From: Micromonospora sp. WMMD1120 | GTDB lineage: Bacteria > Actinomycetota > Actinomycetes > Mycobacteriales > Micromonosporaceae | Direction of reading: 5' to 3' | Length of the DNA stretch: 64,000 nt | Assembly: GCF_029626235.1 (NCBI RefSeq) | Contig: NZ_JARUBO010000005.1 | Span: 1,892,501-1,956,500, forward strand | Shown: in pieces, positions 1 to 64,000 of the stretch | Position numbering within the stretch: the first letter of the stretch is position 1 | Layout of the letters: each line of letters begins with the position of its first letter | Notes under the pieces: generated by a model | What the model saw: only the letters and a program-made list of their open reading frames with translations | Databases searched by the model: none | What the model was told of the DNA's origin: nothing | Position numbers and translations under genes: made by a program

Positions 1-380
1 TGCGCCGGATGTAGTCCCAGCTCTACCTCTGCGGTACGACACTTCCGTCCGACCGGGCCGGTCGATCGGGGGCCATCGCCGGCGGTCGAGCGCCAACCAT
101 ACGGACCCCGAGGTCAGAGCTTCAACAAGGCCGGTGGACGAGCCTCGGGACAACCTGTGGATGCCGGTGGGCAGCATGTGCGCAGAGTGTGCACAGCCTG
201 TGGAAAACCATTGGGGAATTCTCGGCCGCAAGCCCTTGGCCTGCTTAAACAGCCTCCCCACCCTGTGGAGGAGAATATTTCGGTCGGGTCTGTGACACGA
301 TCGTCCCGTACTATCTCCAGCGAACGGCTACACCTGGACAGCGGATTCCGCTTTCGGTTCAGAAGGGTCACACTCCGGCC
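1..380. other. Non-coding stretch at left edge with DnaA-box-like motifs
   Basis: I see no convincing gene here. The reading frames present are short or antisense to the next gene. Three TGTGGA-type sequences occur (TGTGGATGC at 156, TGTGGAAAA at 199, TGTGGAGGA at 264). They resemble imperfect DnaA boxes, but none matches the consensus, so binding is speculative. The stretch probably holds the promoter of the membrane-protein gene that starts at 381. Confidence 0.3.
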
Positions 381-1952
381 GTGAGTTACCGGGACTGGGG
401 ACGCGGGGATGGCAGCCCGCGCGAGCGCCAGCCAACCGCCTCGTGGAGTGAGCGCGCGGCGTCCGTTCCGGTCGATCCCTATGAGGAGGACGGGCGCTAC
501 CGCACCTCCAGTCGGCGGCGTGCCCTGGAACGCGGCCAAGACGAGCCGGTCGACGCCTACCTGCCCCGGTGGGCGCTGGAGTCGGGCGTCCAGCGCGCCG
601 ACGGCGGGGGTCGTCATGCCGCGCCGGACGAGGACGACGACGGGTTCGACCGGCCGACGTCGGGCGCCGGTCGGCGCGCGGCCGAGTCGGACGCCTGGCA
701 GCGGGGTGGCCGGGCGGGTCGTCGGGAGCAGATGGCGATCGGCGCCGGCCCGGCGTCGGACCACACCCGGGAGTGGACGCTCGACCGTCCGCAGGAGCAG
801 GGGTACGCGGGGCGCCGCCGCGCCGACGCGGAGGAGGACGAGCCGGTTTCCGGCGCGGTGCGGGACCGGCGTCCCCGGCGTGCGCCCGCTGGCCGTCCAC
901 AGGTGATCTGGTCGGGCGGCGATCTGGAGTCGGCTACCCCGGGTGAGCAGACGCCGGGCCAGCAGGCGAGTCCTCCGAGCCGGCGTAGGCGTCGGGTGAC
1001 GGAGGAGTCGTGGGGGTCCCGTCCGGTGGCCGACCCGTGGGCCCGTACGTCGGATCGGGCGGTTGAGCCCGAGCCGTCGTATCCGCCGGCGGTGGATCCG
1101 TGGGACGCGTCGGGCGTGCACGAGTGGCTGCCGTCGGCCGGGGCGGACACCGGTGACCTGAGTGGCCAGTGGCCGGCGGCGGAGAGCGTCGGTGGCTGGG
1201 AGCGCTCGGAGCACACCGGCCAGTGGGAACGGTCCGCGATCGAGGACGACCAGTGGGACCGGACGCTGCCGCCGCGCTCTGACCGGTCGGTGGCGGCGGA
1301 GGGGTGGCCGAGCCGGGACGACGGGTTCTGGTCGGGCACCCGATTGGCCGATGACGATCCTCGGTGGATGGACCCGACGACGTCGGCGCCGCGTTCGCCG
1401 GTTGTCGGCTACACGGCGCCTCGGCCGCGCAGCACGGCCGCGCCGCGTACCGCTGCGCCCCGCGGGGCTGCGCCGCGGACTGGTGCGCCGCGGCGTCGGG
1501 CGGACCGGCCGGTGGTGGGGACGGCGTCGGTGCGCCGGCGGGTCGAGTCGGCGGCCAGTGGCGCCTGGGCGCGGCGGCTGGAGGATGACCTGCTCGACCC
1601 GGATCCCGGTGGGTCGGTCCGACCGCTGCTGTACACGGCTGCCTGTTATCTGGTGCCGGCGATGCTGATCTTCGTCTGGTTGTTGACGTTGGACGCTCAG
1701 GCGCCGGCCGGTTGCGTGACCGACATCAGTGGAGGCGGTTGCGACTCGGCGCGCTCGCGGGCGTTGGAGTCGTTGCTCGCCGGTTCGCCGCGCTTCGGGT
1801 TGGCGCTGGTGAGCAGCCTGGTGGTGGCGGCGCTGCTGCGCCGGGTGGGCACGACGTGGCGGTCGGCGACCATCGCGGTGGCCGCCGCGGTGGTCGGTGG
1901 CGGTCTGTCCACGGTGTTGATCAGCGCGGTGACGGGTCAGCCGATCGGCTGA
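381..1952 (+). CDS. Unknown membrane protein with long disordered N-terminus
   Basis: I do not recognise the family. The 523-residue product starts with GTG. Roughly residues 1-410 are low in hydrophobics and rich in Arg, Asp, Ser, Pro and Trp, with repeated short Trp-containing blocks (GQWERS, DDQWDR, DDPRWMD), so they are probably disordered and cytoplasmic. The last 110 residues hold about three hydrophobic segments (near 418-440, 475-492 and 497-518). A short loop with two cysteines (CVTDISGGGC) sits between the first two and could form a disulfide. It converges on the ribosomal operon across a strong shared hairpin. Third-position GC is very high in this frame, which supports it over the long antisense frame. 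A cell-envelope or division role would be a guess. Confidence 0.7.
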   Translation: MSYRDWGRGDGSPRERQPTASWSERAASVPVDPYEEDGRYRTSSRRRALERGQDEPVDAYLPRWALESGVQRADGGGRHAAPDEDDDGFDRPTSGAGRRAAESDAWQRGGRAGRREQMAIGAGPASDHTREWTLDRPQEQGYAGRRRADAEEDEPVSGAVRDRRPRRAPAGRPQVIWSGGDLESATPGEQTPGQQASPPSRRRRRVTEESWGSRPVADPWARTSDRAVEPEPSYPPAVDPWDASGVHEWLPSAGADTGDLSGQWPAAESVGGWERSEHTGQWERSAIEDDQWDRTLPPRSDRSVAAEGWPSRDDGFWSGTRLADDDPRWMDPTTSAPRSPVVGYTAPRPRSTAAPRTAAPRGAAPRTGAPRRRADRPVVGTASVRRRVESAASGAWARRLEDDLLDPDPGGSVRPLLYTAACYLVPAMLIFVWLLTLDAQAPAGCVTDISGGGCDSARSRALESLLAGSPRFGLALVSSLVVAALLRRVGTTWRSATIAVAAAVVGGGLSTVLISAVTGQPIG

Positions 1953-2050
1953 CCGGCCGGCGAAGCCGAGTCCGGGCCGGCAGGCCGCGTCCGCCGGGTG
2001 CCGGCGGCAGGGCCACGGCCCGGCCAACAACAACGGCGATGGGGTACGCG

Positions 2051-2086
2051 CGAGGGCCCGCACCGATCGCTCGGTGCGGGCCCTCG
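2051..2086. terminator. Bidirectional hairpin terminator
   Basis: A perfect 16-bp stem (CGAGGGCCCGCACCGA and its complement) closes a four-base TCGC loop. It lies between the stop of the membrane-protein gene and the stop of rplI, which converge. It has no long T-tract, as is common for actinobacterial hairpin terminators. Confidence 0.75.
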
Positions 2087-2102
2087 TGTGGCGTTGCGGA
2101 CG

Positions 2103-2549
2103 TCAGCCCTGAACGACGTTCAGGTTGAACGACGCGGTCACCTCGGGGTGCAGCTTGATCTTCACCGGGTAGGTGCCGGTCGACTTGATGTGACCGGGCA
2201 CCTCCAGCCGACGCCGGTCGAGGACCGGGCCGCTGGCCGCCTTGACGGCGTCGACGATCTCGGCCGGAGTGACCGAGCCGAAGAGCCGCCCACCGTCGCC
2301 GGCACGGACCTTCAGGTTGACCTTCAGACCCTCGAGCTGAGCCTTGACCTCGTTGGCGTGGTCGAGGTCGCGGATCTCACGGGCCGAACGAGCCCGCTTG
2401 ATGACCGTGACCTGCTTTTCCGCGCCCTTGGTCCAGGCGATCGCGAAGCCCTGCGGCAGCAGGTAGTTACGGCCGTAGCCGTTCTTGACCTCGACGATGT
2501 CGCCCGGGGCACCGAGGCCGGACACTTCCTGAGTCAGGATGATCTTCAT
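2103..2549 (-). CDS. rplI: 50S ribosomal protein L9
   Basis: The 148-residue length is the family norm. The N-terminal domain begins [19 protein letters not shown] and continues through a [17 protein letters not shown] stretch, the rRNA-binding signature of L9. A charged connecting helix follows, then the C-terminal domain with a GRLFGSVT motif. L9 binds 23S rRNA at the L1 stalk base and helps maintain reading frame. The ATG is preceded by GAGGAGG at good spacing. It is the last gene of the leftward rpsF-ssb-rpsR-rplI operon and ends at the shared terminator. dnaB usually follows in relatives, but here an opposing membrane-protein gene comes next. Confidence 0.97.
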
Positions 2550-2563
2550 ATCGGTGCCTCCTC

Positions 2564-2803
2564 TCAGCGGGTGGTGGCCGTGTACGGCAGGAGCGCCATC
2601 TCACGGGCGTTCTTGACCGCACGGGCGATCTGCCGCTGCTGCTGCGAGGTCACGCCGGTCACCCGCCGAGCGCGGATCTTGCCGCGGTCGGAGATGAACT
2701 TGCGCAGCAGCGCGGTGTCCTTGTAATCGATGTAGGTGATCCCGTCCTTGTCGAGCGGGTTCACCTTCTTCTTCGGCTTGCGAAGTGCCGCAGCCTTGGC
2801 CAT
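2564..2803 (-). CDS. rpsR: 30S ribosomal protein S18
   Basis: The 79-residue protein begins [17 protein letters not shown]. It has the core S18 signature around [18 protein letters not shown] and [19 protein letters not shown], where the basic helix contacts 16S rRNA beside S6. The frame is open upstream to 2845, but the start at 2803 has AGGAGC eight bases before it and matches the family N-terminus. No Cys zinc-ribbon is present, so this is the zinc-independent form. It lies between ssb and rplI in one operon. S18 forms a heterodimer with S6, the product of the first gene of the operon. Confidence 0.97.
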
Positions 2804-2844
2804 TGCACGTGCTCCTGGTTTGCGATCGCGGGCGCTCGGCGCCA

Positions 2845-3357
2845 TTAGAACGGAGGCTCCTCGTCGAAGTTGCCGCCCGATCCAGCACGCGCGGGAGAGG
2901 GAGCGGCCGAAGCCCAGGGGTCGTCGAAGTTGCCTCCGCCGCCCTGGTTGCCACCGCCACCGCCACCGAAGCCGCCGCCACCGCCACCGGAGCGGGACAT
3001 CTTCTGCACCTTCGCCGTGGCGTAGCGCAGCGAAGGGCCGATCTCGTCGACCTCAAGCTCGATGACAGTGCGCTTCTCGCCCTCGCGGGTCTCGTAGGAC
3101 CGCTGACGCAGCCGGCCCGAGACGATCACCCGAGCGCCACGCTGGAGCGACTCGGCGACGTGCTCGGCGGCCTGCCGCCAGACGGTGCATGCGAGGAACA
3201 GCGGCTCGCCGTCCTTCCACTCGTTCGACGCCTTGTCCATGTAACGGGGCGTCGAAGCGACTCGGAACTTGGCGACCGCAGCCCCGGAGGGGGTGAACCG
3301 CAACTCGGGGTCATCGGTCAGATTGCCGATGACCGTGATGGTGGTGTCTCCTGCCAT
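2845..3357 (-). CDS. ssb: Single-stranded DNA-binding protein
   Basis: The 170-residue protein begins [19 protein letters not shown] and has an OB fold over residues 1-110 that binds ssDNA as a tetramer. A Gly-rich linker follows, then the acidic tip DEEPPF, the docking peptide for replication and repair partners. I chose the ATG at 3357 because GAGGAGATGG sits just upstream. An in-frame start at 3375 would precede that site. It lies between rpsF and rpsR, as in most bacteria, so its expression is tied to ribosomal protein synthesis and probably to the leader described upstream of rpsF. Confidence 0.97.
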
Positions 3358-3453
3358 GACCATCTCCTCGCGCACTCAGCGTCTCGTCCTACAGGCTCGC
3401 AGAGCCGTACGACAGAGCCGCGGAGGCTGATCCGGGCGAACCGGGTTGAATGC

Positions 3454-3744
3454 TTAGCGCATCTCCGGCCGGATGACCTTGGTGCGCAGCACGGACTCGT
3501 TGAGCCGGAGCTGACGGTCCAGCTCGGCCACGGCAGCAGGCGTGGCCTGCAGGTCGACGACGGCGTAGATGCCCTCGGCCTTTTTGTTGATCTCGTACGC
3601 GAGGCGCCGGCGGCCCCACACGTCGGTCTTCTCAACCGAGCCACCCGCGGTCCGGATCACGTTCAGGTACGTGTCGAGCGACGGGGCGACGGTGCGTTCC
3701 TCGAGGCTGGGGTCGAGGATCACCATGATCTCGTAATGACGCAA
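3454..3744 (-). CDS. rpsF: 30S ribosomal protein S6
   Basis: The 96-residue protein begins [19 protein letters not shown], the classic S6 N-terminus. It contains the [14 protein letters not shown] block and a C-terminal basic stretch ending IRPEMR. S6 binds the 16S rRNA platform with S18. The start codon is TTG, which is supported by homology to the family start and by AGGAGGTGAG ten bases upstream. It is the first gene of the operon and is preceded by an inverted repeat that can mask its ribosome-binding site. Confidence 0.96.
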
Positions 3745-3753
3745 GACGTGCTC

Positions 3754-3798
3754 ACCTCCTGTGGGCTAAGCGGCCACGGTCCTTCCGTGGCAGGAGGT
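3754..3798 (-). promoter_or_regulatory. Candidate S6:S18 autoregulatory leader of rpsF
   Basis: Read on the minus strand, ACCTCCTG (from 3798) is the exact complement of CAGGAGGT (ending 3754), which contains the rpsF Shine-Dalgarno sequence. Between them sits an inner hairpin CCACGG-AAGGA-CCGTGG. The stem would occlude the ribosome-binding site. Known bacterial rpsF leaders bind the S6:S18 dimer through a stem with a CCG element and repress translation. The position, the anti-SD arm and the ACCGTGG arm all fit that pattern. That the complex binds here is an inference. Confidence 0.55.
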
Positions 3799-4059
3799 CG
3801 TGCGTCGTTGCCCGCACGTGCCGGGGGATCCCGGTCGGACGCGGACAACCTGACCAGGATAGCCGGTCCGAACGATCATGCCCCGGGTGGTGGCGGCGGA
3901 GCCGGGACGCGGCGACGGGGGTCCACCGCCCGGCCGCCTGTCGGCTGGTGGTGAACCCCCGTCTACGAGGCCGCGGGGCGTCCGGTCCGCATTCCTTGGG
4001 TGGGACCTGGGGAGGAACGACCACACCGATGAGGTTGGACCGAAGACGCCCCGCGGAGC

Positions 4060-4087
4060 TTTATCGTGTTGTTATCTGACGATACAA
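4060..4087 (-). promoter_or_regulatory. Possible promoter of the rpsF operon
   Basis: On the minus strand TTGTAT and GATAAA are separated by 16 bases, a fair match to a housekeeping-sigma promoter. Transcription from here would give a leader of about 310 nt before rpsF, long enough to hold a structured regulator. The same DNA forms an imperfect inverted repeat (GTTGTTATC-TGAC-GATACAAC, one bulged base), so it may also be an operator. The rest of the 3799-4374 gap holds no gene I can support; it should also contain the nfo promoter. Confidence 0.35.
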
Positions 4088-4374
4088 CGGCACTCGTACC
4101 TTGTCGGGGGAAAAAGCACAAATTTCCGAGATTTTCCGAGGGCCGCCATCCAGGTGCGGCGAGGGCGGCCCCCGCCGCGCCGGGCCGCGCGGCAGGGGTG
4201 ACCTTGCTGTCGACCGTCGACCACCGGCCACCCGCCGCGGACGCCCGCGCCACTCGCGCCGACCGGAGGTCGATCGCCGGCTCGATCCCATCAACGATCG
4301 TCGGTTCCCACGGTGACGCGACACCGTCCCAACCGTCGCCACGGTGGTCGGGGCCGCGACGTAGGCTCGCTCGC

Positions 4375-5166
4375 ATGCGTATCGGAGCCCACGTCGATTC
4401 GACCGACCCGCTGGCGGAGGCGACCGCCCGGTCCGCCGACACCGTGCAGTTCTTCCTCTCCGACCCCCAGGGCTGGAAGGCGCCCAAGCCTCGGGAGGAT
4501 GCCGAGCTGCTACGCGCGGCCGAGGTCGACCTCTACGTGCACGCCCCCTACGTCATCAACGTCGCCACCCTGAACAACCGGATCCGTATCCCCAGCCGGA
4601 AGCTGCTCCTCGGGCACGCCACCGCGGCCGCCGGCATCGGCGCCAAGGGCCTCATCGTGCACGGCGGCCACGTCAACGCCGGCGACGACATCGCCGTCGG
4701 GTTCGACAACTGGCGCAAGACCTTCGCGTACGCGGCCGACTCCGGCGGCTTCGGCGTGCCGGTCCTGATCGAGAACACCGCCGGCGGCGACAACGCGTGC
4801 GCCCGACGCCTGGACGCCCTCGCCCGACTCTGGGACGCCGTCGGCGACTACGAGGTCGGCTTCTGTCTGGACACCTGCCACGCCTACGCGGGCGGTGAGG
4901 AACTGCTCGGCCTCGTCGACCGGGTCAAGGCGATCACCGGACGGATCGACCTGGTGCACGCCAACAACTCCAAGGGTGGTTTCAACTCCGGCCAGGACCG
5001 GCACGACAACCTCGACGGCGGCACGATCGAGCCCGAGTTGCTGGTAGCGGTGATCCGGGCCGCCGGCGCGCCGGTCGTGGTCGAGACACCGGGGGGCGCG
5101 ACCGGTCAGAGCGCCGACATCGACTTCCTCCGTGAGCAGCTCGGCAACGGGAGTTCCGCGGCATGA
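4375..5166 (+). CDS. nfo: Deoxyribonuclease IV (AP endonuclease)
   Basis: A TIM-barrel endonuclease IV of 263 residues, close to the usual length. It cleaves the DNA backbone 5' to abasic sites in base-excision repair. The start [13 protein letters not shown] is the family N-terminus. The metal-site motifs appear in order: [30 protein letters not shown] (Glu ligand), [13 protein letters not shown] (Asp and His ligands), [16 protein letters not shown] and a terminal VVVETPGG. The frame is open for 100 codons upstream, but that stretch has no conserved features, and ATG at 4375 matches the family. The stop overlaps the next start (ATGA), so the two are probably co-transcribed. Confidence 0.95.
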
Positions 5167-7640
5167 CCACCGGACAGCCCGGGACCGGCAACGCCCGGTC
5201 CGCCCCCACCGACGCAGATGCCGAGAGCCGAGGCGGCACCGCCCCGGGCACCCCCGCCCAGCCGGCCCGCACCGCCGAGGTGACCCCGCAGGTCGGCATC
5301 CCGCGAGCGGGCGATGCCGGAGCGACCGCGAACGGCGGCTCCGCGGCCGACGCTCCCGGCGCGCCGCCGTCCGCCGGTGTCGCCGGTCAGCAGACGAGCC
5401 CCACCGCCGTAACAGACACGGCCGGAGGCGGAAAGGACGCGGCCGGAGGCAGTGGGCGCGCGGCCGGAGGCAGTGGGTACGCGGCCGGGGGCGGCGGGGA
5501 GGCAGCCGGAGGCAGCGGGGACGGCGGCAAACAGGACGCCACCGCCACGGACACCGCCGGGGACGCTGCCGCGACCACCGACGCCGCTACCAAGGACAGC
5601 AGCGCGACCGAGGACGACAGCACGACCAAGAGCAACAGCGCGACCAAGGACGACAGCAAGACCAAGGACGGCAGCGGCGCCAGCACGGCCGCCACGGACG
5701 GAAGGACGACCACCGACGGGCGGGCCGCCGAGGAGGAGAAGGCGGGCGACGCCGGCGACAAGGCCAAGGCCGGCGGCGAGACCAAGGCCGATGGCGAGGC
5801 CAAGGCCGGCGACAAGGCCAAGGCCGGCGATAAGGCCAAGGCCGGCAGCGAGACGAAGGGGGACGGCGGCGACCCGTGGGAGGCGTTCGCGTCCGCGCCG
5901 GAGCCGAAGCCGACTCTCCTCGCCCGGGTGGGCGGCGCCGTCGGCCGGTTCCTGAGCCACGAGTGGACCCTCGCAGCCCTCGCCTCGTTGGCGCTGGCCG
6001 TGCTGATGACCTGGCCCACGCTGCGCTATCCGCGGTACACGCTTCCCCAGGACTACTGGGACCCGAGCCTTCAGGCGTGGCAGATGGCCTGGTCCGGGCA
6101 CATCCTGCTGGCCGACCCGGCTCGGCTGTGGCAGTCGAACACGTTCTTCCCCGAGCTGTGGAGCTTCGCCTTCTCCGACACGCTGCTCGGGTATGCCCCG
6201 GCCGGAATGCTCGGCAGCGGTCCCGAGGACGCGGTGCTGCGCTACAACATCATGTTCGTGCTGGCGCACGCGCTCGCCACGTTCGGGGCGTACGCGCTGG
6301 CGCGGCAGCTCGGGGCCGGCCGGATCGGCGCGGCCGTGGCGGGCGTCAGCTACACCTACGCGCCGTGGTTGCTGGCCCAGGCCGGACACCTGCACGTGCT
6401 CTCCAACGGGGGTATCCCGCTGGCGCTGGCGATGTTGGCGCGCGGGCACGGTTGGTCCCTCCGGCACGGTTACCGACCGGAGCGCCGGCACGACGGTTGG
6501 GTCTACGCCGGTTGGCTGGTGGCGGCCTGGCAGCTCAGCCTCGGCTTCGGCATCGGGCTGCCGTTCGCGTACCTCCTGGCCGGTGTGGTGCTAATCGCCG
6601 CCGTCCTGTTCCTCGTACGACGGCTGCGCACCGGTCGGGCAGTGCCGTTCGGTCGTCGGCTGCTCGCCGCCGACGTGCTCGGTGGGGTGCTGTTCGCCGG
6701 GGTGGGGCTGCTGATGGCGTACCCCTTCTTCAAGGTCACCGAGCTGCACCCGTACGCGGAGCGCACCATCGGCGATGTCAGCATCTTCTCGCCACCGGCG
6801 TCGGGGTTCGTGACGGCGCCGGCCGAGTCCCGGATCTGGGGCGGGCTGCACGAGGGTGCCCGAGCGGCGCTGCCGTGGCACCCGGAGATGACCCTGCTGC
6901 CGGGTTTCGTGCTCTACGCCCTCGCCCTGGGCGGGCTGTTCTTCTCGGTCTGGCGGCTGCGGCACCGACTGCTGCTGCTGGCCGGGGTGCTGGTCACGAT
7001 GGCCTTCGCGATGGGCACCCGCTTCTTCGACGGCACGTTCACCTACGTGCCGCTCTTCGAGCACGTGCCGGGTTGGAGCGCGCTGCGTACCCCCGGGCGG
7101 TTGATGCTCTGGACGACGTTGCTGCTCGGCCTGCTCGCGGCGGGCGCGGTGACGGCGCTGACCGACCGGGTCCGTGAGTTGACCGCGCACCGGATCCCGT
7201 CGTGGCCGGGTCCGTGGTTGCGGACGGCGACCCTGCTGCCGCTGCTGCTGGTCACCGTCGAGGGTCTGAACACCACCCCGCACCCGGTGGTGCCGACGCA
7301 ACCGGCCGCGATGCGGTCGGCCCAGGGGCCGCTGCTGGTGCTGCCCAGCAACCAGAGCCTGGACCAGCACGTGATGCTCTGGTCGACCAGCGGGTTCCCC
7401 GACGTGGTCAACGGCGGCAGCGGTTTCACCCCCCGCCAGCTCGACGACGTCCGCCGGGTGAGCCAGTCGTTCCCCGACCAGACCAGCGTGGACTACCTGC
7501 GCACGCTCGGCGTCCGCACCGTGGTGTTGCTGCGCGGTCAGGTGCCCGGCACACCGTGGGAGATCACCATCGACGCGCCGGTCGAGTCGCTGGGCATCAG
7601 CCGGCAGGAGGTCGGGGACGCGGTCGTTTACCGGCTCTGA
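5163..7640 (+). CDS. Polytopic membrane protein, GT-C glycosyltransferase-like
   Basis: The 825-residue product has an extreme N-terminal low-complexity region (about residues 1-250) rich in Ala, Gly, Lys, Asp and Thr, with near-repeats such as [12 protein letters not shown] and [11 protein letters not shown]. Around eleven hydrophobic segments follow, then a soluble C-terminal domain. After the first membrane segment, the loop with [11 protein letters not shown] and, further on, [14 protein letters not shown] resembles the acidic first periplasmic loop and fYP-type motif of GT-C enzymes that use lipid-linked sugars. The exact family is not recognised and substrate is unknown. It is translationally coupled to nfo. 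The repeat tract is probably disordered and length-variable. Confidence 0.7.
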
Positions 7641-7650
7641 GGCTTAGGGC

Positions 7651-7726
7651 GGGTTTTGGGGGGAGCCCACCCGGCTCCGGGCGGTCAGGCTTGATCCCTG
7701 CGCCGGGCGGGCTCCCCCCAAAACCC
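7651..7726. repeat. 18-bp perfect inverted repeat, possible terminator
   Basis: GGGTTTTGGGGGGAGCCC at 7651-7668 is perfectly complementary to 7709-7726, with about 40 bases between them. It lies between two convergent genes. It may act as a bidirectional terminator, but the loop is long and the G6/T4 run is unusual, so a dispersed repeat or the footprint of a small mobile element is an alternative. Confidence 0.5.
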
Positions 7727-7759
7727 TGACGTGGTCCGGGCCACGTTCGACCTTGCGGG

Positions 7760-9262
7760 TCAGGTGCTGACCGGTTCCAGAGAGGGCTCGCTCTTCAGGG
7801 GGCGGCGCCAGCGGTCGAGCCAGGGGGCGTCGGGGGCGCCGTCGAGAACGCCGCCGTCCGGGTCGTCGGCGTAGGTGGCGCGTACCGCGTCCCGCTCGGG
7901 GTGCAGGATCTCCTTCACGACCAGCACGCAGAGCACCACCACTGTGGTCAGCCGCAACGTGGCGGCCAGCACGAACACTCCCTCCGGGAAGACCGGACGG
8001 CTGGTCGCCGCACCGAGCAGTTCACCGTAGAAGGCGACGAAGTAGCAGACCTCGGCGATCTGCCAGGCCAGGAAGGCGCCCCACTTCGGGCGGGCCAGCA
8101 CCACCAGCGGGAGCAGCCACAGCACGAACTGCTGCGACCAGACCTTGCTGAAGATGAGGAACGCCGCCACCACCAGGAAGGCGAGTTGGCCCAGCCGGGG
8201 TCGGCGGGGCGCCCGCAGCGCCAGCACCGCCACCCCGAGGCAGGCCACCGCGAAGAGGGCGTACGAGAGGTTGTTGAGGGTGGGGATGTTGGCGTTCAGC
8301 CATTCGAACGGGCCGAGTTGCGTGGGGTCGTTGCCGACCTTGCCGTCCAGGTAGCGGCCGATGTACCAGAGCGTTCCCCAGTCGATCGGCCGGGTGGTGT
8401 TCAGCTCGAAGAACCGGTCCCAGTTCTCCGGGTACGCGCGTGCGGCCGGCAGGTTCACCAGCACCACTGCCGCGACGGCGGTTCCGGTCGCGACGAGCGC
8501 GGCGCGGACCCGGTTGGCGCGCAGCGCCAGAACGAGGATCGGCCCGAGCAGGAACAGCGGCCAGAGTTTCGCCGCGCCGGCCAGTCCGAGCAGCACCCCG
8601 GCCACCGCCGGTCGTTGTCGGGCCCAGGCCAGCAGGCCGAACGCGGCCAGCCCGATGGCGAGCAGGTCCCAGTTGACGGTGGCGGTGAGCACCAGCGCCG
8701 GGGCCAGCGCGAACATCGCCGCGTCCCAGGGTCGTCGGCGGCGCAACGACAGCAGCACCGCCACCGTCGCCACGGCGAGCGCGCCCAGCACCAGCGCGTT
8801 GAGGTTGTAGAACCACTGAGCCTGGTTGACGCTCGGGTCGTCCGCCCCGACGGCGTGCACCGGCAGACCCAGCGCACCCATGAAGTAGCCGGTGAGCACC
8901 GGGTACTCCACCGGGTGGTCCCGGTAGGGCACCTTGCCCTCGTTGAGGCCCTCGGCGTAATAGAGCGCGAGCACGTCGGTGTAGCAGAACCGGGTGTACT
9001 GGATGTTGTTCTGCCACCCGCCGTCCTGGCAGGGTGACTTCTGCACCCAGTGCAGCGCGAGGGTGAGGCACGCCAGCGCCAGCACGATCCGGGCGGCCGT
9101 CCAGAAGCGACCCTCCCGCCCGGCCGGCCGGTCGAGGGCGGTCGCGTGGTCGCCCAGCGGGCCGCCGATGACGCCGGAGACGCCGCGGACGAACCCGTCG
9201 GAACGGGACGGGTGATCGATGGTTCCGGCGTCGTCGATGCCGGGCGTCGACTGGGTGCTCAT
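7760..9262 (-). CDS. GT87 (DUF2029) family mannosyltransferase-like membrane protein
   Basis: A 500-residue polytopic membrane protein with about ten to twelve hydrophobic segments. The first periplasmic loop carries CYTDVLALYYAEGLNEGKVPYRDHPVEYPVLTG in pieces: an Asp, then a VPYRDHPVEYP motif that is typical of GT87/DUF2029 enzymes using polyprenyl-phosphate mannose. In mycobacteria such enzymes build phosphatidylinositol mannosides and lipomannan. The start MSTQSTPG at 9262 was chosen; the frame is open further to 9337 with no conserved content. It follows ponA on the same strand, and the same gene pair occurs in mycobacteria. The mannosyl donor is inferred from the family. Confidence 0.85.
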   Translation of the reverse strand: MSTQSTPGIDDAGTIDHPSRSDGFVRGVSGVIGGPLGDHATALDRPAGREGRFWTAARIVLALACLTLALHWVQKSPCQDGGWQNNIQYTRFCYTDVLALYYAEGLNEGKVPYRDHPVEYPVLTGYFMGALGLPVHAVGADDPSVNQAQWFYNLNALVLGALAVATVAVLLSLRRRRPWDAAMFALAPALVLTATVNWDLLAIGLAAFGLLAWARQRPAVAGVLLGLAGAAKLWPLFLLGPILVLALRANRVRAALVATGTAVAAVVLVNLPAARAYPENWDRFFELNTTRPIDWGTLWYIGRYLDGKVGNDPTQLGPFEWLNANIPTLNNLSYALFAVACLGVAVLALRAPRRPRLGQLAFLVVAAFLIFSKVWSQQFVLWLLPLVVLARPKWGAFLAWQIAEVCYFVAFYGELLGAATSRPVFPEGVFVLAATLRLTTVVVLCVLVVKEILHPERDAVRATYADDPDGGVLDGAPDAPWLDRWRRPLKSEPSLEPVST

Positions 9263-9384
9263 GAACAGGCATCCTGCCGTACGACAGGGGTGCCCGTCCT
9301 GTCCCGGCGTCGAGATCCGGATAGGAAACGCCGCCACCGGCGGGACAGGTCGTCCGGCCGGCGGCGGCGTCAGGTGTACGTCGG

Positions 9385-12225
9385 TTACTCCCGGTTGGGT
9401 GGTAGGCCGGGTAACAGCCCACCACCGGCGCCACCGTTGTTGTTGGGCCCGCCGGGTCCTCCCGGTCCGCCAGGTCCGCCCGGGCCACCCGGGTTACCGG
9501 GGCCGCCCGGGTTGACCACGCAGAACGGGTCGATGAGCGGGTTGCAGGACGGCCCACCGGGCTGGCCCGGGTTGGTCGGCGGTGGCGCGACCGGCTCCTT
9601 GCCGTTGCCCTTCGTGGTGTCGCCCTCGCCGGTGACACTGGGCAGGGAGACCTTCTCCTGACCGTTGAGGGCGATGTTCATGTACTTCTCCCAGATCGGA
9701 CCGGGGAGCGTCGAGCCGCCGATGTCCTTACCGCTGGCGAGGCGGATCTGCGGCTTCTTCGGGTCCCGGCTGCCCACCCACACCGCCGTGGCGTTCTGCG
9801 GGGTGTAGCCGACCGTCCAGGCGTGCGCGTTGTCCTTGCTGTCGTACTCCCAGGTGCCGGTCTTGGCGGCGGCCTGGCGGCCGTCCTCCAGGGAGATGTT
9901 GTTCGGACGGGGGATCTGCTTCAGGACGCCGGTGACCTCATCGGTGATCTTCTTGGGGATCCGTTGAACCGGCTTGATCCGCTCGCTACCGACGGTCTTC
10001 CACTTGCCGGTCTCCTTGTCCTGCTGGTCCACCTTGATGATGAAGTGCGCAGGGATGTACTTGCCGTCGTTGGCGAAGGTGGCCATGGCGTTGGCGTGGT
10101 CGAACACGGTGATCGGGTACTTGCCGAAACCGGTGTAGTTGTCGAACGGGGTCTTCCCCTTCTTCGACAGGTCGAAGGCCTGCGGCGGATCGACGCCCCA
10201 CATGGTGGTCACGCCGGCCTTGTGGGCCATCTCGACGACCTTCTCGGCGCCGATCTCGTCGGCGACCCAGTAGAAGGGCACGTTGTACGACTGGATCGTC
10301 GACTCTTCGAGGGTGCACCACTTGCCGCACTTCAGGTTGGTCCGGCCGGCGTTGCCGATCGTGTCCCTCGAACCCTCCGGCTTGTACGGCGTCGGGTCCC
10401 AGTGCGACTTGACCGAGATGCCGGCCTCGATCGCGGCGGCCAGGGTGTAGACCTTCATCGACGAGCCCGGCGGATGACCGCCGGTGAGGTCGCCGTTCTT
10501 GTCGGTGTTCTTGCCCGCGTAGTCGAAGTCGGCACCGCTGTCACCGCCGTAGTAGGCGAGCACCCGGCCCTTCTTCGGGTCGATCGAGACCACCGCCGCC
10601 ATCAGGTTCTTCGGCTGGTCGTTGAGCTCGGAGCCCTTCTTCGACTGCATCGCCGTGTTCTCCGCGGCGGCCTGGAGCTTGGGGTCGATGGTCGTGGTGA
10701 TCCGGTAGCCACCGTCGCGCAACGCGTCCACGCAGCTCGTCTTGCCGGCCGCACCGGTGTCGGAGCAGAGCCCCATCTGGTCCATCTCTTGCCGGACGTA
10801 GTTGATGACGTTGCCGCGCGGGCTGTCGACGCCGAAGCCGACGCCGTCCTTCTTCGGCGGCAGCACCTTCGGGTACTCCGTCGGCGCCGGGGGACGGCCC
10901 GGAGCGTCCAACCAGCGTTCCTTCTTCATGCCGTCGATCACGTAGGCCCACCGTGCCTTGGCATCCACCTCGTTGACGGCCGGGTCGAAGCCCCGGTGCG
11001 TCGAGCTCGCCACCGGCTGCTTGATCACCGCAGCCAGGACCGCGCCCTCGGCGGGGGTGAGCTTGATCGCCGACTTGCCGAAGTAGGTCTGCGCCGCCGC
11101 CTCGATGCCGTACGCGCCGCGGCCGAAGTAGATGACGTTCAGGTAGTGCTGCATGATCGTCGGCTTGTCGTACCGCTCGTTGAGCTTGGAGGCGAGGATG
11201 GCCTCCTTCACCTTCCGGCCGTACGTGTCGTCCTGGAGGTTCTCGAACGCGTTGCGGGCGTACTGCTGGGTGATCGTCGAGGCGCCCTGCTTGTCACCGC
11301 CGGAGACGTTGTTCCACGCGGCCCGGACGATGCCCTTGTAGTCGACGCCCGAGTGCCGGTAGAAGTTGCGGTCCTCGGCCGCGGCGACCGCGTCCTGCAC
11401 GTGCTGCGGAATCTGCTGGATGGTGACGAAGGTGCGGTTCTCGCTGCCCAGCTTGGCCAGCTGCGTCTTGCCGTCCTTGGCGTAGACGGTGGTGGACAAC
11501 GGCAGCGGCATCTCGTCGGGCATGACGACGTTCGTCGAGTAGTAGGTGAACCCGACGACGCCGATGCCGGCGAGCATGATGAAGACCGCGAACCCGGCGA
11601 TCAGCATGTTCATCCGCTTACGCTTCTTGGCCCGCGCCGCGCCGCCCGGGTCACCCGCGCCCCGTCCGCCCCGTCCGGGACCGGTGGGGCCACCAGGACC
11701 GCCCGGCCCACCGGAGACCGGCGTGACACTCGCCCGGGCGACCGCCGCGCGACCACCGACCGACGCGGAGCCGACACTGGCCCGGCCCGCCGACGCCGCG
11801 CCGACCGACGCCGCGCCGACGACGGCACGGCCCGCCGGAGCGCCCGGCGCCGGGGAGACGGGCACCGAGGCCCGACCAGCGCCGGCACGGCCAGCGGCCA
11901 CAGCCGGCGCCGGTGACACCGGAACCGAGGCCCGCCCGGCCCGACCCGCCGACGCCGAACCCACCGAGGCGGAACCGGAGGCCGCGCCGCCCCGCGGTGG
12001 CACCGCAGCCGAGCCGCCGACAGTGGCCCGCCCGCCGGCCGCCCGTGGGGTCACCGAGGCCCGACCCGGGGTGGCTGTGCCACCGTCCGAGGCCGACCAG
12101 CCACTTCCGCCGGAGTCACCGCCGGATCGTCGGTACGCGTCGTCCGCGCCCGGTCCGGGATCACCGTTCGGGCCCGGGTACTGGGCCCGTCCGCGCGCAG
12201 AACTGGGATCGCCGTACGAGTTCAT
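9385..12225 (-). CDS. ponA: Class A penicillin-binding protein (transglycosylase/transpeptidase)
   Basis: A 946-residue bifunctional peptidoglycan synthase. Residues 1-200 form a cytoplasmic Ala/Gly/Ser/Pro-rich tail with short repeats (VPVSPAP, ASVGSAS), then KKRKR and a membrane anchor at about 205-227. The GT51 domain follows, with EDRNFYRH (Glu284), GASTITQQYARN, RKVKEAILA and IMQHYLNVIYFGRGAYG. The transpeptidase domain has SSMK (nucleophile Ser588), SYN (646) and KTGT (788). A C-terminal Gly/Pro-rich tail with GGPGGP repeats extends outside the cell. It polymerises lipid II and cross-links stem peptides. The tails are longer than in many orthologues and are likely disordered. Confidence 0.96.
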   Translation of the reverse strand: MNSYGDPSSARGRAQYPGPNGDPGPGADDAYRRSGGDSGGSGWSASDGGTATPGRASVTPRAAGGRATVGGSAAVPPRGGAASGSASVGSASAGRAGRASVPVSPAPAVAAGRAGAGRASVPVSPAPGAPAGRAVVGAASVGAASAGRASVGSASVGGRAAVARASVTPVSGGPGGPGGPTGPGRGGRGAGDPGGAARAKKRKRMNMLIAGFAVFIMLAGIGVVGFTYYSTNVVMPDEMPLPLSTTVYAKDGKTQLAKLGSENRTFVTIQQIPQHVQDAVAAAEDRNFYRHSGVDYKGIVRAAWNNVSGGDKQGASTITQQYARNAFENLQDDTYGRKVKEAILASKLNERYDKPTIMQHYLNVIYFGRGAYGIEAAAQTYFGKSAIKLTPAEGAVLAAVIKQPVASSTHRGFDPAVNEVDAKARWAYVIDGMKKERWLDAPGRPPAPTEYPKVLPPKKDGVGFGVDSPRGNVINYVRQEMDQMGLCSDTGAAGKTSCVDALRDGGYRITTTIDPKLQAAAENTAMQSKKGSELNDQPKNLMAAVVSIDPKKGRVLAYYGGDSGADFDYAGKNTDKNGDLTGGHPPGSSMKVYTLAAAIEAGISVKSHWDPTPYKPEGSRDTIGNAGRTNLKCGKWCTLEESTIQSYNVPFYWVADEIGAEKVVEMAHKAGVTTMWGVDPPQAFDLSKKGKTPFDNYTGFGKYPITVFDHANAMATFANDGKYIPAHFIIKVDQQDKETGKWKTVGSERIKPVQRIPKKITDEVTGVLKQIPRPNNISLEDGRQAAAKTGTWEYDSKDNAHAWTVGYTPQNATAVWVGSRDPKKPQIRLASGKDIGGSTLPGPIWEKYMNIALNGQEKVSLPSVTGEGDTTKGNGKEPVAPPPTNPGQPGGPSCNPLIDPFCVVNPGGPGNPGGPGGPGGPGGPGGPNNNGGAGGGLLPGLPPNRE

Positions 12226-12422
12226 TCCTCACACCCTGCCGGTCGCGGTGGGGCGCGGCTGCGCCACCACCGGGTTGCCGTGAGTTGCTTCACCCGGGAC
12301 ATCGGCACGGGGGTGCCGACCCGACGGGTTCATTGCCGTATCAATCGGGCCAATCGGACCAACATGTGGTCGACCGTCCCGGGTTTCGTCAGCGGCCCCG
12401 GGGCCGGCCCCACCTGTTGCGA
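12226..12422. other. Gap upstream of ponA
   Basis: About 200 bases separate ponA from the gene upstream on the same strand. I see no gene. The gap presumably carries the ponA promoter, but no clear -10 or -35 stands out. Confidence 0.3.
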
Positions 12423-12872
12423 TCACCGTTGCGCCTCTCGCCTCCGCCGCCCGGCACCTTCGGCGCCCGCCGCGTCCTGGTCGGCGGCGCCGTCGCCGTC
12501 ACCGGTCAGACCGTCCCGCCCGAGCAGATACTGCTCCACAAGATGGTTCCAGTCACAGCCGAGGCACACCTCCACCACAAAGACCTGGAACTCACGCAGC
12601 GTCATCGCCAGCACGGGCAACTCGGCCAGTGTCCGGGCCTGCCCGGCGGACTGCTTGAGCTCGTCGCCGTAAATGTAATGGACGAGGGTCAGGTTCTCGC
12701 TGCGGCAGATCGGGCAGCGTCGGTCGGTCGGCTCGCCGTGGAACCGAGCGGCGTTCTTGAGGTAGGGCGATGCGTCGCACACGTCGTAGGTGCCGATCCG
12801 GCCGGCCAGGAGCTCACGCAGCACCGCTCGCTTCTGGAGCGAGTAGTCGACGACCTGGCGCTGCGTACGCAT
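12423..12872 (-). CDS. DUF5318 zinc-ribbon-like protein
   Basis: A 149-residue cytoplasmic protein that matches the actinobacterial DUF5318 family, which neighbours ponA in mycobacteria too. The N-terminus QRQVVDYSLQKRAVLRELLAGR is a helical segment. Two Cys pairs (CPIC near residue 53 and CLGC near 103) flank a strand with ENLTLVHYIYGDEL and could bind one zinc. A C-terminal tail of about 30 residues is Gly/Ala/Arg-rich. The function is not known. It is divergent from padR, with only the regulator's operator region between them. Confidence 0.85.
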   Translation of the reverse strand: MRTQRQVVDYSLQKRAVLRELLAGRIGTYDVCDASPYLKNAARFHGEPTDRRCPICRSENLTLVHYIYGDELKQSAGQARTLAELPVLAMTLREFQVFVVEVCLGCDWNHLVEQYLLGRDGLTGDGDGAADQDAAGAEGAGRRRREAQR

Positions 12873-12980
12873 GCCGAGAAGGGTACGCGGTCCGGCCCAC
12901 GCAGGCGACCGTGCTCACAATCAGTGACGAAGGGGTATCGGAACGGGGGGTTTGCCCTGGCCGGCGCGACCCGCTAACGT

Positions 12981-13005
12981 GCGATGTATCGGTCCGATAC
13001 ATCGC
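12981..13005. promoter_or_regulatory. Perfect 25-bp palindromic operator, probably PadR
   Basis: A perfect palindrome is centred on T12993. Each arm reads GCGATGTATCGG or its complement. It contains ATGT and ACAT half-sites, the hallmark of PadR operators, here with an 11-base separation. It lies about 45 bases upstream of padR in the divergent gap shared with the DUF5318 gene. It most likely mediates autoregulation of padR-ino1. Confidence 0.7.
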
Positions 13006-13048
13006 GGCGGTCACCACTCGACGCCGGAGGGTCAAGAGAGGGTGGCCA

Positions 13049-13687
13049 GTGCTCGAGTTCGCCATCCTCGGCCTCCTGCAGGAGTCTCCGATGCACGGCT
13101 ACGAGCTGCGCAAGGAGTTGACCGCCAAACTCGGCGCGATCCGGGCGGCGATCAGTTACGGCTCGCTCTATCCGACGCTGCGTAGGCTGCAGGCGGCCGG
13201 ATGGATCACCGAAGCTGCTGAGACGCCCGTCAACGCCGAGGAGGTCCCCGCGCTGACCAGCCGACGAGGTCGGGTGGTCTACAAAATCACCGCGGAGGGC
13301 AAGGAACGCTTCGCCCAGTTGATCGCACAGGCCGGGCCCGAGACGTACGACGACACGGGCTTCGGTGTGCACTTCGCGTTCTTCGCCCGGACCGACCAGG
13401 CGACCCGACTACGCATTCTGGAGGGTCGCCGCCGCAAGATCGAGGAGCGTCGCGAAGGGCTTCGTGACGTGCTGGGCCGGGCGGCCGAGCGCCTCGACGC
13501 TTACACGCTGGAGCTGCAGCGCCACGGTCTTGATGCCTGTGAGCGCGAGGTCCGCTGGCTGGAGGAGCTCATCGCCAACGAGCGCTCCGGCCGAGCCCCG
13601 ACAGTCCCGAACCCCGGGACGGCCGGCGGCCGACGAGAAGACAACAGCCCGCCTCCGCCTGGAGAGACCAGGAATGAGCGGCCGTGA
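13049..13687 (+). CDS. PadR-family transcriptional regulator
   Basis: The 212-residue protein starts at GTG with GAGAGG just upstream. The N-terminal winged helix reads [23 protein letters not shown], followed by [20 protein letters not shown] and a wing with [15 protein letters not shown]. This is the standard PadR fold. The C-terminal half is a long helical dimerisation region rich in Arg and Glu (PadR-2 type). Its stop lies 24 bases before the likely ino1 start, so the two genes form an operon. The perfect palindrome upstream suggests it represses its own operon. The ligand is unknown; an inositol-pathway metabolite is a guess from context. Confidence 0.93.
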
Positions 13688-13710
13688 CAGAAAAGAAGGA
13701 GGCAGACGCT

Positions 13711-14790
13711 ATGGGCTCCGTCCGCGTCGCCATCGTCGGTGTGGGTAACTGCGCCTCGTCCCTGGTTCAGGGCGTCGAGTACTACCGGAATGCCGACCCG
13801 AACGACCGCGTCCCGGGTCTCATGCACGTTGCCTTCGGCGACTACCACGTCAACGCCGTGGAGTTCGTCGCGGCGTTCGACGTGGACGCCAAGAAGGTCG
13901 GCATGGACCTCGCGGAGGCGATCGTCGCCAGCGAGAACAACACCATCAAGCTCTGCGACGTGCCGCCGACCGGCGTCAGCGTGCAGCGCGGCCCCACCCT
14001 CGACGGTCTGGGCCAGTACTACCGCGAGATCGTCGAGGAGTCGGACGCCGCGCCGGTCGACGTGGCGCAGGCGCTGCGCGACGCGCAGGTCGACGTCGTC
14101 GTCTGCTACCTGCCGGTGGGCTCCGAGGAGGCCGCGAAGTTCTACGCCCAGGCCGCTATCGACGCCGGCTGCGCGTTCGTCAACGCCCTGCCCGTCTTCA
14201 TCGCCTCCGACCCGGAGTGGGCCAAGAAGTTCGAGGACGCGGGCCTGCCGATCGTCGGTGACGACATCAAGAGCCAGGTCGGCGCCACCATCGTGCACCG
14301 CGCGCTCGCGAAGCTGTTCGAGGACCGCGGGGTCGAGCTGCTGCGCACGTACCAGCTCAACTTCGGCGGCAACATGGACTTCATGAACATGCTGGAGCGC
14401 AAGCGGCTGGTCTCCAAGAAGATCTCGAAGACCCAGTCGGTCACCTCGCAGATCCCGCACGAGATGAGCAAGAGCGACGTGCACATCGGCCCGTCGGACC
14501 ACGTGCCGTGGCTGGACGACCGCAAGTGGGCGTACATCCGCCTGGAGGGCCGCTCCTTCGGTGACACCCCGCTGAACGCCGAGCTCAAGCTCGAGGTGTG
14601 GGACTCGCCGAACTCCGCCGGCGTGATCATCGACGCCGTTCGGGCCGCGAAGATCGCCCTGGACCGCAAGATCGGTGGCCCGATCCTGTCGGCCTCGTCG
14701 TACTTCATGAAGTCCCCGCCGGTGCAGTACGCCGACCACGACGCCCACCAGGCCGTGGAGGAGTTCATCGCCGGCGAGGTCGCGCGCTGA
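13711..14790 (+). CDS. ino1: Inositol-3-phosphate synthase
   Basis: The 359-residue enzyme converts glucose 6-phosphate to 1L-myo-inositol 1-phosphate using NAD, the first step to phosphatidylinositol and mycothiol. The NAD-binding motif [18 protein letters not shown] is at the N-terminus. Further family blocks are [48 protein letters not shown] and [22 protein letters not shown] chose ATG at 13711 because GGAGG lies eight bases before it. A GTG at 13684 would overlap the padR stop but lacks such a site. Length matches the short actinobacterial form. Confidence 0.97.
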
Positions 14791-14812
14791 CCCGCTGACA
14801 CCCACACACGGC

Positions 14813-14844
14813 CGAGGGCCGGGTCCGTTCGGACCCGGCCCTCG
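14813..14844. terminator. Hairpin terminator after ino1
   Basis: A perfect 14-bp stem with a GTTC loop (CGAGGGCCGGGTCC and its complement) starts 23 bases after the ino1 stop. It faces the convergent Tat-protein gene and so could serve both. Confidence 0.75.
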
Positions 14845-14882
14845 CCGCGTTCCAGGCTTCGCCGTCGGGTACGGCGACCGCC

Positions 14883-15824
14883 TCACTTCCAGCTCGGCGT
14901 CTCCTGCTGAGCCTTGGCCGCGCGCTTGGCCCGACGCTGCTCCGGAGTCTCCGCGCTGCGCGCCGACACCGCGTTGGCGGAGAGCGGCAGGATCTCCGGG
15001 TTGACCGCGCCGACGCCGATCACGAACGCCACCACGTCGATGATGATGTGGGTGGTCCGCGCCGCGTAGACGGAGATGTAGTCGGCGTCGAAGCCGATGC
15101 CCGACATGAACGAGTTCGCGACCACCTGGTTGGTCAGGTAGTTGATGGTCGAGAAGTTCTGCGGGCGCGGGCTGCCGTACGGGAAGACCTGCACGAAGCC
15201 CGACGCGACGGCGGTGGTCACGGTGAGGTTGCCGAAGAGGGCGTCACCGTAGAAGACGAAGTCGCTCAGGTCGATGTGGATCGTCTGGCCGTCGCGCAGC
15301 CGACCCGAGCTGTCCAGGGTGGTCGACGAGGCGTTGACGATCCGGGCGCGCGACCCCGCCGAACGGGTGTCCACGACCCGCTGCGGCGCGACCGGGACGA
15401 TCTGGTTCGAGTTGGCGCTGGTGTGCACGTAGTCGAGGTACTTGTCGCCGCCGAACTCGGTGACCAGCTGGATGTTGCCGTAGGTGTCCAGACCGATCGA
15501 GCCGCCCGGCGAGTCGCTGTGCAGCAGGTCGCCGCTCGGCGTCAACTGCAGCGCCGGGCGGGCCAGCACCGTGCCGTCCGCGGCGGTGCTGGTGCTCGTG
15601 TTCGCCAGCCGCAGCGCGGGGCCGGTGCCGGTGCTGGTCAGCGAGGTGGTGGTGGCGCCGGCGGCGTTGGTGGCACCCTGGACCACCGGGTCGCCCGGCG
15701 CGGCCTGGGCCGGACCGGCGACGGCGGCACCCGCCACGGCGGTGCCGGCGACACCGGCGGCGACGGTGCCGGCGCGGCTCAGCAGCCGCCGACGGTTGAC
15801 GGTCTTGTCCTGGTTCTCGGTCAC
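14883..15824 (-). CDS. Tat-exported protein of unknown function
   Basis: The 313-residue product begins VTENQDKTVNRRRLLSRAG. It has a twin-arginine signal (NRRRLLS), a hydrophobic Ala/Gly/Val segment and an AQA-A cleavage site near residue 43. The mature part is rich in Thr, Ser, Val and Asn, with QIVPVAPQRVVDTRSAGSR and IDLSDFVFYGDALFGNLTVTTAVASGFVQVFPYG, a pattern seen in secreted beta-rich surface proteins. I do not recognise a catalytic motif. The GTG at 15824 has GGGGGA upstream; the frame stays open to 16145 without coding character. An 18-bp palindrome 63 bases upstream may be its operator. The C-terminus is basic. Confidence 0.75.
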   Translation of the reverse strand: MTENQDKTVNRRRLLSRAGTVAAGVAGTAVAGAAVAGPAQAAPGDPVVQGATNAAGATTTSLTSTGTGPALRLANTSTSTAADGTVLARPALQLTPSGDLLHSDSPGGSIGLDTYGNIQLVTEFGGDKYLDYVHTSANSNQIVPVAPQRVVDTRSAGSRARIVNASSTTLDSSGRLRDGQTIHIDLSDFVFYGDALFGNLTVTTAVASGFVQVFPYGSPRPQNFSTINYLTNQVVANSFMSGIGFDADYISVYAARTTHIIIDVVAFVIGVGAVNPEILPLSANAVSARSAETPEQRRAKRAAKAQQETPSWK

Positions 15825-15886
15825 AGGTCCCCCGTGAGGTTCGGTGAAATGACGCCCGATCATGACGGTTGCCACCACGTGTCCAC

Positions 15887-15904
15887 ATCGACCGATCGGT
15901 CGAT
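15887..15904. promoter_or_regulatory. 18-bp perfect palindrome, possible operator
   Basis: ATCGACCGATCGGTCGAT is a perfect palindrome that lies upstream of the Tat-protein gene and downstream of the MGMT stop. The symmetric ACCGATCGGT core resembles TetR-type operators. No TetR gene is in the window, so the regulator is unknown. Confidence 0.35.
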
Positions 15905-15939
15905 ATGAAGGAGATCTTGCCGACAGCGGACCGGACCGG

Positions 15940-16419
15940 TCAGGACCACGCCCGTTGCAGGGCCACCCGGGCCTCCAACTCCAACAGGTGCACCTTGCGG
16001 GGCAGGCCGCCCCCGAAGCCGACAAGTCGACCACCCGCACCGACGATGCGGTGGCACGGCACGAGGACCGGAACCGGGTTGCGGTTGCACGCCACGCCCA
16101 CCGCCCGGGCCGCTCCGGCGTCGCCGACCCGGCGCGCCACCTCACCGTAGGTCAGCGTCTCGCCGTAGGGGATCAGTGTCATCTCCCGCCACACCGCCCG
16201 CTCGAAGTCCGACCCACGGGGGACCGTCACCGGGACGGTGAACCCGGTCAGCTCACCCTCGAAATACCTCCGCAGCTCGTCTACGGCCTGCCGGGACAAC
16301 GCGTCGTCGGGCTCCTCCGCCGCCCCGTCGACCCTGCCGAAGTGCGCGCCGCGGACGCTCGTGCCGTCGGTGCCCACGGAGAACTCACCGATCGGGGAGT
16401 CGAGCACGGTCCAGCGCAT
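15940..16419 (-). CDS. ogt: Methylated-DNA--protein-cysteine methyltransferase
   Basis: The 159-residue suicide repair protein transfers the methyl group from O6-methylguanine to its own cysteine. The active site VPCHRIVGAGGRLVGF is near residue 127. A helix-turn-helix region PYGETLTYGEVARRVG and the Arg-finger stretch AARAVGVACNRNP precede it. The length matches the short Ogt form without an Ada domain. The ATG at 16419 begins MRWTVLDSPIGEF; the open frame above it overlaps the divergent NfeD gene and is not used. Confidence 0.95.
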   Translation of the reverse strand: MRWTVLDSPIGEFSVGTDGTSVRGAHFGRVDGAAEEPDDALSRQAVDELRRYFEGELTGFTVPVTVPRGSDFERAVWREMTLIPYGETLTYGEVARRVGDAGAARAVGVACNRNPVPVLVPCHRIVGAGGRLVGFGGGLPRKVHLLELEARVALQRAWS

Positions 16420-16486
16420 GACCCCATTGTCCCCCACCCGGGACCGCCGTCCGCCGAGCCGTCGGACGTTGCGCGACGTCGATACC

Positions 16487-17008
16487 GTGCAGGTCGTGGC
16501 AGCGGGGACGGTCATTTTCCTGATCATCGGTGGGGCGGGCATCGGTGTGCTCGCGCTCGCCCTGCTCGGCACCGAACTGTTCCACCTCGGCCACGCTGAC
16601 GTGGACGGTCCGATCTCGGTCGAGACGGTCGCCGGCTTCGCCGGAGCGTTCGGCTTCGGCGCCGCCATCGTCAACGAGCTGCTCGGTGCGCGTACCCCCG
16701 CGATGGTCGTCGGGGCGGCGGTCGGCGGCATGCTCGCGGCAGTGCCCACCGGCTGGTTGGTCGCCCGGCTCAGCCGGGCGGCGCGGAACATGCGCACCGA
16801 CCCCACCCCCACCCGCGACGACCTGGTCGGCGCGCTCGGCCTGGTCGTCACGCCGGTGCCCGCCAACGGGTACGGCGAGGTCCGGGTGCGCCTGGCCGGC
16901 CAACCGGTCAAGCTCAGCGCCCGCGCCGACCAGCCGATCCCGATCGGCGCCCAGGTCTTCGTGGTGCAGGCGCTGAGCGAGACCAGCGTGCACGTCGAGA
17001 CCTACTGA
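16487..17008 (+). CDS. NfeD-like membrane protein
   Basis: The 173-residue protein has three or four hydrophobic segments in its first 100 residues. A C-terminal OB-fold-like domain follows, with DLVGALGLVVTPVPANGYGEVRVRLAGQ, the signature of NfeD proteins that partner flotillins. The flotillin gene begins 27 bases downstream, the usual NfeD/flotillin pair. The GTG at 16487 was chosen, with GTG at 16496 as an alternative. It is divergent from ogt with a 67-bp shared promoter gap. The pair probably organises membrane microdomains. Confidence 0.82.
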   Translation: MQVVAAGTVIFLIIGGAGIGVLALALLGTELFHLGHADVDGPISVETVAGFAGAFGFGAAIVNELLGARTPAMVVGAAVGGMLAAVPTGWLVARLSRAARNMRTDPTPTRDDLVGALGLVVTPVPANGYGEVRVRLAGQPVKLSARADQPIPIGAQVFVVQALSETSVHVETY

Positions 17009-17035
17009 CCCACCCCTCGTAGACGGGACTCTCAG

Positions 17036-18547
17036 ATGGCCCTGTTAATCGCCATCGGTGGCGCGGTCCTCCTCGCGCTCATCCTGGTGCTCTTCGTGCT
17101 CTCCCGGATCAAGGTGGCCGGACCGAACGAGGCGTTCATCGTCACCGGTCGCAAGGGTCGCACCACGCACACCGCCGACGGCGGACGGTCCACAGACACC
17201 TCCGGGCAGAAGGTGGTGCTGGGCGCGTCCGTCTTCGTGCTGCCGGTGGTGCAGAAACTCCAGTCGCTCGACCTGTCCAGTCGTCGCATCGACGTCGGCA
17301 TCCGGGGCGCGGTGAGCAAGCAGGGCATCCGCGCGGACCTGCACGGCGTGGCGATCGTCAAGGTCGGCGGCACCGAGGACGCGATCCGGGCCGCCGCCCA
17401 GCGGTTCCTGCACCAACAGGACGAGATCGACAACTTCACCCGGGAGGTGTTGGCCGGCGCGCTGCGCTCGATCGTCGGCCGGCTCACCGTCGAGGAGGTG
17501 ATCCGGGACCGGGCCGCGTTCGCCAGCGCCGTGGCCGAGGAGGCCGAGCACTCGATGACCAACCAGGGTCTGGTGCTGGACACCTTCCAGCTCCAGGACA
17601 TCCTCGCCGAGGGGTCGTACCTCCAGGACCTCGGTCGACCGGAGGCGGCCCGGGTGCTCAAGGACGCCGCCATCGCCGAGGCCCGAGCCCGCCAGCAGGC
17701 CGAGCAGGAGCGGCTGCTGGCCGAGGAGGCAATCGCGGAGGCGAACCGGAACCTGGCCCTCAAGCAGGCCGGCATCCAGGCCGAGATCGACGCGGCGAAG
17801 GCGAAGTCCGCCGCCGCCGGCCCACTCGCGCAGGCCGAACGCGACCAGGCGATCCTCTCCGAGCAGCAGAAGGTCGCCGAGCGCAACGCCGAGCTGAAGC
17901 AGCGCCAACTGGACACCGAGGTGCGCAAGCCCGCCGACGCGGCGCGCTACAAGGTGGAGCAGGAGGCCGAGGCGTCCCGCAACGCCGCCGTGCTGCACGC
18001 GGACGCGCAGCGCCAGTCGGTCATCGCCGCCGCCCAGGCCTCCGCCGAGCAGGCGCGGCTCACCGGTGAGGGTGAGCGGGCGCGGCGTGCCGCACTCGCC
18101 GAGGCGAACGCGATCGAGGGCGCCAAGGAGGGTGAGGCCGAACAGCGCCGGCGCTCCGCCATCGCCGAGGCGGTGGAGCGGGAGGGCCAGGCCGAGGCGG
18201 CGGCCATCCTGGCCAGGGGTGAGGCCGAGGCGGACGCGATGGCGCGCAAGGCTGAGGCGTTCGCCGCGTACGGGGAGGCCGCCGTACTGGACCTGCTGGT
18301 CAAGGTGTTGCCGGAGGTGGTGGGGGCGGCCAGCGCGCCGATCGGGGCAATCGACAAGATGACCGTCATCTCCACCGACGGGGCGTCCTCGCTGACGAAG
18401 TCGGTGGCCGGCAACGTCGCCCAGGGGTTGCAGCTCGGCAGCGACCTCACCGGCATCGACCTACCCGGGCTGCTCGCCCGCCTCGGCGCGGCGTCAACGC
18501 CCAACGGCACCGCCCTGCCAAAGGCAGAAACCCAAGAACCCCGCTAA
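17036..18547 (+). CDS. Flotillin / SPFH-domain protein
   Basis: The 503-residue protein begins with one N-terminal membrane segment (about 2-23). The SPFH/band-7 domain spans roughly residues 25-190, with KVAGPNEAFIVTGRKG and GIRGAVSKQGIRADLHGVAIVKVGG. A long Ala/Glu/Gln/Arg coiled coil follows (about 190-410). Near the C-terminus KMTVISTDGASSL is a flotillin-type segment. It is a scaffold for membrane microdomains and pairs with the upstream NfeD protein. The repeated EGE/ARRAALAEAN pattern in the coil fits oligomerisation. The specific clients are unknown. Confidence 0.9.
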   Translation: MALLIAIGGAVLLALILVLFVLSRIKVAGPNEAFIVTGRKGRTTHTADGGRSTDTSGQKVVLGASVFVLPVVQKLQSLDLSSRRIDVGIRGAVSKQGIRADLHGVAIVKVGGTEDAIRAAAQRFLHQQDEIDNFTREVLAGALRSIVGRLTVEEVIRDRAAFASAVAEEAEHSMTNQGLVLDTFQLQDILAEGSYLQDLGRPEAARVLKDAAIAEARARQQAEQERLLAEEAIAEANRNLALKQAGIQAEIDAAKAKSAAAGPLAQAERDQAILSEQQKVAERNAELKQRQLDTEVRKPADAARYKVEQEAEASRNAAVLHADAQRQSVIAAAQASAEQARLTGEGERARRAALAEANAIEGAKEGEAEQRRRSAIAEAVEREGQAEAAAILARGEAEADAMARKAEAFAAYGEAAVLDLLVKVLPEVVGAASAPIGAIDKMTVISTDGASSLTKSVAGNVAQGLQLGSDLTGIDLPGLLARLGAASTPNGTALPKAETQEPR

Positions 18548-18612
18548 CAGGAGCCCTTGTCCCCCCGCCCGCCGCCCTCGTCCCCGCCCGCGGTCCTCGT
18601 CCTCGTCCTCGT

Positions 18613-18694
18613 CCTCGCCGATCTTGCGGTTTGGGTTGCCGATACGTGGCGAAATGCCTCTTATGCCGCGACAAGAAGTGCAAGATCGGCGAGG
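18613..18694. repeat. 15-bp inverted repeat, possible dispersed element
   Basis: CCTCGCCGATCTTGC (18613-18627) is exactly repeated inverted at 18680-18694, with 52 bases between that contain further short G/C and AT-rich patches. It lies between the flotillin and cca stops, which converge. The arms are less GC-rich than the surroundings. It could be a terminator or a copy of a REP-like element. The C-rich and G-rich strands flanking it (18555-18615, 18695-18740) are low complexity. Confidence 0.4.
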
Positions 18695-18736
18695 GCTGGG
18701 GCGGGGTTAGGGCGAGGAGGGTGGGGTGGGATGGGG

Positions 18737-20197
18737 TTAGGGGATGACGCCTTCGGCGCGGGCCCAGCGGAGCAGTTCGGCCTCGGCGGCGTCGCGGTCC
18801 AGTGGGCCCTGTTCGAGGCGCTGTTCCTTGAGGTGCTTCCAGGCGCGGCCCACCACCGGCCCCGGCGGTACGCCGAGCAACTCCATGATCGCGTTGCCGT
18901 CCAGGTCGGGGCGGACCCGGGCCAGGTCCTCGTCGGCCGCGATCCGGGCGATCCGTGCCTCCAACGCGTCGTAGTCGCCAGCGAGCTGCGCGGCCTTGCG
19001 GCGGTTACGGGTCGTGCAGTCCGATCGGGTCAGCTTGTGCAGACGCGGCAGCAGGTCCCCGGCGTCGGCGACGTAGCGGCGCACCGCCGAGTCGGTCCAC
19101 TCGCCCCGCCCGTACCCGTAGAAACGCAGGTGCAGCGCGACCAGCGCGGTTACCTTGGCGGTGACCTCCTTCGGGTACCGCAGCGCCTTCATCCTGGCCT
19201 TGGTCAGCCGTGCGCCGACCACCTCGTGGTGGTGGAAGCTGACCCGACCGTCGGACCCGACCGCCTTCGTCGCCGGCTTGCCGACGTCGTGCATCAGTGC
19301 GGCCATCCGCAGGATGAAGTCGCAGCCCTCCTCCTCGTAGGAGACCGCGTTCTCGACGACCGTCAGGGTGTGCTCGTAGACGTCCTTGTGCTGCGCGTGC
19401 TCGTCGATCTCCAGCTTCAACCCGGTCAGCTCCGGCAGGAACCGCTCGGCCAGGCCGGTGTCGACGAGCAGCCGCAGACCGGCGATCGGGTCCGCGCCGC
19501 AGAGCAGCTTGGTGAACTCGTCGCGGATCCGCTCGGCGGTGATCCGGTCCAGGTCGGCGGCCATGGCGGTCATCGCCGAGCGTACGTCCGGGTGCACGGC
19601 GAACTGAAGCTGCGCGGCGAACCGGGCGGCCCGCAGCATCCGCAGCGGGTCGTCGCCGAAGGACTCGGCCGGGGTGCTCGGGGTACGGATCACCCGGGCC
19701 GAGAGGTCGTCCAGCCCACCGTGCGGGTCGGTGAACCGGTGCTCCGGCAGGCTGACCGCCATCGCGTTGATGGTGAAGTCGCGGCGCTTGAGGTCCTCGA
19801 CCAGGCTGGTGCCGTAGACCACCACCGGGTTACGGCTGACCTGGTCGTACGACTCCGCGCGGAACGTGGTGATCTCCAACCGGAGACCGTCGCGCTGGGC
19901 GCCGATGGTGCCGAACTCGCGGCCGGTCTCCCAGATCGCCTCGGCCCAACCCTTGATGATCCGCAGGGTTTCGTCGGGGTGGGCGTCGGTGCAGAAGTCG
20001 AGGTCGTCCCCGAGGCGGCCGAGCAGGGCATCCCGCACCGAACCGCCCACCAGGTGCAACTCGTGCCCGGCGCTGACGAAGCGGCGCCCCAACTCGTCGG
20101 CGACCGGGGAGACGCGGAGCAGTTCGGCGACGGCGTTGCGCTGCGCGGCGGTGAGGTCGCGGCGGTCGGCGGCGTGGGGAGCGGAGGCTTCGGACAT
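18737..20197 (-). CDS. cca: CCA tRNA nucleotidyltransferase
   Basis: The 486-residue enzyme adds CCA to tRNA 3' ends. The nucleotidyltransferase head has LVGGSVRDALLGRLGDDLDF (catalytic DLD), FGTIGAQRDGLRLEITTFR and RRDFTINAM. RNA- and nucleotide-binding segments follow (EDPLRMLRAARF-like). An HD domain lies at about residue 300, with MHDVGKP and HHHEVVG. It is divergent from murJ, as in mycobacteria. Because the tRNA genes in this window do not encode CCA, this enzyme is needed to mature them. Confidence 0.96.
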   Translation of the reverse strand: MSEASAPHAADRRDLTAAQRNAVAELLRVSPVADELGRRFVSAGHELHLVGGSVRDALLGRLGDDLDFCTDAHPDETLRIIKGWAEAIWETGREFGTIGAQRDGLRLEITTFRAESYDQVSRNPVVVYGTSLVEDLKRRDFTINAMAVSLPEHRFTDPHGGLDDLSARVIRTPSTPAESFGDDPLRMLRAARFAAQLQFAVHPDVRSAMTAMAADLDRITAERIRDEFTKLLCGADPIAGLRLLVDTGLAERFLPELTGLKLEIDEHAQHKDVYEHTLTVVENAVSYEEEGCDFILRMAALMHDVGKPATKAVGSDGRVSFHHHEVVGARLTKARMKALRYPKEVTAKVTALVALHLRFYGYGRGEWTDSAVRRYVADAGDLLPRLHKLTRSDCTTRNRRKAAQLAGDYDALEARIARIAADEDLARVRPDLDGNAIMELLGVPPGPVVGRAWKHLKEQRLEQGPLDRDAAEAELLRWARAEGVIP

Positions 20198-20323
20198 GGG
20201 ATCGCCAGCTTATCGGGCCACTGTGTGATCCGATCCGCCGGGCGCGGGTAACGGGTGTGGGTTGACTATGGTCTGTGGCGTGCGGGTCGGTGTCCGACCC
20301 GACGTACCCCTGGGAGGCTGGAG

Positions 20324-22081
20324 ATGAGCGGCGGGCTCTACCGCAGCGCCAACGCCGCGCAGGCCGGCGGGCCCGGAGCCGGCGGACGTCCGGGTGACGG
20401 CGCCACCTTCATCTCCGCCGAGCCACTGAACCAGCCGGCGATGGAGTCGACGGCACCGCCTCAGGAGCAGGTCGGCGAGGCGAGCGCGGCGACCAACAGC
20501 GCGGTGATGGCGATCGGCAGCCTGGTCAGCCGGGGCACCGGCTTCCTGCGCAACCTGGTGATCGCGGCGGCGCTCGGTGGCGCGCTGGTCGGTGACGCGT
20601 ACACCACGGCGCAGATCCTGCCCGGAATGGTGTACGAGTTCCTGCTCGGCGGTGTGCTCACCAGCGTGCTGATCCCCGTGCTGGTACGCCGCCGCAAGAT
20701 CGACATGGACGGCGGTCAGGCGTACACCCAGCGGCTGTTGACCCTGGCGGTGCTAGCGCTCGGCGCCGCCGCGCTGCTCGCCATAGCGTTCGCCTCCCAG
20801 CTGACCTGGCTGTACGGCAGCGGTGATTCGGCCAACGACTACTCGCAGCTGGTCACCGGGCTGGCCCGGCTGATGCTGCCGATGATCTTTTTCTCCGGGC
20901 TGAGCGCGCTGATCAGCGCGGTGCTCAACACCCGGGGTCACTTCGCCGCCCCGATGTGGGCGCCGATCCTCAACAACCTTGTGGTGATCGGCACCGCCGG
21001 CCTCTACATCGCCATCTTCGGCGCCGAGATCGTCCAGCCCGGGGAGATGACCACCGGGCGGATTCTGTTGATCGGTGGCGGCACGCTGCTCGGCGTGGCC
21101 ATCCAGGCGGTCGGTCTGCTGCCCGCCCTGCGCAAGGTCGGGTTCCGCTGGAAGCTCCGGTTCGACTTCCGGGAGCTGGGCCTGCGCGAGCTGGGCCGGC
21201 TCGGCGCGTGGATGTTCTGCTACGTCGCGGTGAGTCAGGTTGGCCTGATCGTGCTGTTCAACCTGCTGAACCGTGCCGGCAAGGAGAACGCCGCCGGTCC
21301 GCTCATCTACAACAACGTCTTCCTGTTGCTGATGACCGCGCACGGCATCATCGCCGTGTCGATCATCACCGCGCTGATGCCGCGGATGAGCGCCGCCGCG
21401 GCGGACGGTCGCTACGGTGACCTCGCCGCCGACCTCTCGCGCGGCACCCGGACGGTCTCCGCGGTGCTCGCGCCGATCGCTGTCTGCTACGCGGTCCTGG
21501 CCACCCCATTGGCGTTCACGCTCTTCCGGTTCGGCGCCTTCGACGAGCGCAACGCCACCGCCACCTCCGTCGTGCTGCTCGCCGCGGCGCTCGCGCTGGT
21601 GCCGTTCGCCGTCAGCCAGCTGTTCACCTTCGCTTTCTACGCGCTGCCGGACACCCGCACCCCGGCGCTGATCAACATCCCGGTGGTCGCGCTCCGGATC
21701 GGGGTGCAGGTCGTGCTCTTCGTGGCCTTCTCGGCCAGCTTCGCCGGCGCGGGGATGATGATCGGCAACACCATCTCCTACCTGGCTGCCGCGATCGGCT
21801 CGGCCTGGCTGCTGCGACCTCGGGTCGGCCGGATCGGCCTCGGCGCGATCATGCGGACCTGGGGCCGCGTCGGGGTGGCGGCACTGGGTTCGGCACTGGT
21901 CGGCCTGCTGGTCGTGAAGCTGCTGCCGGGCGACGACACGCCGAGCCGCCTGGAGGCGGTCGTCCAGCTCGTGGTCGGTGGCGCGGTGATCGGCGGTAGC
22001 TACCTGGCGCTGGCCATGCTGCTGCGGATCAACGAGATCACCGAGGTGGTCGGCATGGTCCGCCGCCGTCTCGGTCGCTGA
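20324..22081 (+). CDS. murJ: Lipid II flippase MurJ
   Basis: The 585-residue MOP-superfamily transporter has about fourteen membrane segments and flips lipid II to the outer face. The conserved first half includes SLVSRGTGFLRNLVIAAALG, GDAYTTAQILPGMVYEFLLGG and VLTSVLIPVLVRRR. A roughly 50-residue hydrophilic extension comes first. The ATG at 20324 has TGGGAGG just before it; the open frame starts 23 codons earlier. In Mycobacterium the homologue (MviN) carries a cytoplasmic pseudokinase and an external domain on the same chain. Here those are encoded by the separate gene 445 bp downstream. Confidence 0.95.
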   Translation: MSGGLYRSANAAQAGGPGAGGRPGDGATFISAEPLNQPAMESTAPPQEQVGEASAATNSAVMAIGSLVSRGTGFLRNLVIAAALGGALVGDAYTTAQILPGMVYEFLLGGVLTSVLIPVLVRRRKIDMDGGQAYTQRLLTLAVLALGAAALLAIAFASQLTWLYGSGDSANDYSQLVTGLARLMLPMIFFSGLSALISAVLNTRGHFAAPMWAPILNNLVVIGTAGLYIAIFGAEIVQPGEMTTGRILLIGGGTLLGVAIQAVGLLPALRKVGFRWKLRFDFRELGLRELGRLGAWMFCYVAVSQVGLIVLFNLLNRAGKENAAGPLIYNNVFLLLMTAHGIIAVSIITALMPRMSAAAADGRYGDLAADLSRGTRTVSAVLAPIAVCYAVLATPLAFTLFRFGAFDERNATATSVVLLAAALALVPFAVSQLFTFAFYALPDTRTPALINIPVVALRIGVQVVLFVAFSASFAGAGMMIGNTISYLAAAIGSAWLLRPRVGRIGLGAIMRTWGRVGVAALGSALVGLLVVKLLPGDDTPSRLEAVVQLVVGGAVIGGSYLALAMLLRINEITEVVGMVRRRLGR

Positions 22082-22155
22082 CCGGCAGCGCCCGATCACA
22101 ACAAGTTGACACCCATACGGACGGTCACCAAGGATCACCAGGCTGGGGATGTCCC

Positions 22156-22207
22156 TGTGGATAACTCCGCGATTCGCCGGTCAGCTACCGCATCGGCCTG
22201 TGGATAA
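22156..22207. promoter_or_regulatory. Pair of perfect DnaA boxes downstream of murJ
   Basis: TGTGGATAA occurs at 22156-22164 and again at 22199-22207, both matching the DnaA box consensus (reverse of TTATCCACA), 43 bases apart and in the same orientation. They lie in the 444-bp gap between murJ and the pseudokinase gene, about 21 kb from oriC. Confidence 0.55.
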
Positions 22208-22297
22208 CCAGCCGTATGGCTGAGGGTGGCAACCCGATCGGTGGGAACATGCGAGGTAGCGGAAGCGCCGCGCCCGCCCGGCCCCGACGTCGGTCGC

Positions 22298-22326
22298 TTG
22301 CGGCGAAGCCGTAGATTAGCTAGTAC
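22298..22326 (+). promoter_or_regulatory. Possible promoter of pseudokinase-sigM operon
   Basis: TTGCGG and TAGTAC are separated by 17 bases, in an AT-richer stretch (GTAGATTAGCTAGTACATG). That gives a 5' leader of about 190 nt to the pseudokinase start. The other 22082-22525 sequence is GC-rich with the DnaA-box pair and no gene. Confidence 0.35.
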
Positions 22327-22525
22327 ATGTGCCAGCAACGTGGCTGACAACGGTCGTAACCGGACGAGTTTCCCGACTACCAGAACGCCGCCAGGTGCGG
22401 CGGGAAGATGACATGTCGGGGAGGCGGGCAACCCGGGTAAGGTCGCTCTCGACGGGTACGGCAGGGGCCGGCGCTGCGCGTCGACACCGGTCGGCCGGTC
22501 CCTTCGACGCAGAGCGGGAAGCCAC

Positions 22526-24133
22526 ATGCCCAGCAGTTCGGGTTCATCGATCGACACGATCACCGAGGGAGGACGGGTGACCCAGGTCGGCGAGGGTCAG
22601 GAGGCGGACGAAAGCGCTCCTCCGGTCATGACCTTCGGTGCTCCCACGGCCGGTGAAGTCCTCGCCGAGCGTTACGAACTGGTTGAGCACATCAACAACG
22701 ACAGCGCGGGTCGGCTGGTCTGGCGCGGGGTCGACGTCATCCTTCGCCGTCCCGTCGCGGTGGTGCTGCGTTACCCGGGTGGCGACTCCGCCACCGAGAT
22801 GCTTCAGGCCGCCGTCGCGGCCAGCCGGGTCATCCACCCCAACCTGGTCGGCGTCTACGACGCGATCGACGAGTCCGACCGCGCCTACGTGGTGCGCGAG
22901 TGGGTCGACGGGCAGTCCCTGCGGGACCTGGCGAGCGACGGCCCCCTGGACCCGGCCCGCGCCACCGCCATCGGCAACGCCGTCGCGAGCGCGCTCGCCG
23001 CCGTGCACGCCACCGGCATGGTGCACGGCAACGTCCACCCCGGCACCGTCATGATCAGCGACGACGGTCGGGTGGTCCTTGCCGACGCGCGCACCGACGG
23101 CGCCGACAGCCAGGAGAACGACATCCGGGCCGTCGGTGGCGTCCTCTACTTCGCCCTGACCGGCCACTGGCCGCACGCCGAGGCTCCGCTGCACGGCGCC
23201 ACCGCCGGCCATGGTCGCGCCGCCATCCCGGACGCGGTCCGCGACGCCCAGGGCGGTCTCGCGGCGCCCCGGCAGGTTCGGGCCGGCGTGCCGGCGTACC
23301 TGGACGACCTGACGATGGATCTCCTCGACGCCGAGATCGCGCCGCCCTCCTCGGACGTGCTCGCCGCCGAGCTGGCCCGTCTGGACGTGCCGGCCGAGGA
23401 GGAGCACTACCTCGACAACAGCGGGCCGCTGCGATTCGCCGCCGACACCGGGGAGGAGCCGTCGCCGCTGGCCGCCGCCGGTGGTCGCAAGGTGGCCCTG
23501 GGCATCGCCGGGCTGCTCGTCGTCGCGTTGGTCGGGCTCCTCATCGGGATCAACGCGTTGGGCGGCGACGACGAGAACCCGCAGGCCAACCAGTCCCCCA
23601 CCCCGAGCGCCAGCGCCCCGGCCGGTGACGCCACCCCGGCCGCCGCGACGGTACGCAAGCTGCCCGTCAAGGCTGTTCGGATCATCGACCCGGACAGCAA
23701 GGACCGCAGCGAGGTCGACGGCGCCGAGAAGGTGATCGACGGCGACGAGGACAAGGGCTGGGAGACGGAGACGTACAACAACCGGCCCAACTTCGGCAAC
23801 ATCAAGAAGGGCATGGGGGTCTGGATCGACCTCGGCGAGCCGCACAGCGTCAAGTCGGTGCAGGCGGTGCTCTCCGCCACCGGTGCGTCCGCCCAGCTCT
23901 TCGCCGGCACGACCAACCCGCCGTCCAACTCCAACGGTGACAAGCAGTTGGTCGCGAGCTACAAGACCGCGATCGGGCAGCCGTTCGAGGACCACGACGG
24001 CACCACGATGACGTTCAACGGCTTCGACGCCGACCAGAAATACCGGTACCTGCTGTTCTGGATCACCGAGCTGCCGCCGTCCGACGGTGGGTACAAGCTG
24101 GGGGTGCAGGAGATCACGGTCCAGGGGTCGTGA
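22526..24133 (+). CDS. Membrane pseudokinase with extracytoplasmic discoidin-like domain
   Basis: The 535-residue protein has a Ser/Thr-kinase-like fold at about residues 45-290. The catalytic residues are lost: the VAxK lysine position reads VAVVLRY, HRD has become HGN (Asn169) and DFG reads DAR (187-189). The Gly-rich loop is also degenerate. A membrane anchor (about 322-345) follows an acidic linker. The exterior part (about 385-535) contains VDGAEKVIDGDEDKGWETETY and WIDLGEPHSVKSVQAVL, typical of F5/8C-type sugar-binding folds. This matches the pseudokinase and outer domain of mycobacterial MviN, which docks the FHA protein FhaA. A GTG at 22577 with GGAGGA is an alternative start. It probably regulates cell wall synthesis. 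Confidence 0.85.
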   Translation: MPSSSGSSIDTITEGGRVTQVGEGQEADESAPPVMTFGAPTAGEVLAERYELVEHINNDSAGRLVWRGVDVILRRPVAVVLRYPGGDSATEMLQAAVAASRVIHPNLVGVYDAIDESDRAYVVREWVDGQSLRDLASDGPLDPARATAIGNAVASALAAVHATGMVHGNVHPGTVMISDDGRVVLADARTDGADSQENDIRAVGGVLYFALTGHWPHAEAPLHGATAGHGRAAIPDAVRDAQGGLAAPRQVRAGVPAYLDDLTMDLLDAEIAPPSSDVLAAELARLDVPAEEEHYLDNSGPLRFAADTGEEPSPLAAAGGRKVALGIAGLLVVALVGLLIGINALGGDDENPQANQSPTPSASAPAGDATPAAATVRKLPVKAVRIIDPDSKDRSEVDGAEKVIDGDEDKGWETETYNNRPNFGNIKKGMGVWIDLGEPHSVKSVQAVLSATGASAQLFAGTTNPPSNSNGDKQLVASYKTAIGQPFEDHDGTTMTFNGFDADQKYRYLLFWITELPPSDGGYKLGVQEITVQGS

Positions 24134-24176
24134 ACCCGGCAGCGTCGTCCGGGCACCGCCTCCGCGGGACGTGGTG

Positions 24177-24893
24177 ATGGACGGGCGTGCCGCCACCACC
24201 GATCTGGAGCTGCTGCGCGCCCACGTCGACGGCGACCCGCACGCCTTCGCCGAGCTGTTCCACAGGCACCGCGATCGACTCTGGGCCGTCGCCCTGCGGA
24301 CGCTCGGTGAGCGCGAGGAGGCCGCCGACGCGCTCCAGGACGCCCTGCTCTCGGCACACCGGGCGGCGGGGCGCTTCCGCGGCGACTCCGCGGTCACCAC
24401 CTGGCTGCACCGCATCGTGGTGAACGCCTGCCTGGACCGGATCCGCCGTCGGCAGGCGCACCCGACAGTGCCGCTGCCCGACGGCAACCGGGCCGGGGAC
24501 GGGTTCGGCACCGGCGGCGCGGAGCCGGCCGCGCCGGCCGAGGACCACGACACCGCTCTGGTGGTCCGCGAGGCGCTGGCGGCGCTTCCCACCGAGCAAC
24601 GCGCCGCGCTGGTGCTCGTGGACGTGCAGGGCTACCCGGTCGCGGAGGTCGCCCGCATCCTCAACGTCGCCGAGGGAACGGTGAAGAGCCGGTGCGCGCG
24701 GGGTCGGGCCCGATTGGCGGTGCTGCTCGGCCACCTCCGCCCCGCCGTCGCCGCCACGCCGGCCACCCGGTCGGGCCCCACCGCCGCGAGCACTGACGTG
24801 CCCGGCGTCACGCAGGGGAACCCGGGCGCGGCGGACGGCGTCGGATCGAGGTCGGGTCGGTACCGGCGGGACGCCAACCAGGAGGACACGTGA
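24177..24893 (+). CDS. sigM: ECF RNA polymerase sigma factor SigM
   Basis: The 238-residue protein has sigma-70 region 2 (DGDPHAFAELFHRHRDRLWAVALRTLG and EAADALQDALL) and region 4 (ALAALPTEQRAALVLVDVQGYPVAEVARILNVAEGTVKSRCARGRARL). Region 3 is absent, as expected for ECF factors. Position next to a membrane anti-sigma gene and trxB-trxA is the same as in mycobacterial sigM. The ATG at 24177 was chosen; GTG at 24171 is a close alternative. Its stop overlaps the anti-sigma start (GTGA), so the pair is co-translated. It likely answers redox or envelope stress. Confidence 0.93.
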   Translation: MDGRAATTDLELLRAHVDGDPHAFAELFHRHRDRLWAVALRTLGEREEAADALQDALLSAHRAAGRFRGDSAVTTWLHRIVVNACLDRIRRRQAHPTVPLPDGNRAGDGFGTGGAEPAAPAEDHDTALVVREALAALPTEQRAALVLVDVQGYPVAEVARILNVAEGTVKSRCARGRARLAVLLGHLRPAVAATPATRSGPTAASTDVPGVTQGNPGAADGVGSRSGRYRRDANQEDT

Positions 24894-25879
24894 CAGCCGA
24901 GGGGTTCCGGGAGGTCGACGACGGCCTGCTCGCTGACTACCTCGGCGGGGCGTTGGAGGGCACCCCACAGCAGGAGGAGATCACCCGACTGGTGTCCACG
25001 GACCCGGCCTGGGCCGAGGCGTACGCGCTGCTGGCGCCCGCGCTGACGGCGATCCGGGCGGATCTCGCCCGGTGGGCCGAGCCGTCGCCGGAGATGCCGC
25101 AGGAGATCGTCGACCGGCTCTCCGCCGCGCTGGCCGCCGAGAGGGCGACGACTGACACCGCCGCCACGCCCCGTACCGAACCAAGCGCTGAGAGCCCGAC
25201 GCCGCTGGTCGTACCGGCGCAGGGTGGGGCCGGTCGCCGGCCGGCCGCTGCCACGCCGGCCGGCTCCGAACGCCCGGCGTCCACCGGACCGGGCCGACGC
25301 CGGCGCGGCTGGGCCCGCCGTGGCGTGCCGGTCGCCGCCGCCGCGCTCGTCGTCGTCGCGGCCAGCCTGGGCCTCGGCCAACTGTCGACGCGGACGTCGG
25401 ACGACTCCGGCACCGTCAGCACCCTGGACCAGCCGGTCGTGCCCGAGGGCGCGCCGGCCGCCGGAACGGCCCGCACGACCGGGCCGGCGCTGCGCAGCGG
25501 CACGAACTACACCCCGGAGACCCTCGGCGGCGTGCGGGGGGAGCCCGGCGCGACCAGTCGCACGACCGCCGACGCTTCCGGTGGGCAGCCGCGGGTGGAG
25601 GCCGAGGGCGGTCGGCGTCCGTCACCCGACGGCACCGACCAGTTGATACGGCTGACCGACGAGGCCGCGCTGACCACCTGCCTGGCCGCCGTCGCGGCGG
25701 AACACGGCTCGGCGCCGTTGGTGGTCGAGGTCATCGACTACGCGCGCTTCGAGGGCGAGCATGCACTCGTCATCCGGTTCACCGACGCGGCGGGCGCCCG
25801 GTGGGCCTGGGTGAGCGGCGCGGAGTGCGGGGTGCCCGGGTCCGGCGCGGACAGCCGCTATTCGGCGCGGGTAGGGTGA
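24890..25879 (+). CDS. rsmA: Membrane anti-sigma factor (anti-SigM type)
   Basis: The 329-residue product begins VTAEGFREVDDGLLADYLGG, a helical anti-sigma domain. A Pro/Ala/Thr-rich linker follows, then one membrane segment (about 142-165, VPVAAAALVVVAASLGLGQL). The exterior C-terminal half has TCLAAVAAEHGSAPLVVEVIDYARFEG. There is no zinc HxxxCxxC motif. GGAGG precedes the overlapping start. Its partner is the SigM product, held inactive at the membrane. The gene symbol follows the mycobacterial neighbour and is inferred by position. Confidence 0.82.
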   Translation: MTAEGFREVDDGLLADYLGGALEGTPQQEEITRLVSTDPAWAEAYALLAPALTAIRADLARWAEPSPEMPQEIVDRLSAALAAERATTDTAATPRTEPSAESPTPLVVPAQGGAGRRPAAATPAGSERPASTGPGRRRRGWARRGVPVAAAALVVVAASLGLGQLSTRTSDDSGTVSTLDQPVVPEGAPAAGTARTTGPALRSGTNYTPETLGGVRGEPGATSRTTADASGGQPRVEAEGGRRPSPDGTDQLIRLTDEAALTTCLAAVAAEHGSAPLVVEVIDYARFEGEHALVIRFTDAAGARWAWVSGAECGVPGSGADSRYSARVG

Positions 25880-26060
25880 ATCCACTGTCAGCGGCGCGGT
25901 GACCCCGTACGTGACCTGACCCACCGGATGCCCGGCTCGGGAATCTCCGCTTCGTACGATGACGTTCAGGAAGTAGCTGCCGGCCCCATCCAGGCGTCGG
26001 CGACTCGGATCGGCATCGGTGCTCGCGCCGACGCCGACACACACAACTCGGGAGACGGCA

Positions 26061-27011
26061 GTGGACGAGGTCCGCAACCTGATCATCATCGGCTCCGGGC
26101 CGGCCGGTTACACGGCGGCGGTCTATGCCGCGCGCGCCAACCTGAAGCCGCTGATCATCGAGGGCGTGCAGTCCGGCGGCGCGTTGATGACCACGACCGA
26201 GGTGGAGAACTTCCCCGGCTTCGCGGACGGCATCCTCGGTCCCGAGCTGATGGACAACATGCGCAAGCAGGCCGAACGGTTCGGCGCCGAGTTCCTGACC
26301 GACGACGTGACCCGGGTCGAGCTGAAGGACACCGGCGACGCCGGCTCCGGCGCGCTGAGCACCGTCTGGGTCGGCGAGACCGCCTACCGCGCGCGGGCCG
26401 TCATCCTCTCCACCGGTTCGGCGTGGCGTCCGCTCGGTGTGCCCGGCGAGCAGGAATACCTGGGCCACGGCGTCTCCGCGTGCGCCACCTGCGACGGGTT
26501 CTTCTTCCGCAACCAGCACATCGTCGTCGTCGGCGGTGGCGACTCGGCGATGGAGGAGGCGACCTTCCTCACCCGGTTCGCCGACACGGTCACCATCATC
26601 CACCGGCGTGACTCGTTCCGGGCCAGCAAGATCATGGCCGACCGGGCGCTGAGCAACGAGAAGATCAAGGTCGAGTGGAACAGCACCGTCGAGGAGATCC
26701 TCGGCGACGACGGCAAGGTCACCGGCGTCCGCGTCCGCAACGTGCACAGCGGCGAGACCAAGGTGATGGACGTGACGGGCGTCTTCGTCGCCATCGGTCA
26801 CGACCCCCGCAGCGAGCTCTTCCGGGGCCAGGTCGAGCTGGACGACGAGGGCTACGTGAAGGTTCACGCCCCCAGCACCCGCACCAACGTGCCCGGCGTC
26901 TTCGCCGCTGGCGACGTGGTCGACCACACCTACCGCCAGGCGATCACCGCGGCGGGCACCGGCTGTGCCGCGGCGCTCGACGCCGAACGGTTCATCGCGA
27001 CGCTCAGCTGA
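26061..27011 (+). CDS. trxB: Thioredoxin-disulfide reductase
   Basis: The 316-residue NADPH-dependent flavoenzyme reduces thioredoxin. FAD motif [20 protein letters not shown] is at the N-terminus. The redox site is CATC near residue 145 ([10 protein letters not shown]). The NADPH motif [13 protein letters not shown] follows and the C-terminal FAD motif is [26 protein letters not shown] at 26061 is preceded by GGGAGA; the open frame upstream is unconserved. It is followed by trxA after 28 bases, so the two form an operon. Confidence 0.97.
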
Positions 27012-27039
27012 AGCAGGAAACAACCCGGAGGAGGGCATA

Positions 27040-27363
27040 GTGGGAAATACCAAGGCGGTCACGGACAAGAGCTTCGTCGCTGACGTGCTGCAGGCCGACA
27101 AGCCGGTTCTGGTGGACTTCTGGGCCGAGTGGTGCGGCCCGTGCCGCAAGGTGTCGCCGCTGCTCGAGGAGATCGCCGGCGAGATGGGCGACCAGGTCAC
27201 CATCGTCAAGCTCAACATCGACGAGAACCCGGAGACCGCGCGGGCGTACCGGGTGATGTCGGTGCCGACGCTCACCGTCTTCAAGAACGGTCAGCCGGTG
27301 CAGTCGATCGCCGGCGCCAAGCCGAAGGGCGAGCTGGTCCGGCTCATCGAGTCGGCCCTCTGA
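27040..27363 (+). CDS. trxA: Thioredoxin
   Basis: The 107-residue protein has the active site WAEWCGPCRKVSPLLEEI (Cys-Gly-Pro-Cys at about 33-36), the cis-Pro loop MSVPTLTVFKNGQ and a C-terminal amphipathic helix. It is the standard cytosolic dithiol reductant, reduced by the adjacent trxB product. GTG at 27040 follows GGAGGAGGG. A strong hairpin ends the operon 18 bases after the stop. Confidence 0.97.
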   Translation: MGNTKAVTDKSFVADVLQADKPVLVDFWAEWCGPCRKVSPLLEEIAGEMGDQVTIVKLNIDENPETARAYRVMSVPTLTVFKNGQPVQSIAGAKPKGELVRLIESAL

Positions 27364-27380
27364 CCGGCAGAAACACCTCA

Positions 27381-27417
27381 CCGAACCCCGTACCCGCTCG
27401 TCGGGTGCGGGGTTCGG
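27381..27417 (+). terminator. Hairpin terminator after trxA
   Basis: A 16-bp stem (one G-T pair) with loop CTCGT begins 17 bases after the trxA stop. The arms are CCGAACCCCGTACCCG and its near-complement. Confidence 0.75.
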
Positions 27418-27534
27418 CGTTCTCCGGCCGCACCCGCCGACGTTTTTCCCGGGCCTGCCACCTCGTCGCCCCGGAGCGCATAGCCTCAAGCCTGGGCCGC
27501 CCGGCCAGCCACTGTCGTGCAGAGGGGGTCGTGC

Positions 27535-28698
27535 GTGCGTCCGATCCGACCCGGTGACCGGGGACCAGCGGTCACGGAGATCCGTACCATCCTGACCGGT
27601 CTCGACCTGCTCAGCGCCGCCGGCCCGCAGAGCGACGAGTTCGACCTCGACGCCGAACGGGCGGTCCGTGCCTTCCAGCAGTCCCGAGGACTCAGCGTCG
27701 ACGGCCGGGTCGGAGCGGAGACGTGGCGCGCGCTGGACGCCGCCCGCTGGCGGCTCGGCGCCCGCACCCTGTACCACGCGGTCCCCGAGCCGCTCACCGG
27801 CGAGGACGTCCGTTCGCTCCAGGAGCGGCTCCTGGAGATGGGGTACGACGTGGGCCGCGCCGACGCCGTCTACGGCATCCGGACCTCCCGCGCGGTGGCC
27901 CAGTTCCAGCGCGAGGTCGGGCTCACCCCCGACGGCTCGTGCGGCCCGCACACGATGAACGCGCTGCGCCGGATCGGCCGCAAGGTGGTCGGTGGCCGCC
28001 CGCAGTGGCTGCGCGAGTCGGACGCCATCCGGCAGTCCGGGCCGGCGTTGGTCGGCAAGACCGTCGTCATCGACCCGGGGCACGGCGGCACCGATCCCGG
28101 GATGGTGGTGCCCGACGGGTCGCTGCGCTGGACCGAGGCGGACCTGATGCACGACCTGGCCAGCCGGTTGGAGGGCCGGCTCGCCGCCTCCGGGGTGCGG
28201 GTGCAGCTCACCCGGGGCCCGTCGCCGGACAGCTGCCTGCCGGACAGCGAACGGGCCGAGCTGGCCAACTCGCTCGGTGCCGACGTCTTCATCTCACTGC
28301 ACCTGGACGGCCACGCCAACCCGGACGCGGAGGGCGTGGCGACCTACCACTACGGCACCGACAACGGGGTGACCTCGGCGACCGGCGAGCGGCTGGCCGG
28401 GCTGGTGCAGCGGGAGATCGTCGCCCGGACCGGCCTGCGGGACTGCCGCACCCACGCGAAGACCTGGGAGTTGCTGCGGCTGACCCGGATGCCCGCCGTC
28501 CGGGTCGAGGTCGGCTACCTCACCTCGCCGACCGACCGCGCCCACCTGGTCGACCCACGGTTCCGGGACCGCGTGGTGGAGGCGATCATCGCCGCGGTGC
28601 AACGCATGTATTACCCGATCGAGCGGGACGTCGCGACCGGTTCACTCGACGTCAGCGAGCTGCGTGCCGTCGTCTCCGCGGGCACCGTCGTCGACTGA
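27535..28698 (+). CDS. cwlM: N-acetylmuramoyl-L-alanine amidase-fold protein, CwlM-type
   Basis: The 387-residue protein has two PG_binding_1 repeats (about residues 5-70 and 85-150), then an Amidase_3 domain. Zinc-site motifs are present: DPGHGGTDPG, WTEAD and SLHLDGHAN, plus a catalytic-type Glu in RVEVGYLT. There is no signal peptide, so it is cytoplasmic. In mycobacteria the homologue CwlM, at the same position, is a phosphorylated activator of MurA rather than an amidase. Whether this one retains hydrolase activity cannot be told from sequence. GTG at 27535 has AGAGGGGG upstream. Confidence 0.88.
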   Translation: MRPIRPGDRGPAVTEIRTILTGLDLLSAAGPQSDEFDLDAERAVRAFQQSRGLSVDGRVGAETWRALDAARWRLGARTLYHAVPEPLTGEDVRSLQERLLEMGYDVGRADAVYGIRTSRAVAQFQREVGLTPDGSCGPHTMNALRRIGRKVVGGRPQWLRESDAIRQSGPALVGKTVVIDPGHGGTDPGMVVPDGSLRWTEADLMHDLASRLEGRLAASGVRVQLTRGPSPDSCLPDSERAELANSLGADVFISLHLDGHANPDAEGVATYHYGTDNGVTSATGERLAGLVQREIVARTGLRDCRTHAKTWELLRLTRMPAVRVEVGYLTSPTDRAHLVDPRFRDRVVEAIIAAVQRMYYPIERDVATGSLDVSELRAVVSAGTVVD

Positions 28699-28715
28699 CC
28701 GCCGCCGGCGCGACG

Positions 28716-29381
28716 TCAGCCGTTGGTGGACCGGGTGGCCGGGGCGGGACGTACCGGCCGGAGCAGGGTCTCCGGACTCATCGACCCGAGCAGCTTCTCC
28801 AACGCGTACTCGACGTCGGACTTCCAGCTCAACGCCGTCCGCAGTTCGAGGCGCAGCCGGGGAAAGCGCGGATGCGGACGGACGGTCTTGAAACCCACGG
28901 AGAGGAAGAAGTCGACGGGCGCCACGCACCCGCCGGCCGGGTCGTCGGCGTCACCGAACTTGGCGTCACCGAACGCCTCGATCGCCTTGATCCCCCGCTT
29001 GGTCAGGTCCCGGGCGACGCCCTGCACCAGCATCCGCCCCAACCCGCCTCCGGCGAAGGCGGCGACCACGTTGGCTGTCATCAGCAGCGCCGCGTCGGCG
29101 GAGACCGGCGAGGTCGGAAACGCCATCGACCGGGGCACGTAGGCGGGCGGGGCGTACATCACGAAGCCAGCCGGCATGCCGTCGACGTACGCGAGCTTGC
29201 CGCAGGAGCCCCACTCCAACAGCGTCTGGGAGACCCAGGCCTCCTTCTCCAGCCCGGGGTCGCCGGACGCGCAGGCGCGCTCCGCGGAGACCGGATCGAG
29301 CTCCCAGTAGACGCACTGCCGGCACGGCCGGGGAAGGTCCTCCAACGTGTCGAGGGTCAGGCTGACCAGACGTCGCGACAT
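28716..29381 (-). CDS. GNAT-family N-acetyltransferase
   Basis: The 221-residue protein is a likely acetyl-CoA-dependent transferase. The core AFAGGGLGRMLVQGVARDLTKRGIKAIEAFG contains the GxGxG/A pyrophosphate loop, and PVDFFLSVGFKTVRPHPRFP is the C-terminal strand. An N-terminal Cys pair (CRQC) near residue 21 and another Cys suggest a metal or disulfide. The ATG at 29381 has GTGGGG nine bases before; the ATG three codons up is directly after it and less likely. It is convergent with cwlM and 18 bases from its stop. The substrate is unknown. Confidence 0.78.
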   Translation of the reverse strand: MSRRLVSLTLDTLEDLPRPCRQCVYWELDPVSAERACASGDPGLEKEAWVSQTLLEWGSCGKLAYVDGMPAGFVMYAPPAYVPRSMAFPTSPVSADAALLMTANVVAAFAGGGLGRMLVQGVARDLTKRGIKAIEAFGDAKFGDADDPAGGCVAPVDFFLSVGFKTVRPHPRFPRLRLELRTALSWKSDVEYALEKLLGSMSPETLLRPVRPAPATRSTNG

Positions 29382-29665
29382 ATGGCGCATCCCCACAATA
29401 GGCTCGGTGGTGAGACCGGCATGGAACGACAGCGCCGCCTTCCTGCCCCCGACGAGCGATCGTACGCCGCCGATCGGCGATGCGGGAGGGGACGCGCAGA
29501 TGCCCCCGGGTCGGGGGACGTCCGCCATGTGGTCGATCCGCTTCGGGACGGCGGAAGCGGGACCGTTGCGGACTAGGATCGACAATCGGTGTGCCCCGCC
29601 GCAATGGTCAGCGGTACGCGGGGTACCCGGGCGGGAGCCACCCGAGCAGCGATCGAGGTGAGGTC

Positions 29666-30979
29666 ATGACCGGCACGACACTCGACGACTACACCGACCG
29701 GTACGCCCGGCGGGTACGCGGGATGACGGCTTCCGAGATCCGAGCACTGTTCGCGGTGGCCAGTCGACCCGAGGTCGTCTCGCTCGCCGGTGGCGCACCG
29801 TACATCGCCGCTCTGCCGCTGGACGCGGTCGGCGAGATGCTCGGCCGGCTCGGCTCCGAGCAGGGCGTGACCACCCTCCAGTACGGCATCGGCCAGGGCA
29901 CCCTCGATCTGCGCGAGCGGATCTGCGAGGTGATGGCGCTCTCCGGGATCGACGCCGGGTGCGGCGCCTCCCCGGAGGACGTGGTGGTCACCGTGGGCGG
30001 GCAGCAGGCACTGGACCTGGTGGCCCGGCTCTTCCTCGACCCGGGTGACGTGGTGCTGGCCGAGGGGCCCACGTACGTCGGCGCGCTCGGGGTCTTCCAG
30101 GCCGCCCAGGCGCAGGTCGTGCACGTGCCCATGGACGAGGACGGGCTCATTCCCGAGGCGCTGGAGGCGGCCGTCGCCGAGCTGACCCGGGCCGGCCAGC
30201 GGGTCAAGTTCCTCTACACGATCCCCACCTACCAGAACCCGACGGGCGTGACGCTCAGCGAGGAGCGCCGGGAGCGGGTGCTCGACATCTGCGAGCGCGC
30301 CGGCCTGCTGGTCGTCGAGGACGACCCGTACGGTCAGCTGGGTTTCGAGACCGAGGCGCCGGCGCCGTTGCGGGCCCGCCGGCGGGACGGGGTCTTCTAC
30401 CTCAGCACCTTCTCCAAGACCTTCGCCCCGGGGCTGCGGGTCGGCTGGATTCTGGCCCCGCACGCCGTCCGCGACAAGCTCGTCATCGCCAGCGAGGCGC
30501 AGATCCTCTGCCCCAGCGTCTACGCCCAGGCGGCGGTGGCCACCTATCTGGGCACGATGCCGTGGCGGCAGCAGCTCAAGGTCTACCGCGAGGTCTATCG
30601 GGAACGCCGGGACGCCCTGCTCGACGCGATGAGCGACCTGATGCCCGAGGGCACCCGGTGGACCACCCCGACCGGCGGGCTCTTCGTGTGGGCCACGCTG
30701 CCCGACGGGCTCGACTCGAAGGCCATGATGCCGCGGGCCGTCGCCGCCCGCGTCGCCTACGTGCCGGGCACCGGTTTCTACGCCGACGGCACCGGCACCG
30801 ACGCGATGCGGCTCAACTTCAGCTTCCCGCCGCCCGAGCGCATCCGTGAGGGCGTTCGTCGGCTGGCCGGGGTGATGGAGCAGGAAATCGCGATGCGCCG
30901 GGTCTTCGGCGCCGTGGGTGGCGCCGCCGGCCGTCGTGGTCGGGCCGGCTGGGACGTGCCCGGGCCCGACTTGGCATGA
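29666..30979 (+). CDS. PLP-dependent aminotransferase (class I/II)
   Basis: The 437-residue fold-type I enzyme carries SLAGGAPYI, TVGGQQALDLVARLFLDPGDVVLAEGPTY, TIPTYQNPTG and EDDPYGQLGF. The PLP lysine lies in STFSKTFAPGLRVGW, and a C-terminal FSFPPPERI block is present. This profile matches 2-aminoadipate / branched-chain aminotransferases related to LysN and the C-terminal half of MocR regulators. No helix-turn-helix domain is present. ATG at 29666 follows GAGGTGAGG. It is followed by the ATP-grasp ligase after seven bases, so they likely form an operon. Confidence 0.88.
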   Translation: MTGTTLDDYTDRYARRVRGMTASEIRALFAVASRPEVVSLAGGAPYIAALPLDAVGEMLGRLGSEQGVTTLQYGIGQGTLDLRERICEVMALSGIDAGCGASPEDVVVTVGGQQALDLVARLFLDPGDVVLAEGPTYVGALGVFQAAQAQVVHVPMDEDGLIPEALEAAVAELTRAGQRVKFLYTIPTYQNPTGVTLSEERRERVLDICERAGLLVVEDDPYGQLGFETEAPAPLRARRRDGVFYLSTFSKTFAPGLRVGWILAPHAVRDKLVIASEAQILCPSVYAQAAVATYLGTMPWRQQLKVYREVYRERRDALLDAMSDLMPEGTRWTTPTGGLFVWATLPDGLDSKAMMPRAVAARVAYVPGTGFYADGTGTDAMRLNFSFPPPERIREGVRRLAGVMEQEIAMRRVFGAVGGAAGRRGRAGWDVPGPDLA

Positions 30980-30986
30980 TGCCGGC

Positions 30987-31988
30987 ATGGGTACGACCGC
31001 CGAGCGCCTCCTCGTGACCGACAACGCCACCTCGGCCGACCTGCGTGTCGTGGTGCTCGCGGGCGGGCTCTCCTACGAACGGGACGTCTCACTACGCTCC
31101 GGTCGCCGGGTGCTCGACGCGCTGCGCGCGGTTGGGGTCGACGCCGAGCTGCGGGACGCCGATGTGGCCCTGTTGCCGGCGCTCGCGGCGGACCCGCCGG
31201 ACGCGGTGGTGATCGCGCTGCACGGCGCCACCGGCGAGGACGGCTCGCTGCGCGGCGTGCTGGACCTGTGCGACATCCCGTACGTCGGCTGCGACGCGCG
31301 AGCATCCCGGGTCGCCTGGGACAAGCCCTCCGCCAAGGCCGTGCTCCGCGAGGCCGGAATCCCCACCCCGGACTGGGTGGCACTGCCACACGATCGCTTC
31401 TCCGAGCTGGGCGCGGTCGCCGTACTGGATCGGATCGTCGACCGCCTGGGCCTGCCCCTCATGGTCAAGCCGGCGCAGGGCGGTTCGGGGTTGGGCGGGG
31501 CTGTGGTCCGGGACGCCGCGGCGCTGCCCGCCGCGATGGTGGGTTGCTTCGCGTACGACTCCACGGCCCTGGTGGAACGGTACGTGCCGGGCATCGACGT
31601 GGCGGTCTCCGTCGTCGACCTCGGCGACGGTCCGCAGGCGCTGCCGCCGGTGGAGATCGTGCCGCGCAACGGCGTGTACGACTACGCCGCCCGCTACACG
31701 GCGGGACGGACCACCTGGCACGCGCCGGCCCGACTGGAGCCCGAGGTGGCCGACACCGTCGCGGAGGTGGCCCTCGCCGCGCACACCGCGCTCGGGCTAC
31801 GGGACCTGTCCCGCGTCGACGTGATCGTGGATACGGCCGGCCAGCCACACGTGCTGGAGGTCAACGTCTCGCCAGGCATGACGGAGACGTCACTGCTCCC
31901 ACTCGCCGCCCAGGCGGCGGGCCTCGACTTCGGCCGGCTCCTCGGCACCCTTGTCGCCCGCGCGGCGGCCCGCCGCACCGCCGCCTGA
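30987..31988 (+). CDS. D-alanine--D-alanine ligase family ATP-grasp enzyme
   Basis: The 333-residue protein begins MGTTAERLLVTDNA. The Ddl N-terminus reads VVLAGGLSYERDVSLRSGRRV, followed by ALHGATGEDGSLRGVLDLCDIPYVGC. The ATP-grasp phosphate loop is KPAQGGSGLGGAVV and the metal site ends in VLEVNVSPGMTETSLLPLAAQAAG. These are hallmark Ddl residues, so it probably joins D-amino acids for peptidoglycan. A second, longer Ddl elsewhere in the genome would make this paralogous. It follows the aminotransferase by seven bases. Confidence 0.85.
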   Translation: MGTTAERLLVTDNATSADLRVVVLAGGLSYERDVSLRSGRRVLDALRAVGVDAELRDADVALLPALAADPPDAVVIALHGATGEDGSLRGVLDLCDIPYVGCDARASRVAWDKPSAKAVLREAGIPTPDWVALPHDRFSELGAVAVLDRIVDRLGLPLMVKPAQGGSGLGGAVVRDAAALPAAMVGCFAYDSTALVERYVPGIDVAVSVVDLGDGPQALPPVEIVPRNGVYDYAARYTAGRTTWHAPARLEPEVADTVAEVALAAHTALGLRDLSRVDVIVDTAGQPHVLEVNVSPGMTETSLLPLAAQAAGLDFGRLLGTLVARAAARRTAA

Positions 31989-32030
31989 TCAACCCGTTCG
32001 GGCGTCCGAGGACGGGTGGCCCCGCGAACG

Positions 32031-32077
32031 GCTCCCGAGGCTGACGCCCGCCGAGGGCAACGGTCAGCCTCGGGAGC
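32031..32077. terminator. Bidirectional hairpin terminator
   Basis: A perfect 15-bp stem (GCTCCCGAGGCTGAC and complement) with a 17-base loop lies between the Ddl-like gene and the convergent HIT-like gene. Confidence 0.65.
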
Positions 32078-32107
32078 GGCTTTCCGCTCAGTGGGGCGGC
32101 CTCCCGC

Positions 32108-33217
32108 TCAGTGAGTCGGAGACGCGTTCGGTGTGTCGCTGCCGTCGGTACGCGGGCTCGGCGCGGATGCTGCTCTCGGGGTGTCTGTGTCGCTGACAGC
32201 GCCGCCGACGGCAGTCCCGTTCCCGGTCGCGCCGCCGGTGGCCGGCTCGTCGGTGACCGCGCTGTTGGTGGCCCGCTCATCGGTGGCCGCCTCGGCGCCG
32301 TACGCCTCGGAAGTCACGTCGTTGGCTGAGGCCCCGGGGGCACGAGGTCCTCTGGCGGGCGAATCCGCCAAGCCTTCCGCAGGGACGGTGGCCGCCGGGA
32401 TACTGGCGGAGGCCGGCCGCGTCGGTTCGGTCGACTGAGCGGTGGTGTCGACGCCGACCGAGCCGCCAGCGGCGGTCCGGTCGGCCACTGTCGACGCGGA
32501 CGCCGGCTCCGGAATTTCCTCTGCCGCCTCGATGACCGAGACGGCCTCCTCGGCTTCGGCCGCTGCGGCGGCGTCCGCCGCTGCGGACTGGGCCAACAGG
32601 CTGGACGGCGCCTGCCACTGGATGCGGGGCGGCTCGGCGAGCGGGCGGCCACCGAACTCGGCGAGCCACGCGGCGACGAGCGCGAGATTCTCCCGCCACT
32701 GCGCCTCCGAGATGGGCGGGAGGATCGAGTCCCACAGGGACAGGAAGGTGCCCCGCAGTTGAAGGCGGCCGTACGGGCGCGCGAGGAACCACATGTGCAG
32801 GTGCGCCGAGCCGTCGCCCCACCGGTTGACGTGCACCCGCGCCACCCCGTCGAGAGACCGGATGGCACGCTCCAGCCGTACGGTCATCACACCCAGCTCG
32901 GCGGCCAGCAGGTTCGGCAGATCACCGAGATCGAGGTGGGACCGCGACTCCAGGATGAGCACCATCGGCAGACCGGTGGGTCGGTCCATGGCGCGCACCC
33001 GCCAGCGCTCGCCCACCCAGATGTAGGCATCGTCAGGGGCATTGCAGGCGGTGCATTCCCGGAGGCCCTCGCCCTTGCGGGGCGGCTCGACCGGGACCGG
33101 ATCGTCGAGTTGCTTCACGCGGAGGTCCCCCTCGAAGGGGAACGACGGCCACTGGGTGAAGTCCGGGACTGCGGGAGGGGTGTCGTGCACGACGCTGACC
33201 CTAACCGAGTATGGCAC
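32108..33217 (-). CDS. HIT-like protein with long disordered tail
   Basis: The 369-residue product starts with GTG, preceded by AGGGAC. The N-terminal 200 residues carry ECTACNAPDDAYIWVGERWRVR (a Cys pair), then GDGSAHLHMWFLARPYG, which resembles the HIT-superfamily His motif in reduced form, so nucleotide binding is possible. Residues 200-369 are low complexity (Ala, Ser, Glu, Thr, with AADAAAAAEAEEAVS and repeats such as PATGGATG) and likely disordered. A homologue occurs near parB in related genomes, but I cannot name the function. The catalytic HxHxH series is incomplete, so hydrolase activity is uncertain. Confidence 0.65.
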   Translation of the reverse strand: MPYSVRVSVVHDTPPAVPDFTQWPSFPFEGDLRVKQLDDPVPVEPPRKGEGLRECTACNAPDDAYIWVGERWRVRAMDRPTGLPMVLILESRSHLDLGDLPNLLAAELGVMTVRLERAIRSLDGVARVHVNRWGDGSAHLHMWFLARPYGRLQLRGTFLSLWDSILPPISEAQWRENLALVAAWLAEFGGRPLAEPPRIQWQAPSSLLAQSAAADAAAAAEAEEAVSVIEAAEEIPEPASASTVADRTAAGGSVGVDTTAQSTEPTRPASASIPAATVPAEGLADSPARGPRAPGASANDVTSEAYGAEAATDERATNSAVTDEPATGGATGNGTAVGGAVSDTDTPRAASAPSPRTDGSDTPNASPTH

Positions 33218-33376
33218 CGCTGTCCCTACCTGTTTGATCGGTCACGGGCGGCCGGAACGGCGGCTCGCATCCCCTCGACGCGCACGACGCGCGGACGCCT
33301 GGGAAGCGGTATCCACAGGCTGCCGAGATCGCGAGTACACCCCGTCATCCACAGGTCCACACCCACTTCTACGCGC

Positions 33377-33392
33377 TGTTTCACGTGAAACA
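33377..33392. promoter_or_regulatory. parS site 1
   Basis: TGTTTCACGTGAAACA is the canonical 16-bp parS palindrome, extended to 20 bp by flanking GC. ParB binds it to load a clamp for origin segregation. Confidence 0.95.
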
Positions 33393-33414
33393 GCGGGTGC
33401 CTGTGGAAAACCGG

Positions 33415-33423
33415 TGTGGATAA
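33415..33423. promoter_or_regulatory. DnaA box next to parS
   Basis: TGTGGATAA is a consensus-type box 23 bases from the parS site. A related TGTGGAAAA lies at 33402. Upstream the sequence also holds ATCCACAGG-type partial boxes at 33313 and 33349. Confidence 0.5.
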
Positions 33424-33469
33424 CTTTTCGGCCGGTCGGTCGTTGTCCGCGATCGTCCCGAGCGACGCG

Positions 33470-33785
33470 CCGGGCCGAGCCGGGCCGGCCGAGCCAGGCC
33501 GGGCGATGGCCGGGCCGAGCCGCGAGCCGGACCGAGTCGGGCCGAGTCGATGACCCGGACGCACGGAGTGAATGTGTGGACCGAAGTTGAGCCGAGCCGA
33601 GCCGCGAGCCGAGCCGAGCCGCGAGCCGAGCAGGGCCGGGCCGCGAGCCGGACCGCGAGCCGGACCGAGCCGAGCCGGGCCGGACCGCGAGCCGGACCGA
33701 GCCGAGCCGGGCCGGGCCGCGAGCCGGGCCGCGAGCCGATCAGGGCGTGGCCGAGCCGGGCCGGGCCGGGCACCGAGGTGGGCCG
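33470..33785. repeat. GAGCC-rich low-complexity tract
   Basis: About 300 bases dominated by CGAGCC, GCGAGCCG, GGGCCGG and GGACC units in irregular tandem array, interrupted once by a less repetitive stretch near 33550-33590. It lies beside parS. All three frames give Arg/Ala/Gly/Pro repeats and there is no start/Shine-Dalgarno support, so I treat it as non-coding. Copy number is expected to vary by slippage. Confidence 0.75.
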
Positions 33786-34378
33786 GGAGCTGAACCGCGC
33801 CGGACAGGTCGATTGAGTCCGGCCGGGCCTGCCGGGCACCGGGCTGGTTGCGGCTGGGTTGTTCGGGGGCGGCGTCTCGTCCGTCCACAGCCGGTGGCTC
33901 TTGGCGTGGGAGCAGCGGCCGGGCTTCGTCAGCTCAGTCGGCAGAGGCTCCGACGCCGCGCTGGCGCCGATGGTTGGTCGCCTGCTGCGGCGGTGTCGGC
34001 TGCGTCGTGCGGGCCAGGTTCGGCAGGGCGAGGGAGAACTCCACAGCGCCGCGCCGTCGATTCAGCGCGATCCCAAACGGCCGGACCCGACGGCCGCGAT
34101 GCCACCGATGCCCGCCGAGTGAGCAACACCGCCGCTGGCATGGCCACCGCCGGTCGGGCTCGGCAAGGCTTGCCCGATAGCAGTCGGGCCAGTCATCGAC
34201 CGGCTGGATGCAAGATGACAGCCCTCCGTGCGCTAGCCTCATCAACCGCTGCAGGGCTCAACAAAGGCCGGCCCGCCCACAGGCACCCCTCGCGCCTGAG
34301 GAAGCGGCAGCAGGTCACTGAGCGGGCCGGAGCGCCCCTCGCGGTCACGCCTCAACCGAGGCGACAGCTGCCCGCTCC

Positions 34379-34394
34379 CGTTTCACGTGAAACG
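34379..34394. promoter_or_regulatory. parS site 2
   Basis: CGTTTCACGTGAAACG contains the 14-bp parS core GTTTCACGTGAAAC in full; the outer bases are C/G rather than T/A. Confidence 0.92.
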
Positions 34395-34460
34395 GAACCC
34401 AGCGAGTTGCGCGGGGCGCCGAGCATGGAGTGCCGCTCCGAGCCGTACCCCGAGCAGAGC

Positions 34461-34490
34461 GCCGTGGCGTTTCACGTGAAACGCCACGGC
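34461..34490. promoter_or_regulatory. parS site 3 in a 30-bp perfect palindrome
   Basis: The 14-bp core GTTTCACGTGAAAC (34469-34482) is flanked by GCCGTGGC on the left and its exact complement on the right, so the palindrome runs 30 bp. It lies downstream of parB. Confidence 0.92.
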
Positions 34491-34501
34491 CTGGACGCAG
34501 A

Positions 34502-34534
34502 ACGGCCGCGTCACCCGGCGGGGTGCGCGGCCGT
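34502..34534 (-). terminator. Terminator of parA-parB
   Basis: ACGGCCGCG and CGCGGCCGT pair, with a further CACCC/GGGTG stem inside after a bulged T. It lies just beyond the parB stop. Confidence 0.65.
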
Positions 34535-34549
34535 CGACGGGAGCCGAGA

Positions 34550-35566
34550 TCAGCTCTCGCTCTCCTCCTGCTGGACGCCGATGATCCCGACGATGCGCTC
34601 AAGGTCGTCGACCGTTGCGAACTCGATCGTGATCTTGCCCTTGCTCCGGCCGATGTCCACCTTCACCCGGGTGTCGAACCGATCGGACAACCGATCGGCG
34701 AGGTCGGTCAGCGCGGGGGCGTGCGCCTTGGGACGACGCTTCGCCGCCTGCCCCTTGGCCGGTCCGTCGTTGAGGGCCAGCGCCACGATCTCCTCGGTCG
34801 CACGGACCGAAAGGCCCTCGGCCACGATCCGCAGGGCCAACTGCTCCTGCGCCTCCGCCTCGTCGAGGCTCAGCAGAGCGCGGGCGTGACCCGCCGACAG
34901 GACGCCGGCAGCAACCCGACGTTGCACCTGCGCCGGCAGGTTCAGCAGTCGAATCGTGTTGGAGATCTGGGGGCGGCTCCGGCCGATCCGGCGGGCCAGC
35001 TCCTCGTGGGTGGCCCCGAACTCCTCCAGCAGTTGTTGATAGGCGGCGGCCTCTTCCAGCGGGTTCAGGTTCGCCCGGTGGATGTTCTCCAGGAGGGCGT
35101 CGCGGAGCATGGCGTCGTCACGGGTGTCCCGGACGATCGCGGGAATGCTCTCCCGCCCCACCGCCTGCGCGGCGCGCCAGCGCCGCTCGCCCATCACCAG
35201 CTCGTACTTCTCGTCGTCGAGCTGTCGCACGACGATGGGCTGAAGGAAGCCGACCTCCTGGATCGAGGTCTTGAGTTCCTCCAGCGCGTCCTCGTCGAAG
35301 ACCTGGCGGGGCTGCTTCGGGTTGGGCAGGATCGCGTCGACCGGGATCTCGGCGAATCGCGCACCGGGCACCGGGCTGAGCACCGGCTGTGGCTCGTGCG
35401 CCGACGGCGTTCCGGCGGCGACCGCGGGGACTGCCGTGGTGCCGGCGTCTCCTGCGTGCTCGTGCTCCGGCTCGGCCGTCACGGTGCCGGCGGCGCCCGG
35501 CACGGGACCGGTTGGGATCAGTGCTCCCAGGCCCCTACCCAGACCGCCCCGAGGACGGTTCTTCAT
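34550..35566 (-). CDS. parB: Chromosome-partitioning protein ParB
   Basis: The 338-residue CTPase clamp has the N-terminal CTP-binding domain with [25 protein letters not shown] and the GERRWRAAQ box, then [20 protein letters not shown]. The central helix-turn-helix ([27 protein letters not shown]) binds the parS sites found nearby. The C-terminal dimerisation part ends with [20 protein letters not shown] Gly/Ala/Pro/Glu-rich linker of about 60 residues precedes the core. It loads onto parS and spreads, working with ParA, whose gene is 27 bases upstream. Confidence 0.97.
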
Positions 35567-35593
35567 GCCACGCCTCCCAGCGACTTGTCCGCA

Positions 35594-36901
35594 CTACGCA
35601 TTCCGGCCCACCGGCTCCTTGGCCCCTCGCTCGGCGATCTCCTGAGCCGCCTCGAAGTAGCTCGTGGCACCCCGCGACCCGGGATCGTAGGTCATCACCG
35701 ACTGGCCGTAGCTCGGCGCCTCGGAGACCCGCACGTTGCGGGGGATGACCGCCTGGAGAACCTTGTCGCCGAAGTGGTTACGGACGTCCTGCTCGACGGC
35801 GTCGGCCAGTCGGGTCCGGCGGTCGTACATCGTCAGCAGGATCGTCGAGACATCGAGCTTCGGGTTGAGGTGCTGGCGTACGAGGTTGATGTTGTTGATC
35901 AACTGGTTGAGGCCCTCCAGCGCGTAGTACTCGCACTGGATCGGGATCAGCACCTCCTGCGCGGCGACCAGCGCGTTGACGGTGAGCAGACCGAGCGAGG
36001 GTGGGCAGTCGATGAAGACGTAGTCGAACTCGCCCGGGTAGGCGGCGATGGCACGGTCCAGACGCGACTCGCGCGCCACCACCGACACCAGCTCGATCTC
36101 GGCACCCGCCAGGTCGATGGTCGCGGGTACGCACCAGAGGTTGGGGATGCCCTCGACGGCCTGTGCCACCTCCACCAACGGCATGCTGTTGATGAGGCAG
36201 TCGTAGACATCGGGCACGCCGGTGTGGTGCGGAACGTTGAGCCCGGTCGAGGCGTTGCCCTGCGGGTCGAGATCCACCACGAGCACCCGGTTGCCGTGCA
36301 GGGCGAGCGCCACCGCGAGGTTCACGGTGGTCGTGGTCTTACCGACGCCGCCCTTCTGGTTGGCGACGCACATGACCCGGGTCCGGTCCGGCCGAGGCAT
36401 GGTCACCTCGCCACTGGGGTTCAGGATCTGCACGGCGCGCATCGCCTCCATTGCCAACGGTGGGTCATCCTCGTCACGTGGCGAGGTTTCACGTGAAACG
36501 TACGTGGGGTCGGCCGCCACGGCGGCCAACGACTCGGTCGACGCGACCGGCTCGTCAACGATCATCGGTGCGGCGTCCCGGACGGCGGACGCAGTGGGTT
36601 GGTGGGGAACCGCCGACTCGAAACGCACAGCGGCGGCGGTGTTGCGGCGCCAGGAGGCCGGTCGCACCTCGGGCGCGTTCGCCGGATGACTCGGCCCTTC
36701 CGCCGCTCGCCGACCGCTCGTCGAGCCGGGATGGGGCGACGGGTCCGGCAGTTGGCCATGGACTGCCGGCGGTTCGCTGTCAGTGGATCGGCTCGATGGG
36801 CCGGCCGCGCCCGGCGACCAACTCGGGTAGTCGGTTTCACGTGAAACGGGATCGCCCGACCCGGTCACGTGTGGATCGTCGTACCTGCCGTCGTCATGCA
36901 C
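35594..36901 (-). CDS. parA: Chromosome-partitioning ATPase ParA
   Basis: The 435-residue protein has an ATPase core from about residue 170, beginning MCVANQKGGVGKTTTTVNLA (deviant Walker A), then VLVVDLDPQGNAST and FIDCPPSLGLLTVNAL. The first 165 residues form a Pro/Ser/Asp-rich extension that is unusually long. Two parS sites lie inside the extension and translate to VSRET each time. GTG at 36901 has AGGGA upstream; a start near residue 155 is an alternative, which would leave the parS sites outside the protein. It provides ATP-driven gradients for origin segregation. Confidence 0.95.
   Translation of the reverse strand: MHDDGRYDDPHVTGSGDPVSRETDYPSWSPGAAGPSSRSTDSEPPAVHGQLPDPSPHPGSTSGRRAAEGPSHPANAPEVRPASWRRNTAAAVRFESAVPHQPTASAVRDAAPMIVDEPVASTESLAAVAADPTYVSRETSPRDEDDPPLAMEAMRAVQILNPSGEVTMPRPDRTRVMCVANQKGGVGKTTTTVNLAVALALHGNRVLVVDLDPQGNASTGLNVPHHTGVPDVYDCLINSMPLVEVAQAVEGIPNLWCVPATIDLAGAEIELVSVVARESRLDRAIAAYPGEFDYVFIDCPPSLGLLTVNALVAAQEVLIPIQCEYYALEGLNQLINNINLVRQHLNPKLDVSTILLTMYDRRTRLADAVEQDVRNHFGDKVLQAVIPRNVRVSEAPSYGQSVMTYDPGSRGATSYFEAAQEIAERGAKEPVGRNA
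36486..36499. promoter_or_regulatory. parS site 4, inside parA
   Basis: GTTTCACGTGAAAC lies within the 5' part of the parA reading frame and encodes VSRET. Confidence 0.9.
36834..36847. promoter_or_regulatory. parS site 5, inside parA
   Basis: GTTTCACGTGAAAC lies 54 bases inside the parA frame, again encoding VSRET. If translation really starts later, the site is in the 5' leader and could let ParB repress parA-parB. Confidence 0.9.
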
Positions 36902-37157
36902 CTGTCATCCCTGCCCGCTTCGGATGGTCGGTCCGCGCCCCGGTCACCTCGGCCGCACTCGCGCCCGCGTCCCGGAGCGTGCGGCCCTCGGGAGCGGTCG
37001 GAGACCCGCGACGTCCGTCACCCGCTCCACACTATCGACGCGCGGTCAGCCTACGGCGGACGGGCGTTACCGGTCCACGTCGGGTTCTCATCCCCTCGTC
37101 CATCCGTACCGGTACAACGAGGCAACCCGCCGCCCGGAAGTCCGATGACGGGAGGCG
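36902..37157. other. Gap between parA and rsmG
   Basis: A 256-bp GC-rich gap. I see no gene. It likely contains the parA promoter, but no clear motif stands out. Confidence 0.3.
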
Positions 37158-37988
37158 TCAGCCTCGGCGGGAGCGGCCACTCCGGGAGCGCTTCTTCGCT
37201 GCCGGGCGTGCGGGACCCACCATCCGTTCACGCACGATCTCGACGACAGTGGTGGGCGGGTCGATCACCCCGACACCGCAGAGGCGCACCGCCGGTTGCC
37301 CACCACCGAGTCGCGCCACCACGTCGGCATGCTCCGCGATCTCGGCCTCCGCGGACGATCCCTTGAGCGCCAGCAGACGTCCGCCGCGAACCGCGAGCGG
37401 AAGACACCAGCCGGCCAGTCGGTCCAGCGGCGCCACCGCGCGCGCGGTCACCACGTCGCCGCTGATCGGCTCCCGCCCGGTCGACCCGCTGGCCGCCTCG
37501 TCGGCGCGACCGCGGAACACCCGCACCGACCTCGCCAGGCCGAGTCGCTCGACGACCTCGATCAGGAACGACGTCCGGCGGGCGAGCGGCTCGATCAGGG
37601 TCACTGTCAGATCGGGGCGGGCGATGGCCAGGACGAGACCGGGCAGACCCGCGCCCGAGCCGACGTCGAGCACCGTCGCGCCGGCCGGGATCAGCTCGGC
37701 GACCGCCGCGCAGTTGAGCAGGTGCCGGTCCCAGATCCGGGGCGCCTCCCGAGGACCGATCAGGCCGCGTACCACGCCGTCGGTGGCGAGCAGTTCGGCG
37801 TACGCGGCGGCCAGGTCGAGCCGGTCGCCGAAGAGGGTCAGGGCCGCCGGCGCAAGCTCGGGCGGCAGCGACGCGTCTCCCGGCGACGGTGTGGGGCGGG
37901 GGGAGTCGGCGGGCCGGACAGCGGACGGCCCGGGCGGCGTTCCGCCCGGGCCGGTCACGGCATCGGCCGTGTTGTCGTCGTGGGCCAC
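37158..37988 (-). CDS. rsmG: 16S rRNA (guanine-N7) methyltransferase RsmG
   Basis: The 276-residue enzyme methylates G527 of 16S rRNA using SAM. The SAM motif is TVLDVGSGAGLPGLVLAIARPD, followed by LIEPLARRTSFLIEVVERLGL and the VVTARAVAPLDRLAGW block. The RDRHLLN-like N-terminal segment is IWDRHLLNCAAV. A disordered N-terminal extension of about 50 residues and a basic C-terminus frame it. I chose GTG at 37988, five bases past the jag stop, in a jag-rsmG operon. Confidence 0.94.
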   Translation of the reverse strand: MAHDDNTADAVTGPGGTPPGPSAVRPADSPRPTPSPGDASLPPELAPAALTLFGDRLDLAAAYAELLATDGVVRGLIGPREAPRIWDRHLLNCAAVAELIPAGATVLDVGSGAGLPGLVLAIARPDLTVTLIEPLARRTSFLIEVVERLGLARSVRVFRGRADEAASGSTGREPISGDVVTARAVAPLDRLAGWCLPLAVRGGRLLALKGSSAEAEIAEHADVVARLGGGQPAVRLCGVGVIDPPTTVVEIVRERMVGPARPAAKKRSRSGRSRRG

Positions 37989-37992
37989 CCGG

Positions 37993-38607
37993 TCAGTCCG
38001 CCGGCCGTACGACGATGCGCCGGTTCGGCTCGACACCCTCGGACTCGCTCACCACACCGGACATGGCGTTGACGACGTCGTGCACGCACTTGCGCTCGAA
38101 CGCGGACATCGCCTCCAGCCGGACCGACTCGCCGTACTCCTTGACCTTCTCGACCGCGTTCTTGGCGACAGCGGCGAGTTCCTTACGGCGGTTGGCCCGG
38201 TAGCCACCGACGTCGAGCAGCAGGCGGCTCGGCGTGCCGGTCTGCCGGAAGACGGCGAGACGGGTCAACTCCTGCAGCGCCTCCAGGGTGGCGCCACGCT
38301 GACCGACGAGACTCTGCAACCGCTCGCCCACGACCTCGACCATCGGACGGCCGGCGGAGACCAGCTCGTCGATGTCGCCGTCGTAGTCGAGGATGTCGAG
38401 CAGGCCCTCGACGTAGTCGGCGGCGATCTCGCTCTGCCGGAACAGGTCGCTCTCGCCCACTGCCTTCTTCGTCCGGGTGCTGGCGGCGCCGGCCTCGTCG
38501 TCCGCCTCGGCGTCGTCGGCGTCGGTGTCGTCGCCGTTCACCGCGAGCGTCGCGGTCTCCTCCTCGTCCAGGGGCTGCTCGGCGCGGGGGATGCTGGTCT
38601 CGGTCAC
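37993..38607 (-). CDS. jag: Jag/KhpB RNA-binding protein (KH-R3H)
   Basis: The 204-residue protein starts at GTG with GGAGATGAG seven bases upstream. The first 70 residues are acidic (DDTDADDAEADDEAG). A KH-like domain spans about 75-150, with GRPMVEVVGERLQSLVGQRGATLEALQELTRL. The R3H motif is at the C-terminus (MSAFERKCVHDVVNAM and VEPNRRIVV). It binds RNA and lies beside yidC as usual. The open frame continues 64 codons upstream but is unconserved. Confidence 0.9.
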   Translation of the reverse strand: MTETSIPRAEQPLDEEETATLAVNGDDTDADDAEADDEAGAASTRTKKAVGESDLFRQSEIAADYVEGLLDILDYDGDIDELVSAGRPMVEVVGERLQSLVGQRGATLEALQELTRLAVFRQTGTPSRLLLDVGGYRANRRKELAAVAKNAVEKVKEYGESVRLEAMSAFERKCVHDVVNAMSGVVSESEGVEPNRRIVVRPAD

Positions 38608-38819
38608 GGTCTCATCTCCGTACTCGCTCGGCCGGACCGTCGGGTCCGACTGGTTTCCCGGGGCCGGCGGGAGGTCGCCGGTGCCCGCGGGCACGTCTGT
38701 ACGGGCAGTGTCGCCCGTGGCCGCGCGGTGCGCGGTCGGTTCCACCCCGGCGCCGGCCGTACGGCGGCTGCGCGGCGCGGAACGGGCCGCCGCGGTCACC
38801 CGGCGGCGGCCCTACCTGG
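38608..38819. other. Gap between yidC and jag
   Basis: A 212-bp spacer on the leftward operon. It has no gene support beyond an upstream-open frame of jag. Confidence 0.3.
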
Positions 38820-39806
38820 TCAGCCCTGCCGCTTCGCGGGGCGACCCTTCTTCGGGTTGTTCACCGGCTTGGCGCCCGGCTTCGGCCCGGCCACCTTGGG
38901 GGCGGCAGCCTTGACCGGCGCGGCCGGAACAGCCTTGCCGCGCCCGAACAGACCGCCGGACTTGGCGGGTTGCACAGGGTTACGAGCGGCGGCGGGGACG
39001 GCCTTCTTGGCGGTCACCGGCGGCGGGAACTTCCGGAGCACCCACTGCTGCTGGCCGAGGGTGAAGAGGTTGTTGGTGACCCAGTAGATGATCACACCGA
39101 TCGGGAAGATCGCGCCCGAGATCAGCAGCGACGCGGGGATGCCGTAGAGCATCAGGCGCTGGATCATCCGCTGCTGCGGGTCCTCGGCCCAGCCGGTCTT
39201 GAGAATCATCTGACGGCTGGTGAGGTAGGTGGTAGCGATCATGACCAGAACCAGGACACCAGCGATGATCTTGACGGTGGTGCCGTTGGCGCCGAGGCTG
39301 GCCAGCTCGTCGGCGGTGGAGCCGAACTTGCCGGCGATCGGGGCGGTGAAGAGCTTCGCCTGCGAGGCGCTCTGGAACTGGTCGACGGTCCAGCCGTACA
39401 GCGTCTTGTTCTGCTTGTCCGGGTCGAGGCGGCGCAGCACGTGGAAGAGGCCGAGGAAGACCGGGATCTGCAGGAACATCGGAAGGCAGCCCATCAGCGG
39501 GTTGGCCTTCTCCTTCCGGTACAGCTCCATCATCTCTTTCTGGAGCGTCTCCCGGTCACCCTTGTGCTTCTCCTGAAGCTCCTTGACCTTGGGCTGGAGC
39601 GCCTGCATCGCCCGCTGCGACTTGATCTGCTTGACGAAGACGGGGAACAGGATCACCCGGACGGTGACCACCAGGAAGACGATGGCCAGGATCCAGGCGA
39701 AGTTGGTGCCGATCACCGCGCCCACCGGCACCCCGATGGCGTCCCAGGCAGAGTGCCAGGTCAGCAGGATCCACGAAATCGCGTAGTAGATCCAGTCGAG
39801 ACTCAA
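38820..39806 (-). CDS. yidC: Membrane protein insertase YidC
   Basis: The 328-residue Oxa1-type insertase inserts membrane proteins with SecYEG. Segments: N-terminal [18 protein letters not shown], the cytoplasmic hairpin [26 protein letters not shown], then [27 protein letters not shown], and two later membrane helices. The C-terminal tail is basic and Pro/Ala/Lys-rich, useful for ribosome contact. There is no large periplasmic domain, as in other Gram-positives. It overlaps yidD by four bases. Confidence 0.97.
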
Positions 39807-40099
39807 TTCGGGGCTCCAGTCACATCAGCGCGGCGGCGGCCGCCCGGCTCCGGTACCGGGTCATGTCCACCAGGGTGAAAGGGGTGGCAGCGCAACAGCC
39901 GCCGGACCGCCAGGACGGCTCCCCGGAGCGCGCCGTGCCGAACGACCGCCTCCTGGGCGTACGCACTGCACGACGGGTAGAACCGACAGCGAGCCGGCAG
40001 TGCCGGACTTATCCACCGACGGTACGCGATGATAGGCGCGATCAGCACCTTGGCACCTGTTGTCGCCGGCCGGGGGCTGGCCTGCTCCGTACCGCTCAT
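39803..40099 (-). CDS. yidD: Membrane protein insertion efficiency factor YidD
   Basis: The 98-residue protein has the DUF37 signature: [38 protein letters not shown] in successive pieces, with the Cys pair in CRFYPSCS and [13 protein letters not shown]. It aids YidC. The overlaps with yidC (below) and rnpA (above) are each four bases, indicating translational coupling. Confidence 0.95.
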
Positions 40100-40512
40100 C
40101 GGGACCGCCGCTCGCGGGGCGACCGGGCGACCGCGATGGCGGCGTCCAGGTCGGCGGCGAGCCGAGGGTACGACGCCTGCGCCGCGGCGGGGAGCGCCCG
40201 CACGACGAGGGTGCTTCCGGACGGCAGACCGGCCAGCCGCTCCCGTGCCAACGCCCGCAGGCGGCGGCGGACCCGGTTCCGGGTCACCGCGTTGCCGACC
40301 GCCTTGGAGACGACGAAACCGGCGCGGGACGGCACGGACGACTGCTCCGCACTGGTGTCCCGCACCGGCTCCGGTGAGGTCGGTGTGCCGGGGTCGACGG
40401 TCGCCGGCACGGTCAGGTGCACCACGACGGCGCCACGTCCGGCCCGTCGGCCACCGCGGACCGCTGCGGCGAAGTCAGTGCTGCGCCGCAGTCGCTGCGC
40501 GGCGGCCAGCAC
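40096..40512 (-). CDS. rnpA: Ribonuclease P protein component
   Basis: The 138-residue protein has the family N-terminus [20 protein letters not shown] and the RNR motif [23 protein letters not shown]. It assists the RNase P RNA in cleaving tRNA 5' leaders. An insert of about 25 residues ([20 protein letters not shown]) is actinobacterial. GTG at 40512 is chosen over longer open frames; GGGGAC lies ten bases before. It follows rpmH by 34 bases. Confidence 0.95.
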
Positions 40513-40546
40513 GACTGCCCACGTCCCCTGGACCGGCCCGGTCGGC

Positions 40547-40684
40547 TCAGGCCGACAGGGTGGTGCGACCCTTGGCGCGACGGCTCGAGAGGATGGCACG
40601 GCCGGCACGGGTGCGCATGCGCAGCCGGAAGCCGTGGGTCTTCGCGCGCCGGCGGTTGTTCGGCTGGTAGGTGCGCTTGCTCAC
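40547..40684 (-). CDS. rpmH: 50S ribosomal protein L34
   Basis: The 45-residue basic protein begins [19 protein letters not shown] and continues [20 protein letters not shown]. It starts at GTG. L34 is a late-assembling large-subunit protein. It leads the rpmH-rnpA-yidD-yidC operon, the usual order next to dnaA. Confidence 0.97.
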
Positions 40685-41332
40685 GTCAGGCTCTCCGTTT
40701 TCGTACGCGCCCCGCGCGACGGGATCGCCGGGGTCGTGTGGTGGTCCAGGCCACCTCGACGGTGGCCCCCGATCGGTGCTGCCCGGCGGAAGGACACCTC
40801 GGCGGTGCGGGGATGCGACCGCGGACAGCAAGCACCCATCACCCTAGCAGAGGGCGTGAAAGCAGCCGTTCCAGCCTACGCAGGGGGGCAATGACCGTCA
40901 AACACCCCGAGCGGCGGTGAACGGGACGCGCCCGAGGCCGGACGGCGGTTTTCGCTGATGCCGGCAAGGGCGCAACCGCGTCGCCGGTTGATGGCGCAGG
41001 GACAACGCTGTTACCGTGCCCGATTGCGGTTAGCGTCTTCAAGCTCCGGTCGTCGCAAGAGGCAAGAGTCGTCGCAGCGGCAAGACCGGACAAGGCAGTG
41101 AATCGTTCGGCACGGTGAACCCGCTTCAGCGCCCGTTCAGGCAGGGGGCAGGTCCCACCCGCGTCCGGCGGCGGCCCACAATCGGTCGGTACACAGGCTG
41201 TGGATAACTTGTGGATGGACCACCGGTCGACCGGCCGGGTGGGTGTTGTTCCACCCGCGAACGCGGCGGGCCCGGAACGGCCGGCTGGCAGACAGCGGCG
41301 GCCGGGAGCAGAGGCGAGGGGGTGGCACGACG
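40685..41332. other. Divergent rpmH-dnaA intergenic region
   Basis: This 648-bp gap between divergent rpmH and dnaA holds both promoters and two DnaA-box-like sites (41199-41218). No gene is seen. Confidence 0.5.
41199..41218. promoter_or_regulatory. DnaA boxes upstream of dnaA
   Basis: TGTGGATAA at 41199-41207 is a consensus box, followed at once by a similar TTGTGGATGG. They lie about 115 bases upstream of the dnaA start and fit DnaA autoregulation. Confidence 0.6.
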
Positions 41333-43153
41333 GTGGCCGGTACGACCGACCTTGCCGCAGTGTGGTTAGCGGCGACCGACGAGCTGGCCGACGAGATCAT
41401 CTCCGCCCAGCAGCGTGCCTACCTCCGGCTGACCCGGCTGCGGGCGATCGTCGAGGACACCGCGCTGCTCTCCGTCCCGGACGCGTTCACCCGCGACGTG
41501 ATCGAGTCGCGGCTGCGCCCGGCGATCACCGAGGCGCTCACCCGCCGGCTCGGCCGACCGATCCAGGTCGCGGTCACCGTCCGGGTGGCCGAGGACGCCA
41601 CCGGCCGACCCGCCGGCACCGTCTACCGCAGCGCCCCGGAGCCCGAGCCGCCCGACATCGAGGGTCCGGGCGCCGCGCCGTTCGACGACGGCCAGGGCGC
41701 TCGACCCACTGCCGAGGCGTTGATCCCCGAGCAGCCACCCGCGGGCCGTACGCCCGACCCGGTGCCGCCCCCCGCCCCGGCGGGCGCACCGCTCGTCGAC
41801 CGGCCCCGCGCCGGCCTGGTCCCGGGTAGCCGCGACGGGCAGGAGGCGTTGTTCAGCGCCGCCTTCGCCGAGCCCCTGCGGTCGCCACGACAGGGGCCGG
41901 AGCGGCGCGGTTACGACGAGCAGGCCGCCCGACTGGACCCGCCGGGCCCGGACACCCGCCCGTACGAGCCCCACTACCGGGACGACTCGTCCTCCCCCCG
42001 CGACCAGCACGTGATCCGCGCGCTGCCGCGCGACAGCGGAACGGACAGCGGCCCCGGCCGCAGCGCTGTCGACCATCGGACGGGCGCCCGGGACGACCGC
42101 CGGTTGCCCGGCGCCGACGCCGGTGGCAACCGGCTCAACCCGAAGTACATGTTCGAGACGTTCGTCATCGGCTCGTCCAACCGCTTCGCGCACGCGGCGA
42201 GCGTGGCGGTGGCGGAGTCACCGGCCAAGGCGTACAACCCGCTGTTCATCTACGGGCACTCCGGGCTGGGCAAGACCCACCTGTTGCACGCCATCGGCCA
42301 CTACGCCACGACGCTCGGCAACGCCCGCTCGGTCCGGTACGTCTCGACCGAGGAGTTCACCAACGACTTCATCAACTCGCTCCGGGACGACAAGACCAGC
42401 GCCTTCCAGCGCCGCTACCGCGACGTCGACATCCTGCTGATCGACGACATCCAGTTCCTGGAGAACCGCGAGCGCACCCAGGAGGAGTTCTTCCACACCT
42501 TCAACACCCTGCACAACGCCAACAAGCAGATCGTGATCACGTCCGACCGGTCCCCGCGTCAGCTCGCCACCCTGGAGGACCGGATGCGGACCCGGTTCGA
42601 GTGGGGGCTGCTGGCCGACATCCAGCCGCCGGACCTGGAGACCCGGATCGCGATCCTGCAGAAGAAGGCGGCGCAGGAGCGGATGTACGCCCCGCCGGAC
42701 GTGTTGGAGTTCATCGCCTCGCGGGTGTCGAACTCGATCCGGGAGCTGGAGGGGGCGCTGATCCGGGTCACCGCGTTCGCCAGCCTGACCCGGTCGACCG
42801 TCGAGCTCTCCCTGGCCGAGGAGGTGCTGCGGGACTTCATGCCCGACGGCGCCGGCCCGGAGATCAACGCCGACCAGATCATGGCTTCGACCGCCGACTA
42901 CTTCGGGGTGAGCCTGGAGGACCTGCGCGGTCAGTCGCGGTCCCGGGTGCTCGTCAACGCCCGCCAGGTGGCCATGTATCTGTGTCGGGAGCTGACCGAG
43001 CTGTCCCTGCCCCGGATCGGGCAGGCGTTCGGTGGCCGGGACCACACCACTGTCATGCACGCGGACCGCAAGATCCGTCAGCAGATGGCGGAGCGCCGTT
43101 CGCTGTACAACCAGATCGCCGAGCTGACCAACCGGATCAAGCAGAACAGCTGA
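41333..43153 (+). CDS. dnaA: Chromosomal replication initiator DnaA
   Basis: The 606-residue initiator begins at GTG with GAGGGGG upstream. Domain I is at residues 1-85. A long Pro/Asp/Arg-rich domain II (about 90-265) follows, larger than in most bacteria. The AAA+ domain has [16 protein letters not shown] (Walker A) and [18 protein letters not shown] (Walker B/sensor). Domain IV ends with the DNA-binding signature [15 protein letters not shown]. It opens oriC, located immediately downstream. The terminator is directly after its stop. Confidence 0.98.
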
Positions 43154-43173
43154 CGCGTACCCGCGCAGCACCG

Positions 43174-43214
43174 GGACCGCCCGGCCGGAGTTCCGGCCGG
43201 GCGGTCCTTTTTTT
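43174..43214 (+). terminator. Intrinsic terminator of dnaA
   Basis: A perfect 15-bp GC stem (GGACCGCCCGGCCGG and complement), AGTT loop and seven T residues. It is the best intrinsic terminator in the window. Confidence 0.93.
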
Positions 43215-43286
43215 CGGCGGAGAACTGGACTCTCGACATGGTGTAGAGCACAGCATCGAGGCCGTGACCGTCACGCCACCCGCTCG

Positions 43287-43745
43287 TTGTCCACAACTCG
43301 TTATCCACCGCCGGTGGATAACTACGGTCCGTCCCGCGCCGGTTACCCACAGGCTGTGGAGAAACCCTGTGTACGACGCTGTGGACGCCTGGGGACAACC
43401 GGCAGGTTTTCCACCGACGAGCCCTCGCCTGTGTACGAGCTGTTGAAGGTTCTGGGGATGACGGCAATGGTGATCTTCACCGCGATCCACAGGCTTGGGG
43501 AGAAAGTCGGTGGATTACCGGTGGATAACCGGTGGACAACGGTGGATAACCGGTCGACGGGCCGGGGCTGTGGACACAGAAGCCGGTTGTACCCCCGGTT
43601 CTCCACAGCCAACTCACCGGTGGATAACCTGCCTGAGCTGCGCAAACCCTGCCTGTCCACAGTTTGCACAGGTGCGATGAAGACGATGAGTTATCTCTTC
43701 TAAGAGAACAAAAACCAATCATCACCGTTGGGCTTTCTGTGGATC
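43287..43745. other. oriC: Replication origin oriC
   Basis: The 762-bp dnaA-dnaN gap contains many DnaA-box-like sites in both orientations. Forward TTATCCAC-type sites include TTGTCCACA at 43287, TTATCCACC at 43301 and TTACCCACA at 43343. Reverse sites include GGTGGATAA at 43313, 43520, 43541 and 43619, TGTGGAGAA at 43355, GGTGGACAA at 43531 and TGTGGACAC at 43569; CTGTCCACA is at 43653. The last is followed by an AT-rich stretch, the likely unwinding region. The dnaA-oriC-dnaN position is canonical for actinobacteria. Confidence 0.88.
43680..43726. other. AT-rich candidate DNA unwinding element
   Basis: The stretch with GAGTTATCTCTTCTAAGAGA and AACAAAAACCAATCATCACC is far richer in A/T than its neighbours. 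It contains a TCTCTT-CTAAGAGA inverted repeat. It sits just after the last DnaA boxes and 190 bases before dnaN. Confidence 0.55.
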
Positions 43746-43915
43746 GGGCCGAACGCTGCCGGATCAGCCGGTCAGCATCGACACGATCCCCGGGGTCGGG
43801 CGCACAGCCGATACCCCCGCGCCCTAAGGTGCGATGGGTACCCGCACGGTCGGGCGGGACGGTAGGCAGCGGTCGGCATGAGAGAGTTGTCGCTGACGTC
43901 GACGCGGAGGCATTG

Positions 43916-45049
43916 ATGAAGTTCCGAGTAGAGCGCGATGCGCTCGCCGAGGCCGTGGCGTGGACCGCTAAGAGCCTGCCCAACCGGCCGTCCGTTCCGG
44001 TGCTCGCCGGGGTGATGCTCCGCGTCACCGACGGCAACCTGCGGGTCTCCGGGTTCGACTACGAGGTCTCCAGCCAGGTGACCGTCGAGGTCCAGGGTGA
44101 CGCCGACGGCGCCGCGCTCGTCTCCGGTCGGCTGCTCGCCGAGATCACCAAGGCGTTGCCGGCCAAGCCCGTCGACATCGCCGCGGTCGGCGCCCACCTC
44201 GAGCTGGTCTGCGGCAGCGCGCGGTTCACCCTGCCGACGATGCCGGTGGAGGACTACCCGGCGCTGCCCGAGATGCCACAGAGCGCCGGCACCGTGGACG
44301 CCGCCGCCTTCGCCACAGCGGTGTCCCAGGTGGCCGTCGCGGCCGGTCGCGACGAGACGCTGCCGATGATGACCGGTGTCCGGGTCGAGCTGTCCGGCGA
44401 GACGCTGTCGATGCTCGCCACCGACCGCTACCGGCTGGCCCTGCGCGAGATCCAGTGGCGGCCGGACGACCCCGAGGTGAGCATCAACGCCCTGGTGCCG
44501 GCCCGCACCCTGAACGACACCGCCAAGGCCCTCGGCCCGCTGGGTGGTGAGGTCACCCTGGCCCTCGCCCAGGGCGCCGCGGGTGAGGGGATGGTCGGCC
44601 TCGCCGGCGGCACCCGACGCACCACCAGTCGACTGCTGGACGGCGCCAACTACCCGCCGGTGCGCTCGCTCTTCCCCGCCACCCACAACGCCGAGGCCCG
44701 GGTGGCGGTCAGCACGCTGATCGAGGTGGTCAAGCGGGTCGCGTTGGTCGCCGAGCGGACCACCCCGGTGCTGCTCAGCTTCAGCGCCGACGGCCTGGTG
44801 GTCGAGGCCGGAGGCTCCGAGGAGGCCCGAGCCAGCGAGGCCATGGAGGCCACCTTCACCGGAGACGCGCTGACCATCGGCTTCAACCCGCAGTACCTGA
44901 TCGACGGTCTGGCCAACCTGGGGTCCCAGACGGCCGTGCTGTCGTTCGTTGACGCGTTCAAGCCCGCGGTGATCTCACCCGCTGGTGAGGATGGAGAGGT
45001 GATTCCGGGGTACCGGTACCTCATCATGCCGATCCGCGTCTCGCGCTGA
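43916..45049 (+). CDS. dnaN: DNA polymerase III beta clamp
   Basis: The 377-residue sliding clamp begins MKFRVERDALAEAVAWTAKSL. Three clamp folds follow with LPNRPSVPVLAGV, VDYEVSS-like, DRYRLALREI and a C-terminal VISPAGEDGEVIPGYRYLIMPIRV. GGAGG sits five bases upstream of ATG at 43916. The clamp tethers polymerase to DNA. It follows oriC directly. Confidence 0.97.
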   Translation: MKFRVERDALAEAVAWTAKSLPNRPSVPVLAGVMLRVTDGNLRVSGFDYEVSSQVTVEVQGDADGAALVSGRLLAEITKALPAKPVDIAAVGAHLELVCGSARFTLPTMPVEDYPALPEMPQSAGTVDAAAFATAVSQVAVAAGRDETLPMMTGVRVELSGETLSMLATDRYRLALREIQWRPDDPEVSINALVPARTLNDTAKALGPLGGEVTLALAQGAAGEGMVGLAGGTRRTTSRLLDGANYPPVRSLFPATHNAEARVAVSTLIEVVKRVALVAERTTPVLLSFSADGLVVEAGGSEEARASEAMEATFTGDALTIGFNPQYLIDGLANLGSQTAVLSFVDAFKPAVISPAGEDGEVIPGYRYLIMPIRVSR

Positions 45050-45089
45050 TCGCGCCAAGCAACACCCAGATCCACGGAGGTAGAAACAC

Positions 45090-45962
45090 ATGCAGCTCGG
45101 CCTTGTAGGACTCGGCCGGATGGGCGGCAACATGCGGGAGCGGTTGCGTGCTGCTGGCCACGATGTCGTCGGGTTCGACCACAACGCTCAGCTGAGCGAC
45201 GTTCCTGACCTCGCGGGCCTGGCAGAGAAGCTTGAGTCGCCCCGCGCGGTCTGGGTCATGGTGCCGGCCGGCGTCACCGATGCCACGATCGACGAGCTCT
45301 CCACCGTCCTCGGCGAGGGCGACATCATCATCGACGGCGGCAACTCACGCTTCAGCGACGACGCGCCACGCGCCGAGCGGCTCAACAAGCTGGGCATCGG
45401 CTACCTGGACGTCGGCGTCTCCGGCGGCGTCTGGGGACGGCAGAACGGCTACGGACTCATGGTCGGCGGCGCCCAGGAGCACGTCGACCGGCTGATGCCG
45501 ATCTTCAACGCGCTCAAGCCCGAGGGCGAGTTCGGCTTCGTGCACGCCGGGCCGGTCGGCGCCGGGCACTACTCGAAGATGGTGCACAACGGCATCGAGT
45601 ACGGCCTGATGCACGCCTACGCCGAGGGCTACGAGCTGTTGACCGCCTCCGAGCTGGTCACCAACGTGCCCGGGGTGTTCAAGTCGTGGCGGGAGGGCAC
45701 CGTCGTCCAGTCCTGGCTGCTGGACCTGCTGGACCGGGCGCTCGACGAGGACCCGGAGCTGGCCGACCTGAGCGGCTACACCGAGGACACCGGCGAGGGC
45801 CGGTGGACTGTCGACGAGGCGGTCCGGTTGGCCGTGCCGCTCAACGTCATTGCCGCCGCGCTGTTCGCCCGGTTCGCCTCCCGACAGGACGACTCGCCCG
45901 CCATGAAGGCCGTCTCCGCGCTGCGTCAGCAGTTCGGCGGCCACGCCGTTCACAAGCGCTGA
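45090..45962 (+). CDS. gnd: 6-phosphogluconate dehydrogenase, short decarboxylating form
   Basis: The 290-residue protein is the short (usually NAD-preferring) class of 6PGDH, oxidising 6-phosphogluconate to ribulose 5-phosphate. The N-terminal motif is [17 protein letters not shown], and substrate residues are in [17 protein letters not shown] and [13 protein letters not shown]. The typical long form has about 470 residues, so it lacks the large C-terminal helical extension. GGAGG precedes ATG. It lies in the dnaN-recF gap where several actinobacteria also carry it. Confidence 0.94.
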
Positions 45963-45978
45963 GCGGCATCCACAACCT

Positions 45979-47112
45979 GTGTACGTTCACCGGCTGGAAC
46001 TGGTCGACTTCCGCTCGTACGAGCGGGTGGCCGTCAACCTCCGGCCGGGGGCGAACGTCCTGATCGGCGCCAACGGCGTCGGCAAGACCAATCTCGTCGA
46101 GGCGCTGGGTTACGTGGCGACCCTGGGCTCGCACCGGGTCGCCACCGACGCGCCCCTGGTCCGCATGGGCGCCGCGGCAGCGGTGATCCGCTGCGCCGTC
46201 GTGCACGAGGGCCGGGAGCTGCTGGTCGAGTTGGAGATCGTGCCCGGCAAGGCCAACCGGGCACGCCTCGGCCGTTCACCGGCCCGGCGGGCCCGGGACG
46301 TGCTCGGCGCCCTGCGGCTCGTCCTCTTCGCCCCGGAAGACCTCGAACTGGTCCGGGGCGACCCGGCCGAGCGTCGCCGCTACCTGGACGACCTGCTGGT
46401 CAACAGGCAACCCCGGTACGCGGGCGTGCGCGCCGACTACGAGCGGGTGGTCAAGCAGCGCAACGCCCTGCTGCGCACCGCGTACCTGGCCCGCAAGACC
46501 GGTGGGTCACGGGGCGGGGACCTCGGCACCCTCGCCGTCTGGGACGCCCACCTGGCCCAGCACGGCGCGGATCTGCTCGCCGGTCGGCTGGAGCTGGTCG
46601 CCGCGCTCACCCCGCACGTCGCGAAGGCGTACGACGCGGTGGCCGCGGGTCGGGGCGCGGCCGGCATCGCCTACCGGCCCTCGGTCGAGCTGCCCGAGCC
46701 GACCACCGACCGGGCCGCGCTGGCCGAGGCGCTGACCGCTGCCCTGGCCGCGTCCCGCCCGGCCGAGATCGAACGGGGCACCACCCTGATCGGTCCGCAC
46801 CGCGACGAGCTGGCGCTGAGCCTCGGCCCGCTGCCCGCCAAGGGATACGCGAGCCACGGCGAGTCGTGGTCGTTCGCGCTCGCGTTGCGGTTGGCGGGGT
46901 ACGACCTGCTGCGGGCCGACGGCATCGAGCCCGTGCTGGTGTTGGACGACGTCTTCGCGGAGTTGGACACCGGCCGCCGGGAACGGCTGGCGGAGCTGGT
47001 CGGCGGGGCGAGTCAGCTCCTTGTCACCTGCGCCGTGGACGACGACGTGCCGGCCGCGCTGCGCGGCACCCGCTACCAGGTCGGCGAAGGGACGGTACGC
47101 CGTGTCGAGTGA
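45979..47112 (+). CDS. recF: DNA replication/repair protein RecF
   Basis: The 377-residue SMC-like ATPase begins [14 protein letters not shown] with GTG. The Walker A motif is [26 protein letters not shown]. Further blocks are [33 protein letters not shown] and the signature/Walker [16 protein letters not shown] with [19 protein letters not shown]. It loads RecR/RecO at gaps. It overlaps the next gene by eleven bases. Confidence 0.96.
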
Positions 47113-47707
47113 GTCCAGCGGCACCCCACCGGCAGCGGGTGACGGCGCGGGCGCGCGTACCCCCGGGGTGGACGCGACAGGTGGCGCGCCGGCGGCGGCC
47201 AGCGGCCCGGAGCTGGCCCGTGCCGTGCTCGACGCGGCGTTGGCCCGGCGGCAGGCGGCGGCGCGGGCGCGGCGGTCCCCCGGCAGCGGCGGCGACGCGG
47301 CCGGCGGCTCGGGTCGCCGGTTGCGGGGCTACTCCGGGCCCGGCCCGGACCCGCGTGATCCACAGCCCCTCGGTGCCGTGCTCAACCGGTTGGTCAAGGC
47401 CCGGGGCTGGCAGCAGCCGGCGGCCGAGGCCACCGTGTTCGGCGCCTGGGAGCGGGTCGTCGGGGCGGAGGTCGCCCAGAACAGCCGACCGGTGAAGCTG
47501 GAGAACGGCGAGCTGACGGTGGAGGCCCGCTCTACCGCGTGGGCCACCCAGCTACGGCTGCTCGCCGGCTCACTGCTCAAGCAGATCGCCAGCGAGGTCG
47601 GTCACAACGTGGTGCGCAAGCTGCACATCCACGGCCCGGCAGCGCCCTCCTGGGGCAAGGGTCCGCGCCGGGTCCGTGGTCGGGGCCCCCGCGACACGTA
47701 CGGCTGA
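47102..47707 (+). CDS. DUF721 protein, DciA-type helicase loader candidate
   Basis: The 201-residue protein overlaps recF and starts at GTG. Residues 1-90 are Pro/Gly/Ala-rich. The DUF721 core has [33 protein letters not shown] and later [28 protein letters not shown]. The neighbourhood (recF-DUF721-gyrB) is that of mycobacterial DciA, which helps place the replicative helicase. Helicase loading is inferred from family and position. The tail is basic. Confidence 0.85.
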
Positions 47708-47737
47708 ACCGGCGCTCGACCGCGCTTCGGCGGCGGC

Positions 47738-48292
47738 TCAGGCGTCGGCGTAGACGGCGAAGCCGCGCTCGGCGCACCTCCGATAGAACGCCGCCAGCAC
47801 GCCCAACTCGGCGCAGGTGAAGTTCCACTGCGGCGGGTCGCCGCGCTCGTCGCGCAGTGCGTCGAGGCGGCTCTCCAGCCACCGGAGCTGCTGCTCGGCC
47901 AGTCGGCCGTCGCCCAGCAGGGAGCGCAGCACAGTGCTCACCGACTCGAAGGTGACCGCCTCGCCGTGCGGCCGGTGCCCGGCGACGAACCGCTCGATGC
48001 CGCTCGCGATCCAGGAGCAGCCGTCCGGGTCGATCACCGGGTCCTCGTCCTCGGCGGCGGCATCTGTGGCGTACAACACACCTTCCAGGCCGAGGAGCAG
48101 GTCCACCAACTCGGTGTACGCGGTCGCCCGGATGGTTCCGGTCTTCGCGATCAGTTCGGCCAGCGCCGCGGTCGGCGCGGAGATGCGCGGCATCTCGACG
48201 ATCTCGCCGAAGTCGACGAACTCGGCCGGAGCGACCGGGTCGTAGAAGCGGCCGGTCCGCGGCCAGTGCACCGCGACGTTGTCCAGCCCCAT
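47738..48292 (-). CDS. Protein of unknown function
   Basis: I do not recognise the family. The 184-residue acidic product begins MGLDNVAVHWPRTGRFYDPV and has no membrane segment. Pieces such as FTCAELGVLAAFYRRCAERG suggest an alpha-helical C-terminus. It opposes dciA and is divergent from gyrB across a 520-bp gap. High third-position GC and a plausible start support it as real. Confidence 0.6.
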   Translation of the reverse strand: MGLDNVAVHWPRTGRFYDPVAPAEFVDFGEIVEMPRISAPTAALAELIAKTGTIRATAYTELVDLLLGLEGVLYATDAAAEDEDPVIDPDGCSWIASGIERFVAGHRPHGEAVTFESVSTVLRSLLGDGRLAEQQLRWLESRLDALRDERGDPPQWNFTCAELGVLAAFYRRCAERGFAVYADA

Positions 48293-48812
48293 CTGTCACC
48301 TCTTAAAGAGCACGTGTCGGGTCGATCGGGTCGATCGTCCCGGTTCCCACCGGTAAAGATCAAGGCCCGTTCCGGAGCGCCGCAAACGTACGGCACCGAC
48401 GCTCCGCCCGCGACCCCCGACCCGCCCGACCGCGGGTCAACGCGTTCCGGGGCGGCGCGTGCGACGGGAGCCTGGCGTGTGGGGGGAGTCGTGGGCGGCG
48501 GGGTTCTGCCGGCTACGGACATCTCAGCCGCCTCTCCGAGGGTGCCGAGTGGTGGATCTGTCCCCCACGCACAGTAGGATTGACAGCGAGACGAAGACCC
48601 GGTGCGGGAGCGGGGCGGGGCCGGTGGCCCTGGTTCATTCTCCACGTCGGGTCGAGCCGATCGCGATCCGCGGGCAACCGCGGCGACCGGCGCGTTCGAC
48701 CCGTTGTCCGGAAGTCTCCGGCACCGGTCCGCGCGTCGACGTCGCGTCCTGTCCGCCGAACCCGCGCCCGACGCGCCCTACCGGCGCGGCTGACGCGAGA
48801 AAGTGGCCGAGG
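48293..48812. other. Gap upstream of gyrB
   Basis: A 520-bp gap. No gene is supported; the gyrB frame stays open upstream, but lacks conserved content. A TAGGAT near 48574 could be a -10 element, with no good -35. Confidence 0.3.
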
Positions 48813-50759
48813 GTGGCAGCGCAGGACAAGCAGGAGTACGGCGCAGAGTCGATCACCGTTCTCGAGGGTCTGGAGGCGGTTCGCAAGCGGCCCGGTATGT
48901 ACATCGGGTCCACCGGCGAACGCGGCCTCCACCACCTTGTTTGGGAGGTTGTCGACAACGCTGTCGACGAGGCGCTGGCCGGATACTGCGACACCATCGA
49001 CGTCGTGCTGCTCGCCGACGGCGGTGTCCGGGTCACCGACAACGGGCGTGGTTTCCCGGTCGATCTCCACCCCAAGCTGAAGAAGCCGGGTGTCGAGGTC
49101 GCGCTCACAGTGCTGCACGCGGGCGGCAAGTTCGACGGCAAGGCGTACGCGGTCTCCGGCGGTCTGCACGGCGTCGGCGTCTCGGTGGTGAACGCGCTGT
49201 CCACCCGGATGGCCGTCGAGATCCACAAGTCCGGCTTCGTGTGGCGGCAGCAGTACACCAACTCCAAGCCCACCCCCCTGGAGAAGGGCGAGGCCACCGA
49301 CCGCAGCGGCTCGGCGGTCTCCTTCTGGCCCGACCCGGACGTCTTCGAGACCGTCGACTTCGACTTCCAGACCATCTACCGGCGCCTCCAGGAGATGGCC
49401 TTCCTCAACCGCGCCCTGCGCATCCACCTGCTCGACGAGCGGGTCGCCGAGGAGGAGGACGGTCGCCAGCGTGAGGTGACCTTCTACTACGAGGGCGGCA
49501 TCTCCGACTTCGTCCGGCACCTCAACGCCTCGAAGAACCCGATCCACAAGACCGTGGTCGAGTTCGGCGCCGAGGAGGAGGGCATGTCGGTCGAGATCGC
49601 CATGCAGTGGAACGAGTCGTACGGCGAGTCGGTCTACACCTTCGCCAACACGATCAACACGCACGAGGGCGGCACCCACGAGGAGGGCTTCCGGTCCGCG
49701 CTGACCAGCGTGGTCAACCGGTACGGCACCGACAAGAAGCTGCTCAAGGGTGACGAGAAGCTCTCCGGCGAGGACATCCGCGAAGGGCTCGCGGCGATCA
49801 TCTCGGTCAAGCTGGCCAACCCGCAGTTCGAGGGTCAGACCAAGACCAAGCTCGGCAACACGCCGGTGAAGAGCTTCGTGCAGCGGGTCTGCAACGAGTG
49901 GCTCGTCGACTGGTTCGACCGTAACCCGGCCGAGGCCAAGATGATCATCCAGAAGGCGTCCCAGGCGGCTCGCGCCCGGATCGCCGCCCAGCAGGCGCGC
50001 AAGCTGGCCCGGCGCAAGTCGCTGCTGGAGTCCGGCTCGATGCCGGGCAAGCTGGCCGACTGCCAGTCGACCGACCCGCGCGAGTCCGAGGTGTTCATCG
50101 TCGAGGGCGACTCGGCCGGTGGCTCGGCCAAGCAGGGTCGCGACCCACGGACGCAGGCGATCCTGCCCATTCGCGGCAAGATCCTCAACGTGGAGAAGGC
50201 CCGGATCGACCGGGTGCTCAAGAACAACGAGGTCCAGGCGCTGATCACCGCGCTGGGCACCGGCATCCACGACGACTTCGACATCGAGAAGCTGCGCTAC
50301 CACAAGATCGTGCTGATGGCCGACGCGGACGTCGACGGCCAGCACATCCAGACCCTGCTGCTCACCCTGCTGTTCCGCTTCATGCGTCCGCTGGTCGAGC
50401 TGGGGCACGTCTACCTGGCCGCCCCGCCGCTCTACAAGATCAAGTGGAACAGGAAGGGCGACGACGCGCAGTACGCCTACTCCGACCGCGAGCGGGACGG
50501 GCTCATCGCGCTGCGCCAGCAGAAGAAGGCCAACGCCAAGCCGGACGACATCCAGCGGTTCAAGGGCCTCGGCGAGATGAACTATCCCGAGCTGTGGGAA
50601 ACCACGATGAACCCGGCGACCCGTACCCTGCGTCAGGTCACGCTCGACGACGCGGCAACCGCCGACGAGTTGTTCAGCGTCCTGATGGGCGAGGACGTCG
50701 AAGCCCGCCGGTCGTTCATCCAGCGCAACGCCAAGGACGTGCGGTTCCTGGACATCTGA
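48813..50759 (+). CDS. gyrB: DNA gyrase subunit B
   Basis: The 648-residue subunit has the GHKL ATPase domain: [46 protein letters not shown] and [15 protein letters not shown]. The TOPRIM domain has [29 protein letters not shown] and [15 protein letters not shown]. The C-terminus ends with [20 protein letters not shown] at 48813 was chosen; [14 protein letters not shown] is the family N-terminus. It forms the A2B2 gyrase with the product of the next gene. Confidence 0.98.
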
Positions 50760-50812
50760 CGGACTGCTGTGGATCGGCCGGCAGTGCCCGGCCGATCCAC
50801 CGGTCCACAGAG

Positions 50813-50852
50813 TTATCCACAGCTTGGCCGGTATCCACAGCCGTTATCCACA
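50813..50852. promoter_or_regulatory. DnaA-box pair between gyrB and gyrA
   Basis: TTATCCACA occurs twice (50813-50821 and 50844-50852), with GTATCCACA between at 50831 and further TCCACA-type sequences just upstream. It is the densest perfect-consensus cluster outside oriC. It lies 35 bases before the gyrA start. Confidence 0.6.
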
Positions 50853-50888
50853 GCACGAAAACGACTCTGAGTCTGATAAGGGTACACA

Positions 50889-53800
50889 GTGACTGATTCG
50901 CCCGAGTCCACACCGAACGAGCCCGAGGTCCCCGCCGAGGCCATCGCCGCGGTGGTCGCGCACGACCGGATCGAACCGGTCGGGCTCGAGGTGGAGATGC
51001 AGCGCTCCTACCTCGACTACGCGATGAGCGTCATCGTCGGGCGCGCGCTGCCGGACGTCCGGGACGGGCTCAAGCCGGTCCACCGCAAGATCCTCTACGC
51101 GATGTTCGACTCCGGCTACCGGCCGGACCGTGGCTACGTGAAGTGCTCCCGCGTCGTCGGCGACGTGATGGGCCAGTTCCACCCGCACGGCGACTCGGCG
51201 ATCTACGACGCGCTGGTCCGGATGGCGCAGCCGTGGTCGCTGCGCTACCCGCTGGTCGACGGCAACGGCAACTTCGGCTCGCCGGGTAATGATCCGGCTG
51301 CCGCCATGCGCTACTGTATTACGGGAAATGTCCGTATTCGCACCGCCGAGGGCAGCGTGCGGATCGCGGACGTGGTCGCCGACGCCGCGCCGTCCAGCGA
51401 GATCGACATCGACCTCAAGGTCCGCGACCGCAACGGCGACCTGGTCCGCGCCTCGAAGTTCTTCCACTCCGGCGAGCACCCGACGCTGCGGCTACGCACC
51501 CGCGAGGGGTACGAGCTGACCGGCACCCACAACCACCCGGTGCTCTGCCTGGTGGACGTGGCCGGAGTGCCGACCCTGCTGTGGAAGCTGCTCGCCGAGA
51601 TCTCCCCCGGCGACCGGGTGGTCCTCCAGCGCAGCGTGCCGGACGAGATCGGCTACCCGATGCTGGAGCACGTCGAGGCGGCCGTTCTCGCCGGCGCCTT
51701 CGTCAGCGAGGGCTGGGTCTCCGCGAACCGCGCGGGCTTCAACAACGTCGACCGGGAGTTCTTCGTCCGCGTCCTCGCGGCGTATAACCTGGCCGTCGGC
51801 GGACCCCGTTACGTGAGCGAGCGGGTCATCGCCTCGGGCAGCGTTTTGCACGAACTCGACGTGCAGGACGTCGCCGCGCTGCGTGCGAGCGTCCTCGGCG
51901 AGATGGTGGGCGCGCGTAGCGCCGCCAAGTTCGTCCCCGAGTTCGTCTGGCAGGGGCCCGCCGCGATCAAGCGGGCGTTCCTCCAGGCGCTGTTCGAGGG
52001 CGACGGCTCGTCCTCGCTACTGCCGCGCAACACCATCCAGATCTCGTACTCCACTCGCAGCGAGCGGCTGGCAGCCGAGGTCCAGCAGTTGCTGCTGGAG
52101 TTCGGCGTGATCAGCCGGCAGACCCGCTACGACGACGGCGAGATCAAGGTCGTGGTGACCAACCGCCGCGACGCCCGGATCTTCGCCGCCCACGTCGGGT
52201 TCCTGGGCCGCAAGCAGGCCAAGCTGGAAGCCGAGCTGGCCCAGGTGCCGGCGAGCAGCACCGCGCTCGCCAGCGACCACGTGCCGCTGGTCGGCGACTT
52301 CATCCGCGAGCATGGCGCGAGCCGTTGGACGGAGCGGGACTGGCTGCGGCGGCACAACGTGGACCGGATCGAGCGGTGGGAGCGGGACCGCGACGAGATC
52401 GCGGCCCGGATCACCAACTCCGAGGTGCTCGACGTGGTCGAGCCTTTGGTCGACGGGCGTTTCTACTACGCCGAGGTGGCGCAGATCACCGACGCCGGTG
52501 TGCAGCCGGTCTACAGCGTCCGGGTCGACACCGACGACCACTCGTTCGTGTCGGACGGGTTCGTCAGCCACAACACCGAGTGCAAGCTCGACCCCCTCGC
52601 GATGGAGATGCTGCGGGACATCGACGAGGACACCGTCGACCTGCAGGACAACTACGACGGCCGGGCCAAGGAGCCCACCATCCTGCCGTCGAGGATTCCC
52701 AACCTGCTGGTGAACGGCTCCGAGGGCATCGCGGTCGGCATGGCCACCAAGATCCCGCCGCACAACCTGCGCGAGATCGGCGCAGCGGTGCAGTGGTGCC
52801 TGGAGCACCCGGAGGAGGACGAGGAGACCACCCTCGAGGCGCTGCTCGGCATCGTCAAGGGGCCGGACTTCCCGACGCACGGTCTGATCGTGGGCACGAC
52901 GGCGATCCAGGACGCGTACCGCACCGGTCGCGGCTCCATCCGGATGCGGGCCGTGGTGGAGGTCGAGGAGGACAAGCGGGGTCGGCCCTGCCTGGTCGTC
53001 AGCGAGCTGCCCTACCAGGTCAACCCGGACAACCTCGCCGAACGGATCGCCGAGCTGATCAAGGAGGGCAAGCTCGCCGGCATCGCCGACATCCGCGACG
53101 AGTCCTCCGGCCGTACCGGTATGCGGATTGTGCTGGTGCTCAAGCGCGACGCGGTCGCCAAGGTCGTGCTGAACAACCTCTACAAGCACACCCAGCTCCA
53201 GGAGACGTTCGGCGCCAACATGCTGGCGCTGGTCGACGGCGTGCCGCGGACGCTCAACCTGGCCCAGTTCATCAGGTACTACGTCGAGCACCAGATCGAC
53301 GTGATCCGCCGGCGGACGGCGTTCCGGCTGCGCAAGGCCGAGGAGCGGGCGCACATCCTGCGGGGTCTGGCCAAGGCGCTGGACGCCCTGGACGAGGTGA
53401 TCGCCCTGATCCGGCGCTCGCCGACGGTGGAGGACGCGCGGCAGGGCCTGATCCGACTGCTGGAGATCGACGAGATCCAGGCGACCGCGATCCTGGACAT
53501 GCAGCTGCGGCGGCTCGCCGCGCTGGAGCGGCAGCGGATCCTCGACGACCTGGCCAAGCTGGAGATCGAGATCGCCGACCTGAAGGACATCCTGGCCAAG
53601 CCGGAGCGGCAGCGGAAGATCGTCTCGGAGGAGCTGGGCGAGATCGTCGCCAAGTGGGGCGACGATCGGCGTACGCAGATCATCCCGTTCGACGGCGAGG
53701 TCTCGATGGAGGACCTCATCGCCCGCGAGGACGTGGTCGTCACGATCACCCGGACCGGGTACGCCAAGCGGACCAAGGTCGATCTCTACCGCTCCCAGCG

Positions 53801-54671
53801 GCGCGGCGGGAAGGGCGTCAGTGGCGCTACGCTGCGGCAGGACGACATCGTCAGCCACTTCTTCGTCTGCTCGACCCACGACTGGATCCTGTTCTTCACG
53901 AACAAGGGCCGGGTGTACCGGGCCAAGGCGTACGAGCTACCGGAGGCCAGTAGGGTAGCCAAGGGCCAACACGTGGCCAATCTGCTCGCCTTCCAACCGG
54001 ACGAGCAGATCGCGCAGATCATCGAAATCCCGGACTACCAGGTAGCCCCCTATCTGGTACTGGCCACGAAGAACGGCCTGGTGAAGAAGACGCGGCTCGA
54101 GGAGTTCGACTCCAACCGTTCCGGCGGCATCATCGCGATCAACCTGCGCGATGAGGACGAGCTGGTCGGTGCTGCGCTGGCTGCCCCGGAGGACGACCTG
54201 CTGCTGGTCTCGAAGAAGGCGCAGGCGATCCGGTTCAACGCGTCGGACGAGGCGCTGCGGCCGATGGGCCGGGCCACCTCGGGGGTGATCGGCATGCGCT
54301 TCACGGACGACGACGTCCTGCTGGCCATGGAGGTCGTCCGAGAAGGTCTGGACGTCCTGGTGGCCACGAACGGGGGATATGCGAAGCGCACCCCGATCGA
54401 GGAATACCCGGTGCAGGGCCGGGGAGGTAAGGGCGTGTTGACTGCGAAGATCACCGAACGGCGCGGTGGTCTGGTCGGCGCGGTGGTGATCGACCCGGAC
54501 GACGAGCTGTTCGCGATCACCAGCAACGGTGGTGTCATCCGGACTCCGGTGAAGCCTGTACGCCGTACGCGTGACCGGAACACAATGGGGGTCAAGCTGA
54601 TGGACCTCCCGGACGGCGTGACTATCGTGGCAATTGCTCGCAATGCCGACGAGCCTGACGAACAGGACTAG
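50889..54671 (+). CDS. gyrA: DNA gyrase subunit A precursor containing an intein
   Basis: The 1260-residue precursor would splice to an 840-residue GyrA. The extein has [20 protein letters not shown], the quinolone-resistance region [17 protein letters not shown] and the catalytic Tyr142 at the end of AAAMRY. The intein begins at Cys143 and ends at Asn562; the extein resumes [13 protein letters not shown]. The C-terminal pinwheel contains the GyrA box QRRGGKG and the usual repeats. GTG at 50889 has AAGGG just upstream. The uninterrupted intein frame and intact splice junctions indicate a functional enzyme. Confidence 0.97.
51315..52574 (+). mobile_element. GyrA intein with LAGLIDADG homing endonuclease
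   Basis: The 420-residue intein starts [10 protein letters not shown] and ends DGFVSHN before a Thr+1. Splicing block B is [11 protein letters not shown] and blocks F/G are [17 protein letters not shown] and FVSHN. The middle holds two dodecapeptides, [10 protein letters not shown] (Glu274) and [10 protein letters not shown] (Asp372), so the DOD-type endonuclease domain appears intact. The site (after the catalytic Tyr) is the same as the mycobacterial GyrA inteins. The first codons (TGT ATT ACG GGA AAT GTC CGT ATT) are notably less GC-rich than the rest. Confidence 0.95.
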
Positions 54672-54675
54672 TTGA

Positions 54676-55587
54676 ATGACGGAGACACAGGCGAAGTCGG
54701 GGAACACGGGGACCTCGACCAACCCGGTCGACGAGGAGGCCGCCAAGGGCGGCACACCAGCGACCGGCCGCGCGGCCGTGGGCCGGGCGACGGTCCCCGC
54801 CGACGCGCCTGCCCCGAAGTTCACCAGGGCTCCCGGCATGACACCCCCGCCGGAACAGCCGGGCGAGGACGTCGGGTCGGGTGACAAGACCGAGGCGTCC
54901 GCAGCGGAGACGCCGACGTCCGCTGCCACCACACCGGCGGGCTCGGCGTCGTCCGCCGCCCGGCCGTCGACCACCCAGCCGATCGGTCTGCGGGCCGGTC
55001 AGGCGGCGTCGACCAGCGCCACCGGCACCCAGCCGCGGATCACGCCGGGCACCGCACAGCCGCAGTCGGACACGACCCGGGTCGGTGCCGCCGCCGGGCG
55101 CCCGGCCAGCGGTGGTGGCCTGCCGCCCGGGATCGGCAACGCGTCCGCCGTCGGGGCCGCCCGGGTCGGTGAAGCGGTACGCGCGGCGCGCACCTCGGTC
55201 AGCTCGGCGGCGTCCCGCGGGCCGCGCCGGGCGCGACTGAACCTCAAGCGGATCGACCCGTGGTCCGTGATGAAGTTCGCGTTCGCCGTCTCGGTGGTGC
55301 TCTTCATCGTCGTGGTGGTGGCCACCTCGGTCCTCTACCTCGCGCTGGACGCGATGGGCGTCTTCCAGAGCGTCAACGAGAGCCTGAGCGACCTGGTCAA
55401 CGCCGGCGGTGGGCAGAGCACCAGCGGCTTCCAGATCACGGCCAAGGGCGTCATCCTCAGCTCGGCCCTGATCGGCCTGGTCAACGTGGTGCTGTTCACC
55501 GCGCTGGCCACCCTGGGGGCGTTCGTCTACAACGTCTGCGCCGACCTGGTCGGCGGGATCGAGCTGACGCTCGCCGAGCGGGACTGA
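54676..55587 (+). CDS. DUF3566 transmembrane protein
   Basis: The 303-residue product starts four bases after the gyrA stop. Residues 1-190 are Thr/Ala/Pro/Gly-rich and disordered. The C-terminal DUF3566 domain reads WSVMKFAFAVSVVLFIVVVV, a loop with SVNESLSDLVNAGGG, and a second membrane helix, then FVYNVCADLVGGIELTLAE. This family always follows gyrA in actinobacteria. Its function is unknown. No strong ribosome-binding site is visible, suggesting coupling to gyrA. Confidence 0.9.
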   Translation: MTETQAKSGNTGTSTNPVDEEAAKGGTPATGRAAVGRATVPADAPAPKFTRAPGMTPPPEQPGEDVGSGDKTEASAAETPTSAATTPAGSASSAARPSTTQPIGLRAGQAASTSATGTQPRITPGTAQPQSDTTRVGAAAGRPASGGGLPPGIGNASAVGAARVGEAVRAARTSVSSAASRGPRRARLNLKRIDPWSVMKFAFAVSVVLFIVVVVATSVLYLALDAMGVFQSVNESLSDLVNAGGGQSTSGFQITAKGVILSSALIGLVNVVLFTALATLGAFVYNVCADLVGGIELTLAERD

Positions 55588-55595
55588 GACAACCG

Positions 55596-55633
55596 GACGC
55601 CGGGGCTCCGCATAATGCGGTCGCCCCGGCGTC
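55596..55633 (+). terminator. Hairpin terminator
   Basis: GACGCCGGGGC pairs with GCCCCGGCGTC, with an inner CCGCA/TGCGG stem and a TAA loop (two short mismatched junctions). It follows the DUF3566 stop and ends the gyrase operon. Confidence 0.7.
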
Positions 55634-55736
55634 GCGTACTCGGGTAGGTTTTGCAGGCAACGACACCCGGCTCGCAGGCCCGGACCCCGATTTGGGGCGG
55701 GCAGGGCGGATGGGTTAATCTTGCTCGTCGCAACGC

Positions 55737-55810
55737 GGGGCTATAGCTCAGTCGGTTAGAGCGCAGAGCTGATAACTCTGAGGTCGCTGGTTCGATTCCA
55801 GCTAGCCCCA
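55737..55810 (+). tRNA. ileT: tRNA-Ile (GAT)
   Basis: The 74-nt sequence folds into a cloverleaf: acceptor GGGGCTA/TAGCCCC, D stem GCTC/GAGC, anticodon stem CAGAG/CTCTG with loop CTGATAA (anticodon GAT), and T arm GCTGG-TTCGATT-CCAGC. The 3' CCA is not encoded (next bases CCG), so the CCA enzyme in this window must add it. Confidence 0.98.
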
Positions 55811-55853
55811 CCGCACGTCGTCCGACAGTAGTCGAGCGCGAGGGGTCCCCGGC

Positions 55854-55982
55854 ATGTTCAAGAAGCTGCTGATTCTGGCGGGTGTCGTCGGTGTGGCCGC
55901 CGTCGTGTTCAACAAGATCAAGGCCTCGAACGACGAGCGCGCCCTCTGGCACGAGGCGACCACCGCCCCCGACCTGCGCTGA
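55854..55982 (+). CDS. DLW-39-type microprotein
   Basis: A 42-residue protein too short for usual gene calls: MFKKLLILAGVVGVAAVVFN, then KIKASNDERALWHEATTAPD. One hydrophobic segment (about 4-20) precedes a charged tail. It matches the actinobacterial DLW-39 family, which lies beside these tRNA genes. AGGGGTCC lies upstream of ATG. The function is unknown. It is positioned exactly between tRNA-Ile and tRNA-Ala. Confidence 0.85.
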   Translation: MFKKLLILAGVVGVAAVVFNKIKASNDERALWHEATTAPDLR

Positions 55983-56024
55983 CTCCCGGCCCGGCGGCGA
56001 GCGATCGACGCCACGGCCATCCAC

Positions 56025-56097
56025 GGGGCCCTAGCTCAACTGGCAGAGCACTGCCTTTGCAAGGCAGGGGTTAGGGGTTCGAGTCCCCTGGGCTCCA
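56025..56097 (+). tRNA. alaT: tRNA-Ala (TGC)
   Basis: The 73-nt cloverleaf has acceptor GGGGCCC/GGGCTCC (one G-T pair), anticodon stem CTGCC/GGCAG with loop TTTGCAA (anticodon TGC) and T arm AGGGG-TTCGAGT-CCCCT. CCA is not encoded. Accessory genes begin right after it. Confidence 0.98.
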
Positions 56098-56195
56098 CAC
56101 ACTTCTCTGACCTGCGACTCTTGGCTGTACCGCAGTCGTCATGCGAACCAGTTGATCGAGGGTGCGAGTCTTTCCTGGCGAGCGAGCGAGCGGTG

Positions 56196-56216
56196 ATGCA
56201 TGCATAATGAATGCAT
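56196..56216 (+). promoter_or_regulatory. ATGCAT repeats and -10-like box at the toxin-antitoxin promoter
   Basis: The palindrome ATGCATGCAT (56196-56205) is followed by ATGCAT at 56211-56216, overlapping the antitoxin start. CATAAT (56203-56208) looks like a -10 box seven bases before the start codon, so the transcript may be leaderless. The repeats may be the autoregulatory operator. Confidence 0.45.
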
Positions 56217-56469
56217 GGTTGCTCTCCAGATTCGGGACGTGCCGGAAGAAGTGCGAGACGCCCTGGCGGCCCAGGCCAGGGCGCGCGGGCAGTCACTCCA
56301 GGCATACCTGCTGGAACTGGTGGAGACGCAGGCTCGACGGCTGCGCAACACGGCGGCTCTTGATCGCTTCGCCGGCCGATCCGACGGTGCTCGCTCTCTG
56401 CCGGGGGAGAGCGCCGCAGAGTTGAACGACCAGCGGGAGCAGCGCGGATCGTGGGGAAGCACCGCGTGA
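56215..56469 (+). CDS. FitA/VapB-type antitoxin (ribbon-helix-helix)
   Basis: The 84-residue antitoxin starts MVALQIRDVPEEVRDALAAQ and continues ARGQSLQAYLLELVE, an RHH fold that binds DNA and neutralises the toxin. An in-frame ATG five codons earlier is less likely. The C-terminal part (GESAAELNDQREQRGSWGS) would wrap the toxin. It overlaps the toxin start by GTGA, so they are coupled. Confidence 0.85.
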   Translation: MVALQIRDVPEEVRDALAAQARARGQSLQAYLLELVETQARRLRNTAALDRFAGRSDGARSLPGESAAELNDQREQRGSWGSTA

Positions 56470-56867
56470 TCGTCGTGGATGCGTTGGTTCTGGCCGACGC
56501 TCTGGTCGATGATGGGCCGGTCGGGGACGCGGCGCGGGCGGAACTGACCGGAGATCCGCACTGGGCCGCGCCGAGTCATCTTCTGGTCGAGGTCCTGTCC
56601 TTGATCAGAGGCAAGGTCCTCGGCGGGAAGCTCGGCCTTGCCCGGGCTCAGGAGGCGATCGACACCCTGCCTTCGTTGGTCATCGACGAGGTTGGCGTCG
56701 CGATGCTGGTTGACCGGATGTGGCAGATGCGGGGCAATGTCACGGCGTACGACGCGGCTTACGTCGCGGCGGCGGAGTTGATGGCCTGCCCACTCGTGAC
56801 CGGTGATGGTCGGCTCGCCAAGGCCAGCGGTATCCGCTGCGAGATCCGACTGCTCGCCGCGTCCTGA
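56466..56867 (+). CDS. vapC: PIN-domain toxin (VapC family)
   Basis: The 133-residue ribonuclease has the acidic active-site residues: Asp in VIVVDALVL, Glu in SHLLVEVLSLIR, Asp in TAYDAAYVAAAE and Asp in LVTGDGRLA. It should cut tRNA or mRNA when freed from the antitoxin. GTG at 56466 overlaps the upstream stop. The module begins 118 bases past tRNA-Ala. Confidence 0.88.
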   Translation: MIVVDALVLADALVDDGPVGDAARAELTGDPHWAAPSHLLVEVLSLIRGKVLGGKLGLARAQEAIDTLPSLVIDEVGVAMLVDRMWQMRGNVTAYDAAYVAAAELMACPLVTGDGRLAKASGIRCEIRLLAAS

Positions 56868-56920
56868 CGGCAGCCGCCTGGGTGGACGGTCCTGGCCGCT
56901 ACCCGACGAGGAGATCCGGT

Positions 56921-57565
56921 TCAAGACTGGCGGCGCGCAAAGATGATCCCGCCGAGCGAACTCTCGGCCGAAGTGAGAGTCATCTGCGCCTCCACCGTGA
57001 ACCCGCCGTCTTGCAGCCATGCCGCCATCTGAGCGGGCTGGCGGCGGTGGACGTACACCTTCATCGGGTGGCCGCCGTAGCCCTGCGTCTTGAGCCGTGA
57101 TCCGTCACCGACGTGGAAGCTGAGCAGTAGCGGGCTACCGGGACGCATCACCCGTCGGAAGTGCGCGAAGACCGAGCCGACCTGGTCGTCGGGAATGTGG
57201 ATCAGCGAGTACCAGGCGACCAAGCCGGCGACAGAGCCCTCAACCAGATCCAGGTCGGTCATGGAGCCCACCTCGAACCTCAGACCCGGATGATCACGCC
57301 GAGCCACATCGATCATCCTCGGCGACAGGTCAATTCCGAAGGCGTCAACGCCGAGCTCATGCAGGTAGGCGGTGATGCGCCCTGATCCACAGCCCACGTC
57401 CACCACTGGACCACCACCGGCGGCCTGAACGAACCCGGCGAACAAGGCCAGAGTCGCTCGTTCGTAGGGCGTTTCATCCAGGAAGTTGCGCAGGCTCTCT
57501 GCATAACTATCGGCGACTGTGTCGTACGAGGTGCGAGTGTCTGCCAACCAGCCCTCAACGCTCAT
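56921..57565 (-). CDS. Class I SAM-dependent methyltransferase
   Basis: The 214-residue enzyme has motif I in GPVVDVGCGSGRITAYL, an Asp in FGIDLSP and the motif IV region VAWYSLIHIPDDQVG. This fits Methyltransf_11/25-type small-molecule enzymes. ATG at 57565 was chosen; an open frame continues upstream without conserved content. It lies between two toxin-antitoxin modules, and the substrate is unknown. Confidence 0.85.
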   Translation of the reverse strand: MSVEGWLADTRTSYDTVADSYAESLRNFLDETPYERATLALFAGFVQAAGGGPVVDVGCGSGRITAYLHELGVDAFGIDLSPRMIDVARRDHPGLRFEVGSMTDLDLVEGSVAGLVAWYSLIHIPDDQVGSVFAHFRRVMRPGSPLLLSFHVGDGSRLKTQGYGGHPMKVYVHRRQPAQMAAWLQDGGFTVEAQMTLTSAESSLGGIIFARRQS

Positions 57566-57651
57566 CGCGGCAACACTAACTTGATCTTCAACCCCTGAGG
57601 TCCTGCGGGGACCCTGATCGATCGCATCAAGGCGTGGACCGGACTGTCCGA

Positions 57652-58026
57652 TCACACCTTGAGGACGTCCACGTCGTACAGCGCTATCGACGCGTCGCGG
57701 GAGGCGAGGGTCAGCCCTTCGGTGATTGCCTGTGCCACCAGCATGCGGTCGAAGGGATCGCGGTGATGCGATGGCAGGCGGCCGGCGGCGATGGCGTGGG
57801 CGTGAGTCACCGGAAGGTCCCGAAAGCCCATGTCTCGTACCCGCTCTGCGAGGTCAGGGGGTCCGGCGAGTTTCCCGGTGCTCTGTTTGATGGTGATCTC
57901 CCACAGGGTGACCGGGGAGAGGAAGATGTCCGGCTCGTGGCGTAGTTGGTCGAGCAACTCGGTGCCGAGGGTCGGGTCGCCGGTGATGGCCCAGAGCGCG
58001 ACGTGCGTGTCCAGCAGCAGGTTCAT
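57652..58026 (-). CDS. vapC: PIN-domain toxin (VapC family)
   Basis: The 124-residue toxin begins MNLLLDTHVALWAI, with conserved Asp6. Further active-site residues are Glu in SPVTLWEITIK, Asp in DPFDRMLVAQA and Asp in TLASRDASI. Its start overlaps the antitoxin stop by ATGA. The sequence differs clearly from the first toxin, so it is a separate acquisition. Confidence 0.9.
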   Translation of the reverse strand: MNLLLDTHVALWAITGDPTLGTELLDQLRHEPDIFLSPVTLWEITIKQSTGKLAGPPDLAERVRDMGFRDLPVTHAHAIAAGRLPSHHRDPFDRMLVAQAITEGLTLASRDASIALYDVDVLKV

Positions 58027-58277
58027 GCGCCGATGCCGAAGTCGTCGGCGATCTCGGCGTTGGTCTGGGGGGAATCCCAGTCACCGGAGAGGTCCAGTTG
58101 GCCGGCGAGGGAGCCGACTGCGGTGCGGTTGGCCCGCCGGACCAGCGGTACGACCTTCGCCACCGGGGTGCCCGCCCGGTCGATGATGATCTCCTCGCCA
58201 CGTTCCACCCGTTCGATGATCCGCGACAGATGGGTCTTGGCGTCATGCATGTTGTAGTGCACCGCCTCAGCCGACAT
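58023..58277 (-). CDS. Phd/YefM-type antitoxin
   Basis: The 84-residue antitoxin begins MSAEAVHYNMHDAKTHLSRIIERVERGEEI and continues IIDRAGTPVAKVVPL, the PhdYeFM fold. The C-terminal tail (SGDWDSPQTNAEIADDF) would bind the toxin. GAGGAGG lies upstream, within the operator region described next. It is coupled to the PIN toxin. Confidence 0.9.
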   Translation of the reverse strand: MSAEAVHYNMHDAKTHLSRIIERVERGEEIIIDRAGTPVAKVVPLVRRANRTAVGSLAGQLDLSGDWDSPQTNAEIADDFGIGA

Positions 58278-58292
58278 GGCGCGACCTCCTCG

Positions 58293-58314
58293 CTTAGCTA
58301 AGGGATTAGCTTAG
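58293..58314. promoter_or_regulatory. TTAGC repeat operator of the Phd module
   Basis: CTTAGCTAAG is a 10-bp palindrome, followed by a TTAGCTTAG repeat 12 bases along. They lie 16 bases upstream of the antitoxin start in an AT-richer pocket. This fits autorepression by the antitoxin or complex. Confidence 0.5.
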
Positions 58315-58457
58315 CCTGCTTGGTCGCATGCGTCAGCGGCCTTGGCTGCTCAGGGCCGGGGTCGCCAGACGCCGTCCGAGTCCGTGCCCCGGGAGAAGTC
58401 AGGGGCGGCTTTCCGCCTCCTGACCGCGCCCGAGGAGCGGCGGGCGGCCAGTTCCGT

Positions 58458-58607
58458 TCACTGCCGCCGCTCCGCAGTTCGACGCCGGTCCGTGTCCTCG
58501 ATGGCGTGCCGCACCGCCGTCCTGATCACCAGGTACAGGACGGCTTGGCCGACCAGCCACAGGACCAGGGCGAAGAACATCTCAGGGACCGAGGCGTCGA
58601 ACGACAT
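58458..58607 (-). CDS. Short membrane protein, 49 residues
   Basis: The minus-strand frame encodes MSFDASVPEMFFALVLWLVG, then QAVLYLVIRTAVRHAIED and a basic tail TDRRRTAERRQ. One helix (about 10-31) would span the membrane. Third codon positions are almost all G or C, as in real genes here. No clear Shine-Dalgarno is visible, which lowers confidence. The function is unknown. It lies between the Phd antitoxin and the VOC gene. Confidence 0.5.
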   Translation of the reverse strand: MSFDASVPEMFFALVLWLVGQAVLYLVIRTAVRHAIEDTDRRRTAERRQ

Positions 58608-58652
58608 GGACGGCACGCTAGCTCGACGCGTCCGCTCCCGCTGTCCCGCGCG

Positions 58653-59357
58653 TCACCGACGTCGGACGTAGAACTCGTTGCCGTCGGGGTCGGCCAGCGT
58701 GACGGTGCCGTCCTCGGCGACCTCGACAGGTGTCGCGCCGAGGGACAACAGCCGGTCGACCTCGGCCTGTTGGTCGGCATCGCCCGGGGTGAGGTCGAAG
58801 CGTTGCCGGTTCCGCGCCGGCTTGGGGTTCAGCGGCGGGCCGCCCCACGCGACCTTGGTGCCGCCCTGCGGTGACTGGATCGCCGTCTCCTCGTCCTGGT
58901 CCCACACCAGCGGCCAGCCCAGCGCGGCGCTCCAGAACTGGCCGACCTGCCGGGTGCCGTCACAGGCGAGTTCCGCGAGTGGGCCGCAGCCGGCGAGGAA
59001 GCTGTTCCCCGCTTCGATCACACAGAACTCGTTGCCCTCGGGGTCGGCGAGGACGACGTGTTCCTCCTCGGGCAGCTGCCCGACGTCGAGGTGGTTGCCG
59101 CCGAGCCCGAGTGCCCTCTCCACAAGGTGACGCTGGTCGGCCTCGCTGGTGGGGGTGAGGTGCAGGTGTACGAGGTTCGGGCCTTCCTTCTTCGTCTGGC
59201 TGGCCACGAAGCGGAGGCTGACCTGGGCAGCTTCCCCCGGCAGCAGCACGGCGTCGTCTTCCTTGACGACCTCCCGCCCGAGCATTCCGGCCCAGAACGT
59301 GGCCAGGCGAGCGGGGTCGTGCGCGTCATAGCTCAGCGTCAGCATTCGCGAGGACAT
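58653..59357 (-). CDS. VOC (glyoxalase-like) family protein, two-domain
   Basis: The 234-residue protein has two similar halves. The first has LTLSYDAHDPARLATFWAGMLGRE and VVLADPEGNEFCVIE. The second has QFWSAALGWPLVWD and VTLADPDGNEFYVRR. This tandem VOC fold fits bleomycin-resistance or dioxygenase-like proteins. Metal ligands may be the paired Glu/His at the strand ends. ATG at 59357 was chosen. The substrate is unknown. Confidence 0.85.
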   Translation of the reverse strand: MSSRMLTLSYDAHDPARLATFWAGMLGREVVKEDDAVLLPGEAAQVSLRFVASQTKKEGPNLVHLHLTPTSEADQRHLVERALGLGGNHLDVGQLPEEEHVVLADPEGNEFCVIEAGNSFLAGCGPLAELACDGTRQVGQFWSAALGWPLVWDQDEETAIQSPQGGTKVAWGGPPLNPKPARNRQRFDLTPGDADQQAEVDRLLSLGATPVEVAEDGTVTLADPDGNEFYVRRR

Positions 59358-59439
59358 GACCGCACCGTAGACGCGGCCCGGTCCGGCGACAACGCGAATT
59401 CCGAGCGACTGTCGACCGCCGACTTGCCATGATCCAGTG

Positions 59440-59805
59440 ATGGTTGAAGATTCGACGCCCGTCACCGTGCACGTCTACTGCCGGGTCGAGGTGACCATCA
59501 CCGAAGCGGCGGCGGTCATCGACCACGCGGTCGCCGACCTGCGCGCGGCCGACATCGACTGGTCCACCGAGGAGGACGACCTCGACGCGGCTGCCGACGA
59601 GCTGCGCGCCGACGTCACCACCGCGCTGGAGAGCGTTGTGGACATCAGCCGAGTCGTCGAGAGCATTCCCGGGGTGGAGTTTCGTGGGGGCCACTGCTGG
59701 GCCGAGCACGGGCCGGCCCGGGACCCGTACCGGGGCCCGGGATCGGTGACCCCCACGGCTCGCATGGTCGTGGCCGACCGGGGTAGGAGGGACGGCACCC
59801 CCTAG
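59440..59805 (+). CDS. Small acidic protein of unknown function
   Basis: The 121-residue product begins MVEDSTPVTVHVYCRVEVTIT (GTG at 59437 is an alternative). It is acidic over DWSTEEDDLDAAADELRADV, and one part carries a CWAEHG piece. No family is recognised. It precedes the CBS gene by 17 bases and may share a transcript. Confidence 0.6.
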   Translation: MVEDSTPVTVHVYCRVEVTITEAAAVIDHAVADLRAADIDWSTEEDDLDAAADELRADVTTALESVVDISRVVESIPGVEFRGGHCWAEHGPARDPYRGPGSVTPTARMVVADRGRRDGTP

Positions 59806-59822
59806 GAAGCGAGGTGCACACA

Positions 59823-60242
59823 ATGCCAACCGCACGCGAGATCATGACGAACGACGTGAGCTGTGTCCGCGAGCAGGACGACCTGGCATCGGCCGCGAAG
59901 CAGATGGCCGAGCTGGGGGTCGGATCACTGCCCATCTGCGGGGACGACAACCGACTCAAGGGCATGTTGACCGACCGCGACATCGTGGTGAAGGTGCTGG
60001 CCGAGGGTCGGGACCCGGCGAACGTGACGGCCGGTGAGCTCGCCCAGGGTGAGGCGGTGACCATCGGCGCGGACGACGACGCGGCCGAGATCCTGCGCAC
60101 CATGGGCCAGCACAAGGTACGCCGGCTGCCGGTGATCGACGGCCACGAGCTGGTCGGCATCGTGGCGGTGGCCGACGTGGCCCGGTCCCTGCCGGAGCGC
60201 CCGGTCGGCGACCTGATCGAGGCGATCTCCGAGCGCGGCTGA
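59823..60242 (+). CDS. CBS-domain pair protein
   Basis: The 139-residue protein is two CBS domains and nothing else. The first covers MPTAREIMTNDVSCVREQDD through KGMLTDRDIVVKVLAEG. The second covers LAQGEAVTIGADDDAAEILR through VGIVAVADVARSL. Such pairs bind AMP/ATP and often act as energy sensors or stress proteins. AGGAAGCGAGG precedes ATG. The partner is unknown. Confidence 0.9.
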   Translation: MPTAREIMTNDVSCVREQDDLASAAKQMAELGVGSLPICGDDNRLKGMLTDRDIVVKVLAEGRDPANVTAGELAQGEAVTIGADDDAAEILRTMGQHKVRRLPVIDGHELVGIVAVADVARSLPERPVGDLIEAISERG

Positions 60243-60259
60243 CCGGCACCGACGACATC

Positions 60260-60296
60260 GATCGCCGCCCTCCGGACCTACCGGTGGGCGGCGATC
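60260..60296. terminator. Bidirectional hairpin terminator
   Basis: An 11-bp stem (GATCGCCGCCC and complement) with an inner CCGG/CCGG pairing lies between convergent CBS and metallo-hydrolase genes. Confidence 0.7.
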
Positions 60297-60308
60297 CGCG
60301 CGCGGCGG

Positions 60309-61109
60309 TCAGGGGACGGGCGTGAGCGGGACCGTCTCGCCGCGCGTGATCGTGCGTACCTGCCGTACCCAGCCACGGCGGCGGGCCTCGTCGACGAAGT
60401 GCGCCAGTGGCGAGCGGAACACCGGATAGTCGTCGTAGTGGATCGGCACCGTCAGCCGGGGCCGGATCAGCTCCACCAGGTCGGCGCCCTGCCGGGCGTC
60501 CATGGTCAGCAGGATCCCGGCGACCTTCGTGCCGCCGAGGTGGATGAGCAGCGCGTCGATGTCCGGATACCGCTCGGGGATCGCGGCGAGCATCGGCCGG
60601 TTGAGCGTGTCACCGGTGACGTAGAGCCGGAACTCGCGCCGTCCGGCGCGCTCCACGTCGATCATCGTGCCCATCACGTCGGGCATCAGGTGGTCGAGGA
60701 CGCCGGGGCCGTGCTGGCCGGGCATCGAGGTGAGGCGCACCGTCGTACCGTCGCGGTGTAGCTCGTGCGACGACCAGGTCGGCAGGCCCTCGGCGGCCCG
60801 GAAGCCCCAGCGGCGCAGCCTGCGGGCCGCCGCAGGGGTGGTGACGACCGGCAGGGCGCGGTCCAGTTCCCGGCGGGCCACCCGGTCGAAGTGGTCGCCG
60901 TGCAGGTGCGAGAGCACCACCGCATCCAGCTCGGGGAGCTGGGCGAGCCGCAGCGCCGGGTCCGTGCGTCGGCGCGACCACAGACCCTTGCCGAGGTACG
61001 CCCGCTGGCCCCGGTGCAGGAAGTTCGGGTCGGTCAGCAGCGTGCAGCCGCCGATCCGCAGCACCGTCGTCGCGGTGCCGATGAAGGTCACCTGCGGTTG
61101 CTCCGCCAT
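60309..61109 (-). CDS. MBL-fold metallo-hydrolase
   Basis: The 266-residue protein has the HxHxDH motif in VVLSHLHGDHFDRV, an Asp/His further on (LYVTGDTLN, VPIHYDDYP) and an N-terminal VTFIGTATTVLRIGG. This fits UlaG-like or L-ascorbate-6-phosphate-lactonase-type MBL hydrolases. ATG at 61109 has GGAGGAGG nine bases before; a GTG three codons up is less likely. The substrate is not known. Confidence 0.88.
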   Translation of the reverse strand: MAEQPQVTFIGTATTVLRIGGCTLLTDPNFLHRGQRAYLGKGLWSRRRTDPALRLAQLPELDAVVLSHLHGDHFDRVARRELDRALPVVTTPAAARRLRRWGFRAAEGLPTWSSHELHRDGTTVRLTSMPGQHGPGVLDHLMPDVMGTMIDVERAGRREFRLYVTGDTLNRPMLAAIPERYPDIDALLIHLGGTKVAGILLTMDARQGADLVELIRPRLTVPIHYDDYPVFRSPLAHFVDEARRRGWVRQVRTITRGETVPLTPVP

Positions 61110-61170
61110 CGTGTCCACCTCCTCCGGGTGCGGTACCCCGGCCGGGGCCGGTCAAGCGGAGCGCCGGACG

Positions 61171-64000
<2,830 letters not shown>

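Follow-up and report, generated by a model that had tools for sequence, protein, structure and literature searches.

The gyrA gene of Micromonospora sp. WMMD1120 is interrupted by an insert that is, judged by its sequence, a full-length class 1 GyrA intein. We consider it very probable that this intein, which is of the NF038098 type, excises itself from GyrA and that its endonuclease, most likely still able to cut empty alleles, is still homing. Patchy presence in the genus, conflict between intein and host trees, and an endonuclease that is under purifying selection with both catalytic acids retained together suggest a still-mobile allele, which lends support to an earlier sequence-only reading of this DNA in which the allele was thought possibly mobile.

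Anatomy and closest relatives of the GyrA intein

The window (the whole stretch of 64,000 nucleotides that was analysed) is part of a 7.15-Mb genome. In it, gyrA is preceded by an open reading frame at 48459-50759 that is called gyrB here from its sequence and its VEGDSA motif. Translation of 51315-52574 in the gyrA frame gives a 420-residue intein that begins with CITGNVRI, ends with GFVSHN and is followed by T563. The sequence-only reading had placed an intein from Cys143 to Asn562, with Thr at +1, and its coordinates proved exact. It had also put the insertion directly after the tyrosine of the GyrA active site. The position agrees, as Tyr142 (...PAAAMRY) directly precedes Cys143; Tyr142 is taken here to be the catalytic tyrosine of GyrA. 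Removal of the intein leaves 840 of the 1260 precursor residues, and the stop-to-stop frame of intein-less gyrA has 840-844 codons in all 34 empty genomes among the 61 sampled. One sampled genome (G045) has a second, cut gyrA place of 604 codons.

Residue numbers are tied to the GTG start at 50889, and database versions of the protein begin up to 45 codons later. Among the matches listed, relatives range from 1215 to 1260 aa, and a 100% identical protein has 1239 aa. Given these differences in length, the gyrA start is uncertain and residue numbers may shift.

Table 1. Features of the intein-containing gyrA gene, in window coordinates
Feature	Position	Strand	Basis or remark
gyrA precursor ORF	50889..54671	+	1260 codons + stop, GTG start as listed; NF038098 over residues 27-1258
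N-extein, residues 1-142, last residue Tyr142	50889..51314	+	RY^TE in 34 intein-less relatives
GyrA intein, 420 aa, Cys1-Asn420	51315..52574	+	translation, family models, relatives
N-terminal splicing part, intein 1-108	51315..51638	+	2-108 align to 1am2; TIGR01445
Block B TGTHNHPV, intein 69-76	51519..51542	+	motif in alignment
LAGLIDADG homing endonuclease part, intein 109-310	51639..52244	+	PF14528; PI-PkoII 2cw7 profile match
First LAGLIDADG motif, intein 125-134, acid E132 (precursor E274)	51687..51716	+	alignment
Second LAGLIDADG motif, intein 223-232, acid D230 (precursor D372)	51981..52010	+	alignment
Stretch 3' of endonuclease part, intein 311-370	52245..52424	+	several invariant columns in alignment A1
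C-terminal splicing part, intein 371-420, blocks F and G, penultimate His, Asn	52425..52574	+	TIGR01443, 1am2/4oz6, alignment
C-extein, Thr563 (+1) to end	52575..54668	+	translation
AT-ending-codon stretch over N-terminal splice junction	51276..51353	+	10/26 codons; codon counts

Class 1 inteins have Cys or Ser at position 1, a TxxH motif in block B, a penultimate His, a C-terminal Asn and Cys, Ser or Thr at +1. All of these residues are present in the window intein (C1, T71 and H74, H419, N420, and T563 at +1), and T71 and H74 are invariant in 26 aligned GyrA inteins. The splicing blocks A, B, F and G of the earlier reading could all be located, with F and G within intein 399-420, although the assignment of block names to motifs is one that we presume. 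The NCBIfam models TIGR01445 and TIGR01443 score 37.4 and 22.6 bits with the intein alone (cut-offs 24.5 and 15.6), and NF038098 scores 2364.5 bits with the precursor over residues 27-1258 (cut-off 1850). The Pfam model Intein_splicing (PF14890) reaches 28.6 bits, below its cut-off of 35.8. Probably the inserted endonuclease weakens this score, and the model is not defining for class 1. The endonuclease part carries two LAGLIDADG motifs with an acid at each catalytic position (E132 and D230), the Glu and Asp that had been read from the letters, and Pfam LAGLIDADG_3 (PF14528) scores 72.6 bits against a cut-off of 22.5.

From what is known of the family, the intein would be translated inside GyrA and would leave it by an acyl shift at Cys1, transfer to Thr+1, cyclisation of Asn420 and ligation of the exteins. 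In the joined 840-residue GyrA, Tyr142 would then be followed by Thr-Glu, as in intein-less relatives. The endonuclease, with its two LAGLIDADG motifs, most likely still cleaves gyrA alleles whose insertion site is empty, and repair of the cut allele, after DNA has passed between species, would copy the intein in.

The precursor differs in nothing essential from NF038098 (intein-containing DNA gyrase subunit A); NCBIfam already models exactly such a protein, and the window intein adds one more case. A database search in which 8000 candidates were scored returned 2325 proteins at E <= 1e-10, and many of the best 120 of these 2325 bear the name 'intein-containing DNA gyrase subunit A'; their sources are Micromonospora, Verrucosispora, Plantactinospora and Solwaraspora. 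The nearest listed intein relatives are ~95% identical to the window intein; among the loci searched, the nearest named ones belong to Micromonospora parastrephiae, M. parva and M. orduensis (94-95% identity). No publication about Micromonospora GyrA inteins or ParC inteins was found among the matches listed, which covered titles and abstract starts, with subscription journals mostly outside.

Mycobacterial GyrA inteins, including the M. xenopi form without an endonuclease, had been named as the known comparison, and a review (PMC8861304) gives a length of 198 aa for the M. xenopi GyrA mini-intein. That mini-intein (1am2, 4oz6) aligns only to window intein residues 2-108 and 372-420 and has the C-terminal FVSHN in common with it, whereas the window intein is ~220 residues longer and includes an endonuclease. 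To this comparison can be added the M. leprae GyrA intein, given as 420 aa in a table of the same review (PMC8861304). By that table entry it resembles the window intein in gene and length, so GyrA inteins of full length were known before. The archaeal intein endonuclease PI-PkoII (2cw7) matches the profile of 26 relatives (A1) with an E-value of 1e-9, and the match is limited to window intein residues 118-282, the LAGLIDADG part.

Occupied and empty gyrA alleles in Micromonospora

The sequence-only reading had proposed a comparison of alleles in related strains. Our sample comprised 61 Micromonospora genomes, the window's own included, which were drawn from a larger group and are partly drafts. 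In 27 of the 61 gyrA carries the intein (416-420 aa, RY^C...HN^TE), and the remaining 34 have an exact empty site (RY^TE). No shortened gyrA intein was found in the 61 sampled genomes. Intein presence needs at least 13 changes on a tree of parE+parC, which is unlinked DNA, and at least 12 on a tree of the gyrA C-extein; well-supported branches alone yield 9 independent pairs of occupied and empty alleles. On the reference tree only ~1% separates an occupied genome (G012) from an empty one (G049); the position of G012 there comes from parE, its parC piece being absent. With occupied and empty gyrA in such close species, Micromonospora is a natural test bed for bacterial intein homing.

Trees for the 27 carriers were built from the intein, from parE+parC and from the gyrA C-extein, and so rest on few genes. 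Tested on the intein alignment, both host topologies are rejected (lnL differences 322 and 313); tested on either host alignment, so is the intein topology. The two host trees differ from each other by much less (lnL differences 51 and 58), with mutual rejection in the AU test but not in the SH test. Since the host trees also disagree, part of the conflict between intein and host may be ordinary recombination. Two genomes that are sisters on both host trees (G035 and G046) have inteins in different clades, and end branches within Micromonospora are longer for inteins than for exteins (median 0.07 vs 0.024).

Beyond the genus, the intein of one Plantactinospora locus (L047) has 0.871 nucleotide identity to its best Micromonospora counterpart, with an extein at most 0.831 identical to any carrier compared; for a second (L056) the values are 0.845 and at most 0.824. 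On a protein tree that included five Micromonospora GyrA inteins, L056 falls among these five and forms a pair with G046. An Actinoplanes locus (L058) gave no sign of transfer (intein 0.812, extein at most 0.848), and the intein values of L057 and L078 are unusable, as these were compared ungapped. Two loci were left out of the alignment: the partial L077, and L076, whose break falls at N in a draft, so that the apparent frameshift looks like an assembly gap. In phage and plasmid collections no close copy of the intein was found, all matches being below 60% identity.

The flanking DNA gave no clear co-conversion signal in partial Mantel tests over 12 windows. Four of the 12, uncorrected, had p < 0.05 (upstream -78..-40, 0.037; downstream 301-600, 0.0225; 601-1200, 0.0455; and 1201-2000, 0.0005). 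The farthest window is the strongest, so these values do not point to conversion near the insertion site.

State of the endonuclease and alternative explanations

Over 351 non-independent pairs, a simple counting method gave a median dN/dS of 0.064 in the C-extein; within the intein the medians were 0.140 for the endonuclease part, 0.247 and 0.136 for the N- and C-terminal splicing parts and 0.169 for 311-370, the limits between intein parts (108/109, 310/311 and 370/371) being our own choice. In the window's own clade, represented by its four closest carriers (six pairs), dN/dS was 0.08-0.14 in the endonuclease and 0.15-0.49 in 311-370. The endonuclease is under purifying selection. Needs of folding or splicing, rather than DNA cutting, could account for this constraint.

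The catalytic positions were compared in 89 aligned inteins. The genus sample contributed 27 gyrA and 8 parC inteins, and a wider search with 56 loci contributed 54, so that some genomes are represented twice. The first position is Glu in 88 and Asp in one. At the second, 87 have Asp; the in-frame intein of L046 (Micromonospora lutea) has Tyr, and that of L075 (Actinokineospora inagensis) has Ser. The L075 GyrA intein, in which the second acid has thus gone from Asp to Ser, is in frame and shortened to 367 aa. Another in-frame GyrA intein (L072), whose source strain bears the label Micromonospora sp. NBRC 107566, is shortened as well, with 363 aa. Loss of nuclease residues therefore happens, also within the genus (L046), yet in none of the 27 sampled alleles.

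These mutated or shortened relatives are what an alternative explanation would lead one to expect, namely that the intein splices while its endonuclease no longer cuts, and that the element is passed on by inheritance and moves only passively, when gyrA fragments that contain it recombine. The disagreement among the host gene trees fits such passive movement as well. We nevertheless judge it unlikely. The endonuclease dN/dS is low, also in the window's own clade, and all 27 gyrA inteins have 416-420 aa, whereas the 13 ParE inteins of the same genomes include short forms.

A use to the host, for example in regulating gyrase maturation, could keep the endonuclease part in place of homing. Insertion exactly at the active site and purifying selection on every part measured are compatible with this, but 34 of the 61 relatives live without the intein and the state changes often, so a selfish element fits better and we rate host use as quite improbable. 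That the insert does not splice, with GyrA made as two pieces or not at all, is extremely improbable, since every residue needed for splicing is in place, dN/dS points to constraint on the splicing parts and no second gyrA was found in the own genome, against which stands only the PF14890 score below cut-off.

A self-excising intein with a probably active homing endonuclease is the reading we favour, and it bears on the gyrase of the host. In the window's own genome, a search with the GyrA C-terminal part found no second, intein-free gyrA; the sole other match was a ParC-like subunit, 37% identical, whose own tyrosine site is empty. Because no stand-in was found, the gyrase of this host should need the predicted splicing of GyrA, and here too the sequence-only reading, which had gyrase activity depend on splicing, is supported. 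Such dependence has already been raised for inteins in essential proteins of pathogens in a review abstract (PMC8529194), and the finding leaves the general picture of inteins unchanged.

Codon usage at the N-terminal junction and related inteins

Among the gyrA loci compared (that of the window and L089-L148), the 27 carriers have many AT-ending codons around the N-terminal splice junction, between codons -13 and ~+13. Mean GC3 over codons -13 to -1 is 0.63 in carriers vs 0.84 in the 34 empty alleles, and the first ten intein codons have a GC3 of 0.49 vs 0.83-1.00 in other ten-codon blocks. No AT-rich signal was seen at the C-terminal splice junction in carriers. Carriers and empty alleles differ over the last 12 codons with p = 9e-7, a value uncorrected for kinship. 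Among the 9 independent pairs, at a threshold of 3, a mean of 5.3 changed together, 0.0 against and 3.7 showed no difference (median p 0.06, borderline); at a threshold of 4 the means were 4.3, 0.1 and 4.6 (median p 0.125). Three control windows gave 4.0 for vs 1.5 against, 4.4 vs 1.5 and 1.0 vs 1.1, so that two of three lean alike.

Equally low stretches of 26 codons occur in 10 of 42 GC3-rich frames of the window, so that in one genome alone the junction signal would be little out of the ordinary. In a class sample of 29 gyrA loci (best matches from 49 genomes), GC3 is high in 21, which include at least one carrier; these 21 have 0.92 in the junction stretch vs 0.95 before it. M. rosaria (L041) is without the junction signal, as are L059 and L061 from other genera, and L071 and L075 have it in part. 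A similar GC3 dip occurs in ParC genes whether or not they contain an intein, an argument against tying the AT-rich codons strictly to the intein. We tentatively raise, while doubting it, the possibility that ~78 nt over the N-terminal junction are selected synonymously for AT-ending rare codons, perhaps slowing translation or loosening RNA as the intein begins. If this were true, the intein would shape codon choice in its host gene, at the entry junction only.

We had also considered a co-conversion footprint, in which the intein would have brought the AT-rich upstream flank along. For the last 39 nt upstream in 27 alleles, a partial Mantel test gave r = -0.02 (p = 0.57). Given this null result, and with the AT-richness running into the intein itself, that reading was dropped.

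The same test bed offers inteins in both subunits of the second topoisomerase: those of the ParC-like subunit lie at the corresponding tyrosine, those of the ParE-like subunit follow EGDSALG. The ParC-like subunit has an intein of 429-430 aa at the RY tyrosine in 8 of the 61 genomes and none in 53 (an example is L081:2020-3306; listed proteins P0123-P0242). The ParC-like inteins of Micromonospora and Pseudonocardiales share position and two-motif architecture with the GyrA intein at 45-48% identity. With NF038098 the ParC intein precursor scores 1034.8 bits, below the cut-off of 1850, and with PF14890 the ParC sister intein scores 26.8 bits, also short of 35.8. Among the 120 proteins listed in a database search, the ParC insert occurs in those named for Lentzea, Saccharothrix, Amycolatopsis, Actinokineospora and others; most are called 'DNA gyrase subunit A' or 'DNA topoisomerase IV', and the visible names mention no intein. 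In a quick tree of a chosen subset, with two long rows, 22 GyrA and 30 ParC inteins form the two sides of one branch (support 100). A recent jump between GyrA and ParC is left unsupported by this clean split.

The ParE-like gene of the own genome (L001:1501-2850) has a 450-aa intein after EGDSALG, with an HNH match below cut-off. Counting the own genome, 13 of the 61 have a ParE intein; ten have 484 aa and one each 450, 316 and 165 aa, lengths that suggest that the nuclease was lost in steps. All 13 carriers have Ser directly after the ParE intein, where all 48 empty alleles have Thr (L149-L208, L001), as if the Ser had been brought in with the intein. A similar change, from proline to serine, is described for MCM inteins in PMC10643990. 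At the VEGDSA site of gyrB no intein was found in 60 genomes, G045 being unreadable there. In the GyrA of Staphylococcus phage vB_StaM_SA1 (L239:1501-2619), an insert with a weak LAGLIDADG match, just under the cut-off, lies at the same residue as the Micromonospora intein (RY^CLTG...HHN^TE).
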